NCBI RefSeq assembly: GCF_017495225.1
Contig: NZ_JAFEIG010000020.1
Location: 62,001-126,000 of the forward strand
Length of the DNA: 64,000 nucleotides
Reading direction: 5' to 3'
Source: Daejeonella sp.
GTDB taxonomy: Bacteria; Bacteroidota; Bacteroidia; Sphingobacteriales; Sphingobacteriaceae
Position 1 is the stretch's first letter, and each line of letters begins with the position of its first letter. The position numbers and the translations under genes are program-made. The notes under the pieces were generated by a model that worked only from the letters and a program-made list of their open reading frames with translations, was not told the origin of the DNA and made no database searches. This document shows, piece by piece, positions 1-64,000 of the stretch.

Positions 1-118
1 CAACTAAAATAGCTACTAGATGAGGTTTTCTACCTGTTTTTTCTAAGATTGTGGCAGCTTCAACAGCTATCTCTTGTTTTAATTTTTCTGAGACAAACTT
101 TCCGTCTAGTAATTGCAT
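1..118 (-). CDS. folD: FolD, methylenetetrahydrofolate dehydrogenase/cyclohydrolase (N-terminal fragment)
   Basis: Only the first 39 codons lie inside the window; the gene runs off the left edge. The reading starts at an ATG at 118 on the minus strand with MQLLDGKFVSEKLKQEI, followed by GRKPHLVAILV. This is the usual FolD opening: the LLDG strand, a first helix and the P-x-L-A-x-I-L-V strand that leads to the catalytic domain. FolD interconverts 5,10-methylene-, methenyl- and 10-formyl-tetrahydrofolate in the cytoplasm using NADP. It lies downstream of lepA on the same strand with 72 nt between them. The assignment rests on the N-terminus alone, so domain integrity cannot be judged. Confidence 0.8.
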   Translation of the reverse strand, partial: MQLLDGKFVSEKLKQEIAVEAATILEKTGRKPHLVAILV

Positions 119-151
119 CGACTATTAATTTGGGTATTATTTTAGAATTAC

Positions 152-184
152 AATTCGCCTTTCGCTAATCGCGAAAAGCGAATT
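152..184. terminator. Hairpin between lepA and folD
   Basis: Inverted repeat with outer arms AATTCGC/GCGAATT, inner arms TTCGC/GCGAA and a two-base internal bulge. It lies directly after the lepA stop codon. The better T-run follows it on the plus strand, so it may be a weak lepA terminator or an RNA-processing hairpin between lepA and folD. Confidence 0.4.
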
Positions 185-190
185 TTTGAA

Positions 191-1978
191 TTAATCAAGT
201 TTCAATACCGCCATAAATGCAGTTTGTGGAATTTCCACATTTCCTACCTGACGCATACGTTTTTTACCCTTCTTTTGCTTTTCAAGGAGTTTTCTTTTTC
301 TTGAAATATCACCTCCATAACATTTAGCTGTTACATCTTTACGCAAGGCTTTAACGGTCTCACGAGCAATGATTTTAGCTCCAATTGAGGCTTGAACGAT
401 AATTTCGAACTGCTGTCTTGGTATTAGTTCTCTTAATTTCTCACAGATTTTCTTTCCAAAATTATAGGAGTTAGTTCGGTGAATTAGAGAAGATAATGCA
501 TCTACAGGTTCACTATTTAATAAAATATCTAGTCTAACTAGATCCGACTGACGATATCCAATTTGATGATAATCAAAAGAGGCATATCCTTTAGAAATTG
601 TTTTTAATCGATCGTAGAAGTCGAATACAATTTCGCCCATTGGCATTTCAAAAATTAGCTCAACACGATCGGAGGTAAGATAAGATTGGTTGATGATAGT
701 GCCTCTTTTTTGAATACAAAGCGACATGATTGAACCAACAAATTCTGATTTAGTGATGATATTAGCCTTGATATAAGGTTCTTCAACATGATCTAGTTTA
801 CTAGGGTCAGGAAGATCGGAAGGATTATGAACATCAATTTCTACACCTTTAGATGTAAATGCTTTATATGAAACGTTTGGAACGGTAGTGATAACCGTCA
901 TATCGAATTCACGTTCAAGGCGTTCTTGAATGATCTCCATGTGAAGCATTCCCAAGAATCCACAACGAAATCCAAAACCTAATGCTGCCGAAGATTCAGG
1001 TTCAAATACGATTGAAGCATCGTTTAGCTGCAATTTGTGCATGCTTTCACGCAATTCCTCGTACTCATCCGTATCAACAGGGTAAATCCCGGCAAAAACC
1101 ATTGGTTTAACTTCTTCAAAACCTTTAATTGGTTCTTTGCTTGGTCTTTCTTTATGAGTTATGGTATCACCAACTTTAACTTCACGAGCCTCTTTGATAC
1201 CAGAAATGATATAACCTACATCACCTGTTTTTATTACATCCTTTGGTTTCTGAGTTAATTTTAGAGTACCAACTTCCTCAGCAATATAATCTTTATCCGT
1301 TGCTACAAATTTTACTTTATCTCCTTTACGGATTTCCCCATTTAGGACTTTAAAATAGGCGATAATACCTCGAAATGAGTTAAATACTGAGTCGAAAATT
1401 AAAGCTTGTAATTCACCATCAGGATTTCCTTTTGGCGCTGGAATACGTTCTACAATAGCTTTTAATATATTGTCAACTCCCAAACCGGTTTTTCCCGAAG
1501 CAGGAATAATTTCCTCACGCTTACAACCAATTAATTCAATAATCTGATCTTTAACCTCCTCAGGCATCGCTCCAGGAAGGTCCATTTTATTAAGAATTGG
1601 TATAATTTCTAAATCATGCTCTAGCGCAAGATATAGATTTGAAATGGTCTGAGCCTGAATACCTTGTGAAGCATCTACAATTAATAGTGCACCTTCGCAT
1701 GCAGCAATGGAACGAGAAACTTCATAGGAAAAATCTACGTGCCCAGGTGTATCAATTAAATTTAAAACATAGGGCTGTCCATCCTGAATATAATCCATTT
1801 GGATAGCATGACTTTTGATAGTAATACCACGTTCACGTTCTAAATCCATGTCGTCAAGCAATTGAGCCTGAGATTCACGTTGAGTTATCGTGTTAGTGTA
1901 CTCCAGAAGACGGTCGGCTAAGGTGCTTTTACCGTGATCTATATGAGCAATTATGCAAAAATTTCTTATGTGCTTCAT
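191..1978 (-). CDS. lepA: Elongation factor 4 (LepA), ribosome back-translocating GTPase
   Basis: A 595-residue translational GTPase of normal LepA length. Visible are the G1 loop AHIDHGKST (residues 11-19), a switch I block RERGITIK, the G3 motif DTPGH and the G4 motif NKMD. Elongation-factor domains II, III and V follow ([18 protein letters not shown] in domain III). The C-terminal LepA-specific domain contains the basic [10 protein letters not shown] stretch that reaches the peptidyl-transferase centre. Domain IV of EF-G is absent, as expected. LepA acts on the ribosome during initiation and stalled elongation. The ATG at 1978 gives the canonical [18 protein letters not shown] start. A TATATTTG -7-like box sits only nine bases upstream of that ATG, which suggests a very short leader. 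Confidence 0.97.
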
Positions 1979-1986
1979 CTGAAATG

Positions 1987-1994
1987 CAAATATA
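1987..1994 (-). promoter_or_regulatory. Bacteroidetes -7-like box of lepA
   Basis: TATATTTG on the minus strand matches TAnnTTTG. No TTTG lies at the usual 19-21 bp upstream. With the usual spacing to the start of transcription the leader would be only a few nucleotides. Confidence 0.4.
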
Positions 1995-2146
1995 GTTTTT
2001 TGTAAGCAAATTTTGCTTTAGTTCTTTTAAATATGATTGTAATTTATGATGCGTTAAAGCCAGCATTTTCATTTAAAATATCTTTCTTTTTTATTCTTTA
2101 ATTATTTTAAGTATTTTGTAGAAATTACTCATTTACAGCCTATTCT

Positions 2147-3274
2147 ATGATAATTGGAATCTTACGTGAACCATCAATTGAAACTAGAGTTTCTTTAATT
2201 CCAGAACACATAAAAGTGCTTACCAAGCAAAATATTCAAGTTTTAGTGGAGCACGATTGTGGTATTTTAGCTTTTGCACCTGATAATTTATACAAAGAAC
2301 AGGGTGCCGAATTGAGTACAAGAGAAGAAATTTTAAAAAATGCTGATGTTCTTTTGACTATTAATTCTTTGTCGAATGAAGATTTAAAAAGTATTAAGAA
2401 AAACGCCATTATTTTAGGAGTTTTTAGTCCCCTAGCTAATTTAAATTTAATGCAAGAGTGGGCTCAAAAGGGTTTAACAACTTTTAGCATGGATATGTTG
2501 CCTCGAACTACCAGAGCGCAGAGTATGGATATTTTGAGTTCTCAAGCAAATATTGCTGGTTATAAGGCGGTTTTGTTAGCAGCTATGCAATTGCCTAAAT
2601 ATTTTCCAATGTTTATGACCGCTGCAGGAAGTATCGCACCAGCGAAAGTAATGATTTTGGGTGCTGGTGTTGCAGGATTACAAGCGATTGCTACAGCAAA
2701 ACGTTTGGGTGCCGTTGTTGAAGTATTTGATACTAGACCCGCCGTAAAAGAGGAGGTGATGAGTTTAGGAGCTAAATTTATTGAAGTTGAAGGTGCTCTT
2801 GATTCTTCCAACGCTGGTGGATATGCAGTTGTTCAAACAGAAGAATATCTTCAAAAACAAAGAGAAAGAATTGCTGATGTAGCTTCTAAAGCTGATGTTA
2901 TTATTACTACTGCTCAAATTCCTGGTAAAAAAGCTCCAATTTTATTGCCAGATGCTATTTTGGATAATATGAAATCCGGCTCTTTAATCATTGATTTAGC
3001 CTCCGCTACAGGTGGTAATACTTCTCAAACGAAAGATCGTAAGACAATAAGATATAAGAATGTAACTATTATTGGTAACTCAAATTTACCAGCCACCATG
3101 CCATCCGATGCGAGTAAGCTTTACGGTAAGAATATTTTAAATTTCTTACAATTAGTTATTGGAGCAGATGCTTCACTAAACTTAAATTTTGAAGATGATT
3201 TAGTTAAAGGTACCTGCATTACTCACAATGGTGAGATTTGTAATAATCGAGTTAAAGAAATAGCAGATATATAA
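2147..3274 (+). CDS. pntAA: NAD(P) transhydrogenase subunit alpha, part 1 (soluble NAD(H)-binding domain I)
   Basis: A 375-residue protein that forms the peripheral domain I of proton-translocating transhydrogenase. It has the alanine-dehydrogenase/PNT N-terminal fold (MIIGILREPSIETRVSLIPEHI) and a Rossmann NAD site GAGVAGLQAI starting at residue 172. The family loop SSNAGGYA and the block SSQANIAGYKAVLLAA are also present. It binds NAD(H) and exchanges hydride with domain III on PntB; the proton gradient drives NADPH formation. Subunit alpha is split into two genes here, as in Rhodospirillum rubrum, rather than fused as in E. coli. It is the first gene of a three-gene operon; the gap to pntAB is 70 nt. 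Confidence 0.95.
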   Translation: MIIGILREPSIETRVSLIPEHIKVLTKQNIQVLVEHDCGILAFAPDNLYKEQGAELSTREEILKNADVLLTINSLSNEDLKSIKKNAIILGVFSPLANLNLMQEWAQKGLTTFSMDMLPRTTRAQSMDILSSQANIAGYKAVLLAAMQLPKYFPMFMTAAGSIAPAKVMILGAGVAGLQAIATAKRLGAVVEVFDTRPAVKEEVMSLGAKFIEVEGALDSSNAGGYAVVQTEEYLQKQRERIADVASKADVIITTAQIPGKKAPILLPDAILDNMKSGSLIIDLASATGGNTSQTKDRKTIRYKNVTIIGNSNLPATMPSDASKLYGKNILNFLQLVIGADASLNLNFEDDLVKGTCITHNGEICNNRVKEIADI

Positions 3275-3344
3275 AGTATTACTTTATATATTTTACATAA
3301 ATTATTGTTAAACAAATAGATATGAATTTTAAGATATATTAGAA

Positions 3345-3653
3345 ATGGAAACTATGTTAAATTGGCTTACTCTTCATCAGGATATGATTTATATCGTTCT
3401 TTTAAGTGTTTTCCTAGGTATTGAAGTGATAGGTAGGGTACCAAGTGTGCTTCATACTCCTTTAATGAGTGGTGCTAACGCAATTCATGGGGTTGTTATT
3501 ATCGGGGCTATTATTGTAATGGGCAAAGTTCAAAGTGATAATTTAACCGCACTTATATTGGGCTTTTTAGCTGTTATTTTAGGAACCTTAAACGTTGTTG
3601 GTGGTTTTGTTGTAACCGATAGAATGTTGGAAATGTTTAAAAAGAAAAAATAA
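3345..3653 (+). CDS. pntAB: NAD(P) transhydrogenase subunit alpha, part 2 (membrane domain)
   Basis: A 102-residue integral membrane protein with three to four hydrophobic helices. It carries the family block PLMSGANAIHGVVIIGAI around residues 40-57. It is the alpha-side part of transhydrogenase domain II and forms the proton channel with the PntB helices. It is fused to domain I in E. coli but separate here. It lies between pntAA and pntB on the same strand with short gaps, so it is almost certainly co-transcribed and part of the same complex. Confidence 0.95.
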   Translation: METMLNWLTLHQDMIYIVLLSVFLGIEVIGRVPSVLHTPLMSGANAIHGVVIIGAIIVMGKVQSDNLTALILGFLAVILGTLNVVGGFVVTDRMLEMFKKKK

Positions 3654-3694
3654 GTAAACATTACCTTTTGAAAAATCATTTATAAAAATATTAC

Positions 3695-5101
3695 ATGGAA
3701 TTAAACATACTTGTCATTTGTTACTTAATCGGATCAGTAACATTTATCATCGGATTAAAAATGTTGAGTCACCCGGAAAGTGCAAGAAGAGGTAACCTTA
3801 TTGCTGCAGCAGGAATGGCAATATCAATCTTTGCGACTATTTTTCTTTATGAAGAGGATGGTCATAAACTGCAAAATTATCCATGGATTTTTGCCGCTTT
3901 AATTATTGGGTCAGTTTTAGGTACACTAGCTGCAAAAAGGGTTAAAATGACTGCCATGCCCGAAATGGTTAGTTTATTTAATGGGATGGGAGGTGCTTGT
4001 GCAGCTTTAATTTCCATTCTAGAATTTGATCATATTTATTCTTTAATGAAAGACGGTGAGGTCTCTGATTCTGGTATTTTATTAATCATTTTTGCGGGAT
4101 TGATTATTGGTACTATTTCTTTTGCAGGGAGTATGGTGGCTTGGGCTAAGTTAAATGGAAGGATTAAAGATTTTTCTTTCCAGGGGCAGCATATCATGAA
4201 TTTGTTAATTTTTGGTGTCATTATTTGTCTTTCAGGATACTCAATTTATTCAGGTGATTTACAAATTCAAACCTTATTTTATGTAGTATTTGCCTTGTCT
4301 ATAATTTATGGTTTATTCTTCGTGCTACCTATTGGCGGTGCAGATATGCCAGTTGTTATTTCTTTGTTAAACTCATTTACAGGTGTTGCAGCAGCATTTG
4401 GGGGATTTTTATATGATAATCCCGTTATGCTTACTGGAGGTATTTTGGTAGGTTCTGCAGGTACTATATTAACTATTTTAATGTGTAAGGCCATGAATAG
4501 GCCTCTAAGTAATGTTTTAATTGGTTCATTCGGGGGATCAAAATCTAGTGCTGCTTCTAAAGATCAGGGTGCCTATAAAGAGATTAGCATCAGCGATTCG
4601 GCAGTTGTAATGGCTTATGCTAAAAAGGTAATGATTGTGCCAGGTTATGGATTAGCTGTTGCTCAGGCTCAGCACGTATGCCATGAACTGGAAAAATTGC
4701 TAAGCGATAAAGGAGTTGAAGTAAACTACGCTATCCACCCAGTAGCGGGTAGAATGCCAGGACACATGAATGTATTGCTTGCAGAAGCTGATGTAGACTA
4801 TTCAAGTCTTTTGGAAATGGAAGATGCTAATGATGTTTTTCCTCAAACAGATGTTGTCCTTGTTTTAGGCGCAAATGATGTTGTTAATCCTGCTGCCAAA
4901 ACAGATCCTGCATCACCAATTTATGGTATGCCGGTTTTAGATGTAGAGTTAGCCAAATTGGTAATTATTAATAAGAGAAGCATGAATCCAGGCTATGCAG
5001 GGATAGAAAATGAACTATTTTTCCAACCTAAGTCATCCATGCTATTTGGAGATGCAAAAGATGTACTTCAGAAATTAGTTGCAGAAATTAAAACGCTATA
5101 A
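3695..5101 (+). CDS. pntB: NAD(P) transhydrogenase subunit beta
   Basis: A 468-residue protein. The N-terminal half is a run of about nine hydrophobic helices (domain II) with the signature NGMGGACAA near residue 95. The C-terminal part, from about residue 290, is the NADP(H)-binding domain III with VPGYGLAVAQAQH, HPVAGRMPGHMNVLLAEA and the GANDVVNPAA loop. It receives hydride from domain I and couples transfer to proton entry. It is the last gene of the pnt operon; its stop codon lies inside the hairpin shared with the convergent response regulator. Length and motifs are normal for the family. Confidence 0.96.
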   Translation: MELNILVICYLIGSVTFIIGLKMLSHPESARRGNLIAAAGMAISIFATIFLYEEDGHKLQNYPWIFAALIIGSVLGTLAAKRVKMTAMPEMVSLFNGMGGACAALISILEFDHIYSLMKDGEVSDSGILLIIFAGLIIGTISFAGSMVAWAKLNGRIKDFSFQGQHIMNLLIFGVIICLSGYSIYSGDLQIQTLFYVVFALSIIYGLFFVLPIGGADMPVVISLLNSFTGVAAAFGGFLYDNPVMLTGGILVGSAGTILTILMCKAMNRPLSNVLIGSFGGSKSSAASKDQGAYKEISISDSAVVMAYAKKVMIVPGYGLAVAQAQHVCHELEKLLSDKGVEVNYAIHPVAGRMPGHMNVLLAEADVDYSSLLEMEDANDVFPQTDVVLVLGANDVVNPAAKTDPASPIYGMPVLDVELAKLVIINKRSMNPGYAGIENELFFQPKSSMLFGDAKDVLQKLVAEIKTL

Positions 5102-5125
5102 ATTAAAAAAAATATAGCGTTTTAT
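5089..5125. terminator. Bidirectional terminator between pntB and the response regulator
   Basis: The 11-bp arms AAAACGCTATA and TATAGCGTTTT are separated by an A-rich loop. The hairpin overlaps the 3' ends of both convergent genes, including the pntB stop codon. Confidence 0.7.
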
Positions 5126-6501
5126 TCTTCACGTTTTAAGCTGTATTTATCAATTTTACTATATAAATGGCTTCTTTGGATGTCGATTTCATCGGCTGTT
5201 TTTGATACATTCCAATTATTTTTCTCCAATTTATATTTAATAAAATCGCGTTCTACATAATCTTTGTATTCCTGAAAATTTGTAAAACTGTCAAAATTTA
5301 AGGAATGATTATTTTTTGTGCTTACGGATGTAGAGCTTATAGAATTCGGATTAGCAAAAGCTATAACATCCTTATCAGTTATTACTTTATCACTCAAAAT
5401 GATAAGACGCTCAATCATATTCCTTAACTCTCTAATATTACCAGTCCATGCCATGTTTTTTAATGCATCCATAGCTTCTCCACTGATCGCTTTAAGGGGC
5501 ATGCCATAGTCATTGCAAATTTCGGTACAAAAGTTTTGTGCAATTAGAGGAATGTCCTCCTTGCGTTCTGTTAAATTTGGTACATGAATTAAGATCACAC
5601 TTAGTCTATGATAAAGGTCCATTCTGAAGTTGCCTGCGTCAATTTCTTTTTGGAGATCTTTATTGGTTGCAGCTATCACACGTACATCAACATCAATTTC
5701 TTTTTCACCACCTACACGCGTTACTTTATTTTCTTGAAGTGCACGTAATACTTTTGCTTGAGCAGAGAGACTCATGTCACCAATTTCATCTAAAAATAAT
5801 GTCCCACCATTGGCTTGCTCAAATTTTCCAATTCTTTGTTTAATGGCTGAGGTAAAAGATCCTTTTTCATGACCAAATAGCTCGCTTTCAATTAATTCTG
5901 AAGGGATGGCAGCACAATTAACTTCAACTAATACAGAATCTGCACGGTTCGATTTTTCGTGTAGCCAACGCGCAACCAATTCTTTTCCACTGCCATTAGC
6001 ACCGGTTATTAATACACGCGCATCAGTAGGGGCAACACGGTCAATAGTATCTTTAATTTTTTGAATAGCGGTTGATTTACCAAGCATCTCACGTGTGCGA
6101 CTAGCCTTACGCTTTAATACCTTGGTTTCTATCACTAAGTTTTTGCGTTCTAAGGCATTTCTAACCGTTAATAGCAATCTATTTAAATCGGGTGGTTTGG
6201 TTATAAAGTCATAGGCTCCTTTTTTACTGGATTCAATAGCAGTTTCTACGGTGCCATGTCCAGAAATCATGATAAAAGGCAAGTCTGGTTGTATTTTTAG
6301 TCCCTCTATCAGAACCTCCATACCATCCATCTTATTCATTTTTATATCGCAAAGAATCAAGTCATATTCGTTTTTAGCGATAAGAATCAGTGCATCAGAA
6401 CCATTATCAATGTCGTCGACCTGATATTGTTCATATTCTAAAATCTCACGTAAAGTATTACGTATTGACCTTTCATCATCTATGATTAGAATTTTTGCCA
6501 T
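5122..6501 (-). CDS. NtrC-family sigma-54-dependent response regulator
   Basis: A 459-residue protein with three domains. The receiver domain (1-120) has acidic pocket D8/D9, phospho-acceptor D52 in LCDIKM and K102. The AAA+ sigma-54 activator domain (about 140-370) has Walker A GANGSGK at 167-173, the sigma-54 loop GSFTSA at 214-219 (GAFTGA in NtrC) and Walker B GGTLFLDE at 232-239. A Fis-type helix-turn-helix (about 425-455) carries NVSKTADEIDIQRSHLYSKI. It should bind an enhancer and remodel sigma-54 holoenzyme when phosphorylated. No histidine kinase is adjacent, so it is an orphan in this window. It converges with pntB and lies next to rnpB on the same strand. Its targets are unknown; the repeats at 30661-30693 are one candidate. 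Confidence 0.93.
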   Translation of the reverse strand: MAKILIIDDERSIRNTLREILEYEQYQVDDIDNGSDALILIAKNEYDLILCDIKMNKMDGMEVLIEGLKIQPDLPFIMISGHGTVETAIESSKKGAYDFITKPPDLNRLLLTVRNALERKNLVIETKVLKRKASRTREMLGKSTAIQKIKDTIDRVAPTDARVLITGANGSGKELVARWLHEKSNRADSVLVEVNCAAIPSELIESELFGHEKGSFTSAIKQRIGKFEQANGGTLFLDEIGDMSLSAQAKVLRALQENKVTRVGGEKEIDVDVRVIAATNKDLQKEIDAGNFRMDLYHRLSVILIHVPNLTERKEDIPLIAQNFCTEICNDYGMPLKAISGEAMDALKNMAWTGNIRELRNMIERLIILSDKVITDKDVIAFANPNSISSTSVSTKNNHSLNFDSFTNFQEYKDYVERDFIKYKLEKNNWNVSKTADEIDIQRSHLYSKIDKYSLKREE

Positions 6502-6592
6502 ATATTTTCGAGAATTAATTTAAAGATCGTTACGATAATTAATTAAAATTAAATTATTGTAACTATAAATTAATAAATGATTTTTCAAAAAA

Positions 6593-6968
6593 TGCAAGCC
6601 TGTAAGCCGGGTTCTGTTTTCCGATAAATCGGAAATTCTATCATTTATCTAGCCATGAAATTGCTTACATGATCTAACGACCTACCCATTCCGGATTTTG
6701 CTGTTTTGCAGCAAAGGAAACGAGCAGTTTCGCTTCCGGAACCTATTTGGTCTTTCAACTCCTGGGGTTTACCGCAACTTATGTCACCATAAGTTACCGT
6801 GAGCTCTTACCTCACATTTTCACCTTTACCTACCGAAGCAGGAAGTATATTTTCTGTGGCACTTTCCGTCACCATTTTCATGATGCCTTCCTGTTAGGAA
6901 GCAGGATGCTCTATGTTGCCCGGACTTTCCTCCTTGACTTTCATCACGGCGATAGAACGGCTTGCATC
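6593..6968 (-). ncRNA. rnpB: RNase P RNA (type A)
   Basis: The minus strand carries the hallmark GAGGAAAGTCCGGGC near the 5' end (about 6920-6935) and ACAGAACCCGGCTTACA at the 3' end (about 6601-6617), the conserved P4-forming segments. Helix P1 closes the molecule with TGCAAGCC (5', 6959-6966) pairing GGCTTGCA (3', 6593-6600). The catalytic RNA removes 5' leaders from pre-tRNAs together with RnpA. Length of about 375 nt fits bacterial type A. The 5' end is placed by P1, which lies just downstream of a TATCTTTG box. An 81-codon open frame inside it on the plus strand is not a gene. Confidence 0.95.
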
Positions 6969-6969
6969 T

Positions 6970-6977
6970 CAAAGATA
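6970..6977 (-). promoter_or_regulatory. -7-like box of rnpB
   Basis: TATCTTTG on the minus strand matches TAnnTTTG and lies immediately before the predicted 5' end of RNase P RNA. No clear -33 element is visible at the expected distance. Confidence 0.5.
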
Positions 6978-7005
6978 AGAATTTTGAATTAAGGAGTAGG
7001 GGAAT

Positions 7006-7902
7006 TTATTTTATCCTTTGAAGATCTTTATCTAGTTTAATTATACTTTTTAAAATTGCTGTTGCTGCTGAGTAGAAAAAATCCTGATTGATATTTTGAA
7101 AGGTATCGGTTGCTTGGTGGTAATCTTTATGATCTTCAACGCCAAAATAAATAAAGGGTATATTTTCTTTTGCAAAAGGACCTTGATCACTTTGCATGGT
7201 CCAATCATCTTTCCCGCTACCAGGAATATCGTGGCCAAAAATTATACTTATTCCAGTATTTTTATCTGCATCCTTTATAATTTCTTTTAAAACTGGTGTT
7301 TTATAGGTCCCTGCTGCATATAATTCAGATTTGTCATTATGGGAAACCATATCCATATTAATATTTAATTTAATGGCCTTTTTATTGGTCTTTGGATCTT
7401 TTAAAAATGCATATGCTCCTTGCAGACCCATTTCTTCTGCATCAAAGGCTATAAAATAAATTGTACTTTGTGGTTTATGCTTTTTAAAATATTCAGCAAT
7501 ACTTAATAAAGCAGATACACCAGAGGCATTGTCATCAGCACCATAATAAATCTTTGAATTATTGATGCCTACATGATCATAGTGTGCTGAAATAACGATT
7601 ATATCTTCTGTTTTACCTTTGATATAAGCAATTAAATTAGTCCCATTTACTTGCTCTGATTTTCGGTTTTTAAAACTAAAATTATGCTTAAAATCCTCAT
7701 TAATGGAGTTAAGACCTATTTTCTTAAATCGATCAATGATATATTCTGCCGCAGCATGGTTTCCAGAAGTTCCAGTTTTTCGTCCCTCATATTTATCAGA
7801 TGCTAAAATCTCAATGTCTTTTAATAAGTCAACTCGATTTATTTGCTGAGCCTGAGATTTAAACCCTAAAAGTAAAGCAATGATTAAAAGAACTTTTTTC
7901 AT
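7006..7902 (-). CDS. Secreted M28-family zinc aminopeptidase
   Basis: A 298-residue protein with a signal peptide (residues 1-18, cleavage after FKSQA). It has the five ligands of a co-catalytic dizinc M28 site: H107 in SAHYDH, D123 in GADDNASG, E157 with catalytic E156 in FDAEEMG, D184 in NMDMVSH and H262 in YHQATDT. Such enzymes remove N-terminal amino acids from peptides in the periplasm or outside the cell. It lies 26 nt downstream of smc on the same strand and may be read through from it, although no functional link is expected. The exact substrate cannot be told from sequence. Confidence 0.9.
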   Translation of the reverse strand: MKKVLLIIALLLGFKSQAQQINRVDLLKDIEILASDKYEGRKTGTSGNHAAAEYIIDRFKKIGLNSINEDFKHNFSFKNRKSEQVNGTNLIAYIKGKTEDIIVISAHYDHVGINNSKIYYGADDNASGVSALLSIAEYFKKHKPQSTIYFIAFDAEEMGLQGAYAFLKDPKTNKKAIKLNINMDMVSHNDKSELYAAGTYKTPVLKEIIKDADKNTGISIIFGHDIPGSGKDDWTMQSDQGPFAKENIPFIYFGVEDHKDYHQATDTFQNINQDFFYSAATAILKSIIKLDKDLQRIK

Positions 7903-7928
7903 ATCAATTTTTTAAATAGAACCCAAAC

Positions 7929-10900
7929 TTAAGCAACCTCACGCATATCTACAGCAACAACTTTTGAAACACCTTGTTCTGCCATTGTAACACCATAAAT
8001 TATGTCAGTACTTGCAATAGTACGCTTATTATGGGATACAATGATGAATTGAGAGCGATCAGAGAATTCACGGATGATATTATTGAACTTATCAATATTT
8101 GTATCATCAAGAGGAGCATCCACCTCATCAAAAATACAGAATGGGGCAGGTTTCAATAAATATAGGGAGAATAAAATTGCAGTCGCGGTTAGCGTTTTTT
8201 CTCCTCCTGATAATTGATTGATCGATAATGGTCTTTTACCTTTTGGTCTTGCTATGATATCGATATCAGATTCTAATGGATTTGTTGGATCCGCTAAAAT
8301 TAAATCGCAACTATCTTCTTGATTGAATAATGAACGGAAAACCTCAATAAAATGTGTTCTAACGCTCGTAAATGCTTCCATGAACTTTTCCTTTGCAGTA
8401 TCATCAATTTCTTTGATAGTCTGTAAAAGTGAGGCTTTTGCTTCTGAAAGATCCTTTTTCTGCGATTGAATGAATGTATAGCGCTCATTCATCTCTTGGT
8501 ATGCTTCCATCGCCATCGGATTGATAGCGCCATATTCATCAAGTTGTTTCTTTAATTTTTCAGTTTTTTCACGAAGTTCTTGTTCATTTTCAGTCTCCTG
8601 CGCTTGATTGATCTCGTCATCCAAAAGTTCAGCAATATCAATTGAAAACTCGACAGATAAACGTTCTTTTAATGCGTTCAATTCAAGTTTTATAGCTGTT
8701 TTTTGATCTTTTAACTCATTACTTATTAAATCAGCTGATTCTTTGTTTTTACGGAGCGTACTAATGTTTTCTTCAATCTCAGTAATTTTACCTCTAGAAG
8801 CATAAAACTCTTGCTCTGAGTCTCTCAAGGCAATTTCAAACTCTTCTTTTTGAGCATACATCGCAATTAAATCTTCATCAGAATGATCTGCATGTTGTAA
8901 TGATTCTTTTATGCTTAAATTGGTTTTTTCAAGCTCGCTCGTATTACTTTCTATTTTAGTTTCGAGTGATTTTTGCTGACTTTCTCTGTATTCCAGATCC
9001 TTCTCAATGCTCGATACTTTATTTTGCTGTTGATGAAAACGGATATTTTCCTGATTAAACAAACCTGACTTATTGCTTAATAGTTCGGTAAGTTCATTGT
9101 ATTCTTGTTGGAATTGTATTAATTGGACCTCTTTATCGCTCTTTTTGATTTTTAATTCAGCCAAAAGTGGCTCAGAAGTCAATAATTCAGCACTTATACT
9201 TGAAATTTTTTGTTCAATGTCTTGCTTTCTATTTAGACTATTTTCAATAAATGCTAGGTATTGTTCTTGTTTTGTTTTTACAGAAGTAAACTCATTACTT
9301 AGTTTATTAATCTCAATTTGAAGGAGGTTAATTGTATCTTTTTGAGATGATTCACTCTGATTTTTAAGATTTTCTTCTTCAATTTCAATTTCCGACTTTA
9401 ACTTAGTCAAGCTGGCTTCTGTGCTACTAATTTCTTTTGAAAGCTTTTCCAGATTTTTAGCACGCCCAATTCTTTTCCCTTCAAATAAACCTACAGAACC
9501 ACCAGACATGCCAATTCTGTTTTTTGAGAACATCCCTGATTTACTGAGAATTACAAATTGTTCTTCCGGTAGAGCAGATTTAATTTCTTGTTCATCACCA
9601 GTTTCTAGAAGATATACGTTGTTTAAAAGGATTTCACAAAGCGGGCGATACTTAGAGTCGGTATCGATTATATCAAGTGCTGATATTAAATTCGTTCCGC
9701 TTAATTTTTCAGAATTTGACTTGGTTTTTTTACTTAGCGCATCTAAAATAAAAAAGTTTGCTCGTCCTCTAGAAGAATCGTTGAGTAATTGAATGGCCTG
9801 AATAGCCTCCGCCTGTGTTTCAACAACATAATGGTTCATTACAGGTTCCAAGTAGTTTTCAATAGCTATTCTATACTCTTCACGACAGAATAAAATATCT
9901 GAAAATAGGGGAGCTTGTTTTGCCCAGCCAGCATTTTTCTTCAAGAAACGAATAGATTCCGGAAAACCTTCCAGATTATCAACCATTGATTTAGTTAAAT
10001 TATACTCGTTTTGCTTGGAATCGAGCTTACGGCTTTCCTGGTTTAAAGTCTCCTTTAATTCTTTTAATTTTTCTGTGCTTCGCTGAATTTGACGGTTAAG
10101 CTCGTCCTCAAGCTCTTTTTTATTATTATATTCTTTTTGCTTGATCTCTAAATTACCACCAATTTCATTAATTACTTTATTAAATTCATTGAGTTCAGTT
10201 TCTTTAGAAATAGTGTCCTCCATATTTCGGTTAGCTTCCTGAAAAAGTGCTTCCTTTTGAATATTTAGGATGGCAATGTCTTTTTCAAGCTTATAAACCT
10301 GATTTTGAAGGTCAGTATTTTCTTTTGTATAAGAATCTAATTGCGCTTTTGATTTTTGTTGGTTCTCTCTAAGTCCGTTTATTTCTAATTGCTGAGTCGC
10401 TAAAGAACTTTGTAATTTATTAAGGATTTCACTTTCTTGAAGATGTTCTTCATTCAATCGTTTTTGATTGTAAAAGACGTGGTTAAGCTGGTTTTTGTCT
10501 TTCTCTAACTCATCGCTTAGGCGAGTCTTTTTATCTTCTAAAAAGCGTAATTGCTCGTTTTTTAATTTTTTGTCGCTTTCGTAGTTTCTGATTTTAGCAA
10601 TAAAATCGTTACTAGCTTTTTGCTGTACAGAAAGATTTTTTTCAAGTTTTAAATTATCAAGTTTTTGTTGTTGCAATAAGGCTTCCAAATTGCTTATTGC
10701 TGTGCTAATTCCTGAATTGCCTAAAGCATGTTCCTGTTCTTTATCTTCAAGTCTTGAAAGCGATTCCCTAAATCCGATAATACGAAAAGAGGCTAGAAGG
10801 ATGCTTAAATTTTTGTATTGCTCTTTCAGTTTGAAATAACGCTCAGCCTTTTTTGCTTGATTTTCAAGTGTTTTGAGGTTTTTTTCGATTTCAAAAAGTA

Positions 10901-11480
10901 AATCTTCAACGCGACTTAAATCAGCTTCTGTATCTTTTAATTTGTTAAATGTCTGTTTTTTTCGTAACTTATATTTAGAGATTCCCGAAGCTTCCTCAAA
11001 CAAAGCACGTCTTGAATTGTCTTTATTGGCAATGATCTCATCTATCATTTTAAGCTCAATGATAGAGTAGGAGTCTGAGCCAATTCCTGTATCAAGAAAG
11101 AGGTCTGTGATATCTTTTAAACGACAAGCAACATCATTTAATCGATACTCACTTTCGCCTGATCGATAAAGTTTTCTAGTTATGGTAACTTTTGTAAAAT
11201 CTGTTGGTAGGATGTTTTTTGTATTGTCGAAGGTTAAAGAAACCTCTGCTAAATTGGATGCTTTACGATTTTTTGTTCCATTAAAAATGATGTTTTCCAT
11301 CTTTTCGGAACGTAGCATTCTGGTACTTTGTTCGCCTAAAACCCAGCGTATGGCATCAACAACATTCGATTTTCCGCAACCATTAGGGCCTACAATTGCT
11401 GTAACGCCTTCGTTAAAGTTAATAGTGATTTTATCACCAAAACTTTTAAAACCTTTGATTTCCAGTTGGGTAAGTTGCAT
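7929..11480 (-). CDS. smc: Chromosome segregation protein SMC
   Basis: An 1183-residue SMC ATPase of full length. The N-terminal Walker A is GPNGCGKSNVVDAIRWVLGE (about residues 31-50). Long coiled coils of Glu/Lys/Gln-rich heptads flank a central hinge (about 500-680) containing GMSGGSVGLFEGKRIGRAKN. The C-terminal head has the ABC signature LSGGEKTLTA and Walker B FCIFDEVDAPLDD. SMC dimers with ScpA/ScpB organise and segregate the chromosome. Partners are not in the window. The start MQLTQLEIKGFKSFGD is the canonical one, so the ATG at 11480 is secure. Confidence 0.96.
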   Translation of the reverse strand: MQLTQLEIKGFKSFGDKITINFNEGVTAIVGPNGCGKSNVVDAIRWVLGEQSTRMLRSEKMENIIFNGTKNRKASNLAEVSLTFDNTKNILPTDFTKVTITRKLYRSGESEYRLNDVACRLKDITDLFLDTGIGSDSYSIIELKMIDEIIANKDNSRRALFEEASGISKYKLRKKQTFNKLKDTEADLSRVEDLLFEIEKNLKTLENQAKKAERYFKLKEQYKNLSILLASFRIIGFRESLSRLEDKEQEHALGNSGISTAISNLEALLQQQKLDNLKLEKNLSVQQKASNDFIAKIRNYESDKKLKNEQLRFLEDKKTRLSDELEKDKNQLNHVFYNQKRLNEEHLQESEILNKLQSSLATQQLEINGLRENQQKSKAQLDSYTKENTDLQNQVYKLEKDIAILNIQKEALFQEANRNMEDTISKETELNEFNKVINEIGGNLEIKQKEYNNKKELEDELNRQIQRSTEKLKELKETLNQESRKLDSKQNEYNLTKSMVDNLEGFPESIRFLKKNAGWAKQAPLFSDILFCREEYRIAIENYLEPVMNHYVVETQAEAIQAIQLLNDSSRGRANFFILDALSKKTKSNSEKLSGTNLISALDIIDTDSKYRPLCEILLNNVYLLETGDEQEIKSALPEEQFVILSKSGMFSKNRIGMSGGSVGLFEGKRIGRAKNLEKLSKEISSTEASLTKLKSEIEIEEENLKNQSESSQKDTINLLQIEINKLSNEFTSVKTKQEQYLAFIENSLNRKQDIEQKISSISAELLTSEPLLAELKIKKSDKEVQLIQFQQEYNELTELLSNKSGLFNQENIRFHQQQNKVSSIEKDLEYRESQQKSLETKIESNTSELEKTNLSIKESLQHADHSDEDLIAMYAQKEEFEIALRDSEQEFYASRGKITEIEENISTLRKNKESADLISNELKDQKTAIKLELNALKERLSVEFSIDIAELLDDEINQAQETENEQELREKTEKLKKQLDEYGAINPMAMEAYQEMNERYTFIQSQKKDLSEAKASLLQTIKEIDDTAKEKFMEAFTSVRTHFIEVFRSLFNQEDSCDLILADPTNPLESDIDIIARPKGKRPLSINQLSGGEKTLTATAILFSLYLLKPAPFCIFDEVDAPLDDTNIDKFNNIIREFSDRSQFIIVSHNKRTIASTDIIYGVTMAEQGVSKVVAVDMREVA

Positions 11481-11649
11481 TTTACTATTTTCGCTTTGTG
11501 CGAATTTGAATTTTATTTAGGGGCACAATTTAAGAAATATTACAGAGCATTGCGATATTTTTTAGCATTAGAATCGATAAATCTTTTTTTGATGGGCAAT
11601 TTGCTATCTTAGAAAGAAAAATAAATTAACAGGTTATATTTATAATATT

Positions 11650-12633
11650 ATGGAATACAGACGATTAGGAAAATCTGGTTTAAGAGTTAGTGCACTTTCT
11701 CTTGGAAGTTGGTTAACTTTTGGTAATCAGATTGAAGATAAGGTGGCCGAAGAGTTGATGGATGTGGCTTATGAAGGGGGTGTTAACTTCTTTGATAATG
11801 CAGAAGGTTATGCAGGTGGGAAGTCAGAGATTGTAATGGGTAATATTCTGAAAAAGAAAAATTGGGATCGTAGCTCTTATATAGTTTCTAGCAAGATATT
11901 TTTTGGAGCAGAAGAAAAGAAGCCCAATATGATTGGACTTTCAAAGAAACATATTTTTGAAGGGACACATAATGCACTGAAACGACTTCAATTAGATTAT
12001 GTAGATTTAATTTATTGTCATCGCCCGGATAAGGAAACACCCATAGAAGAAACTGTATGGGCAATGCATCAATTAATTCAGTCAGGAAAAGCACTTTATT
12101 GGGGAACATCGGAATGGAGTGCTTTAGAAATTATGCAAGCACATTATTTTGCCGAGAAAAATCATTTAGTGCCACCCGTAATGGAGCAGCCTCAGTACAA
12201 TATGCTTTGGCGTGAAAAAATTGAAAATGAATTTTTATTATTATTTAGAGATTTCGGAATGGGCACCACTATTTGGAGTCCGCTAGCTTCTGGTTTACTC
12301 TCAGGAAAATATAATGATGCTGATCCTAAAGATACACGCTTTAGTATTGAGAGTCTGGAATGGCTTAAAAACAGGCTATTGGTTGAAGATAATATTAGAA
12401 AAGTTAAGCTTTTAAAAGGAGTAGCTGATAAATTAAATACCACTCTTGCTAAATTGGCTATTGCTTGGTGTCTTAAAAATCCTAATGTAAGTACTGTCAT
12501 TTTAGGAGCAACAAAAGTTAGTCAGCTAAAAGAAAATTTAACCGCAATGGAAATTTTACCTTTATTAAATCAGGAGATAATGGATGAAATTGATGTGATT
12601 ACTGGGACAAAACCTCAGATTACTGTAGTTTAA
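11650..12633 (+). CDS. Aldo/keto reductase, voltage-gated K+ channel beta-subunit-like (AKR6 type)
   Basis: A 327-residue TIM-barrel oxidoreductase. The catalytic tetrad is visible as D49 and Y54 in FFDNAEGYAGG, K82 in VSSKIFFG and H124 in YCHRPD. The opening MEYRRLGKSGLRVSALSLGS and the late VILGATKVSQLKENL (NADP-binding) are typical of the AKR6/Kv-beta group found in bacteria. It should reduce aldehydes or ketones with NADPH; no ion-channel partner is present. It stands alone between smc (divergent) and the convergent MBL hydrolase, and ends at a strong bidirectional terminator. Confidence 0.9.
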   Translation: MEYRRLGKSGLRVSALSLGSWLTFGNQIEDKVAEELMDVAYEGGVNFFDNAEGYAGGKSEIVMGNILKKKNWDRSSYIVSSKIFFGAEEKKPNMIGLSKKHIFEGTHNALKRLQLDYVDLIYCHRPDKETPIEETVWAMHQLIQSGKALYWGTSEWSALEIMQAHYFAEKNHLVPPVMEQPQYNMLWREKIENEFLLLFRDFGMGTTIWSPLASGLLSGKYNDADPKDTRFSIESLEWLKNRLLVEDNIRKVKLLKGVADKLNTTLAKLAIAWCLKNPNVSTVILGATKVSQLKENLTAMEILPLLNQEIMDEIDVITGTKPQITVV

Positions 12634-12653
12634 ATCATTGTAATTTTCAATTA

Positions 12654-12687
12654 TAAAAAAAGCAATCCGATTGGATTGCTTTTTTTA
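12654..12687. terminator. Bidirectional terminator after the aldo/keto reductase
   Basis: AGCAATCC, loop GATT, GGATTGCT, with an A-run before and a T-run after. It serves both the plus-strand reductase and the minus-strand MBL hydrolase. Confidence 0.9.
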
Positions 12688-12699
12688 TTTAAGTCAATA

Positions 12700-13542
12700 T
12701 TAAACTTGAGTAAGTTTGAAAGTGTCTTTTACTCGAATACCTTTTTCTGTTTCTTGTAGAGTACAGCATTCATTAATTGGATCATGCTCTAAGAAAAGAA
12801 TATAATCATTTTTTACCGCTTCTGCAAGAAATTCTTTCTTTTCCTTTAAAGTTTTGAGAGGAAACATATCGTAGGCCATCACGTATGGAAGGGGAATATG
12901 CCCGATAGAAGGCAGTAAATCAGCCATGTACAAAATGGTTTTGCCATGATATGAAATCTGTGGCAACATCATAGAATCGGTATGGCCAAATGCAAACCGG
13001 ATTTTAATATTATCGGTAAAATTAATTCCATCAACACAGTCAATGAATTTTAATTTTCCACTTTCTTGTATAGGCAATAAGTTTTCTTTTAGGAAAGAAG
13101 CTTTTTCACGATCGTTTGGTTCGATGGCCCATTGCCAATGATTAGAATTGCTCCAGTATGTGGCATTTTTAAAGGCTGGGACTAAAGTGCCATCTTCAAG
13201 TTTATCGATAGATCCGCCGCAATGATCAAAGTGCAAATGGGTTAAAAAAACATCAGTAATATCATCTTTTGAAAATCCATTTTTTGCTAAAGATTTTTCA
13301 AGAGTATCATCGCCATGTAAGTAATAATGTTTTAAAAAGCGCTCATCTTGCTTATTTCCGATGCCATTATCAATAAGTATTAATCGATCGCCATCTTGTA
13401 CTAGAAGGCATCTCATGGCCCAAGTACACAGATTTAATTCATCTGCGGGATTAGTCTTTTGCCAAATAGATTTTGGTACTACGCCGAACATAGCACCTCC
13501 ATCTAATTTAAAAAAGCCTGTTTCGATCGTAAATAACTTCAT
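12700..13542 (-). CDS. MBL-fold metallo-hydrolase
   Basis: A 280-residue metallo-beta-lactamase-fold protein with the zinc motif HLHFDH at 102-107 followed by CGGS. Further ligands are consistent with FGHTDSMM, YMADLLPS and the late LEHDP. The group resembles quorum-quenching lactonase/AttM-like and other small-molecule hydrolases, but the substrate cannot be assigned. No signal peptide is seen, so it is probably cytoplasmic. It lies 10 nt downstream of lpdA on the same strand and is likely co-transcribed, with no obvious metabolic link. Confidence 0.85.
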   Translation of the reverse strand: MKLFTIETGFFKLDGGAMFGVVPKSIWQKTNPADELNLCTWAMRCLLVQDGDRLILIDNGIGNKQDERFLKHYYLHGDDTLEKSLAKNGFSKDDITDVFLTHLHFDHCGGSIDKLEDGTLVPAFKNATYWSNSNHWQWAIEPNDREKASFLKENLLPIQESGKLKFIDCVDGINFTDNIKIRFAFGHTDSMMLPQISYHGKTILYMADLLPSIGHIPLPYVMAYDMFPLKTLKEKKEFLAEAVKNDYILFLEHDPINECCTLQETEKGIRVKDTFKLTQV

Positions 13543-13552
13543 TAATAATATT

Positions 13553-14941
13553 TTACAAGTGAATTACTTCACCATATGCATCAGCTGCAGCTTCCATAAT
13601 TGCTTCACTCATGGTAGGGTGAGGGTGTACCGTTTTAACGATATCCATGCCAGTAGTTTCTAATTTTCTAGCTACAACTACTTCAGCAATCATTTCAGTA
13701 ACATTGGTTCCAATCATGTGAGCGCCGAGGAATTCACCATATTTAGCATCAAAAATCACTTTCACAAAACCATCTTTAGCACCTGCAGCACTTGCTTTTC
13801 CGGATGCAGAGAATGGGAATTTTCCTACTTTAATTTCATAACCAGCTTCTTTTGCTGCTTTTTCGGTGTATCCAACAGAAGCAATTTCTGGAGAGCAATA
13901 AGTACATCCAGGAATATTATTGTAATTTAAAGGCTCAGGATGATGTCCAGCAATCTTTTCAACACAAATAATTCCTTCAGCAGAAGCAACATGCGCAAGA
14001 GCTTGTCCTTTAACAATATCTCCAATGGCGTAAACACCTTCTATATTGGTCTTATAGAAATCATCAACTTGAACACGACCTTTATCTACTGTTATACCAA
14101 CTTCTTCTAATCCTAAATTTTCTAAATTGGTACTAACACCAACAGCCGAAAGAACAACATCACATTCTATAACTTCTGTCCCGACAGCATTCTTAACGGT
14201 TACTTTGCATGTTTTACCGCTTGTATCAACCGACTCCACATTGGTTCCAGTCATTATATTAATTCCAGATTTTTTGAAGCTTCTCACCAATTGTTTTGAG
14301 ATATCTTCATCTTCAACAGGAACGATATTATCAAGGTATTCAACGATTGTAACTTTAGTACCAAGAGCATTATAAAAATAAGCAAATTCTACTCCAATTG
14401 CACCAGATCCTACAACAACCATCGATTTAGGTTGTTCAGCTAATGCCATTGCTTGACGGTATCCAATCACTTTTTTACCATCTTGTTTTAAGTTTGGTAA
14501 TTCACGTGAACGACCTCCAGTTGCCAAAATAGTATATTTAGCGGTATATTCTTTAGTTGAGCCATCAGCACCAAGAACTTCCACTTTTCCACCTTTCTTT
14601 ATTTTACCTGTGCCCATGATGACATCGATTTTATTCTTTTTCATCAAGAATTGAACACCTTTGCTCATCCCTTCGGCAACAGCGCGACTTCTTTTTATGA
14701 TTGCTCCGAAATCAGCCTCAGAACCTTGAACTTTGATTCCATAATCAGCCGCATGTGTTATATATTCGAAAACGTTTGCACTTTTTAATAATGCTTTTGT
14801 GGGAATACAACCCCAATTTAGACATATTCCACCCAGAGATTCACGTTCAACAATGGCAACTTTAAGGCCTAATTGAGCTGCTCTTATAGCTGCTACGTAA
14901 CCACCTGGTCCACTTCCGATAATAATGATGTCGTAATTCAT
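13553..14941 (-). CDS. lpdA: Dihydrolipoyl dehydrogenase (E3)
   Basis: A 462-residue FAD-dependent disulfide oxidoreductase. It has the N-terminal FAD dinucleotide fold GSGPGGYVAAIRAAQLG, the redox pair C40/C45 in GGICLNWGCIPTKALL, the NAD fold VVVGSGAIGVEFAYF and the second FAD motif GVYAIGDI. The C-terminal dimerisation domain has the catalytic HPHPTMSEAI (His and Glu). It reoxidises lipoyl groups of 2-oxo-acid dehydrogenases and the glycine cleavage system. No E1/E2 genes are adjacent. A TAGATTTG box lies at 14975-14982 upstream. Confidence 0.96.
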   Translation of the reverse strand: MNYDIIIIGSGPGGYVAAIRAAQLGLKVAIVERESLGGICLNWGCIPTKALLKSANVFEYITHAADYGIKVQGSEADFGAIIKRSRAVAEGMSKGVQFLMKKNKIDVIMGTGKIKKGGKVEVLGADGSTKEYTAKYTILATGGRSRELPNLKQDGKKVIGYRQAMALAEQPKSMVVVGSGAIGVEFAYFYNALGTKVTIVEYLDNIVPVEDEDISKQLVRSFKKSGINIMTGTNVESVDTSGKTCKVTVKNAVGTEVIECDVVLSAVGVSTNLENLGLEEVGITVDKGRVQVDDFYKTNIEGVYAIGDIVKGQALAHVASAEGIICVEKIAGHHPEPLNYNNIPGCTYCSPEIASVGYTEKAAKEAGYEIKVGKFPFSASGKASAAGAKDGFVKVIFDAKYGEFLGAHMIGTNVTEMIAEVVVARKLETTGMDIVKTVHPHPTMSEAIMEAAADAYGEVIHL

Positions 14942-15094
14942 ATATATTAATTGTAGTACAATTGAAAATTAATGCAAATCTAATAAAATACTCAAGGGCT
15001 TGAAAATATTTATAAAGTCTTGTTATAAATGTTGAAAAGATTAAAATGTCGATAACTATTCGAAAGATTTAATAATTACTTAACATTGAAATTG

Positions 15095-15123
15095 TTGTGA
15101 TTGATAAAAGGTCTGTATATTTG
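15095..15123 (+). promoter_or_regulatory. Promoter of the Oar-like TonB receptor
   Basis: TTGTG at 15095-15099 and TATATTTG at 15116-15123, a good match to the Bacteroidetes -33/-7 pair with slightly short spacing. The predicted leader is about 33 nt. Confidence 0.6.
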
Positions 15124-15160
15124 CGGCGATTAAAATAACCAACCATTTAAAATCAACTTT

Positions 15161-18100
15161 ATGAAGAAAATTCTACTCCTAACACTTGTTGTGTTATCCT
15201 TTGTGTTTGATGCATCAGCACAGGTAACAACAAGTAGTTTATCGGGTACTATTCGTGATTCAAAGGAATCACTTATTGGTGCAACTATTAAGGCTACACA
15301 TCAGCCTACTGGGACTGTTTACGGTTCATCTTCCGGCGTTGATGGAAGATTTAACATCCTTAACATGCGTGTGGGTGGTCCTTATCTTATTCAAGTAACT
15401 TACGTTGGATATCAATCGGAGTCCTTTAGTAATGTTATACTTAATTTAGGTGAGCCATTTGTTTTAAACGTCACATTAAAGGAATCAGGTAATCAACTTC
15501 AAGAAGTTGTGATTACTGCACAAGATCCTAATTCGGTTCTTAATGCTAATAGAACTGGAGCCACTACAAATATTGGTCGTGCTCAAATTCAATCATTACC
15601 TACTATTTCTCGTAGTGTAAATGATATTACTCGTCTAACACCACAAGCAAATGGAACTAGCATTGGTGGTGGAAATTATCGTTCAAATAATTTTTCTGTA
15701 GATGGAGCGAATTTTAATAATCAATTTGGTATAGGTTCAAACATTCCTGCAAATGGTTCTCCAATTTCTATCGATGCGTTAGAACAAATTTCTATCAATG
15801 TTACTCCTTATGATATTCGTCAGTCTGGTTTTACAGGAGGTGCGGTGAATGCGGTTACTCGTTCTGGGGGAAATAAATTTTTCGGTAATGCTTTTTACAC
15901 CATGCGCGGTGATGACCAGCAAGGTAAAAAAATTGGCAATTATACTATCCCAACTTTACAAAAATTTGATGAGAAAAACTTTGGCGCTAGTTTTGGTGGA
16001 CCAATCGTTAAAGATAAATTGTTCTTTTTTGTCAATGCGGAATTTAAAAAAACTACAGCTCCTGGTTCTCCTAGAATTGCAGCTACTCCACAACGGCCTT
16101 ATGGTTCAATTTCTACAGTTACAAGAACTACTGCAGATTTTATGAATTCCGTGAGTTCATATTTACTTGATACCTATGGTTATAAAACTGGTATTTATGA
16201 AAACTTTAATAATATCAGTAATAATGACAAATTATTTGCTCGCTTAGATTGGAATATTTCCAAAAATCATCGTTTAAGTGTTCGCTACAATCAAGTAGAA
16301 AGTCAGACACCGAACTCACCAAGCACTTCAGTTTCTGGTTCAGCTATTACCGGTAACTTAACTTATGGAAATGTTAGATCTGGTTTGAATAATAATGCTG
16401 GTTTACCTTTTCAGAATACAAATTATTATCAAGCAGCTAACTTATACAGTTCTACTGCTGAGTTGAACTCTAACTTTGGTAGTAAACTAACTAACACATT
16501 GCGTGCTACTTACTCTCATCAAAATGATCCTAGAACTACTGATAGTTCACCATTCCCAATGGTTGATATTTTAGATGGTACGCAATCAGCTACAAGCGCA
16601 GGAAATGTTTTAACTACTTTTGGTTATGAAGCTTTTACTTATGGTAACCTAAGAGATGTGAAAAGTTACACTTTTAGCGACGAATTAGGTTTGGCTCTAG
16701 GTAAGCATAATTTAACTTTAGGATTGCAAGCTGAATTTAGTACTACAAAGAACGGTTTTCAACGTTATGGTGCCGGATTTTATACTTTCAAATCATGGTC
16801 TGATTTTGTAGGTGGAGCACGTCCATTACAATATTCAGTTACTTATCCGTTAACTGCTGATGGCTCACAAGCTTTCCCATCATTTAAATTTTCACAATAC
16901 TCAGCTTATTTGCAAGATGAGTTTGCAGTTTCCGACGCATTAAAATTAACTGCTGGAATTAGATTTGAACAAGCTACATATCCAGGTGTTGATGAGATTA
17001 GAACTCATCCTTTGGTTGCAGCTCAAACTTTTGCTAATGGACAAAAGGTTAATACTGGAGAGCTTCCAGCAGCTAGAATGAATTATTCTCCTCGTTTCGG
17101 TTTTAACTGGGATGTGAAAGGTGATCGTTCATTACAAGTACGAGGAGGTACAGGTATTTTTACAGGACGCGTTCCATTTGTATGGATAGTTTCTCAATCT
17201 GGTGATGCTGGATTATTACAGTTTACTCAAACTTACTCTGGTTCATCAACTCCATTTTTTAATCCGAGTACAGCACCAAACCTTACTTCTACTAAAGGAG
17301 CAGCAGGAACTAGTATCCCTGGAACCATTAGTGCGATGTCAAAAGATTTAAGATTCCCTCAAACTTGGAAATCTAGCTTAGGTGTTGACGTAAAATTACC
17401 TTGGGGTATGGTTGGTACCATAGAAGGTATCTATGGAAAAGATTTATATGCTGCAACCGCTCAAAACGTAAACTTAAAAGATCCAACAGTATTCAATTTT
17501 ACAGGTTATCCTGATAGTAGACCATTTTATGGAAACTCTACTAATTTGAGACAAGTTGTAAATATCACTTCTGCTGGAATTCCTTCTTCAACAGGTACTT
17601 CTGCGTTAAATGTTGTTAAAATGACTAATACTAAAGGAGGTTATAACTGGATGTTAACAGCTCAATTGACTAAGCAATTTTCAAAAGGCTTATCTGTTAT
17701 GGCTGCATATACCAAAACGGATCAACGTAACTTTGGTGATGGAAGTGGAGATCAATTGTTGAATTTATGGTCTATTCCACAAACATTCAGTAATGCAAAT
17801 TCTCCTACTTTAAGTTATTCTAGTAATTTAAATCCTGATCGAGTAATTGCATCACTTTCTTACAAGAGAGAATACTTTGATAATTTAGCAACTTCAATCT
17901 CTTTATTTTATGAAGGATCTCAACAGGGAAGATTTTCTTATACTTATTCTTCCGACTTTAATAGAGATGGTCAAAGTAATGATTTGATTTATATTCCTAA
18001 GGCAGGTGAAATGCCAGCCTCATCATTCCAGGCAATTCCAGCTAATACTTCTGGTTATAGAGCGGCTGGTTATACTGCTCAAGAGCAAAGTGATTTATTT

Positions 18101-18493
18101 GAATCTTACATTCAACAAGATAAGTATTTGAGTAAAAATAGAGGCTCTTATGCTGAACGTAATGGAGGAACTTCACCTTGGAGAAATCAAGTTGATTTTA
18201 GATTAACTCAAGAAATCTTCAAAGATGTAAATGGTGCTAAAAATTCAGTACAATTTACAATGGATGTATTTAATTTAGGTAATTTGTTAAATAAAAATTG
18301 GGGTAATGTCAATTTTGTAAATAATAGAGAAATTTTAGTTCCTCGCAATGTGGACCTTATTTCTTCAACTACAAAACCTATATTTAGAATGGCCGCTGCC
18401 AATGGTGATATAGTGAAAAGTACTTTTGGTACTTCTCAAACCATTTCATCAACATATTACATGCAATTTGGTATTCGTTACAATTTCCAATAG
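15161..18493 (+). CDS. TonB-dependent receptor with carboxypeptidase-like N-domain (Oar-like)
   Basis: An 1110-residue outer-membrane protein. It has a signal peptide (MKKILLLTLVVLSFVFDASA) and a CarboxypepD_reg-like domain (about 25-110, GTIRDSKESLIGATIKATH). A plug domain (about 120-240) contains NNFSVDGANFNNQFG and FTGGAVNAVTRSGGNKFFG. A long beta-barrel ends in an aromatic strand, YYMQFGIRYNF. This architecture matches Oar-type receptors. The ligand is unknown: no SusD, hydrolase or metal genes are adjacent. It has its own promoter and a strong terminator, so it is monocistronic. Confidence 0.9.
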   Translation: MKKILLLTLVVLSFVFDASAQVTTSSLSGTIRDSKESLIGATIKATHQPTGTVYGSSSGVDGRFNILNMRVGGPYLIQVTYVGYQSESFSNVILNLGEPFVLNVTLKESGNQLQEVVITAQDPNSVLNANRTGATTNIGRAQIQSLPTISRSVNDITRLTPQANGTSIGGGNYRSNNFSVDGANFNNQFGIGSNIPANGSPISIDALEQISINVTPYDIRQSGFTGGAVNAVTRSGGNKFFGNAFYTMRGDDQQGKKIGNYTIPTLQKFDEKNFGASFGGPIVKDKLFFFVNAEFKKTTAPGSPRIAATPQRPYGSISTVTRTTADFMNSVSSYLLDTYGYKTGIYENFNNISNNDKLFARLDWNISKNHRLSVRYNQVESQTPNSPSTSVSGSAITGNLTYGNVRSGLNNNAGLPFQNTNYYQAANLYSSTAELNSNFGSKLTNTLRATYSHQNDPRTTDSSPFPMVDILDGTQSATSAGNVLTTFGYEAFTYGNLRDVKSYTFSDELGLALGKHNLTLGLQAEFSTTKNGFQRYGAGFYTFKSWSDFVGGARPLQYSVTYPLTADGSQAFPSFKFSQYSAYLQDEFAVSDALKLTAGIRFEQATYPGVDEIRTHPLVAAQTFANGQKVNTGELPAARMNYSPRFGFNWDVKGDRSLQVRGGTGIFTGRVPFVWIVSQSGDAGLLQFTQTYSGSSTPFFNPSTAPNLTSTKGAAGTSIPGTISAMSKDLRFPQTWKSSLGVDVKLPWGMVGTIEGIYGKDLYAATAQNVNLKDPTVFNFTGYPDSRPFYGNSTNLRQVVNITSAGIPSSTGTSALNVVKMTNTKGGYNWMLTAQLTKQFSKGLSVMAAYTKTDQRNFGDGSGDQLLNLWSIPQTFSNANSPTLSYSSNLNPDRVIASLSYKREYFDNLATSISLFYEGSQQGRFSYTYSSDFNRDGQSNDLIYIPKAGEMPASSFQAIPANTSGYRAAGYTAQEQSDLFESYIQQDKYLSKNRGSYAERNGGTSPWRNQVDFRLTQEIFKDVNGAKNSVQFTMDVFNLGNLLNKNWGNVNFVNNREILVPRNVDLISSTTKPIFRMAAANGDIVKSTFGTSQTISSTYYMQFGIRYNFQ

Positions 18494-18507
18494 TATATAA
18501 TTACTAA

Positions 18508-18540
18508 AAGCCCGCTTCCATACGAAGCGGGTTTTTTTTT
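18508..18540 (+). terminator. Rho-independent terminator of the Oar-like receptor
   Basis: CCCGCTTC, loop CATAC, GAAGCGGG followed by a run of nine T. Confidence 0.93.
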
Positions 18541-18582
18541 GCCCAATTTTTTCCTGATATTTTATATTAACATTCTAGAGCT

Positions 18583-18590
18583 TACATTTG
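18583..18590 (+). promoter_or_regulatory. -7 box of the S46 peptidase gene
   Basis: TACATTTG matches TAnnTTTG, 26 bp before the ATG. Only a weak TTTA is present near the -33 position. Confidence 0.5.
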
Positions 18591-18616
18591 TATAACCAAT
18601 ATAATAAACCATAATT

Positions 18617-20821
18617 ATGAAGAGACTTAAATATACATCAGTACTACTGATGGCCATTTTACTGTTTTTAGCCCCGCCTTTAAAAGCCGACGAAGGAATG
18701 TGGCTTCCAATGCTCATTGGAAAGAACTATGAACAAATGAAGAAGCAGGGTTTTAAATTAACTCCTGAAGATCTTTACAGTGTAAATAAAGCAAGCATTA
18801 AGGATGCTATTGTTTCTTTTGGAGGTTTTTGTACGGGTGAAATTGTTTCGAAAAACGGATTGGTTTTTACTAATCACCATTGTGGTTATGATGCTATAGC
18901 ATCTAACTCAAGCCCCGAAAATAATATTTTGGATAATGGTTTTTATGCTAAATCTTATCAAGAAGAAAAACCAATTAAAGGACTTTTTGTAAGATTTCTT
19001 GTCCGCATGGAAGATGTTACTCCCCAAGTTATGGCAGCTATTGCCGGAGTAAGTGACAAAGATAAAGCAGCTAAAATAGTTGAAGCAACTAAGAAAATTA
19101 CAAGTGATGCAATTGCTGCTACAAGTTACGAAGCTGATGTGAGAGATGTTTATAAAGCAAATCAATACCTATTGTTTGTTTATGAAAGATTCAATGATAT
19201 TCGTTTAGTAGGTACTCCTCAACAGTCGATTGGCAAGTTTGGTGGTGATACTGATAATTGGGAATGGCCTCGCCATACGGGTGATTTTTCAGTGTTTCGT
19301 GTTTATGCAGATGCAAATAATAAATCTGCCGCATACTCTGTAAATAATAAGCCTTATACACCTAAAAAATCTTTACCCATTTCTATAAAAGGAGTTAAAA
19401 ATGGTGATTTTTCTATGGTTTATGGTTTTCCTGGACGCACAGATCGTTATTTAACATCTCATGGTGTTAACTTAGCAATAGAGAAAACAAATCCCACTAC
19501 TGTAAAACTTCGTGATATACGTTTAAAAGCTTGGAAAGAGGAAATGGATAAAAGTGTTGATACTAGACTTAAATTATCTTCTCTTTATGCAAATATTGCT
19601 AATTACTGGAAATACTTTATCGGTCAGACAGAACAATTAAAACGCTTAAAAATTGCTGACGAAAAAGTAAAGCAAGAAGTTGAATTTACGCAATGGTCTG
19701 CTGCTTCTCCAGTTAATTCACAGCTAATGGATTCATATAATAAGGCCTATAAAGCCTATGAGCCTTTTGCTGTTCACATTACCTATGTAAATGAAGGATT
19801 ATTAGCCTCTTCATTTGTACGTAATATAAATCAAGTGGCTAGTATGCTCAAAGCAATGAATACTCGTAAAGAAGATGCTGCATTTCAAACTCAAACGAAG
19901 CAAAACTTTAATTCATTGGTAGATAATTATCAAAATACCTATTCTGAAATTGCCGACAAGAAAATTTTAGCTCAGATTCTAACATCATTCTATCAGGATG
20001 TTCCTAAATCTCAGCACCCTAAATTCATTTCACAAATTCTAATTGATTTTCCTAATGCTAGTCCCGCTGAAAGTTTCAATAGCTTTGTAAATAATTTATG
20101 GGAAAATAGTAAGCTAGTGAACCCTGAAAAACTACGTCAGTTTTTACTTAACCCAAGTTCAGATGTTTTAGAAGCTGATCCAGCTTATCAGTATGCTAAA
20201 AATTTAGTTCCACAAGAATATATTAAAAATAACTTCGGGACTGTTTTAGCTGATTTTCAAGTAGAGAAAAATCGTTTGGATAATTTGTATTTAAAAGCGC
20301 TATTAGAAAAAAATAAAGGTGTTTTAACATATCCTGATGCAAATTCTACAATGCGTATTAGCTATGGTGCTATTCAGAATTATAGTCCCAAAGATGGAAT
20401 TACCTATGATATTAATACAACTATTGATGGAATGGTTGCCAAATATCAACCAGGTGATGATGAATTCGACCTTCCTAAATCATTGCTAGAGGCTTATGAA
20501 AATCGAAATTTCGGTCGGTATGTAGAAAATGGTACTCTTCCTGTAGCATTTATTAGTAATAATGATATTACTGGTGGTAATTCAGGTTCCCCAGTATTAA
20601 ATGGAAATGGTGAGTTAATAGGTATAGCTTTTGATGGTAATTGGGAGGCAATGAGCGGTGATATCGCTTTTGATAAGCAATATAAGCGTACCATCTCAGT
20701 TGATATTCGCTTTGTTCTTTGGTGTATCGAAGTTTTAGGTGGAGCAAAGAATATTATCGATGAACTTGATATTAAAACAAACAAATTACCGGTTCCTAAA
20801 AATAAATTAATAATGAATTAA
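18617..20821 (+). CDS. S46 family dipeptidyl-peptidase, DPP7-like
   Basis: A 734-residue periplasmic serine peptidase with a signal peptide (1-24, ending LKA). It has the chymotrypsin-like triad of S46: His in TNHHCGYD (88), Asp in GGDTDNWEWPRHTGDFS (about 226) and S656 in GGNSGSPV. A helical cap region lies between about 290 and 570. The residue that sets P1 preference is Gly674 in IAFDGNWEA. In Porphyromonas gingivalis DPP11 the equivalent residue is Arg (acidic P1), while DPP7 has Gly (hydrophobic P1), so a DPP7-like specificity is inferred. It removes N-terminal dipeptides during peptide uptake. It is monocistronic and ends at a bidirectional terminator. Confidence 0.93.
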   Translation: MKRLKYTSVLLMAILLFLAPPLKADEGMWLPMLIGKNYEQMKKQGFKLTPEDLYSVNKASIKDAIVSFGGFCTGEIVSKNGLVFTNHHCGYDAIASNSSPENNILDNGFYAKSYQEEKPIKGLFVRFLVRMEDVTPQVMAAIAGVSDKDKAAKIVEATKKITSDAIAATSYEADVRDVYKANQYLLFVYERFNDIRLVGTPQQSIGKFGGDTDNWEWPRHTGDFSVFRVYADANNKSAAYSVNNKPYTPKKSLPISIKGVKNGDFSMVYGFPGRTDRYLTSHGVNLAIEKTNPTTVKLRDIRLKAWKEEMDKSVDTRLKLSSLYANIANYWKYFIGQTEQLKRLKIADEKVKQEVEFTQWSAASPVNSQLMDSYNKAYKAYEPFAVHITYVNEGLLASSFVRNINQVASMLKAMNTRKEDAAFQTQTKQNFNSLVDNYQNTYSEIADKKILAQILTSFYQDVPKSQHPKFISQILIDFPNASPAESFNSFVNNLWENSKLVNPEKLRQFLLNPSSDVLEADPAYQYAKNLVPQEYIKNNFGTVLADFQVEKNRLDNLYLKALLEKNKGVLTYPDANSTMRISYGAIQNYSPKDGITYDINTTIDGMVAKYQPGDDEFDLPKSLLEAYENRNFGRYVENGTLPVAFISNNDITGGNSGSPVLNGNGELIGIAFDGNWEAMSGDIAFDKQYKRTISVDIRFVLWCIEVLGGAKNIIDELDIKTNKLPVPKNKLIMN

Positions 20822-20849
20822 TTCTCAATAAAGAATTATAGAAATTATA

Positions 20850-20885
20850 AAAAAAGCCTTTTTGATTATTCAAAAAGGCTTTTTT
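20850..20885. terminator. Bidirectional terminator between the S46 peptidase and purM
   Basis: AAAAAGCCTTTTTGA, loop TTAT, TCAAAAAGGCTTTTT, flanked by A and T runs; serves both convergent genes. Confidence 0.9.
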
Positions 20886-20915
20886 GTGCAATAAAATTAC
20901 TGAGACTGGAGAATG

Positions 20916-22109
20916 TTATTGGTAAATAAACTCTCCGTATGGCGATTTGATTGTGACTTGTTTTCCTTCAAATTTTTCAACTCGGCCAATAATTTGGGCA
21001 TCCACATTAAAACCTTTTGAAATTTCCATAATTGATTCGGCAATTTCTTCAGGTACATAAAATTCCATTCTGTGACCCATATTAAAAACTTTATACATCT
21101 CACGCCAATCAGTCCCAGATTGCTCCTGAATAAGACTAAAAAGAGGTGGTACTGGAATCATATTATCTTTAATGATATGCAAATTATTGATGAAATGAAG
21201 CACCTTGGTCTGTGCACCACCACTACAATGTACCATACCATGAATTTTATCACGATATTGATCTAGAATTTTCTTAATTATTGGCGCATAGGTACGAGTA
21301 GGAGATAGGACCAGTTTTCCAGCTGTAATGCTTAATTCATTATTATAATTGCTTGCTGGTATTGAAATTAAATCCTTCAAATTTTTACTTCCCGAAAATA
21401 TCAATTCATAAGGAACTGCAGGGTCGTAGCTCTCTGGGTATTTTTCTGCAATGTATTTATGAAAAACATCATGTCTTGCAGATGTTAATCCATTAGAGCC
21501 CATTCCTCCATTATATTCACTTTCATAACTTGCTTTACCTGATGATGATAATCCTACAATGACATCACCGGGACTAATTTTCTCATTACTAATGATATCA
21601 GCTCGTTTCATTCTGCAGGTTACGGTAGAATCTACAATTATCGTTCTAACGATATCTCCAACATCTGCAGTTTCGCCACCAGTAGAATAAATTCCTATGC
21701 CAAGCTCTCTTAATTCAGCCAATATTTCTTCTGTGCCATTAATAAGCTCAGCAATAACTTCGCCTGGTATTAAGTTCTTATTTCGTCCAATAGTTGATGA
21801 AAGTATAATGTTATCTGTGGCACCTACACATAGTAAATCATCAAGGTTCATAATGATAGCATCTTGAGCAATTCCTTTCCATACAGAGATGTCGCCTGTT
21901 TCTTTCCAATAAATATAGGCTAAGGAAGATTTTGTACCTGCACCATCGGCGTGCATGATGTTGCAATAAGCCTCATCAGATCCTAATATATCTGGTATGA
22001 TTTTACAAAAAGCTTTAGGGAAAATTCCTTTATCGATGTTTTTGATGGCATTGTGCACATCCTCTTTATCAGCTGAAACGCCGCGCTGGTTGTATTTAAG
22101 ATCTGACAT
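20916..22109 (-). CDS. purM: Phosphoribosylformylglycinamidine cyclo-ligase (AIR synthase), Bacteroidetes-type PurM
   Basis: A 397-residue member of the PurM/HypE/SelD fold. The ATP-binding N-half has IMHADGAGTKSSLAYIYW and WKGIAQDAIIMNLDDLLCVGA; the block STGGETADVGDIVRT follows. The C-half carries HGMVHCSGGAQTKVLHF, YKVFNMGHRMEFYV and a late VDAQIIGRVE. The family closes the imidazole ring in purine synthesis from FGAM and ATP. This branch is longer and more divergent than E. coli PurM (about 345 aa) but is the usual form in this phylum. No other pur genes are near. A TATTTTTG box lies only a few bases upstream of the ATG. Confidence 0.85.
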   Translation of the reverse strand: MSDLKYNQRGVSADKEDVHNAIKNIDKGIFPKAFCKIIPDILGSDEAYCNIMHADGAGTKSSLAYIYWKETGDISVWKGIAQDAIIMNLDDLLCVGATDNIILSSTIGRNKNLIPGEVIAELINGTEEILAELRELGIGIYSTGGETADVGDIVRTIIVDSTVTCRMKRADIISNEKISPGDVIVGLSSSGKASYESEYNGGMGSNGLTSARHDVFHKYIAEKYPESYDPAVPYELIFSGSKNLKDLISIPASNYNNELSITAGKLVLSPTRTYAPIIKKILDQYRDKIHGMVHCSGGAQTKVLHFINNLHIIKDNMIPVPPLFSLIQEQSGTDWREMYKVFNMGHRMEFYVPEEIAESIMEISKGFNVDAQIIGRVEKFEGKQVTIKSPYGEFIYQ

Positions 22110-22229
22110 TCCTTCAAAAATAGTAATTGTATTCTTAATTATTTAAAACCTCTACAAATTTAGCTTTTCATTTGCTAGTTCAGGTATTTTATAATGTTTT
22201 TCTAATGAATAGAAAACAGCTTGGTCTAA

Positions 22230-22266
22230 AATAAGAAAGTCCCCATTTTGAGGACTTTCTTATTTT
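22230..22266. terminator. Terminator downstream of glnN
   Basis: A perfect 13-bp inverted repeat, AATAAGAAAGTCC and GGACTTTCTTATT with a 9-nt loop, between the glnN stop codon and the purM start region; T-rich on both sides. Confidence 0.85.
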
Positions 22267-22285
22267 TTATTAACTTTTAAATCGA

Positions 22286-24460
22286 TTACTTAAGGAACAA
22301 TAATTCTCTGAATTTAGGTAATGGCCATTTAGAATCATCAACTAATTGTTCTAATTTATCTACATGATATCTGATTGGGTCAAAGTAAGATTTTACTTTT
22401 TCATCATAAGCGATTGATTTATCTCTAATATCTTCGATATTGTTAGCTTTTTTACGCTCATTAACCATTTCTAGGTTAGCTGTTCTAATAAAATTAACGT
22501 GTCCAGAAATTTTCTTTATAATTTCAAGCTGCGCAGCATAAGTATCTTCACTTAAACCAATTTCTTTTAGGCCTTTAACATTTTCAATCAAAGTGGTTTG
22601 ATAGTTAATAGCTGTAGGAATTATTACGTTATCAACTAAATCACCCATTACTCTAGCTTCGATTTGAAGTTTTTTGAAATAGCTTTCTAAAAGTATCTCA
22701 TGGCGTGCATGCGACTCACGTTTGCTGAATATTCCTGTTTCTTCAAATAATTTATCTGTTTTAGGATCTAATAGAACGTCTAATGCTTTAGGAGTGGTTT
22801 TGATATTTGATAAACCTCTCTTTTTTGCTTCTTCAGCCCACTCATCACTATAACCATTACCTTCAAAACGTATAGCTTTTGATTCTTTGATATAACGTTT
22901 AATGACAGTCATGATTGCGACATCCTTTTTCTCACCCTTCTTAATCAATTTGTCAACCTCAACTTTGAACTTGTTTAACTGACTAGCTACAATTGTGTTT
23001 AGGATGGTCATTGGATTGGCTGAATTCGCTGAAGAACCTACCGCACGTAACTCAAACTTATTACCAGTGAAAGCTAATGGAGAAGTACGATTACGATCTG
23101 TATTATCCAATAAAATTTGAGGTATTTTAGGAATGTTGGTCCATAATGAAGGCTCCTGCTTCATCTTATTTGTTACCCTCGATGATTCAATCTCATCCAA
23201 TAGATCGTTCAACTGAGAGCCTAAAAACATTGAAATAATGGCAGGAGGTGCTTCGTTTGCACCTAATCTATGATCATTATTAACAGAAGCTATTGAAGCA
23301 CGTAAAAGATCTGAATATTCAAAAACAGCTCTGATAGTATTTACAAAGAATGTAAGGAACATCAAATTGTTTTTAGGTGTCTTACCAGGAGAAAGCAAGT
23401 TTTTACCTGTATTTGTTATCAGCGACCAGTTATTATGCTTTCCAGAACCATTAATACCAGCATAAGGTTTCTCATGTAAAAGCACTTTAAAATTATGTCT
23501 TCGAGCTACCTTATCCATTAAATCCATTAGCAATGAATTATGGTCGATAGCAAGATTCATTTCTTCATATAATGGAGCACACTCAAATTGCGATGGTGCT
23601 ACCTCATTATGACGAGTTTTTAAGGGAATACCAAGTTTGATAGCCTCAGCTTCAAAATCCTGCATATAAGCTAATACACGCTCTGGTATTGATCCAAAAT
23701 AATGATCATCGAGTTGTTGATTTTTCGCAGACATATGTCCGAAAAGTGCTCTTCCCGTTAAATATAAATCTGGTCTTGCGTTAAATAAGGCTAAGTCAAC
23801 TAAGAAATATTCTTGTTCGATACCTAATGAACTATTAATCTTATCTATGTTTTTGTCAAAATATTGTGCGACAGAAACAGCAGCTTTATCCATTAAACTA
23901 ATTGCTTTCAAAAGAGGAGCTTTATAGTCTAATGCTTCACCTGTATAGGATACAAATACAGTCGGAATACATAATGTAGTACCAATAATAAACGCAGGAG
24001 ATGATGGATCCCATGCTGTGTAACCTCTTGCCTCAAATGTACTTCTGATACCACCATTAGGGAAACTTGATGCATCAGGCTCTTGCTGTGAAAGAGCTTC
24101 TCCTGAAAATTTCTCTAATCCCTGACCATCAGATCCTGGTTCAAAAAAAGAATCATGCTTTTCTGCAGTAGTACCTGTTAAGGGCTGAAACCAATGGGTA
24201 TAATGACTTGCACCCTTTGACATCGCCCAGGATTTCATAGCTGAAGCTACTTGTTCTGAAATACCCCGATCAATTGGAGTTCCAGAATTAATAGATTCAA
24301 CGATGCTGTTGAAAGCCTCTTTAGATAAATTATCTTTCATTTTCTTCTGATCGAAGACATTGCAACCGTAAAAATCAGATAATTTTGAAGAAGGCATTTT
24401 TACTTCAGGTATTGACCTTGAAAGTACTGAGTTAAGTGCTTGAAATCTTAAAGTGGACAT
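22286..24460 (-). CDS. glnN: Glutamine synthetase type III
   Basis: A 724-residue GSIII enzyme, the large form typical of Bacteroidetes and cyanobacteria. The GSIII N-terminal block includes YTHWFQPLTGTTAEKHDSFF. The Glu-rich metal-binding core includes SSLGIEQEYFLVD, and KTRHNEVAPSQFE and HEKPYAGINGSGKHNNWS follow with the ATP and glutamate sites. A unique C-terminal extension (FEETGIFSKRESHARHEI) completes the protein. It makes glutamine from glutamate, ammonia and ATP in the cytoplasm and is the main ammonium-assimilation route in many Bacteroidetes. It is monocistronic, with a hairpin terminator downstream and a long AT-rich upstream region. No PII or amt gene is adjacent. Confidence 0.96.
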   Translation of the reverse strand: MSTLRFQALNSVLSRSIPEVKMPSSKLSDFYGCNVFDQKKMKDNLSKEAFNSIVESINSGTPIDRGISEQVASAMKSWAMSKGASHYTHWFQPLTGTTAEKHDSFFEPGSDGQGLEKFSGEALSQQEPDASSFPNGGIRSTFEARGYTAWDPSSPAFIIGTTLCIPTVFVSYTGEALDYKAPLLKAISLMDKAAVSVAQYFDKNIDKINSSLGIEQEYFLVDLALFNARPDLYLTGRALFGHMSAKNQQLDDHYFGSIPERVLAYMQDFEAEAIKLGIPLKTRHNEVAPSQFECAPLYEEMNLAIDHNSLLMDLMDKVARRHNFKVLLHEKPYAGINGSGKHNNWSLITNTGKNLLSPGKTPKNNLMFLTFFVNTIRAVFEYSDLLRASIASVNNDHRLGANEAPPAIISMFLGSQLNDLLDEIESSRVTNKMKQEPSLWTNIPKIPQILLDNTDRNRTSPLAFTGNKFELRAVGSSANSANPMTILNTIVASQLNKFKVEVDKLIKKGEKKDVAIMTVIKRYIKESKAIRFEGNGYSDEWAEEAKKRGLSNIKTTPKALDVLLDPKTDKLFEETGIFSKRESHARHEILLESYFKKLQIEARVMGDLVDNVIIPTAINYQTTLIENVKGLKEIGLSEDTYAAQLEIIKKISGHVNFIRTANLEMVNERKKANNIEDIRDKSIAYDEKVKSYFDPIRYHVDKLEQLVDDSKWPLPKFRELLFLK

Positions 24461-24893
24461 TTTTTAGCTTATTTTGAAATTAATTCTATAAAATTAAAAG
24501 AATTAAATCATATTTTCTAAAATTTTAACTAAAATTTGAAAATAAAATTCATTTTTTATCTAATTTATAAATAATTGGGATCATTATTTATGTTTTTTAA
24601 TGATTTATTAAAATTATTGACCTAATAATTGAAAATAAATAATGTTTTTTGTTGTGTTTTTATTAAAACTCTTTTCAAATTAATGAATTTATTGCTAATT
24701 ATTGCAATAAATCATATTGATTGACCAAGTTTAAAGGCGCAATTGTATTATTTTCTTTCAATATTTTTTCATAGAGCATCAATTCTAGAAATAAAAAGAA
24801 AATTAAATGAATCATTTTTCACGCATATTTATTAAATTGTGGCAAAACAAAGCTTATTATTAATTTAATTAGGCAATATTTTAGCAATTAAAC
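24461..24893. other. AT-rich divergent intergenic region, no gene seen
   Basis: 433 bp between the divergent glnN and VOC genes, very AT-rich with no open frame of note and no strong hairpin. It must carry both promoters, but I cannot place a convincing TTTG/TAnnTTTG pair. A GG-N9-GC sequence near 24840 resembles a sigma-54 site but has the wrong spacing. Confidence 0.6.
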
Positions 24894-25283
24894 ATGATAA
24901 AATTAAATCGTCTGCACCATGTGGCTATAATTTGTTCAAACTACCAATTTTCAAAGCACTTTTATACTGAAATTTTAGGTTTACAAATCATACAAGAGGT
25001 CTACAGAACAGAAAGACAATCATATAAATTAGATTTGGCTTTGAATGGCAATTATTTAATTGAGTTATTCTCATTTCCAAATGCACCAGCTCGACTATCC
25101 TTTCCCGAAGCCCAAGGATTAAGGCATTTAGCATTTGAAGTTGATGATTTGCAAGATGCTGTAAACGAATTGAAATTAAAGGGTATTTTTACTGAGTCAA
25201 TAAGAATAGATGAGCATACTGGAAAAAGATTTGTTTTTTTCGCTGATCCTGATGGATTACCCATTGAACTTTACGAAATCTAA
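24894..25283 (+). CDS. VOC-family (glyoxalase/bleomycin-resistance fold) protein, YaeR-like
   Basis: A 129-residue single-domain VOC protein. It opens with LNRLHHVAIICSNYQFSKHFYTEILG and has the metal-ligand pattern H (HHVA), E (YLIELFSFP), H (LRHLAFEVDD) and E (LPIELYEI). The sequence resembles GloA2/YaeR rather than true glyoxalase I. The reaction is not defined. Its stop codon overlaps the start of the next gene (TAATG), so the two are translationally coupled and lie in one operon with the phosphoesterase and fbp genes. Confidence 0.82.
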   Translation: MIKLNRLHHVAIICSNYQFSKHFYTEILGLQIIQEVYRTERQSYKLDLALNGNYLIELFSFPNAPARLSFPEAQGLRHLAFEVDDLQDAVNELKLKGIFTESIRIDEHTGKRFVFFADPDGLPIELYEI

Positions 25284-25996
25284 TGAATAATATTTTTCAT
25301 TTTAAAGAGTTTAAAATCGATCAATCTGATTGTGCAATGAAAGTCAATACGGATGGTGTTCTTCTTGCAGCTCTTGTACAAGCTAAAAATCCGCAAAGAA
25401 TACTTGATATTGGGACAGGTACTGGACTGATTTCATTAATGTTAGCTCAAAGATTTGAAACTGCTAGTATTGATGCTGTTGAAATTGATGAAAATGCAGC
25501 AAAAAGAGCAGGAATAAATTTTAAAGAATCTCCATTTGCAAGCCGACTAACATCTATTCATTCATCAATTGAAGACTTCTTTTCAAGTACAAATGAAAGC
25601 TATGATCTGATAATCTCTAATCCACCTTTTTTTATAAACTCTTTAAAATCTGAAGATTTTACCAAAGAAATAGCTAGACATACCTCTCAAGATTTTTTTG
25701 AAAATTTACTTGATCATTCAGTAATAAAACTAGGTCCGAATGGATGTTTAGTAATGATTTTGCCAATTGAAACATCTATTTTGATTGAAAAATTAGTTGA
25801 AAAAAATACCAATTTACACTTAAATGAAATTATCATGATTCAATCTTTTGATGATTCAAAACCACATAGGAAAATATTGAAAATTGGTTTAAATCCTACA
25901 GAACTAAATCTTAATAAATTTGTTATCTATGAGGCGCAAGGTATTTATTCTTCAGAATACCAAAACCTTCTAAAAGATTTTTTCACCATTTTTTAG
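25283..25996 (+). CDS. trmN6: tRNA1(Val) adenine-37 N6-methyltransferase (TrmN6/YfiC-like)
   Basis: A 237-residue class I SAM methyltransferase. Motif I LDIGTGTGLIS is at 41-51, the acidic strand AVEIDENAA at about 65-73 and the N6-adenine motif NPPF at 113-116 (SNPPFFINS). The N-terminal FHFKEFKIDQSDCAMKVNTDGVLL matches the YfiC/TrmN6 subgroup that methylates A37 of tRNA-Val. The start overlaps the preceding VOC stop by one base. An rRNA or protein-glutamine methyltransferase is less likely because the N-terminal block is specific. Confidence 0.87.
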   Translation: MNNIFHFKEFKIDQSDCAMKVNTDGVLLAALVQAKNPQRILDIGTGTGLISLMLAQRFETASIDAVEIDENAAKRAGINFKESPFASRLTSIHSSIEDFFSSTNESYDLIISNPPFFINSLKSEDFTKEIARHTSQDFFENLLDHSVIKLGPNGCLVMILPIETSILIEKLVEKNTNLHLNEIIMIQSFDDSKPHRKILKIGLNPTELNLNKFVIYEAQGIYSSEYQNLLKDFFTIF

Positions 25997-26006
25997 GACG
26001 AATGAT

Positions 26007-26501
26007 ATGATGAAGATAGGTTTAATATCAGATACACATAGTTATTTAGATGATGCTGTATTTAAACATTTCGATAAATGCGATGAAATTTGGCATGCTG
26101 GAGACTTCGGTAGTTTAGAGCTTGCCGATCAGTTAAGTTCTTTTAAACCATTAAGGGGAGTTTATGGGAATATTGATGGAAGTGACTTACGTTCTGTTTA
26201 TCCTGAAAAATTAAGGTTTAATTGTGAAGAAATGTCTGTTTTCATGACTCATATTGGTGGCTATCCTGGAAAATATGATGTTCGTATTCGTGAGGAAATT
26301 TATAATAATCCTCCAAGTATATTTATTTCTGGCCATTCTCACATTTTGAAGGTGATTTATGATAAAAAAATAGGAAGTCTGCATTTAAATCCGGGAGCAG
26401 CTGGCAAGCATGGCTGGCATAAAGTCCGCACGCTCCTTCGATTTAATATCAGCGAGAAGAAAATACATGATTTAGAAGTTATAGAATTGGGTAATCGGTA
26501 A
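26007..26501 (+). CDS. YfcE/MJ0936-type metallophosphoesterase
   Basis: A 164-residue calcineurin-like phosphoesterase. Visible metal motifs are SDTHS (9-12), [21 protein letters not shown] and SGHSH. Small proteins of this group hydrolyse phosphodiesters such as 2',3'-cAMP or model substrates in vitro; the physiological substrate is unknown. It lies 10 nt after trmN6 and 16 nt before fbp, probably in the same transcript. Two adjacent ATG codons are present; the first (26007) is used here. Confidence 0.87.
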
Positions 26502-26517
26502 TTTAAAAATAATCACT

Positions 26518-27588
26518 ATGCAGGGAGTTTTAACATTAGGTCAATTTATAATTGAAAATCAAAGTGAATTCCCTTATGCTAAGGGTGAATTATCTCGTCT
26601 CTTACGCGATATTGGTATTGCTTCTAAGATTGTTAATCGCGAAGTGAATAAAGCCGGATTAATGGATATTTTAGGCGAAGCGGGCACAATGAATATTCAG
26701 GGAGAGTCTCAAAAAAAACTGGATGTATTTGCTAATGAGCAGTTTATATCTGCACTTCAAAGCGGTGGTGAATGTTGTATTGTTGCCTCTGAAGAGAATG
26801 ATGAATTTGTTTATATCGATGGTGAAGTCTCAAAAGATGCCAAATATATAGTGGCAATAGACCCTCTAGATGGATCATCCAATATTGATGTTAATGTTGC
26901 TGTTGGGACTATTTTCTCGATTTATAGACGTAAATCCTCAACGGGTAGAGCTACGATAGATGATGTTCTTCAAAAGGGCACCGAACAAGTTGCAGCAGGA
27001 TATGTTATTTATGGATCCTCAACTATGCTCGTTTATACTACAGGTAAAGGTGTTAACGGATTCACCTTAGATCCATCAATTGGCGAATTTTGCCTTTCAC
27101 ATCCTAAAATGAGAATTCCAAAAGATGGGACCATTTATTCGATTAATGAGGGTAATTATGTCCATTTTCCTGAAGGAGTTAAAAAATATTTGAAATATTG
27201 CCAGGTGGAAGATCCCACAAGTTCTAGACCATTTACCTCTCGATATATAGGCTCAATGGTAGCAGATATTCATCGAAATATGATAAAAGGGGGTATATTT
27301 ATTTATCCTACAACTTCTAGTGCACCTAATGGTAAACTCAGACTAGTTTATGAATGTAATCCGATGGCTTTCATAATTGAACAAGCTGGTGGCCGCGCTA
27401 CAGATGGTTTTAATCGAATCCTAGAGAAAGATGTGCACTCTTTGCATCAACGTTCAGCCATTTTTATTGGATCTGAAAATATGGTGCATAAAGCTGAATC
27501 TTTAATGTCTCAATACACTAAAGATCAATCTGACGAAAAATTAAATGAATTATTGTACAAAACAGGGGTTATTGGCGGATTAGATTAA
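26518..27588 (+). CDS. fbp: Fructose-1,6-bisphosphatase, class I
   Basis: A 356-residue class I FBPase. The metal-binding [13 protein letters not shown] is at 114-126, the CIVASEEND loop precedes it, and [15 protein letters not shown] and [17 protein letters not shown] in the C-terminal half form the substrate site. It dephosphorylates fructose 1,6-bisphosphate in gluconeogenesis. Length (about 335-355) is usual. It is the last gene of the VOC-trmN6-phosphoesterase-fbp set. Its TAA overlaps the TAA of the convergent rnhA in the palindrome TTAA. Confidence 0.96.
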
Positions 27589-28052
27589 ATATTTAGTTTT
27601 AGCTCTTCTTTTTCAAAAAAAGTATCAACTAAGAGATTTCTTTGTTGAGCCGCCTGAACAGCTAATTCATCACACCTTTCATTTTCTGGATGGCCATTAT
27701 GCCCTTTCACCCAAGTGAATTTTACTTGATGTAATTTATAGACATCTAAAAAACGAAGCCAAAGATCTTTATTTTTCTTGCCCTTAAAACCTATTCTTAC
27801 CCAGCCAAAAACCCATTTTTTTTCAACTGAATCAATAATATATTTAGAATCGGAATAAACCATTATTTGTTGGCCAGCAACTTTTATACTTTCTAAACCA
27901 GTAATTACAGCGAGAAGCTCCATTCTGTTATTAGTAGTTTTGCGATATCCTGCTGAAAGTTCCTTGTAGTGTTTTCCAGAACGGAGAATTACTCCATAGC
28001 CACCGGGACCAGGATTACCACTTGAAGCACCATCTGTATATATCTCAATCAT
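27585..28052 (-). CDS. rnhA: Ribonuclease HI
   Basis: A 155-residue RNase H1 with the four carboxylates of the active site: D7 ([16 protein letters not shown]), E45 (NNRMELLAV), D68 (VYSDSKYI) and D128 (NERCDELA), plus the conserved His in VKGHNGH. It cleaves RNA in RNA-DNA hybrids. It is encoded 21 nt downstream of the copper ATPase on the same strand and converges on fbp with a four-base overlap at the stop codons. Confidence 0.95.
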
Positions 28053-28073
28053 TAATCCGGCTTAAAGGCACAA

Positions 28074-30173
28074 TTATAAGGATTTTGTTTTTAATCGGAT
28101 AGAATTACCTATTACAATTACATCTGAAAATGCCATAGCTAATGCTCCAACCATAGGATTTAGTAATCCTACAGCCGCTATTGGAATTGCAACTACATTG
28201 TAGAAAAAGGCCCAAAAAAGGTTCTGCTTTATTGTTAAGAGGGTGTGTTTTCCTATTTTTAACATTTTATTAATTGCCAAAAGGTCGTTTTGAAGTAAAA
28301 CAACCTCTGCCGATTGAATAGCAATAGAGCTTGAATCACTCATCGAAATTCCAACATCAGAACTGGTTAGGGCAGGGGCATCATTTATTCCGTCGCCAAC
28401 CATTGCTGTTTTTCCTCTTTTTTTAATTCCGTCAATAATTTCTAATTTTTGGTGAGGCATGGTTTCAGCATATACTTCCTCAATTCCTAAATCTGCGGCT
28501 AATGCATCACATTTTTCTTTCTGATCTCCACTTAACAAAATTGGTTTTATTCCTAATCTTCTTAGTGCACTAATTAAATTGGCCGCCTCTGGCTTAATTT
28601 CATCTTCAATGGCAATTTTAGCGACTAAAATATTGTTGATTTTAAGAAATAGACTATAATTACTTGAATCTTCTTCAGGCAAAAGAATTTGTTTAGATCC
28701 AAATTGATAAGAATTTCCTTCAGTATCTGTAGCCGACATACCTAAACCTTTTTCTTCATTTACCTTTGTGAAGATGATTTTTTCAGGTGATTTTGAACTT
28801 AATTCTTTCACTAAAGATCGCGCAATGGGGTGGTTTGAATAGGCTTCAATTCCAAAAATGATTGATTCTGCTTTTTGTTGGGAAATGGAAATACATTCGA
28901 GCGATTTAATTTTAAAATTTCCAGTAGTTAGAGTCCCGGTTTTATCAAAAACCATAAATTTTAATTTCGCTATTTCTTCAATTGTATGACCACCTTTAAT
29001 TAAGATTCCGCTTTTTGCTGCACGACCTAATCCGACCATTACCGCGGTAGGAGTGGCTAGTCCCATGGCACAGGGACAAGAAATCACTAAGACAGCAATG
29101 GCATTAAGCATTGACTTTTGAAAACTAATATCAAAAGCATAAAAAGCTATAAAAAAAGTTAGAACAGCTATTCCAACAACTATTGGGACAAATATGGCTG
29201 CAACCTTATCGCCCAATTTCTGGATATTAGGTTTTGCAGCTTGTGCTTTTTTCATTAAGTCAATAATTTGAGAAAGTACTGTATGCTTCCCTGTTTTGGT
29301 AACTAAAACATGGATGCTGCCTTTTTCAATCATTGTACCTCCAATTGCTTGGTCGTATTTTGATTTTTCGACTGGCAGACTTTCACCCGTTAACATAGCT
29401 TCATTAACTGATGCTTCACCCCAAATTATCTCTCCATCGACTGGAATTTTATCGCCTGTATTAATTACTAAAATGTCGCCGGGTTTTATTTCAGAGGAAT
29501 GAATTTCAATAATTTCACCGTTTTCCATTTTGTTTGCTTTTACCTCTTGGAAAAGCATGAGATCACGAACGGCAGAAGTGGTTTGAGAAACCGAGCGCTT
29601 TTCCAAAACATTACCTAATAATACGAGTGAAATAATGGTAGCAGCTGTTTCGTAAAACAAGTAATCGGGACCTAAATTCTGAACTGTGCCAACTATACTG
29701 TAAATAAAAGCTGCACTTGAGCCTATAAAAATAAGTACATCCATATTAGGAATGCCGTTTTTTAGGGAATGAAAGGCGCTTTTGCCAAAATGGAAAAATC
29801 CTAATAAATAAACAGGTGTACATAATGCCAGTTGCACCAAGGGGTTATGAAGCCAATGGAATGGCAAAAACATGTGCGAAAATAGTGGTATGGTAAATAT
29901 TAATGAGAAATAGAATTTGTTCTCGACTTTCTCATATGCTTTTTCTATGATTGGTGCAGTATCTTCACTTACCTTGTAGCCAAGTCCCTCAATCTCTTTT
30001 ATAATGGAAGGAGTAGAGTTTGGATCATTAGTCTTATACTTTACTTCATCATTTGCGAAATCTACGTATATATCATGTAAGCCCTTCTTTTCAAGTAATT
30101 TATGCACAGAAAGAGCACAATTATTACAATGCATTCCGCTAACCTGAAGTTCAATCAATTCTTCCTTTTCCAT
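28074..30173 (-). CDS. copA: Copper-translocating P-type ATPase (P1B-1)
   Basis: A 699-residue heavy-metal P-type ATPase with one N-terminal HMA domain (GMHCNNCA, C16/C19). It has about eight membrane helices, the actuator motif LTGESLPV, the transmembrane ligand CPC in ISCPCAMGLATP, the phosphorylation site DKTGTLT near residue 405, and the hinge GDGINDAPAL. YN in the seventh helix and MAFSD in the last resemble Cu(I) pumps (MxxSS in E. coli CopA). It exports Cu(I) from the cytoplasm. Only one HMA domain is present, so it is slightly short. No CopZ chaperone or CueR regulator is adjacent. A TAAATTTG box lies at 30196-30203. Confidence 0.92.
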   Translation of the reverse strand: MEKEELIELQVSGMHCNNCALSVHKLLEKKGLHDIYVDFANDEVKYKTNDPNSTPSIIKEIEGLGYKVSEDTAPIIEKAYEKVENKFYFSLIFTIPLFSHMFLPFHWLHNPLVQLALCTPVYLLGFFHFGKSAFHSLKNGIPNMDVLIFIGSSAAFIYSIVGTVQNLGPDYLFYETAATIISLVLLGNVLEKRSVSQTTSAVRDLMLFQEVKANKMENGEIIEIHSSEIKPGDILVINTGDKIPVDGEIIWGEASVNEAMLTGESLPVEKSKYDQAIGGTMIEKGSIHVLVTKTGKHTVLSQIIDLMKKAQAAKPNIQKLGDKVAAIFVPIVVGIAVLTFFIAFYAFDISFQKSMLNAIAVLVISCPCAMGLATPTAVMVGLGRAAKSGILIKGGHTIEEIAKLKFMVFDKTGTLTTGNFKIKSLECISISQQKAESIIFGIEAYSNHPIARSLVKELSSKSPEKIIFTKVNEEKGLGMSATDTEGNSYQFGSKQILLPEEDSSNYSLFLKINNILVAKIAIEDEIKPEAANLISALRRLGIKPILLSGDQKEKCDALAADLGIEEVYAETMPHQKLEIIDGIKKRGKTAMVGDGINDAPALTSSDVGISMSDSSSIAIQSAEVVLLQNDLLAINKMLKIGKHTLLTIKQNLFWAFFYNVVAIPIAAVGLLNPMVGALAMAFSDVIVIGNSIRLKTKSL

Positions 30174-30345
30174 TTTAGCCTTAATTAATATAATACAAAT
30201 TTAACAAAATTGGATGTATAGCTTGATGTTAATCCTATAATGTTTTGTTTATGACAATAGGAGCTTGGAATTGTTTAATAATCAATTAATTAATAATTAT
30301 ATCGTATCATTCTGATAATCAGCTTAGAAAATTAAGATAAAAAAA

Positions 30346-30376
30346 TTTGCAATCTATGCTTAAATGCTTAGTTTTG
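30346..30376 (+). promoter_or_regulatory. Promoter of tRNA-His
   Basis: TTTG (30346-30349), 19 bp, TAGTTTTG (30369-30376): full match to the Bacteroidetes vegetative promoter, ending 11 bp before the tRNA. Confidence 0.8.
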
Positions 30377-30387
30377 CAGAAATAAAC

Positions 30388-30462
30388 GGTGGCTGTAGCT
30401 CAGTTGGTTAGAGTATTGGTTTGTGGTGCCGAGGGTCGTGGGTTCGAGCCCCATCAGCCACC
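30388..30462 (+). tRNA. tRNA-His (GTG)
   Basis: Cloverleaf with acceptor arms GTGGCTG/CAGCCAC, the extra G-1 (30388) opposite C73 that marks tRNA-His, anticodon loop TTGTGGT (GTG), and GGTTCGAGC T-loop. CCA is not encoded. A terminator follows directly. Confidence 0.97.
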
Positions 30463-30474
30463 CGTAAATATTAG

Positions 30475-30507
30475 AAATCCCCTTTCATAACGGAAGGGGA
30501 TTTTTTT
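30475..30507 (+). terminator. Terminator of tRNA-His
   Basis: AAATCCCCTT / AAGGGGATTT stem with a run of seven T. Confidence 0.9.
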
Positions 30508-30660
30508 ATGCACTGGAATCTGAATTCTTCTCAGATGATATTCCATTTCTTAGAAATCTCTAATAATCTTTATTTCTTAATCAAAAACATTAAATCGTTT
30601 GTATCTTTCAAAACAATAGGTCATTGCTTTATTTGATTTTACAATTTATTGAGCAATAAT

Positions 30661-30693
30661 TTCTACACTGTGAGTAGTAAATTCTACAATGTG
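30661..30693 (+). repeat. Two 12-bp direct repeats, candidate activator-binding sites
   Basis: TTCTACACTGTG (30661-30672) and TTCTACAATGTG (30682-30693) differ at one base and start 21 bp apart, two helical turns. Each holds the small dyad ACA-N-TGT. They lie about 80-112 bp before the presumed start of the RNA at 30773, the usual position of enhancers of sigma-54 activators. Function is inferred. Confidence 0.55.
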
Positions 30694-30746
30694 GGGAAAT
30701 ATTAAATATTTATATCTCTTTTTAAGGATCTTGGCACGTATTTTTT

Positions 30747-30763
30747 TTGGCACACCAATTGTG
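30747..30763 (+). promoter_or_regulatory. Sigma-54-like -24/-12 promoter
   Basis: TTGGCACACCAATTGTG: the -24 half TTGGCAC is perfect and the GG-N10-GT spacing is right, but the -12 half is TTGT instead of TTGC. A weaker alternative is a vegetative promoter, TTTG (30746-30749) with TAGGTTTA (30766-30773), whose spacer of 16 is short. Confidence 0.5.
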
Positions 30764-30772
30764 TATAGGTTT

Positions 30773-30842
30773 ATGCCCTCCCAAAGGGCATGTTTTTCAT
30801 AGGTAGATGTAGGGTCGAATATTTATATTCGGCCCTTTTTTT
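30773..30842 (+). ncRNA. Putative small RNA with two hairpins
   Basis: A roughly 70-nt stretch without a plausible gene. Hairpin 1 is ATGCCCT, loop CCCAA, AGGGCAT (30773-30791), a perfect 7-bp stem. After a linker (30792-30811), hairpin 2 is GGGTCGAATAT / ATATTCGGCCC (30812-30835), followed by seven T. The U-tract follows only on the plus strand, so the terminator belongs to a plus transcript. tRNA-His upstream has its own terminator, so a separate promoter is needed, and a sigma-54-like one is present. The 3' end overlaps the last codon of murQ on the other strand. Function unknown. Confidence 0.55.
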
Positions 30843-31668
30843 ATTCAGTGCTCTTATTATTGTTTTTCCAGCTATCCTCAGCTTTTTTAACACTTCCTTC
30901 TTTTAACAATAATTCTTTTGCTTTAGCATAATCAGTTATTCCTGTGTTGCCCATTAACATCTTTACTGCGCGATCAATAATCTTATCATTGATAAGTTTT
31001 ACATTCACCATTTTATTATCCTGAACGCGACCTAGTTTAATCATTGTTGAAGTGCTTATCATATCGAATATCATTTTTTGTGCCGTCCCACATTTCATTC
31101 TTGTACTTCCACTAATAAATTCTGGTCCGGTGATAAGCTCTACGATATAATCCGATTGCTCTGCAATTGTAGAATTTGGATTGCTTACAATACACCCAGC
31201 ACTAATATTATTTTTCCTGCATTCTTTTAAAGCTGATAAAACAAATGGTGTAGTGCCGCTAGCTGAAATCCCAATCACAATATCCTTCACGTTTACTTTA
31301 TGCTGAACCAGCATCTCCCAAGCTGAATTTATATCATCTTCTTTTTCCTCAGGTGCTTCAATTAAATGTTCTTTACCACCAGCAAGAATTACATTAAACA
31401 AATCATTTGAAACGCCAAATGTTGTAGGCAATTCTATGGTATCCAATACAGATAATCGTCCTCCACTACCAGCTCCAACATAAAACAATCGGCCGCCAGT
31501 AGATATTTTATCGACTATGGTATTAATTAAGTCGTTTATTGCTGGTAAGGCATGCTCAATGGCTAAGGCAACAGACTGATCTTCTTTATTAATATTCTTA
31601 GTGATTTCTTCAACCGACATTTTTTCCAAGTGCCTATAATTTGATTCTTGTTCCGTGATTTTTAGCAT
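30841..31668 (-). CDS. murQ: N-acetylmuramic acid 6-phosphate etherase
   Basis: A 275-residue SIS-domain protein. It has the family blocks TEQESNYRHLEKMSVEEI at the N-terminus, GAGSGGRLSVLDTIELPTTFG (about 61-81) with the catalytic Glu, ISASGTTPFVLSAL, and GSTRMKCGTAQKMI. It splits the lactyl ether of MurNAc-6-P to GlcNAc-6-P and D-lactate in cell-wall recycling. Length is at the short end of the family (usually about 270-300). No MurNAc kinase or transporter is adjacent. It diverges from the Mla-type transporter. Confidence 0.94.
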   Translation of the reverse strand: MLKITEQESNYRHLEKMSVEEITKNINKEDQSVALAIEHALPAINDLINTIVDKISTGGRLFYVGAGSGGRLSVLDTIELPTTFGVSNDLFNVILAGGKEHLIEAPEEKEDDINSAWEMLVQHKVNVKDIVIGISASGTTPFVLSALKECRKNNISAGCIVSNPNSTIAEQSDYIVELITGPEFISGSTRMKCGTAQKMIFDMISTSTMIKLGRVQDNKMVNVKLINDKIIDRAVKMLMGNTGITDYAKAKELLLKEGSVKKAEDSWKNNNKSTE

Positions 31669-31885
31669 GATTGTAGATTTGATTGTTTTAGAAAAAACAC
31701 TTTATATTTTTTTGAAGTGAATATCTTGTTTTTATTGAAAGCTTGAATTCTATGATTTTATATCCAATTATTAAAACTATCTAAAATTAAAGATCTGATG
31801 TCAATAAATAACAATTATCCCATTTAATTGTTAATCATTTATATAAAACCTAATTAGATCACTAAACATTCCGATTATAAGCCAT

Positions 31886-32653
31886 ATGTCTATCCAATCA
31901 GATCTTAAATCATTTTTAGATGTTTGCGGCGAATTATTTCGTTTTAACTCTCGATTTTTCACTTATGGCTTTAAGCCACCTTATGAATTCTCTGAATTTT
32001 TAAAGCAATGTTATGTTATAGGTTATAAATCGTTACCACTTATCGGACTAACTGCATTTATCATGGGAATTGTTTTGACGATGCAATTAAGACCATCAAT
32101 GGCTGATTATGGTGTCGAATCACAATTGCCAGCAATCGTTGCGATAGCAATTGTTAGAGAGGTGGGACCGGTAATCACAGCATTAATATTTGCCGGTAAA
32201 ATAGGAAGTAGTATTGGTGCTGAACTTGGATCAATGAAGGTAACAGAACAAATTGATGCCATGGAAGTTAGTGGAACGAACCCCTTTATGTATTTAGTGG
32301 TTACTCGTGTTTTAGCCTGTACCTTCATGTTGCCCATTTTGGTTATGCTAGGCGATGCTATTTCCCTGTATGGTGCATATTTAGGAGTAAATATTCATAG
32401 CAATACAAGCTTTAATCTGTTTTGGAGTCAGGTTTTTGATAATCTAGTCTTTGGTGATGTGCTGCCCGCCTTTATAAAAAGTTTCTTTTTTGGATTTGCG
32501 GTTGGTTTAATTGGTTCCTATAAGGGTTATACTAGCACAAAAGGTACAGAAGGAGTGGGTAGATCTGCAAATTCAGCCGTGGTTGTTTCCTCTGTCATGA
32601 TTTTTATCATTGATTTACTTGCAGTTCAGGTGACAAATATTTGGGGATTATAA
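31886..32653 (+). CDS. mlaE: MlaE/YrbE-type ABC transporter permease
   Basis: A 255-residue inner-membrane protein with about five helices and the MlaE family core: FIMGIVLTMQLRP, IVREVGPVITALIFAGKIGSSIGAELGSMKVTEQIDAMEV and a C-terminal GSYKGYTSTKGTEGVG coupling region. It is the permease of an MCE lipid transporter that moves phospholipids between inner and outer membranes. It is followed after 4 nt by the ATPase and then the MCE protein. No mlaB or mlaC homologue is present, which is common in this phylum. Confidence 0.93.
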   Translation: MSIQSDLKSFLDVCGELFRFNSRFFTYGFKPPYEFSEFLKQCYVIGYKSLPLIGLTAFIMGIVLTMQLRPSMADYGVESQLPAIVAIAIVREVGPVITALIFAGKIGSSIGAELGSMKVTEQIDAMEVSGTNPFMYLVVTRVLACTFMLPILVMLGDAISLYGAYLGVNIHSNTSFNLFWSQVFDNLVFGDVLPAFIKSFFFGFAVGLIGSYKGYTSTKGTEGVGRSANSAVVVSSVMIFIIDLLAVQVTNIWGL

Positions 32654-32657
32654 TTTT

Positions 32658-33416
32658 ATGACCGACAAGAAAACGACTGAGTTTACTAATGATAATGTAC
32701 TAAAAATAAATGATTTATGCAAATCATTCGGAGAAAATCAGGTACTTGATGAATTTAATTTGGAATTAAAGCGTGGTGAAAGCCTTGTTGTTTTAGGTAA
32801 ATCGGGATCTGGAAAATCTGTTCTAATAAAATGCATTATTGGATTATTGAAACCAGATAGTGGTAGCATTTATGTTTTTGGTGAAAATGTACCCGATTTA
32901 AATCATGATGAATTGGACAAGATTAGATCAAAAGTTGGATTTATGTTTCAAAGTAATGCCTTATACGATTCAATGACTGTTAGAGAAAACCTTGAATTCC
33001 CACTTAGAAGGCATTCATTGGGTATTTCAAAAAAGGATAATGATAGGGTAGTGCTTGCTGCGTTAGAAGATGTAGGACTTGCTCATACAATAGATATGAT
33101 GCCTGCTGAATTATCTGGAGGGATGCGAAAAAGGATCGCCTTAGCACGCACTTTGATTTTAAAACCTGAAATTATACTTTATGATGAGCCTACAACCGGT
33201 TTGGATACAATTACAGCAAAAGAGATTATTCAGCTAATGCTTCTTATTCAAAAAAAATATAATACGAGTTCCTTAATTATATCACACGACATGAATTGTG
33301 TAAGGTTAGCAAGTAATAGGGTGGCTATTTTAATTGATGGAAAGTGTTATGCTACAGATACTTATAAGAATTTATTGAAATCAACAGATTCTATCATAAA
33401 ACAGTTTTTTGATTAA
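32658..33416 (+). CDS. mlaF: MlaF-type ABC transporter ATP-binding protein
   Basis: A 252-residue ABC ATPase. Walker A GKSGSGKSVLIKCI, Q-loop FMFQSNALYDSMTVRENLEFPL, signature LSGGMRKRIALARTL, Walker B EIILYDEPTTGLD and H-loop ISHDMN are all present. The LSGGM-RKR signature is characteristic of MlaF. It powers the MlaE permease encoded 4 nt upstream and is followed after 3 nt by the MCE subunit. Confidence 0.94.
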   Translation: MTDKKTTEFTNDNVLKINDLCKSFGENQVLDEFNLELKRGESLVVLGKSGSGKSVLIKCIIGLLKPDSGSIYVFGENVPDLNHDELDKIRSKVGFMFQSNALYDSMTVRENLEFPLRRHSLGISKKDNDRVVLAALEDVGLAHTIDMMPAELSGGMRKRIALARTLILKPEIILYDEPTTGLDTITAKEIIQLMLLIQKKYNTSSLIISHDMNCVRLASNRVAILIDGKCYATDTYKNLLKSTDSIIKQFFD

Positions 33417-33419
33417 TAA

Positions 33420-34394
33420 ATGAAGAAGCAACTAATTAATAATACAAAGCTCGGATTTTTTGTATTGGTAGGTTTATTATTCCTAATTCTCCTTTTATAT
33501 ATGATCGGGAGAAATAGGAGTCTCTTTGGATCAAATTATCTTTTAAAAACTAGGTTTGAAAATGTAAATGGATTAATACCAGGAAATAATGTTCGTTATG
33601 CTGGTATTCAAGCTGGGACTGTTAAAAAATTAGAGATTTTAAATGATACAACCGTAGAGGTGACTATGATTATAGATACTGAAATGGAGCAGATTATTCG
33701 TAAGGATGCAATAACAGCTATTGGAACAGACGGTTTAGTTGGAAATAAAGTTGTGAATATAGTTCCAGGAAATTTAAACGCTAGCATTGCTAAAAATGGC
33801 GATCTCCTAAAGAGTAAGAAACCTATTGACACAGAAAAAATATTAAATACGCTTTCCACCACTAATAATGATGTATCCATTATAGTTTCAGGATTAAAAA
33901 CAACGGTGGAACGGATTAATAATAGTTCTGCTATTTGGGATTTGTTGAGTGATGATCAACTTCCGAATGATATTAAAAAATCGGCAAGAAATATTCAATT
34001 AGCTACGCTTAAAGCTGCTGCAATTAGTAATGAATTCCAATTAATTCTTAATGAATTACGCAATGGCAATGGTTCTTTGGGTATGCTTTTGAATGATACC
34101 GTTTTAGTATCCAATTTGAATAAATCATCTCATAATTTAAATTTGGTAAGCTTACAACTTCATACTGTTGTTTCAGATCTACAAAAAGATATTAATTCTG
34201 GTAAAGGTCCTGTAAACTCTTTGCTAAAAGATACCTTAATGGTTAAGAAACTGAATACAAGTCTTGATAATATCCAAATGGGAACGGATGGCTTTAACCA
34301 AAGTATGGAAGCTTTAAAACACTCATTTCTTTTAAGAGGTTATTTTAAACGTCTTGAAAAAGAGAAGGCTAAAAAGGACACCATTCCCAAATAA
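33420..34394 (+). CDS. mlaD: MlaD-family MCE lipid-binding protein
   Basis: A 324-residue protein with one N-terminal membrane anchor (about 11-29) and a single MCE domain (about 37-115) with LKTRFENVNGLIPGNNVRYAGIQAGTVKKLEI and IGTDGLVGNKVVNI. An alpha-helical C-terminal region rich in Leu/Asn follows. It forms the periplasmic lipid-binding ring on the MlaE/MlaF complex. It is longer than E. coli MlaD (183 aa) because of the C-terminal helices, which is usual in Bacteroidetes. It is the last gene of the three-gene operon. Confidence 0.9.
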   Translation: MKKQLINNTKLGFFVLVGLLFLILLLYMIGRNRSLFGSNYLLKTRFENVNGLIPGNNVRYAGIQAGTVKKLEILNDTTVEVTMIIDTEMEQIIRKDAITAIGTDGLVGNKVVNIVPGNLNASIAKNGDLLKSKKPIDTEKILNTLSTTNNDVSIIVSGLKTTVERINNSSAIWDLLSDDQLPNDIKKSARNIQLATLKAAAISNEFQLILNELRNGNGSLGMLLNDTVLVSNLNKSSHNLNLVSLQLHTVVSDLQKDINSGKGPVNSLLKDTLMVKKLNTSLDNIQMGTDGFNQSMEALKHSFLLRGYFKRLEKEKAKKDTIPK

Positions 34395-34461
34395 ATTAAA
34401 ATATAAAAAGAATAAAATGCTATTCTGTATATTGAGTGATGTTTTAATTTAAATTGTAATA

Positions 34462-35739
34462 ATGGATATCAACTATCAATCTGCCGAAGAAGCCATTAAA
34501 AATGTTAAAAATGGGCACCGCGTGTTTGTCCATGGAAGTGCAGCAACACCAATAACTTTGTTAAAATCGCTTATTGCTCGTTCTGGCGAGTTAAAAGATG
34601 TTGAATTAGTTAGTATTTCTACACTTGGCGACAATATTTTTGATCATCCTGATTTTGCAAAGAGTTTTAAAATCAATGCGCTCTTTGTCTCTCAAAATGT
34701 ACGCAGCATAGTAAACAGTGATAGCGGTGATTATATCCCTATTTTCTTAAGTGAAATACCATTGCTATTTGACAAAAATATTCTGACTCTTGATGTAGCA
34801 TTAATTCATGTTTCTCCGCCAGATAAACACGGGTTCTGCTCTTTAGGCACTTCCGTGGACATTGCTCGTTCGGCAGTTAAACATGCAAAATACATTATTG
34901 CTCAGGTCAATAATCAAATGCCACGTACGCTTGGTGATGGAATTATACATATTAATGAAATTCACTCTTTTGTTCAAGTTAATGACCCTTTGCCTGAAGT
35001 TTCTTATTCAAGTCAGATGGATGACACTACTATGACAATTGGAAGAAATTGTGCTGAAATTATCGAGGACGGTTCCACTTTACAAATGGGGATTGGGGCT
35101 ATACCAGACTCAGTTCTTTCATTTCTAACTAATCATAAAGATTTAGGTATTCATACAGAAATGTTTTCTGATGGTATCATTCCACTAGTTGAGCGCGGTG
35201 TTATTACCAATAAGTTTAAGAAAAAACATCGAGGGAAAATTGCTACTGGATTTGCTATTGGAACACGTAAATTATATGATTTTATTGATGACAATCCTCA
35301 AGTAGTATTTTTAGAGATTGACTATGTTAATGATACTAAAATTATCCGTTCAAATCCTAAGGCAGTGGCCATTAATTCTGCAATAGAAATTGATCTTACC
35401 GGTCAAGTATGTTCTGACTCTATTGGTACTTACCAATATTCGGGGGTTGGCGGACAAATAGATTTTATGAGGGGAGCTGCCTTATCGGAAGGTGGTAAAC
35501 CCATTATTGCTTTAGCATCAACCACTAAGAACGGTCAGTCGAAAATTGTACCTTTTTTGAAAGAAGGTGCAGGAGTAGTCACTACGAGGGCACATGTTCA
35601 TTATGTGGTTACTGAGTATGGAATAACTAATTTATTCGGGAAAAATCTAAAACAAAGAGCTGAAGCTTTAATAAGTATTGCCCATCCAGCTCATAGAGAA
35701 TGGCTAGAAAAAGAAGTCATCAAACGTTTTGGTAAATAG
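34462..35739 (+). CDS. Acetyl-CoA hydrolase/CoA-transferase family protein
   Basis: A 425-residue class I CoA-transferase-fold protein. It has HVSPPDKHGFCSLGTSVDIARSA, the oxyanion motif GIGAIPDSVLSFL, FLEIDYVND near the usual catalytic Glu, and GVGGQIDFMRGAALSEGGK and VTEYGITNLFGK in the C-half. The closest functional relatives are 4-hydroxybutyrate and acetate/succinate CoA-transferases; sequence alone does not tell hydrolase from transferase. It sits 67 nt after mlaD on the same strand but is functionally unrelated. Confidence 0.88.
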   Translation: MDINYQSAEEAIKNVKNGHRVFVHGSAATPITLLKSLIARSGELKDVELVSISTLGDNIFDHPDFAKSFKINALFVSQNVRSIVNSDSGDYIPIFLSEIPLLFDKNILTLDVALIHVSPPDKHGFCSLGTSVDIARSAVKHAKYIIAQVNNQMPRTLGDGIIHINEIHSFVQVNDPLPEVSYSSQMDDTTMTIGRNCAEIIEDGSTLQMGIGAIPDSVLSFLTNHKDLGIHTEMFSDGIIPLVERGVITNKFKKKHRGKIATGFAIGTRKLYDFIDDNPQVVFLEIDYVNDTKIIRSNPKAVAINSAIEIDLTGQVCSDSIGTYQYSGVGGQIDFMRGAALSEGGKPIIALASTTKNGQSKIVPFLKEGAGVVTTRAHVHYVVTEYGITNLFGKNLKQRAEALISIAHPAHREWLEKEVIKRFGK

Positions 35740-35892
35740 ATTTCATTAGCACCTCACTGACTTACTAATGGATTATAAATCATTTCTTTACATTTTTTAA
35801 AAAATATGTTTCAATTATTTTAGAAAATTCAAATGTCTCAGTATCTTGTATTTGATATAGATGTAAAATCGTTTTAAATACTTAGTCTTTTC

Positions 35893-38217
35893 ATGAAAAA
35901 GAGGGTCATACTTTATCTTTTAGTTGTAATTGCAATTCTTTATGGTGTCCAATCATGTAATTATATCCATGAGAATTTTACTGATGAAGAGCCAATTCCA
36001 GATCAAATAAGTTATAATTTCGATATAAGACCGATTTTGTCGGATAAATGCTTTGCTTGCCATGGTCCTGATCCAAATAAAAGGGAAGCTGGACTTCGTT
36101 TAGATATTGAAGAAGACGCATTTAAAGCGCTTAAGGAAAGTCATGGAAGTCACGCTCTTGTTGCTGGTAAGCCTGATTTATCGGAAGCCTTTTTAAGAAT
36201 AACCACCAAAGACACGGCTTTATTGATGCCGCCATTAAATTCTAACCTGAAATTAAATTCTCGTGAAATCAAATTAATTGAAAAATGGATTAAGCAAGGT
36301 GCTAAATATGAGACTCATTGGTCATTTGTTAGACCTAAAAAAGCTAAACTTCCTAAAGTAAGCGACTCGAAATGGACAAAGAATGAAATTGATTATTTCG
36401 TTTTAAATAAAATGGATCAAAAGGGTTTAGAACCGAATCAAATAGCCGAAAAAGAACATTTATTGAAGCGTTTAAGTCTTGATTTAACTGGTCTGCCACC
36501 AAGCATCGATTTGATGAATAAATTCTTGGCGGATAATAATCCTGATGCCTATGAAAAGCTTATTGATCAATTATTGAAAAGTCCCGCTTATGGTGAAAAA
36601 ATGGCTCTACAATGGCTTGATGTAGCCCGTTATGCCGATTCTCATGGGTATCAAGATGATAATTATCGCTCTGCTTGGCCTTGGCGGGATTGGGTTATTC
36701 ATTCTTTCAATAAAAATTTACCTTATGATCAATTTATAACCATGCAAATAGCGGGAGATCTTATTCCCAATGCAACAAAAGAACAAATTCTCGCTACAGG
36801 TTTTAATCGGAATCATAAAATTACTGAAGAGGGTGGTGTTGTAGATGAAGAATATCGAGTTCAATATGTGATTGATCGCACAAACACATTTTCTAAGGCT
36901 CTAATTGGTGTTACAATGGAATGTGCTCAATGTCACGACCATAAATATGACCCATTTTCTCAAAAGGAATATTTCCAACTTTATGCATTTTTTAATAATG
37001 TTAAGGAAGTTGGTTTGGAGTCTGATGTTGGCGGACCAGAAACTTATGCTAAAAATCCTTTGATCGAAATTAGTAATGAGGAAGTTAAAAGTATTCTTAA
37101 GTTTATAAATAAGCAGGACACGAATAAATTGATCGTATCTGTAATGGCAGATAGAGACACTCTTAGAAAAACCTATACTTTAAAACGTGGTGCCTATGAT
37201 GCGCCTGATAAAGAGGTTTTTCCAGGTACGCCTAATTCTATTTTAGCTTTTGATAAGAATCTGCCGAAAAACAGATTGGGATTGTCTAAATGGTTATTTG
37301 ACAAAAGAAATCCACTAACAGCCAGGGTTTTCGTAAACCAACTTTGGCAGGAAATTTTTGGTCGTGGTCTCGTAAAAACTGCTGGTGATATGGGTATGCA
37401 AGGTGAATTACCATCGCACCCTGAACTACTCGATTGGCTAGCAGTAGATTTCATGGAAAATGGTTGGGATATCAAACGGCTACTTAAAAAAATGGTAAGT
37501 TCTGCCACATATCAACAATCGGCAGTAATCTCAAAATCAAAATTAGAGTCGGATCCAGAAAACATTTATTTGTCGAGAGCACCTCGATATAGAATTAAAG
37601 CTGAATTTGTGCGTGATTTAGTTTTATCAAGTAGTGGACTTCTTGTAAAAACTATTGGCGGACCAAGCGTAAAACCTTATCAGCCCAATGGATTATGGGA
37701 GAACGCAACTTCAGGCCGCGGAATTTTAAGAACCTATAAACAGGATCACGGAACTGATTTGTATCGAAGAGGAATGTACACCTTCATTAAACGAACAGTG
37801 CCTCCACCAGTAATGGGTATTTTTGATGCTAGCAATAGGGATCAATGTGAAGTTGGTCGTTTAAAAACCAATACACCACTTCAGGCTTTAATCATGATGA
37901 ATGATCCAACAGTGCTTGAAGCGGCCCGTGTTTTAGCGAGTAAACTAGATTCTGAAAAAAATCAGGTTGAGGATAAAGTAATTAAAGCATTCAGATTGAT
38001 TGTCTGCCGAAAACCAACCGAAAAGGAAGTTAAATTATTGAGTAGCTATTATAATAATCAATTAAGCACTTTCAAAAAAGAGCAAAGTAGAGCTGAAAAA
38101 ATACTTGCCGTAGGAGAGTACCCCATGCCAACAAAAATGAATAAAACGAGTGTTGCTGCCATGATGCAGGTAATTACAGCACTGTATAATTTGGAAGAAA
38201 CTATAACTAAATCCTGA
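35893..38217 (+). CDS. Lipoprotein with planctomycete-type cytochrome c, DUF1549 and DUF1553 domains
   Basis: A 774-residue protein. The signal peptide ends in lipobox VQSC (C22), so it is probably membrane-anchored. A PSCyt1 haem domain (about 40-130) has CFACH at 53-57. DUF1549 (about 160-375) contains WLDVARYADSHGYQDDNYR and a second CxxCH (C344, C347, H348, in CAQCHDHKYDPF). DUF1553 (about 460-740) contains NPLTARVFVNQLWQEIFGRGLVKT and LNDP-like NDPTVLEAARVL. The domains are frequent in planctomycetes and some Bacteroidetes; their chemistry is not established. The stop overlaps the next start (TGATG), so it is coupled to the DUF1501 gene. Confidence 0.9.
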   Translation: MKKRVILYLLVVIAILYGVQSCNYIHENFTDEEPIPDQISYNFDIRPILSDKCFACHGPDPNKREAGLRLDIEEDAFKALKESHGSHALVAGKPDLSEAFLRITTKDTALLMPPLNSNLKLNSREIKLIEKWIKQGAKYETHWSFVRPKKAKLPKVSDSKWTKNEIDYFVLNKMDQKGLEPNQIAEKEHLLKRLSLDLTGLPPSIDLMNKFLADNNPDAYEKLIDQLLKSPAYGEKMALQWLDVARYADSHGYQDDNYRSAWPWRDWVIHSFNKNLPYDQFITMQIAGDLIPNATKEQILATGFNRNHKITEEGGVVDEEYRVQYVIDRTNTFSKALIGVTMECAQCHDHKYDPFSQKEYFQLYAFFNNVKEVGLESDVGGPETYAKNPLIEISNEEVKSILKFINKQDTNKLIVSVMADRDTLRKTYTLKRGAYDAPDKEVFPGTPNSILAFDKNLPKNRLGLSKWLFDKRNPLTARVFVNQLWQEIFGRGLVKTAGDMGMQGELPSHPELLDWLAVDFMENGWDIKRLLKKMVSSATYQQSAVISKSKLESDPENIYLSRAPRYRIKAEFVRDLVLSSSGLLVKTIGGPSVKPYQPNGLWENATSGRGILRTYKQDHGTDLYRRGMYTFIKRTVPPPVMGIFDASNRDQCEVGRLKTNTPLQALIMMNDPTVLEAARVLASKLDSEKNQVEDKVIKAFRLIVCRKPTEKEVKLLSSYYNNQLSTFKKEQSRAEKILAVGEYPMPTKMNKTSVAAMMQVITALYNLEETITKS

Positions 38218-39671
38218 TGGAAAAAGATTTTTTAGAACATGGTTTAAATTTTAATAGACGACGTTTTCTTTCACGACTCAGTTTAGGTCTTGGAAGTGCT
38301 GCTTTGGGTTCATTACTTGTTCCAGACCTTTTTAGTGGCAGCTCCTCTGAATCAGGATTTGCAGCGGGTATCCCACATTTTGCACCAAAGGCAAAACGCG
38401 TAATCTATCTTTTTCAAAATGGTGCCCCTTCACAATTAGAACTTTTTGATTATAAGCCTAAGTTAAGAGAGATGATGGGTCAGGATCTTCCTGCATCCAT
38501 TAGAGGTAACCAAAGGCTAACAGGAATGACAGCAAATCAAGCAGCCTTTCCAATGGTAGGTTCATTTGCTGATTTTAAACAGTATGGGGAGTCTAGAAAC
38601 TGGATTAGTGATTTACTTCCATATACAGCCAAGGTAGTTGATGATATTTGTGTGATTCGCTCCATGCATACCGAGGCCATAAACCATGATCCAGCACTAA
38701 CATTTTTCCAAACAGGGGCACAGCAAGGTAATAGGCCAAGTATGGGTTCTTGGTTAAGCTATGGTTTAGGCAGTGAAAATAAGAACCTTCCTTCATTTAC
38801 CGTTTTACTTTCTAAGGGTAAACAAGGCAATAATCAGGGTGTTTATTCCAAATTATGGTCGAGTGGTTTTCTCGATTCTATTCATCAGGGAGTACAATTT
38901 AGTAGTGGAGATGATCCGGTACTTTATTTAAGAGATCCTGATGGAATGAATAAATATGAACGAAGAAAGTTCTTAGATCAGTTATCTCAATTGAATCAAA
39001 TTTCCTATGAAGAGTTTGGTGATCCTGAAATAAGCACCAAAATTCAGCAGTATGAGATGGCCTATCGCATGCAGACTGCAGTTCCAGAAATTATGGATCT
39101 TTCTAAAGAACCTGATGATATCATCAAGCTTTACGGTTCGGATTCTATGACACCAGGAACCTTTGCCGCAAACTGTTTATTGGCAAGAAAACTTTCGGAA
39201 AATGGTGTTCGTTTTGTTCAGTTATACCACCAAGGTTGGGATCATCATGGGAATTTACCTTCTGATATTGCTTCTCAAGCTAAAGAGGTTGATCAGGCAT
39301 CTGCGGCTTTAATAACGGATTTAAAGCAAAGGGGACTTTTAGATGAAACATTAGTCATTTGGGGTGGTGAATTTGGTCGTACTAATTACAGTCAAGGTTC
39401 ATGGACTGCCGAAAATTATGGTCGTGATCACCATCCACGCTGTTTTAGTATTTGGATGGCCGGTGGCGGTATAAAACCAGGAATTTCTTATGGCGAGACT
39501 GATGAATTAGGATATAATATTGTTAAAAATCCTGTGCATGTGCATGATTTTCAAGCAACTATATTAAATCAACTCGGATTGAATCATGAAAAGTTGATTT
39601 TTAAACATTTAGGAAGAAGATATCGTCTTACCGACGTTTCAGGGAAAGTAATTAATGACATTTTAGCTTAA
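38217..39671 (+). CDS. DUF1501 domain protein with Tat-like signal
   Basis: A 484-residue protein that opens with NRRRFLSRLSLGLGSAALG, a twin-arginine-like signal. The body is a DUF1501 (alkaline-phosphatase-like/sulfatase-fold) protein: LFQNGAPSQLELFDYKP, SMHTEAINHDPALTFFQTG, YHQGWDHHGN, VIWGGEFGRT, GRDHHPRCFSIWMAGGGIKPG and VHVHDFQATIL carry the expected Asp/His metal ligands. DUF1501 genes are almost always paired with DUF1549/DUF1553 genes, as here with a one-base overlap. The reaction is unknown; export and action in the envelope are inferred. Confidence 0.9.
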   Translation: MEKDFLEHGLNFNRRRFLSRLSLGLGSAALGSLLVPDLFSGSSSESGFAAGIPHFAPKAKRVIYLFQNGAPSQLELFDYKPKLREMMGQDLPASIRGNQRLTGMTANQAAFPMVGSFADFKQYGESRNWISDLLPYTAKVVDDICVIRSMHTEAINHDPALTFFQTGAQQGNRPSMGSWLSYGLGSENKNLPSFTVLLSKGKQGNNQGVYSKLWSSGFLDSIHQGVQFSSGDDPVLYLRDPDGMNKYERRKFLDQLSQLNQISYEEFGDPEISTKIQQYEMAYRMQTAVPEIMDLSKEPDDIIKLYGSDSMTPGTFAANCLLARKLSENGVRFVQLYHQGWDHHGNLPSDIASQAKEVDQASAALITDLKQRGLLDETLVIWGGEFGRTNYSQGSWTAENYGRDHHPRCFSIWMAGGGIKPGISYGETDELGYNIVKNPVHVHDFQATILNQLGLNHEKLIFKHLGRRYRLTDVSGKVINDILA

Positions 39672-39689
39672 TATTTTATAAATAATTTT

Positions 39690-40715
39690 ATGGATAGAAG
39701 AAAATTCATTCAGAATAGTAGTGCTGTAACTGCCAGTTTTTTTATCGCAAAAGATCTTTTTGCAATCGATAAAGGTCCAGTTTATGGCCATAATAACATG
39801 AAATATACCCTAGATACTAAATGGGGCAATTTAGATTCAATGAAATTTCCTGTGAAGGATTGCCATGAAATGGTTCAGGATAAAAAGGGTCGGATAATTT
39901 TATTGACTAACGAAACTAAAAACAATATCCTCATTTATAATACATCTGGCAAGCTTTTAGATGCTTGGGGGCATGATTTTCCTGGAGGGCATGGTTTAAC
40001 ACTTTCTAATGAAAATGGAACTGAATATTTATACATCACAGATACTGATAAACATCAGGTCTATAAAACCACAATGGATGGAAAAATCGTTCTTACAATT
40101 GATGTCCCGCTAGAGGCTGGAATCTATAAAAATGCAAAAGAATTTGTCCCAACCGAAGTAGCAGTACATGCAAACGGTGATTTTTTCATCGCTGATGGTT
40201 ATGGAGCTCAATACATCTTACATTATGGAAATGATGGTAAACTAAAGGGGCACTTTGGTGGTAGGGGACAAGGAGATGAATATTTGGACAATGCTCATGG
40301 AATTGTTGTTGATACTAGATATGAAAAACCAAGTCTTTTAGTTACCGACCGCACTCGTAATTGCTTTAAAAGATATTCTATGGAAGGAAAACTCCAAGAA
40401 ATAATTAGTCTGCCAGGAGCTTGTGTATGCCGTCCAGTTATTAAAAATGACCACCTCTATGCTGCAGTTCTTCGTTCACCAAACCTAGATAAAGAAGGTT
40501 CAGGCTTTGTAACTATTCTTGATAAAAACAATAAAGTGGTATCAAATATTGGAGGAACAGAACCAATTTATAAAGATGGAAAGCTTCAAACAATGTCGCA
40601 GGCGGAAAAGATATTGTTTCACCCTCATGATGTATGTGTTGATAATGATGAGAATCTGTATGTAGCTCAATGGGCATCTGGAAAAGTTTATCCTTACAAA
40701 TTCAAAAGAGTTTAA
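39690..40715 (+). CDS. NHL-repeat/six-bladed beta-propeller protein with Tat-like signal
   Basis: A 341-residue protein beginning MDRRKFIQNSSAVTASFFIA, a Tat-like signal. Repeated blade motifs of the NHL type follow: KDCHEMVQDKKGRIILLTNE, DFPGGHGLTLS, YLYITDTDKHQVYKT, GDFFIADGYGAQYILHY, DNAHGIVVDTRY and HPHDVCVDNDENLYVAQWASGKVYPY. The regular HG/HD residues resemble peptidyl-alpha-hydroxyglycine lyase-like propellers, but no enzyme activity can be claimed. It sits 18 nt after the DUF1501 gene and 21 nt before the multidomain cytochrome gene, so it is part of the same operon. Confidence 0.83.
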   Translation: MDRRKFIQNSSAVTASFFIAKDLFAIDKGPVYGHNNMKYTLDTKWGNLDSMKFPVKDCHEMVQDKKGRIILLTNETKNNILIYNTSGKLLDAWGHDFPGGHGLTLSNENGTEYLYITDTDKHQVYKTTMDGKIVLTIDVPLEAGIYKNAKEFVPTEVAVHANGDFFIADGYGAQYILHYGNDGKLKGHFGGRGQGDEYLDNAHGIVVDTRYEKPSLLVTDRTRNCFKRYSMEGKLQEIISLPGACVCRPVIKNDHLYAAVLRSPNLDKEGSGFVTILDKNNKVVSNIGGTEPIYKDGKLQTMSQAEKILFHPHDVCVDNDENLYVAQWASGKVYPYKFKRV

Positions 40716-40736
40716 TCTTTGTTCAATTCATTTTAA

Positions 40737-42890
40737 ATGAGAATCAAACTTCCTGCATTTGTACTAAGTCTGATATTTGGTTTAAATACCTTAATCATTT
40801 TTATTACAATTTTTGAGTCCCAATTACAGATTCCACAATGGTTACAAGTGCTAGGTAGAATGCATCCAATACTTTTGCATTTCCCAATTGTACTGCTACT
40901 TTTGGCATCATTACTTGAGTTTTTTAGATTTCAATCAGAGAACACAAAAACACTTTTTTATCAATTACTAAGTTCCTACGTATTTGTTGCAGGGATACTT
41001 TCTACGGGAATAACAGTCTTGATGGGCTTGATTTTATCCACTGAAGAAGGTTATGAGGGAGAAACCTTAGATTATCATAAGTGGTTTGCATTAGGCACAC
41101 TTTTATTAGCATCCATTCTCTTTAAATTAAGAGATTTTAAGTGGTATTCAGTTATTCATGCCAGAATTGGATCAATAATTTTAATACTTAGCTTAATTAT
41201 AGCAGGCCATTTTGGTGCTGTGCTTACACATGGCGACAATTTTGTTCTTGAACCAATCACAAAGCCTGAACTTGTCCCGCTTGAACAAGCAAAAGTTTAT
41301 GATCATGTCATTCAACCTATTTTTCAAGAAAAATGTATCAGTTGTCATAATGATCAAAAATTAAAAGGGAATTTAAAGCTTACAGATGAGATGTCTATCC
41401 TAAAGGGAGGTAAAACAGGCAAACTTTTGGTGGCTGGATATCCTAATCTAAGTTTATTATTACAACGTGTACATTTACCATCAAGCGACAAAAAGCACAT
41501 GCCGCCAGCAGGTAAGCCACAATTAACTGAAGAAGAAACTCAAATTCTTTATTTGTGGATTAAAGATCAGGCATCGTTCAGTAAAAAAGTAATTGATTTA
41601 AAGCCAAGTGACTCGCTAAGAATGTTGGCAGCTTCGAGGTTAAAACCTGCTGAAATTAAAGAAGAACAATTCGATTTTAACCATGCCGATGAAAAAACTA
41701 TTCAGAAATTAAATACTTTTTATAGAGTGGTAAGTCCCATTTCTCAAGGTTCTGCTGCCTTAAATGTGAGCTTTTTCGGGAAATCAGGTTATAATGCCAA
41801 ATCATTAGATGAATTATCGGTAATTGAGGAGCAAATTGTAGGATTAAGCTTGAGTAAAATGCCTGTTAAAGATGCCGACTTGAAGAAAATTGCCAAATTC
41901 AAATCTTTAAGAAAACTAGATTTGAATTTTACCGATATATCAGGAAGTAGTTTAAATGATTTAATGAAATTGCCTTCATTGAAAATATTATCACTTTCTG
42001 GCACCTCGGTTAATCTTAAACAGGTTCAACCATTATTAGCTTTGAAGAATCTTGAGGAATTAACAATCTGGAACACAAAGCTTTCTGAGAGTGAATTAAA
42101 TCAATTAAAAAAGTCGACGAAGAAAGTAAGGATCATTTCCGGATTTAAAGATGATGGAACAACGCTCGTGAAATTATCTCCTCCATTTTTAAAAAATAAG
42201 TCTCGTGTTTTTATCGGACAAGGAACCATTGAACTTACACATCCAAGAAAGGGAGTAATCATAAAATACACATTAGATGGTACAGAGCCAGATAGCTTAA
42301 ACTCTAATGTATTTAAGAATACCTTGAAGATTAATAAAAATTCGATTATAAAAGCTAAAGCATTCAAAAATGGATGGCTCAGCAGTGATGTAATCACTTA
42401 TGGATTTTTAAAAACCGCTTTAAAACCAGATGGAATAAAATTAATCAATAGTCCGAATGAATATCATAAAGCTGCTGGTGCTAACTCATTGATTGATGGT
42501 CAGTTAGGTGATTTTGACTCAAACAATAATAATTGGTTAGGCTTTAAAGAGAACAATTTGGAAATAATCCTTGAATTTAGTGGCCTTCAAAAAATAGAAA
42601 ATATAGCCTTAAATACACTTATTTCGGCTAATGGAGGCTATTTCCCACCTTCAAGCATTCAAGTATATGGTGCAACACAAAATGCTAAGTGGGATTTATT
42701 AACCACTATAACTTCTGTTATGCCTAACAAGGAAAGTAAGCAGGAGATTAAGGCTCTCTACGCAAGCTTTAAGCCTCAAAGCTTAAAGTATGTCAAAATC
42801 ATAGCAAAACCTGTTAGAAAGCTTCCTATGTGGCATCCAGCTAAAGGACAGCCTGCTTTATTGCTAGTGGACGAATTGTTGCTTAATTAG
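40737..42890 (+). CDS. Membrane cytochrome with DUF2231, planctomycete cytochrome, leucine-rich and chitobiase-like domains
   Basis: A 717-residue multidomain protein. There is a membrane helix at about 8-28, then a DUF2231 helical bundle (about 40-175; GRMHPILLHFPIVLLLL has the haem-ligand-like His). A PSCyt1-type haem domain has CISCH at 200-204 and the distal block KHMPPAGKPQLTEEE. A leucine-rich region (about 361-455) has repeated LxxLxxLxLSxT. A chitobiase/FN3-like domain (about 495-550, YTLDGTEPDS) and a C-terminal discoidin-like domain (about 570-717) follow. The order suggests membrane electron entry coupled to carbohydrate or surface binding. It is the last gene of the cluster. Confidence 0.82.
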   Translation: MRIKLPAFVLSLIFGLNTLIIFITIFESQLQIPQWLQVLGRMHPILLHFPIVLLLLASLLEFFRFQSENTKTLFYQLLSSYVFVAGILSTGITVLMGLILSTEEGYEGETLDYHKWFALGTLLLASILFKLRDFKWYSVIHARIGSIILILSLIIAGHFGAVLTHGDNFVLEPITKPELVPLEQAKVYDHVIQPIFQEKCISCHNDQKLKGNLKLTDEMSILKGGKTGKLLVAGYPNLSLLLQRVHLPSSDKKHMPPAGKPQLTEEETQILYLWIKDQASFSKKVIDLKPSDSLRMLAASRLKPAEIKEEQFDFNHADEKTIQKLNTFYRVVSPISQGSAALNVSFFGKSGYNAKSLDELSVIEEQIVGLSLSKMPVKDADLKKIAKFKSLRKLDLNFTDISGSSLNDLMKLPSLKILSLSGTSVNLKQVQPLLALKNLEELTIWNTKLSESELNQLKKSTKKVRIISGFKDDGTTLVKLSPPFLKNKSRVFIGQGTIELTHPRKGVIIKYTLDGTEPDSLNSNVFKNTLKINKNSIIKAKAFKNGWLSSDVITYGFLKTALKPDGIKLINSPNEYHKAAGANSLIDGQLGDFDSNNNNWLGFKENNLEIILEFSGLQKIENIALNTLISANGGYFPPSSIQVYGATQNAKWDLLTTITSVMPNKESKQEIKALYASFKPQSLKYVKIIAKPVRKLPMWHPAKGQPALLLVDELLLN

Positions 42891-43015
42891 AAATTCACTA
42901 AATGGCTCTAATTTGAAAAGCTATTTTTGAATATATCTAAAGTCAAATCTTACATTGACTATTATCATTTTACTTTTTGTTTCTCAAATCTATTTTTGGG
43001 ATTAAACTAAAAAAG

Positions 43016-43444
43016 ATGAAAGCAAAAATTATTCTTATGTTTCTACTTACGATAGGAGCATCCGGTCTGTTGCATGCACAAGATCAAGAAAAAGTACAAA
43101 TTCAGGATAGAATCCACCTAGAAGACCACTATAGATATTATGATGGGCAATTGTTCCAATATCGAAATGGAATACAAACACGTGTAACGGAGCAGCAAAG
43201 ATTAAATAATGGAACTGTTATAAATCCAGATGGGTCTTATCAATTACAGAATCAAGAAAGATATCAATTAAGACAAGGAGAATGTTTAGACAATAATGGT
43301 TTTTTGTATAGAAATCATAATAAGTACAATAGGGGTAAGAGTATCTCAAATAAGAAAATAGTTCAAAGACGAGCTAGGGAGGTGTCAAGAAATAAAATTC
43401 CTAGATCAGGTACAAAGCCGGCTCCTAGAAGAGGTAGAAATTGA
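43016..43444 (+). CDS. Small secreted DUF6799-like protein
   Basis: A 142-residue protein when started at the ATG at 43016, which gives a clean signal peptide (MKAKIILMFLLTIGASGLLHAQ). An upstream in-frame ATG at 42977 would add 13 residues and is unlikely. The core (about 35-95) has YYDGQLFQYRNG, LNNGTVINPDGSYQL and LRQGECLDNNGFLYRN, the pattern of the DUF6799 beta-rich domain. The C-terminal 40 residues are strongly basic (Arg/Lys, PAPRRGRN end). It is expected to be periplasmic or surface exposed. The function is unknown. It is monocistronic and ends at a bidirectional terminator. Confidence 0.75.
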   Translation: MKAKIILMFLLTIGASGLLHAQDQEKVQIQDRIHLEDHYRYYDGQLFQYRNGIQTRVTEQQRLNNGTVINPDGSYQLQNQERYQLRQGECLDNNGFLYRNHNKYNRGKSISNKKIVQRRAREVSRNKIPRSGTKPAPRRGRN

Positions 43445-43473
43445 AGAAAACAAAATTGAATTATTTAGAAAAT

Positions 43474-43508
43474 AAAAAACCCTCTCTAAAATTAGAGAGG
43501 GTTTTTTT
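43474..43508. terminator. Bidirectional terminator between the DUF6799 gene and tRNA-Pro
   Basis: ACCCTCTCTAA / TTAGAGAGGGT stem with A and T runs on either side. Confidence 0.92.
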
Positions 43509-43514
43509 GTTCGG

Positions 43515-43588
43515 TCGGGGTGGCAGGATTCGAACCTACGACCTCCTGGTCCCAAACCAGGCGCGATACCGGGCTACGCTACACCCCG
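43515..43588 (-). tRNA. tRNA-Pro (TGG)
   Basis: On the minus strand: acceptor arms CGGGGTG/CACCCCG, anticodon loop TTTGGGA (TGG) in a CCTGG/CCAGG stem, and GGTTCGAATCC T-arm. 74 nt; CCA not encoded. Confidence 0.96.
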
Positions 43589-43634
43589 AACATTTAACAG
43601 TGATTGCCTAAGCGTTTCATTTGTTAAGGGACTG

Positions 43635-43665
43635 CAAATATAGGCTTTTCATTATTTGTGACAAA
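43635..43665 (-). promoter_or_regulatory. Promoter of tRNA-Pro
   Basis: On the minus strand TTTG (43665-43662), exactly 19 bp, then TATATTTG (43642-43635), a full consensus match. Confidence 0.8.
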
Positions 43666-43859
43666 TATATTTGAAAATATTTTCAAGATAAATTTTGCTA
43701 AGTTGTATGGATGTTCTTAAAGTGCTGAACATTAGATATATTGTAATTAATTTATTTAATAAATAAATAGTTAGGAAGCAGTTATTATTTAGATAATAAT
43801 AAGTTTTTGACCGTAGAAGTTCAAAAATTGCACCACTAATTGCACCATTAAAAATAAAA

Positions 43860-43905
43860 TTCAATAAAAAAGCCTTTAACGATTTGTTAAAGGCTTTTTA
43901 TTGAA
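43860..43905 (-). terminator. Terminator of tRNA-Ser (GCT)
   Basis: A roughly 20-bp inverted repeat with core AAAAAGCCTTTAAC / GTTAAAGGCTTTTT and extended AT arms (TTCAAT/ATTGAA), three bases after the encoded CCA of the tRNA. Confidence 0.88.
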
Positions 43906-43911
43906 TAGTGG

Positions 43912-43998
43912 CGGAGAGAGAGGGATTCGAACCCTCGGTACCGTTACCAGTACGACAGTTTAGCAAACTGTTCCTTTCGGCCACTCAGGCATCTCTCC
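43912..43998 (-). tRNA. tRNA-Ser (GCT)
   Basis: Class II tRNA on the minus strand, 87 nt: acceptor arms GGAGAGA/TCTCTCC, discriminator G, anticodon GCT in the CAGTT-TGCTA-AACTG region, and a long variable arm. The three bases after the discriminator (43911-43909) read CCA; none of the other tRNAs here encodes CCA. Confidence 0.96.
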
Positions 43999-44019
43999 AA
44001 TATTCTCTTTCGAGGAATG

Positions 44020-44049
44020 CAAATATAGTAAAACAGTCTGCCTAGCAAA
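44020..44049 (-). promoter_or_regulatory. Promoter of tRNA-Ser (GCT)
   Basis: On the minus strand TTTG (44049-44046), 18 bp, TATATTTG (44027-44020). Confidence 0.7.
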
Positions 44050-44136
44050 AATATTTTTAAATGATTCTTTAATTTATTGAAAAATTGAATTAACAGCTTG
44101 ATAATCTGATATATTCATTTTGTTTATTCAATAAAA

Positions 44137-46221
44137 TTAAACAACATCTAGCTCATAATCGATGCGAACATGATAAATTCCCATTAACATAGTCTTAAAA
44201 ATGAGCTTGATAGTCTCAATATCTTTCAATGTGATGTTACTATTAGTTAATTGTCCCTGATCTAATTTATAGTCAATAATACGTTCTACTAAAGCACTGA
44301 TGCTGATTGCATCGGGATCCTTGAGACTTCTAGAAGCGGCTTCAACCGAATCGGCAAGCATTAATACTGCTGTTTCTTTTGAAAATGGAATAGGGCCGGG
44401 GTATCTAAAAATATTCTCATCAACAAACTTTTCTGGGAAGTTCTTTAAAAATGATTGGTAAAAATAATCTACACGTGTATTTCCATGATGAGTACGGATA
44501 AAGTCAATCAGCATCTCAGGAATATTATTTTTTCTCGCAATTTCTACTCCCTTATTTACATGCTGAATGATGATTTGAGCACTTTGTTCATAAGAAATAG
44601 AATCGTGTGGATTATTGCCTCTATTTTGATTTTCTATAAAAAAATGAGGATTTACTGTTTTCCCAATATCATGGTAAAGGGCACCTGCTCGTACAAGCAA
44701 TGTATTGCCCCCAATTTTAAAGATAGCAGCCTCTGCAAGGTTTGCAACCTGCAGGGAGTGTTGGAAGGTTCCTGGGGCTTTAAATGCCAAATCACGCAGA
44801 AGCTTTGAGTTGGTATTGGTTAATTCCATTAAAGTAACATCCGAGGTGATGCCAAACATCCGCTCAAATGCATAAATTAAAGGATAGGCCAAAAGAGATA
44901 GTAAAACACTAAACACGAATGGTAAAAAATTTAACCACTCAATGTCGCCAAATGAACCATCCCTAATTAAGGAAATACCCAAAAAGGCAATGAAATAATT
45001 CAATAATATTAATAATGCAGAAGTAAGAAATTGCTCACGCTTAATCAGATTCTTGATGCTATAAATTGCTACCATACCAGCTGATATCTGCAAGAAAGCA
45101 AATTCAAAGCTATTTGGGACAAAAAATCCGGCTATTAAAACCACCAAAAGATGAATATTTAAAGCCAGACGCGTGTCAAATAAGATTCTAATGATGATTG
45201 GAACAATACAAAAAGGAATGTAGTACACACTTGGGACTTTTATACGAATTGCCCATGATAAGGTAACCAACATCCCAGTAATAACAAGAAGAATGAGTGC
45301 TAATTGCCTATTATCTACATAAATGTCTTTTCTGAATAAATAAAGGAAAATTATTAACAGTGTAATAATCAAACCAGACAATAAAAACTGACCTAAAAGT
45401 ATAAGTTGACTATTTCCACTTACTTTGGCATCCTCTTCGTAAGCTGTTCTTAATGATTCTAGTTTTTGATAAATACTTGAATTGACCATAGTGCCATTTC
45501 CCACAATCAATTCGCCTTTTTGTACCATTCCTCGGGTTAATGATAGACTGCTCAACGCATTTTCTTCTAGTTTCTCAGTCAGCTCGGCATCATATAAATA
45601 ATTGGGACTTAAATGACTTGAGACTAATTGTGTTAACCATTCTTTATTTTCAATTTCTCCATTTCTAGAAATCTTTTCTTTAATAAGTCGTTGTGCATTT
45701 GAAATATAAAGTGCATCAGTTGTGTTTAATTGGGATGCAAGGTTATTTTGTATAAGACTGAAATTATAATTTTCTCCGTATCGTTGGTATTTCTTTACGG
45801 GACTCATGAGACCTCTTTTGTAAATATCTTTTAAAATAGAACTTCCAACTAAGTAATAATTTTCCTTTTTGTTTTCAGCTATTCCGCTACTTCTCCATTT
45901 AGTCTCAAATTCAGAATTAAAGCCATCTAATTCATTATCAATAACTTGATCGTCTTTTTGATAAATAGGAAGTACGGTTTTTAAAATATCATCTCTATCT
46001 TTTTCAATTTCATCAGAAGTTTTTTGAATAGAGAAACTGTAAGGAGAGTATAGATCCTTTTGCATCCAAACTTTACCTTTTTCGTACTCAAATCTGAATC
46101 GAGCTTGTTTAGGTAGAGAAAGGGTGACGAAAATGACGCAAATTAACATCATCACATATTTCAAGTGTTTGCCATACTTGCGATATAAGATGAGGTGTAA
46201 TTGCTTGTTGAGTTTTGCCAA
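44137..46221 (-). CDS. 7TM-HD family phosphodiesterase (PgpH-like)
   Basis: A 694-residue membrane protein. An N-terminal anchor is followed by an extracytoplasmic 7TMR-HDED region (about 45-270). Seven hydrophobic helices (about 275-470) lead to a cytoplasmic HD domain with HSLQVANLAEAA, YHDIGKTVNPHFF near residue 515, and RTHHGNTRVDYFY. This is the PgpH/YqfF architecture; characterised members hydrolyse cyclic di-AMP, so a role in c-di-AMP turnover is likely but inferred. It has no operon partner. It reads toward tRNA-Ser on the same strand. Confidence 0.9.
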   Translation of the reverse strand: MAKLNKQLHLILYRKYGKHLKYVMMLICVIFVTLSLPKQARFRFEYEKGKVWMQKDLYSPYSFSIQKTSDEIEKDRDDILKTVLPIYQKDDQVIDNELDGFNSEFETKWRSSGIAENKKENYYLVGSSILKDIYKRGLMSPVKKYQRYGENYNFSLIQNNLASQLNTTDALYISNAQRLIKEKISRNGEIENKEWLTQLVSSHLSPNYLYDAELTEKLEENALSSLSLTRGMVQKGELIVGNGTMVNSSIYQKLESLRTAYEEDAKVSGNSQLILLGQFLLSGLIITLLIIFLYLFRKDIYVDNRQLALILLVITGMLVTLSWAIRIKVPSVYYIPFCIVPIIIRILFDTRLALNIHLLVVLIAGFFVPNSFEFAFLQISAGMVAIYSIKNLIKREQFLTSALLILLNYFIAFLGISLIRDGSFGDIEWLNFLPFVFSVLLSLLAYPLIYAFERMFGITSDVTLMELTNTNSKLLRDLAFKAPGTFQHSLQVANLAEAAIFKIGGNTLLVRAGALYHDIGKTVNPHFFIENQNRGNNPHDSISYEQSAQIIIQHVNKGVEIARKNNIPEMLIDFIRTHHGNTRVDYFYQSFLKNFPEKFVDENIFRYPGPIPFSKETAVLMLADSVEAASRSLKDPDAISISALVERIIDYKLDQGQLTNSNITLKDIETIKLIFKTMLMGIYHVRIDYELDVV

Positions 46222-46361
46222 TGTCTTATTATTTTATCAAAAATACTAATTTCTATGAGATTGATATGAAAGAATCTGTGATGATGGATGCCTGATTTAC
46301 AAGGAGATGCGTAAAAATTGAAGAAAAATTATAAAATATCTGTATAAATTGTTCTCATTAG

Positions 46362-46392
46362 TTTGAGTTTTTGTGATGTTTTTATACTTTTG
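46362..46392 (+). promoter_or_regulatory. Promoter of tRNA-Arg
   Basis: TTTG (46362-46365), exactly 19 bp, TACTTTTG (46385-46392), nine bases before the tRNA. Confidence 0.8.
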
Positions 46393-46401
46393 TCGCAGAA
46401 T

Positions 46402-46475
46402 GCGCCCATAGCTCAGCTGGATAGAGCAACGGTTTTCTAAACCGTAGGTCTTAGGTTCGAATCCTAATGGGCGTA
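46402..46475 (+). tRNA. tRNA-Arg (TCT)
   Basis: 74 nt with acceptor arms GCGCCCA/TGGGCGT (a G1-U72 wobble end pair), anticodon loop TTTCTAA (TCT) in the CGGT/ACCG stem, and AGGTTCGAATCCT T-arm. CCA not encoded. Confidence 0.95.
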
Positions 46476-46484
46476 CATCGAACA

Positions 46485-46518
46485 AAAAACCTCTTGCTTG
46501 TTGTAAGAGGTTTTTTTG
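46485..46518 (+). terminator. Terminator of tRNA-Arg
   Basis: AACCTCTT / AAGAGGTT stem followed by a T-run. Confidence 0.85.
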
Positions 46519-46754
46519 TTTTTATGCATTTTCAAAAAAATATTTTTTATTCCTTCAGAATAAATTTCATCTAAACTATTTAGCACAGCTTATTTCTAAA
46601 ATTAATGCAGCGCTGTTTTATTATTACAGGAAATTAAGTGTGGGAAATAGGTTTATTACTTCGATTTAGAATGATAAAGCTAAGATTATACCAAAAAGAA
46701 AATTATTATCTTTAGAATTTATTTTTTATCGATTTTTATTAATTGCTGCATAAA
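46519..46754. other. AT-rich intergenic stretch, nothing recognised
   Basis: About 235 bp between the terminators of tRNA-Arg and tRNA-Ser (TGA), part of a 319-bp gene-free gap. No open frame, hairpin or promoter pair is convincing. Confidence 0.5.
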
Positions 46755-46783
46755 AAAACCCTTATCGATAGGATAAGGGTTTT
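46755..46783 (-). terminator. Terminator of tRNA-Ser (TGA)
   Basis: AAAACCCTTATC / GATAAGGGTTTT stem; the T-run follows on the minus strand. Confidence 0.85.
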
Positions 46784-46794
46784 AATATTTTCTG

Positions 46795-46881
46795 CGGAGA
46801 GTTAGGGATTCGAACCCCAGGAACCTTTAACAGTTCAACAGTTTTCAAGACTGCCGCAATCGACCACTCTGCCAACTCTCC
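46795..46881 (-). tRNA. tRNA-Ser (TGA)
   Basis: Class II tRNA of 87 nt on the minus strand: acceptor GGAGAGT/ACTCTCC, discriminator G, anticodon loop CTTGAAA (TGA), long variable arm, GGTTCGAATCC T-loop. CCA not encoded. Confidence 0.96.
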
Positions 46882-46885
46882 GCTG

Positions 46886-46916
46886 CAAAAGTACAAACTC
46901 AAGCGTAATCTACAAA
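46886..46916 (-). promoter_or_regulatory. Promoter of tRNA-Ser (TGA)
   Basis: On the minus strand TTTG (46916-46913), exactly 19 bp, TACTTTTG (46893-46886). The box ends only four bases before the mature 5' end. Confidence 0.8.
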
Positions 46917-46992
46917 TCAATTTATATCTTTTTTTAAAAAATAGTTCTAACTAGCAGAAAATGAATGAGAAAGAGTTTAAAAAACTAATAAA

Positions 46993-47982
46993 TTAGGACT
47001 TTTTATCAAGTTTTTCTTCAACTGGCGCTGATTTAAAACTATTAAATCGAGGTTTTATAATCTTGATACTTCTCTTTGAAAGATCAATACTTGCATTTAA
47101 CTCAAAACCTACCAGTATAATTAAGGAATTTAGATATAGCCAAATCATTAATACGATAAGTGTTCCAATTGATCCGTAAAGTTTATTATAAGTCCCGAAA
47201 TTATTAATGTAATAGGAGAATCCCCAGAAGGTTAATACCGCTAAAATTGTTGCCATCCATGAGCCGGCACTAAAAAATTTCCATTTCTTAGCATTTGCGG
47301 GTCCGTAGCGATATAATGATGCAATGGTCACAAAATAAATAATAATCAATATTAACCACCTACCAAAGTTTAAAAGATATAGCCAAATAGAGTCTTTAAA
47401 TCTAAGTTCTGACTTTAAAAAATCGATAATGTATTCACCGATGGTCATAATTACCAATCCGAAAATTAAAGCGAAAGAAATAAGCACTGTTAAAAAAACA
47501 GCTACTAATCGCTGTCTTAACCACGATCTAGTCTCAGAAATTAAAGATGATTTATTAAAAGCTACCATCAATGTGTGAACCCCATTAGTTGCAAAAATTA
47601 AAGCAAACACGAAACCAAAAGATAATAAGCCAGAATTTTGGTTTTTTACGATGTCTATCAAAGTAGTATTTACCGCCGCATAAGCCTCTGCAGGTAAAAT
47701 TAAGGCAATCAGGCTCATTAATTGATCTTGAAAATTATCTATTGGTACATAAGGAATTAAGGTAAATAAAAAGATTATTGCTGGAAAAATAGCCAACATG
47801 AAATTATAAGAAAGGGAAGATGCCTTATTTATTAATTCATCTTTTCCAATCTCTTGGAAGAAAAAAGAGGCAACGGTATAGAATGGCAGCGGACTAAATC
47901 CAGGCAATATCAATACTTTTGTCCACTCAATGAACAAAAAATAAGGCCTGAATTTTAATAAAGTGCGATGCAACCAATCCAT
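46993..47982 (-). CDS. YihY/BrkB family inner-membrane protein
   Basis: A 329-residue protein with about six membrane helices and the YihY/BrkB pattern: DELINKASSLSYNFMLAIFPAIIFLFTL near the N-terminus, a central NGVHTLMVAFNKS, and FFSAGSWMATILAVLTFWGFSYYINNFGTYNKLYGSIG near the end. The N-terminal segment before the core is long (about 45 aa). The family was once called ribonuclease BN; that activity belongs to another protein and is not claimed. Function unknown. It lies 6 nt downstream of the thioesterase in a minus-strand envelope operon. Confidence 0.9.
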   Translation of the reverse strand: MDWLHRTLLKFRPYFLFIEWTKVLILPGFSPLPFYTVASFFFQEIGKDELINKASSLSYNFMLAIFPAIIFLFTLIPYVPIDNFQDQLMSLIALILPAEAYAAVNTTLIDIVKNQNSGLLSFGFVFALIFATNGVHTLMVAFNKSSLISETRSWLRQRLVAVFLTVLISFALIFGLVIMTIGEYIIDFLKSELRFKDSIWLYLLNFGRWLILIIIYFVTIASLYRYGPANAKKWKFFSAGSWMATILAVLTFWGFSYYINNFGTYNKLYGSIGTLIVLMIWLYLNSLIILVGFELNASIDLSKRSIKIIKPRFNSFKSAPVEEKLDKKS

Positions 47983-47988
47983 AAATAA

Positions 47989-48396
47989 TTAATTAAAATA
48001 TGGTTTCATTTTATCTAGAAATTCGCTTGAAGGCAAACACGGTTTATTCTTTATTTTATCAACAAATACCAAGGTAGTTTCACCGAGGTGAATTAACTCT
48101 TCCTTTTCATTAAACAACTCATAACGAAAATGTATTCTTATAGATGGCATTTGTTCGATAATTACTTTGACAGTAATTTCTTCATCATATAGCGCTGGTT
48201 TAATGTATTTGCATTTCAGTTCGCTTACTGGCATAATTATGCCCGAGTCTTCCATTGATTTATAGGTCATACCTAAACTGCGTAACATTTCAACCCTGCC
48301 TACTTCAAAAAATGTGGCATAATTACCGTAGTACATATAACCCATTTGGTCGGTATCAGCATAACGAACACGTATTTTTGTAGTATGGATATACAT
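47989..48396 (-). CDS. YbgC-like acyl-CoA thioesterase (hotdog fold)
   Basis: A 135-residue 4-hydroxybenzoyl-CoA thioesterase-family protein with RVRYADTDQMGYMYYGNYATFFEVGR, where D16 is the likely catalytic residue, and a late HLGETTLVFVD strand. It hydrolyses short acyl-CoA or acyl-ACP thioesters in the cytoplasm; the substrate is unknown. Its ATG overlaps the stop codon of mltG by one base (TAATG), so translation is coupled. Confidence 0.88.
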   Translation of the reverse strand: MYIHTTKIRVRYADTDQMGYMYYGNYATFFEVGRVEMLRSLGMTYKSMEDSGIIMPVSELKCKYIKPALYDEEITVKVIIEQMPSIRIHFRYELFNEKEELIHLGETTLVFVDKIKNKPCLPSSEFLDKMKPYFN

Positions 48397-49427
48397 TATT
48401 TTTTGATATTGCGCTCATTTAGAGCTTGTTGAAACTTTTTAGCATTAATTAGGTGTTGCGATAGGGTAGCAGCATAATTATGATAACCTGAAAAATCCTC
48501 TTTTGCACACATATAGATATAATCGTGTTTCTCATAATTTAAAACAGCATCAATTGCATTTATACTAGGCATGGAAATTGGTCCGGGTGGTAATCCTTTG
48601 TTTAAATATGTATTATAAGGTGAATTAATCCGTAAATGTTTATTTAATACTCTTCTAATTGTAAAGTCATTAGCTGCAAATATCACTGTTGGATCAGCTT
48701 CTAAGCGCATTCCCTTGATAAGTCTGTTCATGTACAGGCCCGCAATTTTAGGCATCTCATTATCATTTAATGCTTCACCATCCACAATTGAAGCAAGAAT
48801 ACTAACTTCTATCGGACTCATATTTATTCCTTTAGCTTTTGATTTCCTTTCGTCATTCCAAAATTTGGTGTACTCTTCATGCATTCTTGTTAAAAACTTT
48901 TCAGCATCGGTATTCCAGTATATTTCATAAGAATTTGGAATGAACATGGTGTACACATTGTCGGTGTTAAAGCCAAACTTTTGAACATATTCAGTAGAAT
49001 CTAGCAATTTTGATATGGAAGCTGAATCACATTCTAATTTTTTTGAAACCATTCCGGCTAGGGTATGTTTAAGTCGCACATTTTGAAAAGATATCTTTAC
49101 AGCTTCTTGATTTCCAGCTTTAAGCATGTTTATGAAGGCTCTATTGCTCATTCCTTCTTGTAAACGATACCTACCTGACTTAACTTTACCCGAATATTCC
49201 ATGTTTTTGGCTGCTTCAAGGAAGGAGAGTGTATCTCTTAAAATATTTTCAGATTTTATAGTTGAGTAAACATCATTAAAATCAGACCCAGTTTTAATGA
49301 ATAAATATTCTTGACTTGCGCTAACGTTAGGTTTAAAATATTTCAAATAATAGTTTAGTGCAGTTCCACCTAATGCCAATATTAATAATACACTAAGTGC
49401 TAAAAGTATTTTTGATTTAAAAGTCAT
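48396..49427 (-). CDS. mltG: Endolytic murein transglycosylase MltG
   Basis: A 343-residue YceG-family protein with one N-terminal membrane helix (about 7-28), a LysM-like region (about 40-120) and the catalytic domain with LASIVDGEALND, KIAGLYMNRLIKGMRLEADPTVIFA and the end block SPYNTYLNKGLPPGPISMPS. It cleaves nascent glycan strands and ends polymerisation. The active-site block is IVDGEA where E. coli has IVEKET, a Glu-to-Asp change at the first acidic position. It is downstream of the rhodanese gene and overlaps the thioesterase. Confidence 0.92.
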   Translation of the reverse strand: MTFKSKILLALSVLLILALGGTALNYYLKYFKPNVSASQEYLFIKTGSDFNDVYSTIKSENILRDTLSFLEAAKNMEYSGKVKSGRYRLQEGMSNRAFINMLKAGNQEAVKISFQNVRLKHTLAGMVSKKLECDSASISKLLDSTEYVQKFGFNTDNVYTMFIPNSYEIYWNTDAEKFLTRMHEEYTKFWNDERKSKAKGINMSPIEVSILASIVDGEALNDNEMPKIAGLYMNRLIKGMRLEADPTVIFAANDFTIRRVLNKHLRINSPYNTYLNKGLPPGPISMPSINAIDAVLNYEKHDYIYMCAKEDFSGYHNYAATLSQHLINAKKFQQALNERNIKK

Positions 49428-49468
49428 TTATGTATCTGATTATTAATTATTTATAGACTAATTTATTT

Positions 49469-49771
49469 TTACAAATTCAATTTTCGGATTGCTAATAATC
49501 CCCCAATCAAATTTCTAACATTTGTAAATCCATTATTGATTAGAACTCTTTTAGCTGTTTCACTTCTCAAGCCACGTTGGCATAAAACAATAATTTCCAT
49601 TTCTTTATCATAGTCAAGCTCATCAATATCTCTCAATAATTTCCCCAAAGGGATATTTTCGCCTCCAACATTAAAAGTTAGATATTCAAGTTCTTCTCTA
49701 ACATCAATTAATGTAAATGATGAAGAGTCAGAATTGCGTTCTATAAATTCTACAGCTGAAATATCTTTCAA
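49469..49771 (-). CDS. Single-domain rhodanese-like protein
   Basis: A 100-residue rhodanese domain. The opening MKDISAVEFIER, TLIDVREELEY and the active-site loop VLCQRGLRSETA with the catalytic Cys are intact. It probably carries persulfide sulfur, but the acceptor is unknown. It has no signal peptide and is cytoplasmic. It lies one base after the PASTA gene and 41 bases before mltG in the same direction, so it shares a transcript with envelope genes. Confidence 0.9.
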   Translation of the reverse strand: MKDISAVEFIERNSDSSSFTLIDVREELEYLTFNVGGENIPLGKLLRDIDELDYDKEMEIIVLCQRGLRSETAKRVLINNGFTNVRNLIGGLLAIRKLNL

Positions 49772-49772
49772 A

Positions 49773-50537
49773 TTAATTTCCTCGTTTTAGAACTACATCA
49801 ATAGAAGTGCCGATGCTAACCTTGTTTAAGGTGTCATTTATAGCAGGAAATTGATTAATTATTCTAGAATTTACCGTGTCACTAGCACCTTCAAAAGTAA
49901 CATTACCCAAAATTAGGGAAGAGCCTAAAAGAGCCATTCTTGCTTCACTTAAACTTAATCCCAATAAATTGGGGATATCTACTTCACTTGCCCCAAGTCC
50001 ATCACCAAGAACCAAACTGATTTGTGATCCTTTCGGGATCTGTTGTCCTTTTCTTAGAATATTTCCATTAAAAAGAGCCTCTAATATCACATCTTTAGCA
50101 ACATCAGATCGATAAGTGGTATCACCAACTTTTAATTGATAATTATTAAGTATAGAACGAACCTCAAGGAATGTTTTACCTTCAATATCAGGGAATTTAA
50201 TGTTGGGAGCATCTTTTGTAATAATCAAATAAATGGTACGGTTTGATTTTACATTCGTATTTGGGTCAGGATCTTGTTCTACAACAACACCTGGACCCTG
50301 ATCAATTAAATAGATTGAATCATTTATTTGATATCTTAAGCCCTGTTCTTCTAAAAGTTCAATGGCTTCGGCTAGGGCTAGGCCTTTTAGCTTCGGGACT
50401 GGTATTCCTTCACCATGATGAGTGTAAAAACCCAGACTATAAAATAAGATAATTAGAAATGTTAATATAGATCCAACAGCAATAAGGAGGTTTTTACGAA
50501 ATGTTTTTGTTCGTAAGTAGCTAAAAAATTTACTCAT
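49773..50537 (-). CDS. Membrane-anchored protein with three PASTA domains, no kinase
   Basis: A 254-residue protein with one membrane helix (about 16-38) and three PASTA repeats (about 45-112, 113-183 and 186-254), recognised by IPVPKLKGLALAEAIELLEEQGL, FPDIEGKTFLEVRSIL and IPNLLGLSLSEARMAL, with VVEQDPDPNTNVKSN as the typical PASTA tail. PASTA domains bind peptidoglycan fragments or beta-lactams in kinases and PBPs. Here no kinase or PBP domain is attached. It diverges from ddl and is followed by the rhodanese and mltG. Confidence 0.9.
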   Translation of the reverse strand: MSKFFSYLRTKTFRKNLLIAVGSILTFLIILFYSLGFYTHHGEGIPVPKLKGLALAEAIELLEEQGLRYQINDSIYLIDQGPGVVVEQDPDPNTNVKSNRTIYLIITKDAPNIKFPDIEGKTFLEVRSILNNYQLKVGDTTYRSDVAKDVILEALFNGNILRKGQQIPKGSQISLVLGDGLGASEVDIPNLLGLSLSEARMALLGSSLILGNVTFEGASDTVNSRIINQFPAINDTLNKVSIGTSIDVVLKRGN

Positions 50538-50684
50538 TATATGATGGTTTTATTTATGGTTTATAAAACGATGAATGATAATCAATTTATGCCTCAATAG
50601 ACAATTATCTTTCAAAAATAATTCAAAATAACCAATATCGAAGATAAATATTAGTCAGCTTTATTATTGAATTGTTTTAAAATT

Positions 50685-50692
50685 TATATTTG
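50685..50692 (+). promoter_or_regulatory. -7-like box of ddl
   Basis: TATATTTG ends five bases before the ddl ATG; a TTTG -33 element is not seen at normal spacing. Confidence 0.35.
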
Positions 50693-50697
50693 AACCT

Positions 50698-51693
50698 ATG
50701 AAAAGGAAAATTGCATTAGTTACAGGAGGTTTTACCGGCGAGTCAGTAGTTTCATTTAAAAGTGCTGATTTTGTTGAATCACAGTTAGATAAATCTAAAT
50801 ATGATGTCTTTAAGATAGTCGTTTTAAAAGATTCTTGGTATTATTTGGATGCTAGTTCATCCCAACATCCTGTCGATAAAAATGATTTTTCTATTCATAT
50901 TAATAATGAAAAAATAAATTTCGATGTCGCTTTTATCATGTTGCACGGTTCTCCTGGCGAGGATGGTAAGCTTCAAGGTTATTTCGATTTAATCGGATTG
51001 CCATATACAAGTTGTGATGCGTTAACTTCCTCATTAACAATGAACAAGGGCTATTCTAAGGCTATTGTTGATGGTATTAGCGGACTAAACATTGCTCGTT
51101 CAATTCAGTTATTTGAAAATTCGGAGCTTTCAGAAAAGCAAGTATTAAACAATTTAGTTTTGCCTTTATTTATTAAGCCTAATAATGGTGGTAGTAGCAT
51201 TGGGATGAGTAAAGTAAAATCTGACTCTGAACTTAAGGATGCATTAAATAAGGCATTTAATGAAGATCAACAAGTTTTAGTTGAGGAATTTGTAGAGGGT
51301 AGAGAGTTCTCTATTGGAGTATATAAAAATGAAAATGGGATTCAAGTTTTACCAGCTACAGAAGTAATTCCTACGAACGATTTCTTCGATTTTGAGGCAA
51401 AATATACTCCAGGTGCCACTGAAGAAATTACGCCAGGCAGAATGACTGAGGAAGAAAAATCTAGAGTGGAGCGAATTGTAACCGACGTTTACCTTAAACT
51501 GAATTGCAAAGGAATGGTCAGAATCGATTATTTCTTACAGAAAGATACCTCAAATTTTTATTTTATTGAGATTAATACCATTCCAGGTCAGACAGCACAA
51601 AGTTTTATTCCACAGCAAGTACGCGCTGCAGGATTAAATATTAGTGAATTTTACGGTAATTTGGTAGAAATGGCTTTAAACAATCATGTTTAA
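50698..51693 (+). CDS. ddl: D-alanine--D-alanine ligase
   Basis: A 331-residue ATP-grasp ligase. The N-terminal loop is GGFTGESVVSFKSADF. The block AFIMLHGSPGEDGKLQGYFDLIGLPYTSCDALTSSLTMNKG, the ATP-grasp lysine LFIKPNNGGSSIGMSK, and the end EINTIPGQTAQSFIPQQ with the metal ligands are typical of Ddl. It joins two D-Ala for peptidoglycan precursors. It diverges from the PASTA gene and converges on the thioesterase gene with 4 nt between stops. The TATATTTG box just before the ATG could give a leaderless mRNA. Confidence 0.95.
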   Translation: MKRKIALVTGGFTGESVVSFKSADFVESQLDKSKYDVFKIVVLKDSWYYLDASSSQHPVDKNDFSIHINNEKINFDVAFIMLHGSPGEDGKLQGYFDLIGLPYTSCDALTSSLTMNKGYSKAIVDGISGLNIARSIQLFENSELSEKQVLNNLVLPLFIKPNNGGSSIGMSKVKSDSELKDALNKAFNEDQQVLVEEFVEGREFSIGVYKNENGIQVLPATEVIPTNDFFDFEAKYTPGATEEITPGRMTEEEKSRVERIVTDVYLKLNCKGMVRIDYFLQKDTSNFYFIEINTIPGQTAQSFIPQQVRAAGLNISEFYGNLVEMALNNHV

Positions 51694-51697
51694 TGGT

Positions 51698-52120
51698 CTA
51701 GATCGAATATTTTTGAATCATTTCTTCTGAAACTTTTACGCTTCTGCCAGTATTGATATCAATCATAACATAATCAAACCAACCATCGCAGGCAACTTTG
51801 CCTGATTTTAGGATTTTTATTTCAAACTTAACACGGCATCCTTTGTCGTTTATGGTTTCAATGCCAGTCTGGACTGAAAAACGATCGCCTAATCCTAGTG
51901 GTCGTTTATAATCTACGAAGGCAGAACGTACAACCCAGCCAAATCCCTGACTAAGAAATTCTTCCATCGACATCTTATAAAATTCCTCCATTTGCTCATA
52001 TCGAGCAGCTAGAACATAATCAAAATAGGTGCTATTATGAACATGATTAAACATGTCGATATCATCAGGTCTAACCTTAAATTCGCTCGTAAACTGACTG
52101 TATTTGATTTCGTTTTCCAT
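51698..52120 (-). CDS. Acyl-CoA thioesterase (hotdog fold)
   Basis: A 140-residue thioesterase of the FatA/YbgC superfamily with RPDDIDMFNHVHNSTYFDYVLAAR (likely catalytic D22), DYKRPLGLGDRFSVQTGI and KVACDGWFDYVMID. It resembles the other thioesterase at 47989-48396 only in fold. The substrate is unknown. It is transcribed convergently to ddl. Confidence 0.85.
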   Translation of the reverse strand: MENEIKYSQFTSEFKVRPDDIDMFNHVHNSTYFDYVLAARYEQMEEFYKMSMEEFLSQGFGWVVRSAFVDYKRPLGLGDRFSVQTGIETINDKGCRVKFEIKILKSGKVACDGWFDYVMIDINTGRSVKVSEEMIQKYSI

Positions 52121-52162
52121 TGGGGTAAAAATCGAAACAATAAATGGGATTAGGAAATGGAA

Positions 52163-52206
52163 TGTGAGATTTGAGATGTGAGATTTGAGACGTTAGATGT
52201 TAGATG
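52163..52206 (+). repeat. Tandem short repeats
   Basis: TGTGAGATTTGAGA occurs twice head to tail (52163-52176, 52177-52190). After CG, TTAGATG occurs twice (52193-52199, 52200-52206). The tract lies between the thioesterase start and the rpsO promoter. Confidence 0.9.
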
Positions 52207-52314
52207 TTTTTTTATTGCTTTCGACTTTTTTCTAACACTAATTTTTTTCTTTGTCCCTTTATTCTTATTCTTTTCTTAAAAATATACTCTTGCCCACATA
52301 AAATATCTAATCAC

Positions 52315-52345
52315 TTTGAAATTACCTAACAAACATCTATCTTTG
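52315..52345 (+). promoter_or_regulatory. Promoter of rpsO
   Basis: TTTG (52315-52318), exactly 19 bp, TATCTTTG (52338-52345); the leader is about 40 nt. Confidence 0.85.
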
Positions 52346-52389
52346 CACCTAATTAATTAATTATTAACAGCTTTAATATTATTCAGGTA

Positions 52390-52668
52390 ATGTATTTAAG
52401 TACAGAGTACAAGGCAGATATTTTTGCCAAGCACGGAAAAGGGGCAACAGATACTGGTTCTGCAGAAGGACAAGTAGCATTATTTACCGCTCGAATTGCT
52501 CATTTAACTGGGCATTTGAAAAAAAACAAGAAGGATTTTTCTACACAATTATCTCTTCAGAAACTTGTAGGTAAACGCCGTGCCTTATTAGCATATCTTT
52601 ACAAAAAAGATATCAATAGGTATCGTGCCATTATCAAAGCATTAGAGTTAAGAGATATTATAAAATAA
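52390..52668 (+). CDS. rpsO: 30S ribosomal protein S15
   Basis: A 92-residue protein with the family core GATDTGSAEGQVALFTARI, LTGHLKKNKKDFSTQLSLQKLVGKRRALLAYL and the C-terminal YRAIIKALELRD. S15 binds the central domain of 16S rRNA and an early assembly site. It stands before pnp, the classic rpsO-pnp order, with a terminator hairpin between them. It has a full vegetative promoter upstream. Confidence 0.97.
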   Translation: MYLSTEYKADIFAKHGKGATDTGSAEGQVALFTARIAHLTGHLKKNKKDFSTQLSLQKLVGKRRALLAYLYKKDINRYRAIIKALELRDIIK

Positions 52669-52687
52669 TCTTAGCAAAATTTTGCGA

Positions 52688-52717
52688 AGCCATCCTCAAT
52701 TTGTGGGATGGCTTTTT
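52688..52717 (+). terminator. Terminator/attenuator between rpsO and pnp
   Basis: AGCCATCC / GGATGGCT stem with a T-run. Confidence 0.85.
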
Positions 52718-52790
52718 ACTTTAAAAAAAATAAAATCAATATAAAAGAAGATGTGCTCTAAAGAGGAAAAGTACGTCGCAATTAAAACAA

Positions 52791-54938
52791 ATGAGTTATA
52801 ACGCAATTAAAAAAACATTCGATCTAGGCGATGGCCGTATGATTGAAATCGAAACTGGTAAATTAGCTAAGCAAGCTGATGGTTCAGTTGTTGTAAAAAT
52901 GGGTGACACCATGCTTTTAGCTACTGTAGTTTCTAGTATAGGTGCAAAACCTGGGACTGATTTTCTACCATTATCAGTTGATTATCAAGAAAAATATGCT
53001 GCAACTGGAAGAATCCCTGGTGGTTTCCTTCGCCGTGAGGCAAGACTTTCTGACTATGAGGTATTAATTTCACGTTTAGTAGATCGTGCTTTACGCCCAA
53101 TGTTCCCAGAAGATTATCATGCTGATGTACAGGTAATGATATCTTTAATTTCGGCTGATAAAAATATTATGCCAGATTGTTTGGCAGGTTTAGCTGCTTC
53201 AGCTGCATTAGCTGTTTCGGATATTCCTTTCAACGGACCAATTTCTGAAGTTCGTGTTGCTAAAATTGATGGTAAACTAGTTATCAATCCTTATTTAAGT
53301 GATTTGGAAAGAGCTACCATGGATTTAATAGTAGCTGGATCTGATAAGGATATCGTGATGGTGGAAGGTGAGTGTGATGAAGTTTCTGAAGAGGATATGG
53401 TTGAAGCAATTGAATTTGCTCACAAGGCCATTGCTATCCAGGTACAAGCACAAAAAGAACTTGCTGTTTTAGTTGGTAAAACTGAAAAGAGAACTTACAG
53501 CCACGAAATTCATGATGATGAGTTAAAGCAAAAGGTATTTGCTGCTACTTATGATAAGGTTTATGCTATTGCTAAGTCTAATTCTTCAAAGCATGAGCGT
53601 AGCGCCAAGTTTTCTGAGGTTGTTACTGAATTTATTGCTGATTTAGGTGAATCAGTTGATGATACCACTACTTATTTAGCTAAGAAATATTATCATGATG
53701 TTCAATATGATGCTATCCGTAACTTAATTCTTGATGAAGGAATTCGTCTTGATGGTCGTGATTCTCGTACTGTTCGTCCTATTTGGTCTGAAATTAGCTA
53801 CTTACCTTCCGCTCACGGATCTGCAATCTTCACTCGTGGTGAAACTCAATCATTAACTACTGTTACTCTAGGTGCTAAATCTGATGAACAATTAATTGAT
53901 GGTGCTTTCTTTAACGGATACCAAAAATTCTTATTACACTATAATTTCCCACCATTCTCAACTGGAGAAGCTCGTCCTAACCGTGGGACTGGTCGCCGTG
54001 AAATTGGTCATGGTAACTTAGCAATGCGTTCATTGAAGAAAGTATTGCCAGGAGATGAGAATCCATATACTATTCGTGTTGTTTCTGATATTTTAGAATC
54101 GAATGGTTCTTCATCAATGGCTACTGTTTGTGCAGGTACTCTTGCCTTAATGGATGCCGGTATTAAACTTAAAGCGCCTGTTTCAGGTATCGCCATGGGA
54201 TTAATATCTGATGAAAAAACTGGAAAATATGCTATTTTAAGTGATATTTTAGGTGATGAAGATCACTTAGGTGATATGGATTTTAAGGTAACTGGTACTG
54301 AAAAAGGTATTGTTGCTTGTCAGATGGACTTAAAAATCAATGGTTTAAAGTGGGAAGTGTTAACTGCAGCCTTAAAGCAGGCTAACGAAGCTCGTCTTCA
54401 TATCTTAAATGAAATGAAGAAGACTATTGCTGAGCCACGTGAAGATTATAAGCCTCATGCTCCAAGAATTGTAACGCTAAAAATTGATAAAGAATTTATC
54501 GGTGCTGTTATAGGCCCAGGTGGTAAAATTATTCAAGAAATGCAGCGTGAGACTGGTGCAACTATCGCTATCGAAGAAAAAGATAACTTAGGTATTGTAC
54601 AAATCTTCGCCGATAATAAAGAAGCAATTGATAAAGCTGTTGCGCGTATTAAAGGTATCGCATCTAAACCGGAAGTTGGTGAAGTGTACGAAGGTAAAGT
54701 GAAAACAATCATGCCTTTTGGTGCTTTTGTTGAAATTATGCCAGGAAAAGATGGTTTACTTCATATTTCAGAAATCGATTGGCAACGCTATGAGTCAATG
54801 GATGGTGTTCTTAATGTTGGCGATATCGTTAAGGTTAAACTTCTAGAAGTGGATAAGCAAGGAAAATTAAAGCTTTCTCGTAAAGCATTAATCCCGCGTC
54901 CTCCAAAACCAGAAGATAGTAAACCTGCTGGAGAATAA
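52791..54938 (+). CDS. pnp: Polyribonucleotide nucleotidyltransferase (PNPase)
   Basis: A 715-residue protein with two RNase PH domains (about 10-230 and 310-550), GRRE motifs ([33 protein letters not shown]), a KH domain (about 565-620, [23 protein letters not shown]) and a C-terminal S1 domain (about 630-700, [20 protein letters not shown]). It degrades RNA 3' to 5' by phosphorolysis and is a degradosome component. It follows rpsO and is ended by a strong terminator. Confidence 0.97.
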
Positions 54939-54958
54939 TTTATTCTCACTAAATAACT

Positions 54959-54997
54959 AAACCTGTCTGTGAAAAATCAGACAGGTTTTTCTTTTTT
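54959..54997 (+). terminator. Terminator of pnp
   Basis: ACCTGTCTG, loop TGAAAAAT, CAGACAGGT followed by a T-rich tract. Confidence 0.92.
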
Positions 54998-55073
54998 AGC
55001 CTATTTTATTCTGAATAATTAAAAATCAACTTTATATAAACTCAATTTACGATCAAAATTGTAATTTTACTAA

Positions 55074-55727
55074 ATGAAACATCTTATCGCGCCTTCCGTT
55101 TTATCTGCAGATTTTGCCAATTTACAGAGAGATATTGAAATGATTAATCGTAGTGAAGCTGACTGGTTTCACATCGACATCATGGATGGGGTATTTGTAC
55201 CTAATATTTCCTTTGGCTTCCCAGTACTTAAAGCAATTCATAAGCACGCTACCAAACCTCTTGATGTTCATTTAATGATTGTAGATCCGGATCGTTATTT
55301 ACATGATTTTAAGTCGGCAGGAGCCGAAAATATTACCGTACACATCGAAGCATGTACGCATCTTCACCGTACCTTAAGTGCAATTAGAGACTTAGGTTGT
55401 AGGGCAGGGGTAGCTGTTAATCCGCATACTTCGGTAAGCCAATTAGAGGATGTTATTGAAGATTTAGATATTGTTTGTTTAATGTCGGTTAATCCCGGAT
55501 TTGGTGGTCAAAAATACATTGAGCGGACTTACAAAAAGATTAAGGATCTTAGGGCAATGGCTGCGGGAAGAAATGAAAATTTGTTGATTGAAATTGATGG
55601 TGGTGTTTCAAATGAAAATGCATTGAAATTAATTGAAGCAGGAGCTGATGTTCTTGTAGCTGGAAATGCTGTTTTTTCTGCTGCAGATCCTGTTTTAGAA
55701 ATTGCATCCCTCAAAGGAATTAGATAA
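55074..55727 (+). CDS. rpe: Ribulose-phosphate 3-epimerase
   Basis: A 217-residue TIM-barrel epimerase with the family blocks IAPSVLSADFANLQ, DWFHIDIMDGVFVPNISFG, DVHLMI, CLMSVNPGFGGQKYI and LIEIDGGVSNENA. The zinc ligands (His, Asp, His, Asp) lie in these blocks. It interconverts ribulose 5-phosphate and xylulose 5-phosphate in the pentose phosphate pathway. The TonB receptor gene begins 6 nt after its stop codon. Confidence 0.97.
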   Translation: MKHLIAPSVLSADFANLQRDIEMINRSEADWFHIDIMDGVFVPNISFGFPVLKAIHKHATKPLDVHLMIVDPDRYLHDFKSAGAENITVHIEACTHLHRTLSAIRDLGCRAGVAVNPHTSVSQLEDVIEDLDIVCLMSVNPGFGGQKYIERTYKKIKDLRAMAAGRNENLLIEIDGGVSNENALKLIEAGADVLVAGNAVFSAADPVLEIASLKGIR

Positions 55728-55733
55728 TTAATT

Positions 55734-58232
55734 TTGAAGAATGAAAATCAATATCCTCTTAAATTTCTATTCTCTAAAAATATAGTTTGGAGATATTTAT
55801 TTATTTCATTCTCATTTCTGGTACTTATATCACTAGTATTTTTACCAACTAAATTATTAGCTCAAGATTTTGGCACTGTAAAAGGTATTGTTAATTCTGA
55901 AAAGGGCGAATTATTAGGTGCTGTAACAATTAAAGTAAGTAATCAATCAATTATTGGTCAGACGAATAAGGATGGATTTTTCCTAATAAATAGAGTTTCT
56001 TTAAAAACTGAATTAACCTTTAGCAGACTGGGTTATAAAAGTCTAACTATTAATTTAGAATTAGAACCATCAAAAGATAATGTTCTTAATGTAACATTAA
56101 GTCCTGATATACAATCTCTTGATGAAGTTTTTATCACTGAAAAATTCAGCTCTTTTGATCTTAAAAGTATAAATTTTGCCAAATATTCAGCTATTCCTCA
56201 AACCTCAGGAAGTTTTGAAAGTTTTATAAAAAATTTACCTGGTGTATCTGGAAATAATGAACTTAGTTCACAATACTCTGTCAGAGGTGGTAATTTTGAC
56301 GAAAATTTAGTTTACCTCAATAATGTAGAAATATATAGGCCCTTACTAACTAGATCTGGGCAGCAGGAAGGACTCGGTTTTATTAATCCAAATCTCATCT
56401 CGAATGTATATTTTTCTGCTGGAGGATTTGAAGCACGATATGGTGATAGACTATCCTCAATTTTAGATGTAAAATATAATAAACCAGATAGCTTAACAAT
56501 TGAAGCACAAGCAGGTTTACTTTTAAATTCAGGAAATCTGAAATGGCCTCTTAAAAACGGATTTCTTTTGGCAGGGTTTAGAATAAAGAATAATCAGACT
56601 TTATTAGAAAGACAGAATATTGAAGGGGATTATTTTTCTCGTTTCTCGGATTATCAATTTTTATTTAAGCATAACATAACCTCTAAATTAAATTTCTCTT
56701 TTTTTACTCTGTATAATCAAGGAAAATTTCAAATTCATCCCAAAACAAGGCTTACTGAATTTGGAACTTCCGATGATGTTTTAAGATTGATGGTGAATTA
56801 TTCTGGCCAAGAAATGAGTAAATATGACGCTTTAAATAGTGCAATTACCTTTTCATACAATCCTAATAGTACATTAAATTTTAAATGGATCAGCTCGATT
56901 GCATCTATTAATGAAATTGAAGATGCTAATCTTTTGGGATGGTATTCTTTTATTGAAAGGGGTAGTTCTTCATTAAATTCAGTAAGAAATTCTGGTTTAC
57001 TAGGTGCTGGCTCAAATCATACTTTTTTCAATAATCAATTAAAATCCTTATATTATAATACTGAGCTGAAGATTTATAAGCAAATTAAAAATTCATTCCT
57101 TGAAATAGGCACACGTTTTCAAACTGATCTTATAGAAGATAGTCTGGATGAATTTAATGCCACTGATACTAGTACTTATTCCTACCCCAACGCTGGCAAT
57201 TGGATTTACTCTGATGTTATAGATGACCTAAATAATGTTAAAATTTATCGATTTAATGCTTTCATTCAAAATACTCTTAGTCTAGGTAATAAATTTATGC
57301 TTGCAGCAGGTGTAAGGTTTAATTATAATAATTTCTCAAATGAAAAAATGATTAGTCCGCGACTCACTTTAAAATACCAAAGCGGACAAAATGATCAATT
57401 ACAATTAAAGTTCTCGCTTGGCGCCTATAATCAAGCTCCATTTTATCGTGAGCTTAAAAATTATAATGGAAGCCTTAATTTGAATGCTAGAGCACAAAAA
57501 TCACTTCAATTTATTACTGGTGCCGACTATAATTTTGATGGTTTAGGAACCCGTTTAAAGTTTAGTTCAGAAATATATTGTAAAATTTTAAGTAAAATAA
57601 CGCCTTACAAGATTGAAGATTTGAAAATTAAATATCTATCGAATCAAACAGCAAAAGGTTATACAGTTGGAGCAGATTTTAGTCTAAGTGGTAATTTTGC
57701 TAGAGATTTAGAGTCCACCTTTCGATTTTCCATTTTGAAAACAGAAGAAAACATTCTTAATGATTTCTATTTTTCAAAAGATAAATTGGGCAATGATATA
57801 AAGATTGAACCGGGTTATTTAAGACGACCAACAGATCAATTATTTAATATTGGAATGATGTTTCAAGATCGATTAATTCAAAACCCGACCTATAAAGTAC
57901 ATCTAAATATAGTCTACTCATCTTCACTTCCCATTGGTCCGCCAGGTGCCCAACGACATACAGAACGTTTCAAAATTCCATCTTATAAACGTGTTGATAT
58001 TGGTTTTTCTAAAGATTTTGCAGATCCTGAAAGTAAAAGAGGTTCAGTGTTTATTAAAAAACATTTTCAATCTTTAAGTTTTCACACTGAACTATTCAAT
58101 CTTTTTAATTTTAAGAATACTACCAGTTATCTTTGGTTAAATGATAAAAATGAAAGGCAATATGCCGTTCCAAACTATTTAAGTGCTAGGATGTTTAACT
58201 TGCGTTTAATCGCAATCATTAAAAGCAGATAA
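55734..58232 (+). CDS. TonB-dependent outer-membrane receptor
   Basis: An 832-residue receptor. The only in-frame start before the signal region is a TTG at 55734; no in-frame ATG precedes the membrane segment (about 16-44, ending LLAQ). A CarboxypepD_reg-like domain (about 47-125), a plug with SQYSVRGGNFDENLVYLNNVEIYRP and FSAGGFEARYGDRLSSILDVKY, and a beta-barrel ending NYLSARMFNLRLIAIIK follow. The ligand is unknown and no SusD is present. It begins 6 nt after rpe and precedes serC by 85 nt, so it may be expressed with rpe. Confidence 0.87.
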   Translation: MKNENQYPLKFLFSKNIVWRYLFISFSFLVLISLVFLPTKLLAQDFGTVKGIVNSEKGELLGAVTIKVSNQSIIGQTNKDGFFLINRVSLKTELTFSRLGYKSLTINLELEPSKDNVLNVTLSPDIQSLDEVFITEKFSSFDLKSINFAKYSAIPQTSGSFESFIKNLPGVSGNNELSSQYSVRGGNFDENLVYLNNVEIYRPLLTRSGQQEGLGFINPNLISNVYFSAGGFEARYGDRLSSILDVKYNKPDSLTIEAQAGLLLNSGNLKWPLKNGFLLAGFRIKNNQTLLERQNIEGDYFSRFSDYQFLFKHNITSKLNFSFFTLYNQGKFQIHPKTRLTEFGTSDDVLRLMVNYSGQEMSKYDALNSAITFSYNPNSTLNFKWISSIASINEIEDANLLGWYSFIERGSSSLNSVRNSGLLGAGSNHTFFNNQLKSLYYNTELKIYKQIKNSFLEIGTRFQTDLIEDSLDEFNATDTSTYSYPNAGNWIYSDVIDDLNNVKIYRFNAFIQNTLSLGNKFMLAAGVRFNYNNFSNEKMISPRLTLKYQSGQNDQLQLKFSLGAYNQAPFYRELKNYNGSLNLNARAQKSLQFITGADYNFDGLGTRLKFSSEIYCKILSKITPYKIEDLKIKYLSNQTAKGYTVGADFSLSGNFARDLESTFRFSILKTEENILNDFYFSKDKLGNDIKIEPGYLRRPTDQLFNIGMMFQDRLIQNPTYKVHLNIVYSSSLPIGPPGAQRHTERFKIPSYKRVDIGFSKDFADPESKRGSVFIKKHFQSLSFHTELFNLFNFKNTTSYLWLNDKNERQYAVPNYLSARMFNLRLIAIIKSR

Positions 58233-58317
58233 AACATTTGTCATCTAATATTAATAAGGCTTAAAAAGCTAACATCTCTTCAAAAATTCTGTTATTTTTG
58301 TAAATAAATATATCATT

Positions 58318-59385
58318 ATGACACATAACTTTGGTGCAGGTCCCTGCATTTTACCTCAGGAGGTTTTTAAACAAGCTTCACAAGCAGTTCTTGAATTTAA
58401 TGGTACTGGTCTATCTATTTTAGAAATTTCTCATCGTACACCTGAATTTGAAGCGGTTGTTGATGAGACGGTACGTTTAGTAAAAGAGCTTTTGAATGTT
58501 CCTGAAGGCTATTCTGTTGTTTTACTACAGGGAGGGGCTAGCTTACAATTTTCTATGGTTCCAATGAATTTACTCGCTGAGGATCAAACTGCAGCTTACT
58601 TAAATACAGGTGTTTGGGCAACAAAGGCAATAAGTGAGGCTAAGCTTTTTGGTAATGTTAATGTTGTAGCGTCATCGAAGGACGATAATTTCTCTTTCAT
58701 TCCAAAGGATTTTGAGATTCCAAAAGATTCAGCATATTTTCATTATACTTCTAATAATACCATTTACGGCACAGAATTAATGGCTATTCCTGAAACTAGT
58801 GTTCCCGTTGTATGTGATATGTCTTCAGATATTTTTAGTCGCGTTATTGATGTGTCTAAATTTGGATTAATTTATGCTGGTGCTCAAAAAAATATGGGTC
58901 CCGCAGGATTAACTCTTGCCATTGTTAAAGATGAGATTTTAGGAAAGATTGACCGTAAAATTCCTTCAATGCTTGATTATAATGTTCAGATTGAAGGTGG
59001 ATCAATGTATAATACTCCGCCTGTTTTTTCAATTTACGTAGCTATGCTAAACCTTCGTTGGTTAAAATCTAAAGGTGGCGTTGCTGAAATAGAAAAAGAA
59101 AATATTGCTAAGGCAGAGGCGCTTTACAGAGAAATTGATCGAAATCCACTATTCAAAGGAACTTGTAATATTGAGGATCGTTCTAGAATGAATGTTTGCT
59201 TTGTTATGGAGAATTCTGAGCTTGAAAAGCCATTCTTGAAGTTTGTTGAAGATCGTGGTATAATCGGTATTAAAGGTCATAGAAGCGTTGGTGGCTTCCG
59301 TGCATCAATGTATAATGCATTGCCAATTACTAGTGTTCATGCTTTAATTGATGCCATGCAGGAATTTGCTGAAAAGCATCGTTAA
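58318..59385 (+). CDS. serC: Phosphoserine aminotransferase
   Basis: A 355-residue class V PLP enzyme with the start [14 protein letters not shown], STGxS-like [29 protein letters not shown] and the Schiff-base K191 in [13 protein letters not shown]. It transfers the amino group of glutamate to 3-phosphohydroxypyruvate, step two of serine synthesis (and the equivalent PLP-synthesis step). It is followed by serA and a DUF1015 gene in the same direction. A TATTTTTG box is at 58293-58300. Confidence 0.96.
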
Positions 59386-59475
59386 AAATTGATTGATTTT
59401 ATGCTGATGGGCAGTATAATTCATTTCTGTTTAATTTAAAATATTAATAATTATAGCATCAAAAATCAATAATTT

Positions 59476-60426
59476 ATGTTTCGTATACTAGCCAATGATG
59501 GCATTGATCCAATCGGTAAAGATTTATTAGAAAAAGCAGGTTTTCAAGTCGATACCAACCATATTCCACAAGCTGAACTTTCAGAAGGTTTAAAAAACTA
59601 TGATGCCATTACGGTACGTAGTGCAACAAAAGTCAGGAAAGAACTGATTGATGCTTGTCCCAATATTAAATTAATAGGCCGTGGTGGTGTTGGAATGGAT
59701 AATATTGATGTTGATTATGCTAGAGAAAAGGGCCTTGCGGTTGTAAATACTCCTGCAGCATCTTCATTGTCTGTCGCTGAGTTGGTATTTGCTCATCTTT
59801 TCACGGGAATTCGTTTTTTACAAGATGCTAACCGTAAAATGCCTGTTGAAGGTAATTCAAAGTTCAATGATCTTAAGAAAGCCTATGCAAAAGGTATTGA
59901 GCTTCGTGGTAAGAAAATCGGAATTATTGGTTTCGGACGAATTGGACGTGAAACAGCCAAGGTTGCACTAGGTTTAGGAATGGATGTTCTTGCCTACGAT
60001 CTATTTGAAATCCCTAAGGAGCTCGAATTAACACTAGGTGGTAATGTTCGTGTAAATTGTCCAGTAAATGCTCTAAGCATTGAGCAATTAATAAAAGAAT
60101 CTGATTTTATAAGTCTACACGTTCCATTCGCAGAAAATCCTGTTTTAGGGAAATCTGAATTTGCAATGATGAAGGATGGAGTAGGGGTAGTTAATTGTTC
60201 TCGTGGAGGTACAATTGATGAGGATGCTTTATTAGAAGCGTTAAATTCTGGGAAAGTTGGTTTCGCAGGACTTGATGTTTTCGATAATGAGCCTAATCCA
60301 CGTCAAGATTTACTTTCACATCCAAATGTTAGTTTAACTCCTCATATTGGTGCTTCAACCAATGAGGCTCAAGAAAGAATTGGTACTGAATTAGCTAATT
60401 TAATTATTGATTTTTTTAAAAAATAA
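59476..60426 (+). CDS. serA: D-3-phosphoglycerate dehydrogenase (short form without ACT domain)
   Basis: A 316-residue D-isomer 2-hydroxyacid dehydrogenase. The substrate loop is VRSATKVRKELID, the NAD site GIIGFGRIGRETA, and the catalytic Arg-Glu-His are in NCSRGGTIDE, GLDVFDNEPNP and LTPHIGAS. It catalyses step one of serine synthesis. E. coli SerA has an extra ACT domain; this enzyme ends directly after the catalytic core, so serine feedback through an ACT domain is not expected. It is 90 nt after serC. Confidence 0.94.
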   Translation: MFRILANDGIDPIGKDLLEKAGFQVDTNHIPQAELSEGLKNYDAITVRSATKVRKELIDACPNIKLIGRGGVGMDNIDVDYAREKGLAVVNTPAASSLSVAELVFAHLFTGIRFLQDANRKMPVEGNSKFNDLKKAYAKGIELRGKKIGIIGFGRIGRETAKVALGLGMDVLAYDLFEIPKELELTLGGNVRVNCPVNALSIEQLIKESDFISLHVPFAENPVLGKSEFAMMKDGVGVVNCSRGGTIDEDALLEALNSGKVGFAGLDVFDNEPNPRQDLLSHPNVSLTPHIGASTNEAQERIGTELANLIIDFFKK

Positions 60427-60478
60427 AAGCTTAATTAAACCTCTTTAAATGGTTTGATTAAGCATATTAATACAAATA

Positions 60479-61714
60479 ATGCCTAAAATTAAATCATTTA
60501 GAGGAATTCACCCTAGTCAATCAAGCGTTGAAAAGGTTGTAGTAAATCTTGAGAACTTAAGTATTTCTGAGGCCAAAATTATCCGTCAAGAAAATCCGTA
60601 TTCATACGTGAATATGCTTGTTCCTAAATTGGATAACATTTTCTTGATGGGTTCTAAAAATGAGCTTGCATTCAAAAAAATTAATGAGAATTTTGAGGAT
60701 TTTCTAGATAAAGGCATCTTTATTCAGGATGATAAACCTTCCATTTATATTTATCAAGTAGGTCGCGACGGAAATATCCAAACTGGAATATGGACCGTTA
60801 CCTCAATTGATGATTATCTGAATAATGTTGTTAAGAAACATGAATTAACTAATGCCGCTCGCGAACAATCTTTAATTGATTATATTCAGCAAACAGGTAT
60901 TGATGCAAATCCTGTTTTAATTACTTATAAACCTGTATCATTAATTGATAATATTATATGTAATGTTACTGAAAATCAGGCCGATATAAGTTTTAGTAAA
61001 GATGGTACAGAACATCGATTATGGAAAATTGATGATGAGAAAACCCTGTTTATTTTAGTTGATGAATTCTCTAAATTATCTTCAACATATATTGCTGATG
61101 GTCACCATAGGGCTGCCGCCACTTCTTTATTGGGAATTCAAAGAAGAAAACTAAATCTTAAACATAAGGGAGATGAAGAATATAATTTCTTTACCTCAAT
61201 TTATATGAGTACAGATCAATTAAAGGTTTATGGCTTCAATAGATTATTGAAGGATCTTAATGGATTATCAGAAGATGAAGTAATTAGTTTAATTTCTCAA
61301 CATTTTGATATAACTCAATCATTAAATGTGGTTCAACCAACCAATAATCATGTATTTGGTATGTATTTAGCTGGAAATTGGTACCAATTAAGTGCTAAAG
61401 ATGAAATTACAAATAGCAGTAATCCTCTGTCAAAGTTAGATGTATCCATACTACAAGATTATATTTTATCTCCCATTTTCCAGGTAAAAAACCCTAGGAC
61501 AGATCCAAGAATAAACTATAAGGGAGGATTATTACCTATTAATGATTTAATTACTCTTGTAGATAGTGGTGAATATGCTATCGCATTTACTTTATATCCC
61601 ACAGGTATTCAGCAACTTATGGAAGTAGCTGATGCAGGGGAGGTTATGCCACCTAAATCTACTTGGTTTGAGCCTAAATTCGATGTTGGTCTGTTAATAC
61701 ATCAAATTAATTGA
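60479..61714 (+). CDS. DUF1015 family protein linked to serine biosynthesis
   Basis: A 411-residue protein with the DUF1015 pattern KIKSFRGIHPS at the N-terminus, YIADGHHRAAATSL in the middle (near residue 210) and DPRINYKGGL and GEVMPPKSTWFEPKF at the end. The biochemical function is not known. It is 52 nt after serA, and this placement next to serC and serA is common in the family, which suggests a role related to serine metabolism. The stop codon is one base from that of the convergent beta-CASP nuclease. Confidence 0.9.
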   Translation: MPKIKSFRGIHPSQSSVEKVVVNLENLSISEAKIIRQENPYSYVNMLVPKLDNIFLMGSKNELAFKKINENFEDFLDKGIFIQDDKPSIYIYQVGRDGNIQTGIWTVTSIDDYLNNVVKKHELTNAAREQSLIDYIQQTGIDANPVLITYKPVSLIDNIICNVTENQADISFSKDGTEHRLWKIDDEKTLFILVDEFSKLSSTYIADGHHRAAATSLLGIQRRKLNLKHKGDEEYNFFTSIYMSTDQLKVYGFNRLLKDLNGLSEDEVISLISQHFDITQSLNVVQPTNNHVFGMYLAGNWYQLSAKDEITNSSNPLSKLDVSILQDYILSPIFQVKNPRTDPRINYKGGLLPINDLITLVDSGEYAIAFTLYPTGIQQLMEVADAGEVMPPKSTWFEPKFDVGLLIHQIN

Positions 61715-61715
61715 T

Positions 61716-63107
61716 TTAATCTAGCTGATATTTTAAACCTCTTTGTGCTATTTCTACTTGGTAGTGCTCGTTGTTTAACGCCTGACTTAAACTTTCTAAT
61801 GAACTCATTTCTCCATGGACTAAAAAGACTTTTTTTAGCTTTTGAGGATCTTGTTGCTTTACAAAGTTTACCAAATCATTATGATCACCATGACCACTAA
61901 AAAGGTCTGTTTGTTTTATGGTGGCAAAAACTGATAATTCTCTATGCCTTAAATTGATAATTGGGTCTCCGCGAAGTAATCGATGCCCTAATGTGCCCTT
62001 TGAACAATATCCAATAAATAATATCGTGCAATAATAATTGGAGATGTTATAATATAAATGATCTTGAATTCGACCTCCTTCAAGCATTCCCGCCGATGAA
62101 ATAATTATACATGGTTCATAATAATTAGATATGGCCTTACTAGCATTCATATCCTGTAAGTACTCGAGATTATCAAACTCAAATTCATCACCTGAGCTTT
62201 TATAAAATTCTTGTGCTTCTTCACTTACTAAATGATGGTGTTTTCTAAAAATATCAGTGGCGTAGGTAGCCATGGGACTATCAACAAACACTTTAATTTT
62301 AGGTAAAAGTCCTTTTTTGAAGATTTTATTCAATGAATATACCAAAGCTTGAGTTCTTCCTACACTAAATGCAGGTATGATGAGTCGGCCGGGTGACTTA
62401 ACACAAGTTTCAAGAATAGTTTCAGTTAATAATTCATCAACACTTTGAGTGGCTTTATGCATTCTACCTCCATAAGTAGATTCACAAACAAGGTAATCAA
62501 CTTCAGGTAATGTTTCAGGATCCCTTAAAACAGGGTAATTTTTTCTTCCGAGGTCACCACTAAAAGCAATTGTTTTCTTAATACCATGTTCTTCAATAGT
62601 AAAAACAGCAGCTGCGGCACCCAATAAATGTCCCACAGGAATGAATGTAAGACTTATTTGACCGTTGATACGAAACGGTTTATTAAAAGCAATCGTTACA
62701 AAACGATCAACCGTTTCCATCACGTGTTTTTGTAGATATAGTGGCTTAGGGCCAGCTGTAAATCCTCTTTTTCCCTTACGAGTTTTACGTTGTTTATTAA
62801 GAAAAATATTGACGGAGTCTAATAGAAGTAATTCAGTTAAATCTGCTGTAGGAGAGGTGCATAATATTTGACCCTCAAAACCAAAGCGGACTAGAGTAGG
62901 TAAATTGCCGGAATGATCAATATGTGCATGAGTTAATACTACTAAATTTATTTCAGTAGGCTGAAATGGAAATTGTTCATTTTCTTCAATCCAAGTATCT
63001 TTTTCGTAATCTAAACCACAATCAATCAGGATTTTATAGCCATCTGTCTCTAATAGATGCATACTACCTGTAACTTGCCTAGCAGCACCCCAAATGCTTA
63101 AATTCAT
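61716..63107 (-). CDS. Beta-CASP/MBL-fold RNA-processing nuclease (CPSF73-like)
   Basis: A 463-residue protein. The metallo-beta-lactamase part has GAARQVTGSMHLLE, the zinc motif THAHIDHSGNLP and FSGDLG. The beta-CASP part (about 245-380) has IPAFSVGRTQALVY, SPMATYATDIF and SSAGMLEGGRI, and the C-terminal motif is FSGHGDHNDL, followed by VFLVHGE. Such proteins cut or trim RNA as in CPSF73 and RNase J relatives. The cellular RNA substrate is unknown. It is monocistronic and converges on the DUF1015 gene. Confidence 0.92.
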   Translation of the reverse strand: MNLSIWGAARQVTGSMHLLETDGYKILIDCGLDYEKDTWIEENEQFPFQPTEINLVVLTHAHIDHSGNLPTLVRFGFEGQILCTSPTADLTELLLLDSVNIFLNKQRKTRKGKRGFTAGPKPLYLQKHVMETVDRFVTIAFNKPFRINGQISLTFIPVGHLLGAAAAVFTIEEHGIKKTIAFSGDLGRKNYPVLRDPETLPEVDYLVCESTYGGRMHKATQSVDELLTETILETCVKSPGRLIIPAFSVGRTQALVYSLNKIFKKGLLPKIKVFVDSPMATYATDIFRKHHHLVSEEAQEFYKSSGDEFEFDNLEYLQDMNASKAISNYYEPCIIISSAGMLEGGRIQDHLYYNISNYYCTILFIGYCSKGTLGHRLLRGDPIINLRHRELSVFATIKQTDLFSGHGDHNDLVNFVKQQDPQKLKKVFLVHGEMSSLESLSQALNNEHYQVEIAQRGLKYQLD

Positions 63108-63154
63108 AGATATTTATTTTTGTGTTTAGATATAAAACAGAGTTAATTTAGGTA

Positions 63155-64000
63155 TTACTCAGTTTTATTGTCCTGATTATCTAATTGTAGCTCAGACAAA
63201 TAGCGATACAATCCAGTTTCATTTTTCATTAATTCTGAATGATTTCCACTTTCAACAACTTTTCCTTTTTCAAGAACAATAATTTTATCTGCTTCACGAA
63301 TAGTAGATAATCTATGGGCGATAATGATGGAAGTTCTATTCTTCATTAATTCTTCAAGTGCTTCTTGAACTAAACGTTCTGATTCTGAGTCTAATGAAGA
63401 TGTTGCCTCATCAAGAATTAACAATGCTGGATCTTTTAAAAGAGCTCTAGCAATTGCAATTCTTTGTCTTTGACCTCCAGATAGCTTAACACCTCTTTCT
63501 CCAACTAAAGTATCATATCCTTGAGGAAAGCCTTCAATAAATTCATGCGCATTTGCTCTTTGGGCAGCAATTAAAATATCTTCTTCACTTGCATTCAGTC
63601 TTCCATAAGCAATATTTTCACGAATGGTGCCACCAAATAATAAAACATCTTGTGGGACAATTGCTACTTGATTCCTGATGTCTGTTAGTGAAAAATCTGT
63701 TGATGGCTTTCCGTCGAATAATAATTGTCCACTTTGGGTTTCATAAAAGCGAAGTATAAGTCCGGCAATTGTTGATTTTCCAGCACCACTAGGGCCAATA
63801 ATTGCGACTTTTTCACCCATTTTAGCTTGAAAAGAAACACCATTTAAAACAGTAATTTCTTTCCTAGAAGGATAAGCGAATACAACATTGTTAAACTCTA
63901 AATTTCCTGTTATTTTATTAATTACAACATTATTTTTATCACTCATTGAAATAGGTTCATTCTCTTCTTCCAGAATCTCTAAAACCCTTTCACTAGCTCC
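63155..64000 (-). CDS. ABC exporter ATP-binding half (partial, MsbA/multidrug type)
   Basis: The gene runs off the right edge; 281 C-terminal residues are visible. The frame continues upstream of the internal Met at 63946 (GASERVLEILEEENEP), so that Met is not the true start. The ATPase has Walker A IIGPSGAGKST, Q-loop VAIVPQDVLLFGGTIRENI, signature VKLSGGQRQRIAIARALL, Walker B LLILDEATSSLD and H-loop IAHRLST. The ASERVLEIL linker is typical of transmembrane-ATPase fused exporters (ABCB type). The membrane domain lies outside the window, so the substrate cannot be judged. Confidence 0.9.
   Translation of the reverse strand, partial: GASERVLEILEEENEPISMSDKNNVVINKITGNLEFNNVVFAYPSRKEITVLNGVSFQAKMGEKVAIIGPSGAGKSTIAGLILRFYETQSGQLLFDGKPSTDFSLTDIRNQVAIVPQDVLLFGGTIRENIAYGRLNASEEDILIAAQRANAHEFIEGFPQGYDTLVGERGVKLSGGQRQRIAIARALLKDPALLILDEATSSLDSESERLVQEALEELMKNRTSIIIAHRLSTIREADKIIVLEKGKVVESGNHSELMKNETGLYRYLSELQLDNQDNKTE

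Follow-up and report, generated by a model that had tools for sequence, protein, structure and literature searches.

The interval between tRNA-His and murQ in the window, i.e., the whole 64,000-nucleotide stretch of Daejeonella sp. DNA analysed here, raises the question of whether it holds an RNA gene of its own and, if so, which form of RNA polymerase reads it. The first-pass annotation had proposed a separate small RNA gene, driven from a sigma-54 promoter by enhancers located upstream, and the comparison with relatives supports this proposal. With considerable confidence, we suggest that the locus carries a free-standing small RNA gene controlled by sigma-54 polymerase and an enhancer-binding protein, the core of which would pair with mRNA starts. 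The gene, its boundaries, structure, conservation, promoter class and operators were established by computation (Table 1).

The small RNA gene and its distribution

The tRNA-His gene (30389-30463) ends at its own terminator (30480-30499), as had been annotated. On the other side, murQ (30841-31668, minus strand), confirmed as the gene for N-acetylmuramic acid 6-phosphate etherase, is convergent with the small RNA. Both hairpins mentioned in the earlier annotation were recovered from the sequence and by a terminator scan, and the second (30811-30836) is followed by seven T at 30836-30842. When 221 bp around the site were compared with 60 relatives by BLAST, the matches (85-97%) started at 30773-30774, the predicted +1, and stopped at the T run; thus, the gene boundaries are fixed without any promoter argument. 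The 71-nt RNA folds with -26.2 kcal/mol (z = -4.3; none of 200 shuffles was equally good), and the 18 nt between the two hairpins are predicted to be unpaired.

Table 1. Features of the small RNA locus and of one activator gene considered, with positions in the window.
Feature	Position	Strand	Basis or remark
EBP-A, NtrC/NtrX-type enhancer-binding response regulator	5122..6501	-	weighed as activator, less likely
Activator dyad 1, TGAGCAATAATTTCTACA, 18 bp	30650..30667	+	similar dyads at the equivalent place in the sigma-54 class only; holds the start of the first repeat of the first-pass annotation
Activator dyad 2, TGAGTAGTAAATTCTACA, 18 bp	30671..30688	+	follows dyad 1 at an offset of two helical turns (21 bp)
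Possible third, degenerate half-site, TGTGGGGAAA	30690..30699	+	GGGGAA-type half-sites recur in relatives; weak here
Second TTGGCAC, no -12 partner	30731..30737	+	double -24 in 8/37 sigma-54-class loci
Sigma-54 promoter TTGGCAC-N5-TTGTG (-24/-12)	30747..30763	+	sequence and conservation in homologues
Small RNA gene, ~70 nt	30773..30842	+	BLAST boundaries, fold z, covariance model (88.6 bits); predicted +1 at 30773/30774
5' hairpin	30772..30792	+	arm changes compensate each other among homologues
Invariant unpaired core GUUUUUCAUAGGUAGAUGUA, probable pairing seed	30792..30811	+	invariant columns, predicted unpaired
Terminator hairpin and T run	30811..30842	+	double-sided changes in 8/10 consensus pairs

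Two readings would dispense with an RNA gene of this kind. According to the first, the hairpins are a mere terminator pair, serving tRNA-His read-through or acting as a bidirectional murQ terminator. Both hairpins do look like terminators and the arrangement is convergent with murQ; however, tRNA-His already has a terminator, the murQ strand has no T run, and the 70-nt block is conserved in many other contexts with its own promoter of either kind. We regard this reading as very improbable. Even less credence is given to a short leaderless coding gene, in which the AUG at 30773 would open the peptide MPSQRACFS. The RNA starts with AUG here and in several homologues, but neither the start codon nor the frame is kept among them (GTG, TTG, ACCC and altered hairpin lengths occur), and the substitutions preserve base pairs, not codons.

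The RNA had also been expected to terminate at the murQ 3' end. In the window the murQ stop codon does overlap the T run, but this is incidental, the RNA sitting beside genes other than murQ in other genomes. The murQ strand (30772-30841, minus) contains no T-rich terminator, and murQ read-through would yield an antisense transcript to the small RNA.

A covariance-model search of related genomes, which the first-pass annotation had proposed as a check, revealed homologues family-wide. The model (R1) was built on the core and the terminator pairs, with the 5' hairpin left out. It found a single copy in the Daejeonella genome under study (88.6 bits) and homologues in 29 of the 37 family genomes (E<=1e-9), with 1 to about 7 copies each; of 198 genomes of the class scanned, G062 alone gave a strong match outside the family. 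The exact core occurs, among the matches listed, in Pedobacter, Mucilaginibacter, Sphingobacterium, Daejeonella, Arcticibacter, Olivibacter and others, and UUUUCAUAGNUAGAUNU was invariant in 57/57 aligned sequences. Of 122 unique sequences, 111 have a 5' hairpin stem of at least 5 bp, where 38 would be expected, and the arms make up 55 distinct pairs.

Tandem arrays of sigma-54 copies comprise three units in Mucilaginibacter pedocola (L136:3520-4259) and four at L151:1184-2221, each unit having its own promoter and terminator. These arrays lie ~700-900 bp from tRNA-Val. The Mucilaginibacter-type terminator stem includes the invariant CTGCGAGAG. Extra hairpin-and-core copies (AGGTAGATAT) without the normal terminator were found at L201:224-293 and L202:272-339 (minus; genomes G006 and G009); they are nearly alike across the two genomes and are maybe decayed or mobile. 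The plasmid and phage record collections gave no DNA match. On the viral contig IMGVR_UViG_3300003321_000307 (L181:1894-1950, minus), the core TTTTTCATAGGTAGATGTAG and a terminator lie 11 nt past the stop of the major head protein gene (PHROG 10), and this is possibly a phage-borne 3'-UTR copy of the seed.

Two promoter classes

The -24 element with a degenerate -12 that had been annotated at 30747-30763 was borne out. TTGGCAC at 30747-30753 and the -12 TTG at 30759-30761 form GG-N10-GT and imply a +1 at ~30773-30774. The -12 ends in GT, while the canonical ending is GC; the family mostly has TTG[AT], which may be the form proper to this lineage. A promoter scan alone was not above chance, and the sigma-54 promoter stands above chance because relatives share it. 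In 12 of the 20 genus genomes and in other genera, the tandem operators have been retained together with the -24/-12 pair at constant spacing, while the flanking sequence diverges. In total, the GG-N10-GC-like -24/-12 is kept at fixed spacing at 37 loci, and the genome under study possesses activator sites, rpoN and enhancer-binding proteins. The other TTGGCAC, which precedes the promoter by 16 bp, may be an additional binding site for sigma-54 polymerase.

Among 154 upstream regions, 37 carried TGGYAY-N5-TTG between -43 and -50 relative to the core; shuffles would give 0.18, and the count was 0 both on the opposite strand of that stretch and in a far-upstream stretch. The housekeeping box TAnnTTTG was found at -28 to -35 from the core in 95 regions, and 23 regions had neither promoter type. 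Both types occurred together in one region versus 23 expected (P ~2e-18 if the loci are independent). The sigma-54 class includes the window, 11 other Daejeonella genomes (G007, i.e., L196, among them), Desertivirga, Hufsiella and many Mucilaginibacter; L190 (G062) represents the sigma-54 form in another family.

Given that the housekeeping promoter is the commonest among homologues (95/154), the small RNA could be real but transcribed in the window from a sigma-A TAnnTTTG promoter, with a fortuitous -24-like element. The window has TAGGTTTA at 30766-30773 with a TTG ~16-17 bp upstream. However, its housekeeping box scores -9.6, against a sigma-A class minimum of 8.6, the conserved final G is absent and the spacing is short. 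The joint conservation of the sigma-54 element and operators at constant spacing also speaks against this reading, which we consider improbable, and we retain the sigma-54 promoter for the window copy.

It had been stated in the first-pass annotation that close relatives keeping the hairpins without the repeats and the -24 element would count against sigma-54 control. Such copies do occur in some congeners (e.g., L006, L008, L013, L014 and L015), but TAnnTTTG replaces the lost elements there, which argues for promoter exchange and not for refutation. G014 (L007:1504-1813, minus) has two tandem copies 240 bp apart, one of the sigma-54 and the other of the sigma-A class, and this pair is a possible intermediate of promoter exchange. 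In addition, tRNA-His adjoins both sigma-54 copies (the window, L023, L028 and L029) and sigma-A copies (L014, L035 and others). This arrangement indicates that a related locus likely underwent promoter exchange or lost one copy of a tandem pair.

Upstream dyads and candidate activators

Two 12-bp direct repeats had been reported upstream of the promoter. TTCTACACTGTG (30661-30672) and TTCTACAATGTG (30682-30693) are indeed 21 bp apart, but they are not identical (11/12 positions match), and each turned out to form the right half of an 18-bp dyad, the two dyads being nearly alike. A pattern-free motif search upstream of the sigma-54 class returned the dyad TTGGGGAA-n4-TTCCCCAA, with TTCTACAA as an alternative for one half, often present twice, ~21 bp apart. 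Operator half-sites numbered 1.0 per upstream region in the sigma-54 class, 0.08 in the sigma-A class and 0.03 in shuffles; the half-site pattern was chosen after sequence inspection, and the sigma-A class is the fair control.

The genome under study encodes three enhancer-binding proteins (PF00158), designated EBP-A, EBP-B and EBP-C. EBP-A was rejected as the activator, being absent from G001, G007, G011 and G016, all of which have the sigma-54-form RNA. EBP-C was taken as universal. EBP-B, a protein of the response-regulator type encoded outside the window (G000:C16:1585-2988), was present in 12/12 genus genomes with the sigma-54 form versus 4/8 without it (Fisher 0.014, confounded by phylogeny) and is the best candidate for the putative activator. 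Among the loci examined, no enhancer-binding gene was convincingly linked directly to the RNA gene; at L147, such a gene lies ~5.6 kb from an RNA copy that lacks both promoter types.

In 1.25 Mb of the genome under study, TGGYAY-N5-TTGW is intergenic three times: before the small RNA, lon and dnaK, the latter two genes being named from their N-terminal sequences. The matches are located 88 nt before lon (G000:C8:423222, +) and 59 nt before dnaK (G000:C7:116090, +). In Flavobacterium psychrophilum, sigma-54 promoters were mapped before lon, dnaK, other quality-control genes and the putative regulatory RNA Rfp36 (PMC9723704). Taken together with that regulon, the three occurrences indicate that the element is very probably the working sigma-54 promoter of the lineage. 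The small RNA may be part of a stress-type regulon. In the sequence read, no dyads of the small RNA type were present before lon and dnaK, which suggests that the activator of the small RNA differs from theirs.

Mode of action and relation to known RNAs

The UUUUUCAU of the core is antisense to the common start AUGAAAAA. On these grounds the core could pair with mRNAs near their start codons. By duplex energy, pairing at the start codons of 1058 genes of the genome under study showed no excess over internal regions. Longer ungapped core pairing was commoner at starts (54 vs 24), which may merely reflect common ATGAAA starts. At the top candidates, ddl and EBP-B, core pairing with the start was not conserved (ddl was judged on plus-strand loci). 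Near-perfect core complements in the genome numbered 8, of which the RNA gene itself should be one, versus 6 in the backward control, i.e., there was no excess. No SusC-type mRNA appeared among the top pairings (40% of the genome).

Alternatively, the sigma-54-driven RNA could act by binding a protein, as a decoy or sponge (cf. GlmY for RapZ, and 6S RNA), with the core as the protein site. The ~18-nt core invariant across the whole family, the lack of enrichment of complementary sites, and a short RRM protein found in the genome under study and in 10 of the 12 congeners tested would fit such a role, and GlmY provides a precedent of a decoy RNA under sigma-54 (PMC6075780). However, UUUUUCAU is exactly antisense to the common start and is common to FopS, a proven base-pairing RNA, and G005 and G012 have the small RNA but lack the RRM protein. 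Because the target searches were negative or uninformative, we favour pairing at starts with modest confidence only, and a protein-binding role is regarded as a weaker but credible prospect.

We infer transcription, sigma-54 dependence in vivo, the activator and the mode of action as follows. Sigma-54 RNA polymerase would sit waiting on TTGGCAC-N5-TTG (30747-30763). Upon a signal, dimers of an enhancer-binding protein, with EBP-B as the preferred candidate, would open the promoter from the two 18-bp dyads, which precede +1 by ~94 and ~115 bp. Transcription is predicted to start at 30773/30774 and to stop at the hairpin with seven T (30842), so that the RNA would consist of the 5' hairpin, ~20 nt of invariant single-stranded core and the terminator. 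The UUUUUCAU of the core would then most likely pair with AUGAAAAA around mRNA start codons in a FopS-like manner. The pairing would reduce the translation of a gene set, perhaps under the same stresses that increase Lon and DnaK.

The first-pass annotation recognised no RNA family, and a search of 4227 Rfam families likewise gave no match above the gathering score at the locus, nor any at relaxed E-values. The FopS model (RF04319) reached 19.1 bits, its cut-off being 56. The FopS R1' seed shares UGUUUUUCAU with the small RNA; the Smith-Waterman score was reached by 3/3000 shuffles and the extension by 452/3000, and the likeness past AUGUUUUUCAU is not significant. FopS sRNAs of Bacteroides begin with GUGUUUUUCAU and are multicopy; they act at the start codon to repress susC mRNAs, bind RbpB, an RRM protein, and also have a phage copy (PMC11697453). 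Like FopS/GibS (RF04319, RF04182), the small RNA is ~65-70 nt long, multicopy and of Bacteroidota origin, with a single-stranded UGUUUUUCAU seed followed by a terminator, and in both groups there is a seed copy on a phage and a short RRM protein in the genome. In contrast to the single-stranded 5' stretch of FopS, a conserved 5' hairpin precedes the seed here, and FopS uses sigma-ABfr promoters, whereas the Sphingobacteriaceae RNA is partly under sigma-54. Since the Rfam cut-off was not reached and the likeness is limited to AUGUUUUUCAU, the RNA is FopS-like at best and was not filed as FopS, which is probably its closest described relative in action.

Sigma-54-driven sRNAs are already known, namely Qrr and GlmY (PMC4211561, PMC6075780). 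GlmY/GlmZ of Enterobacteriaceae likewise form an sRNA family linked to the envelope, with sigma-54 as well as housekeeping promoters, and the QseF dyads TGTN12ACA (PMC6075780) resemble the 18-bp dyads here. However, there is no sequence relation, the GlmY promoters overlap at one gene whereas here they are mutually exclusive, and the small RNA gene has no adjoining activator operon. Qrr of Vibrio shares the multicopy state, an invariant core (PMC4211561) and sigma-54 control with a response-regulator activator, LuxO; its sequence is unrelated (RF00378 scored 11.8 bits, the cut-off being 50), and no activator-linked homologue of the small RNA was found. Rfp36 of F. psychrophilum, also of Bacteroidota, is similar by description as a putative regulatory RNA with a sigma-54 promoter (PMC9723704). 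The best sub-threshold Rfam scores belonged to suhB/mmgR (29.7 vs 41) and sbrA (27.9 vs 45), which have a similar two-hairpin outline but come from other phyla and do not share the core.

The family is absent from Rfam, and our literature search found neither a paper on it nor a description of sRNAs in Sphingobacteriaceae. Judging by sequence comparison, this is an undescribed Sphingobacteriaceae RNA family, and its unusual feature, as read from the upstream regions, is that across the family an invariant RNA stands behind either of two promoter classes that exclude each other. A broader and more tentative idea is that a single start-antisense seed might be a family-wide effector, repeatedly rewired (sigma-A, or sigma-54 with a dedicated activator), tandem-amplified and carried by phage behind the major head gene, and might constitute the RNA arm of a Bacteroidota sigma-54 response to protein-quality and envelope stress.

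Small RNA regulation in Bacteroidota is known chiefly from Bacteroides. The present family is sharply defined and easily probed, and it occurs in the culturable genera Pedobacter, Mucilaginibacter, Sphingobacterium and Daejeonella. With its two exclusive promoter classes, the family allows a direct test of sigma-54 control over a Bacteroidota sRNA and offers natural promoter pairs for a promoter-replacement study. The family could link the poorly understood sigma-54 stress regulon with translation control, with a single regulatory RNA wired across related species to two control systems, an ordinary promoter or an activator-controlled sigma-54 promoter.
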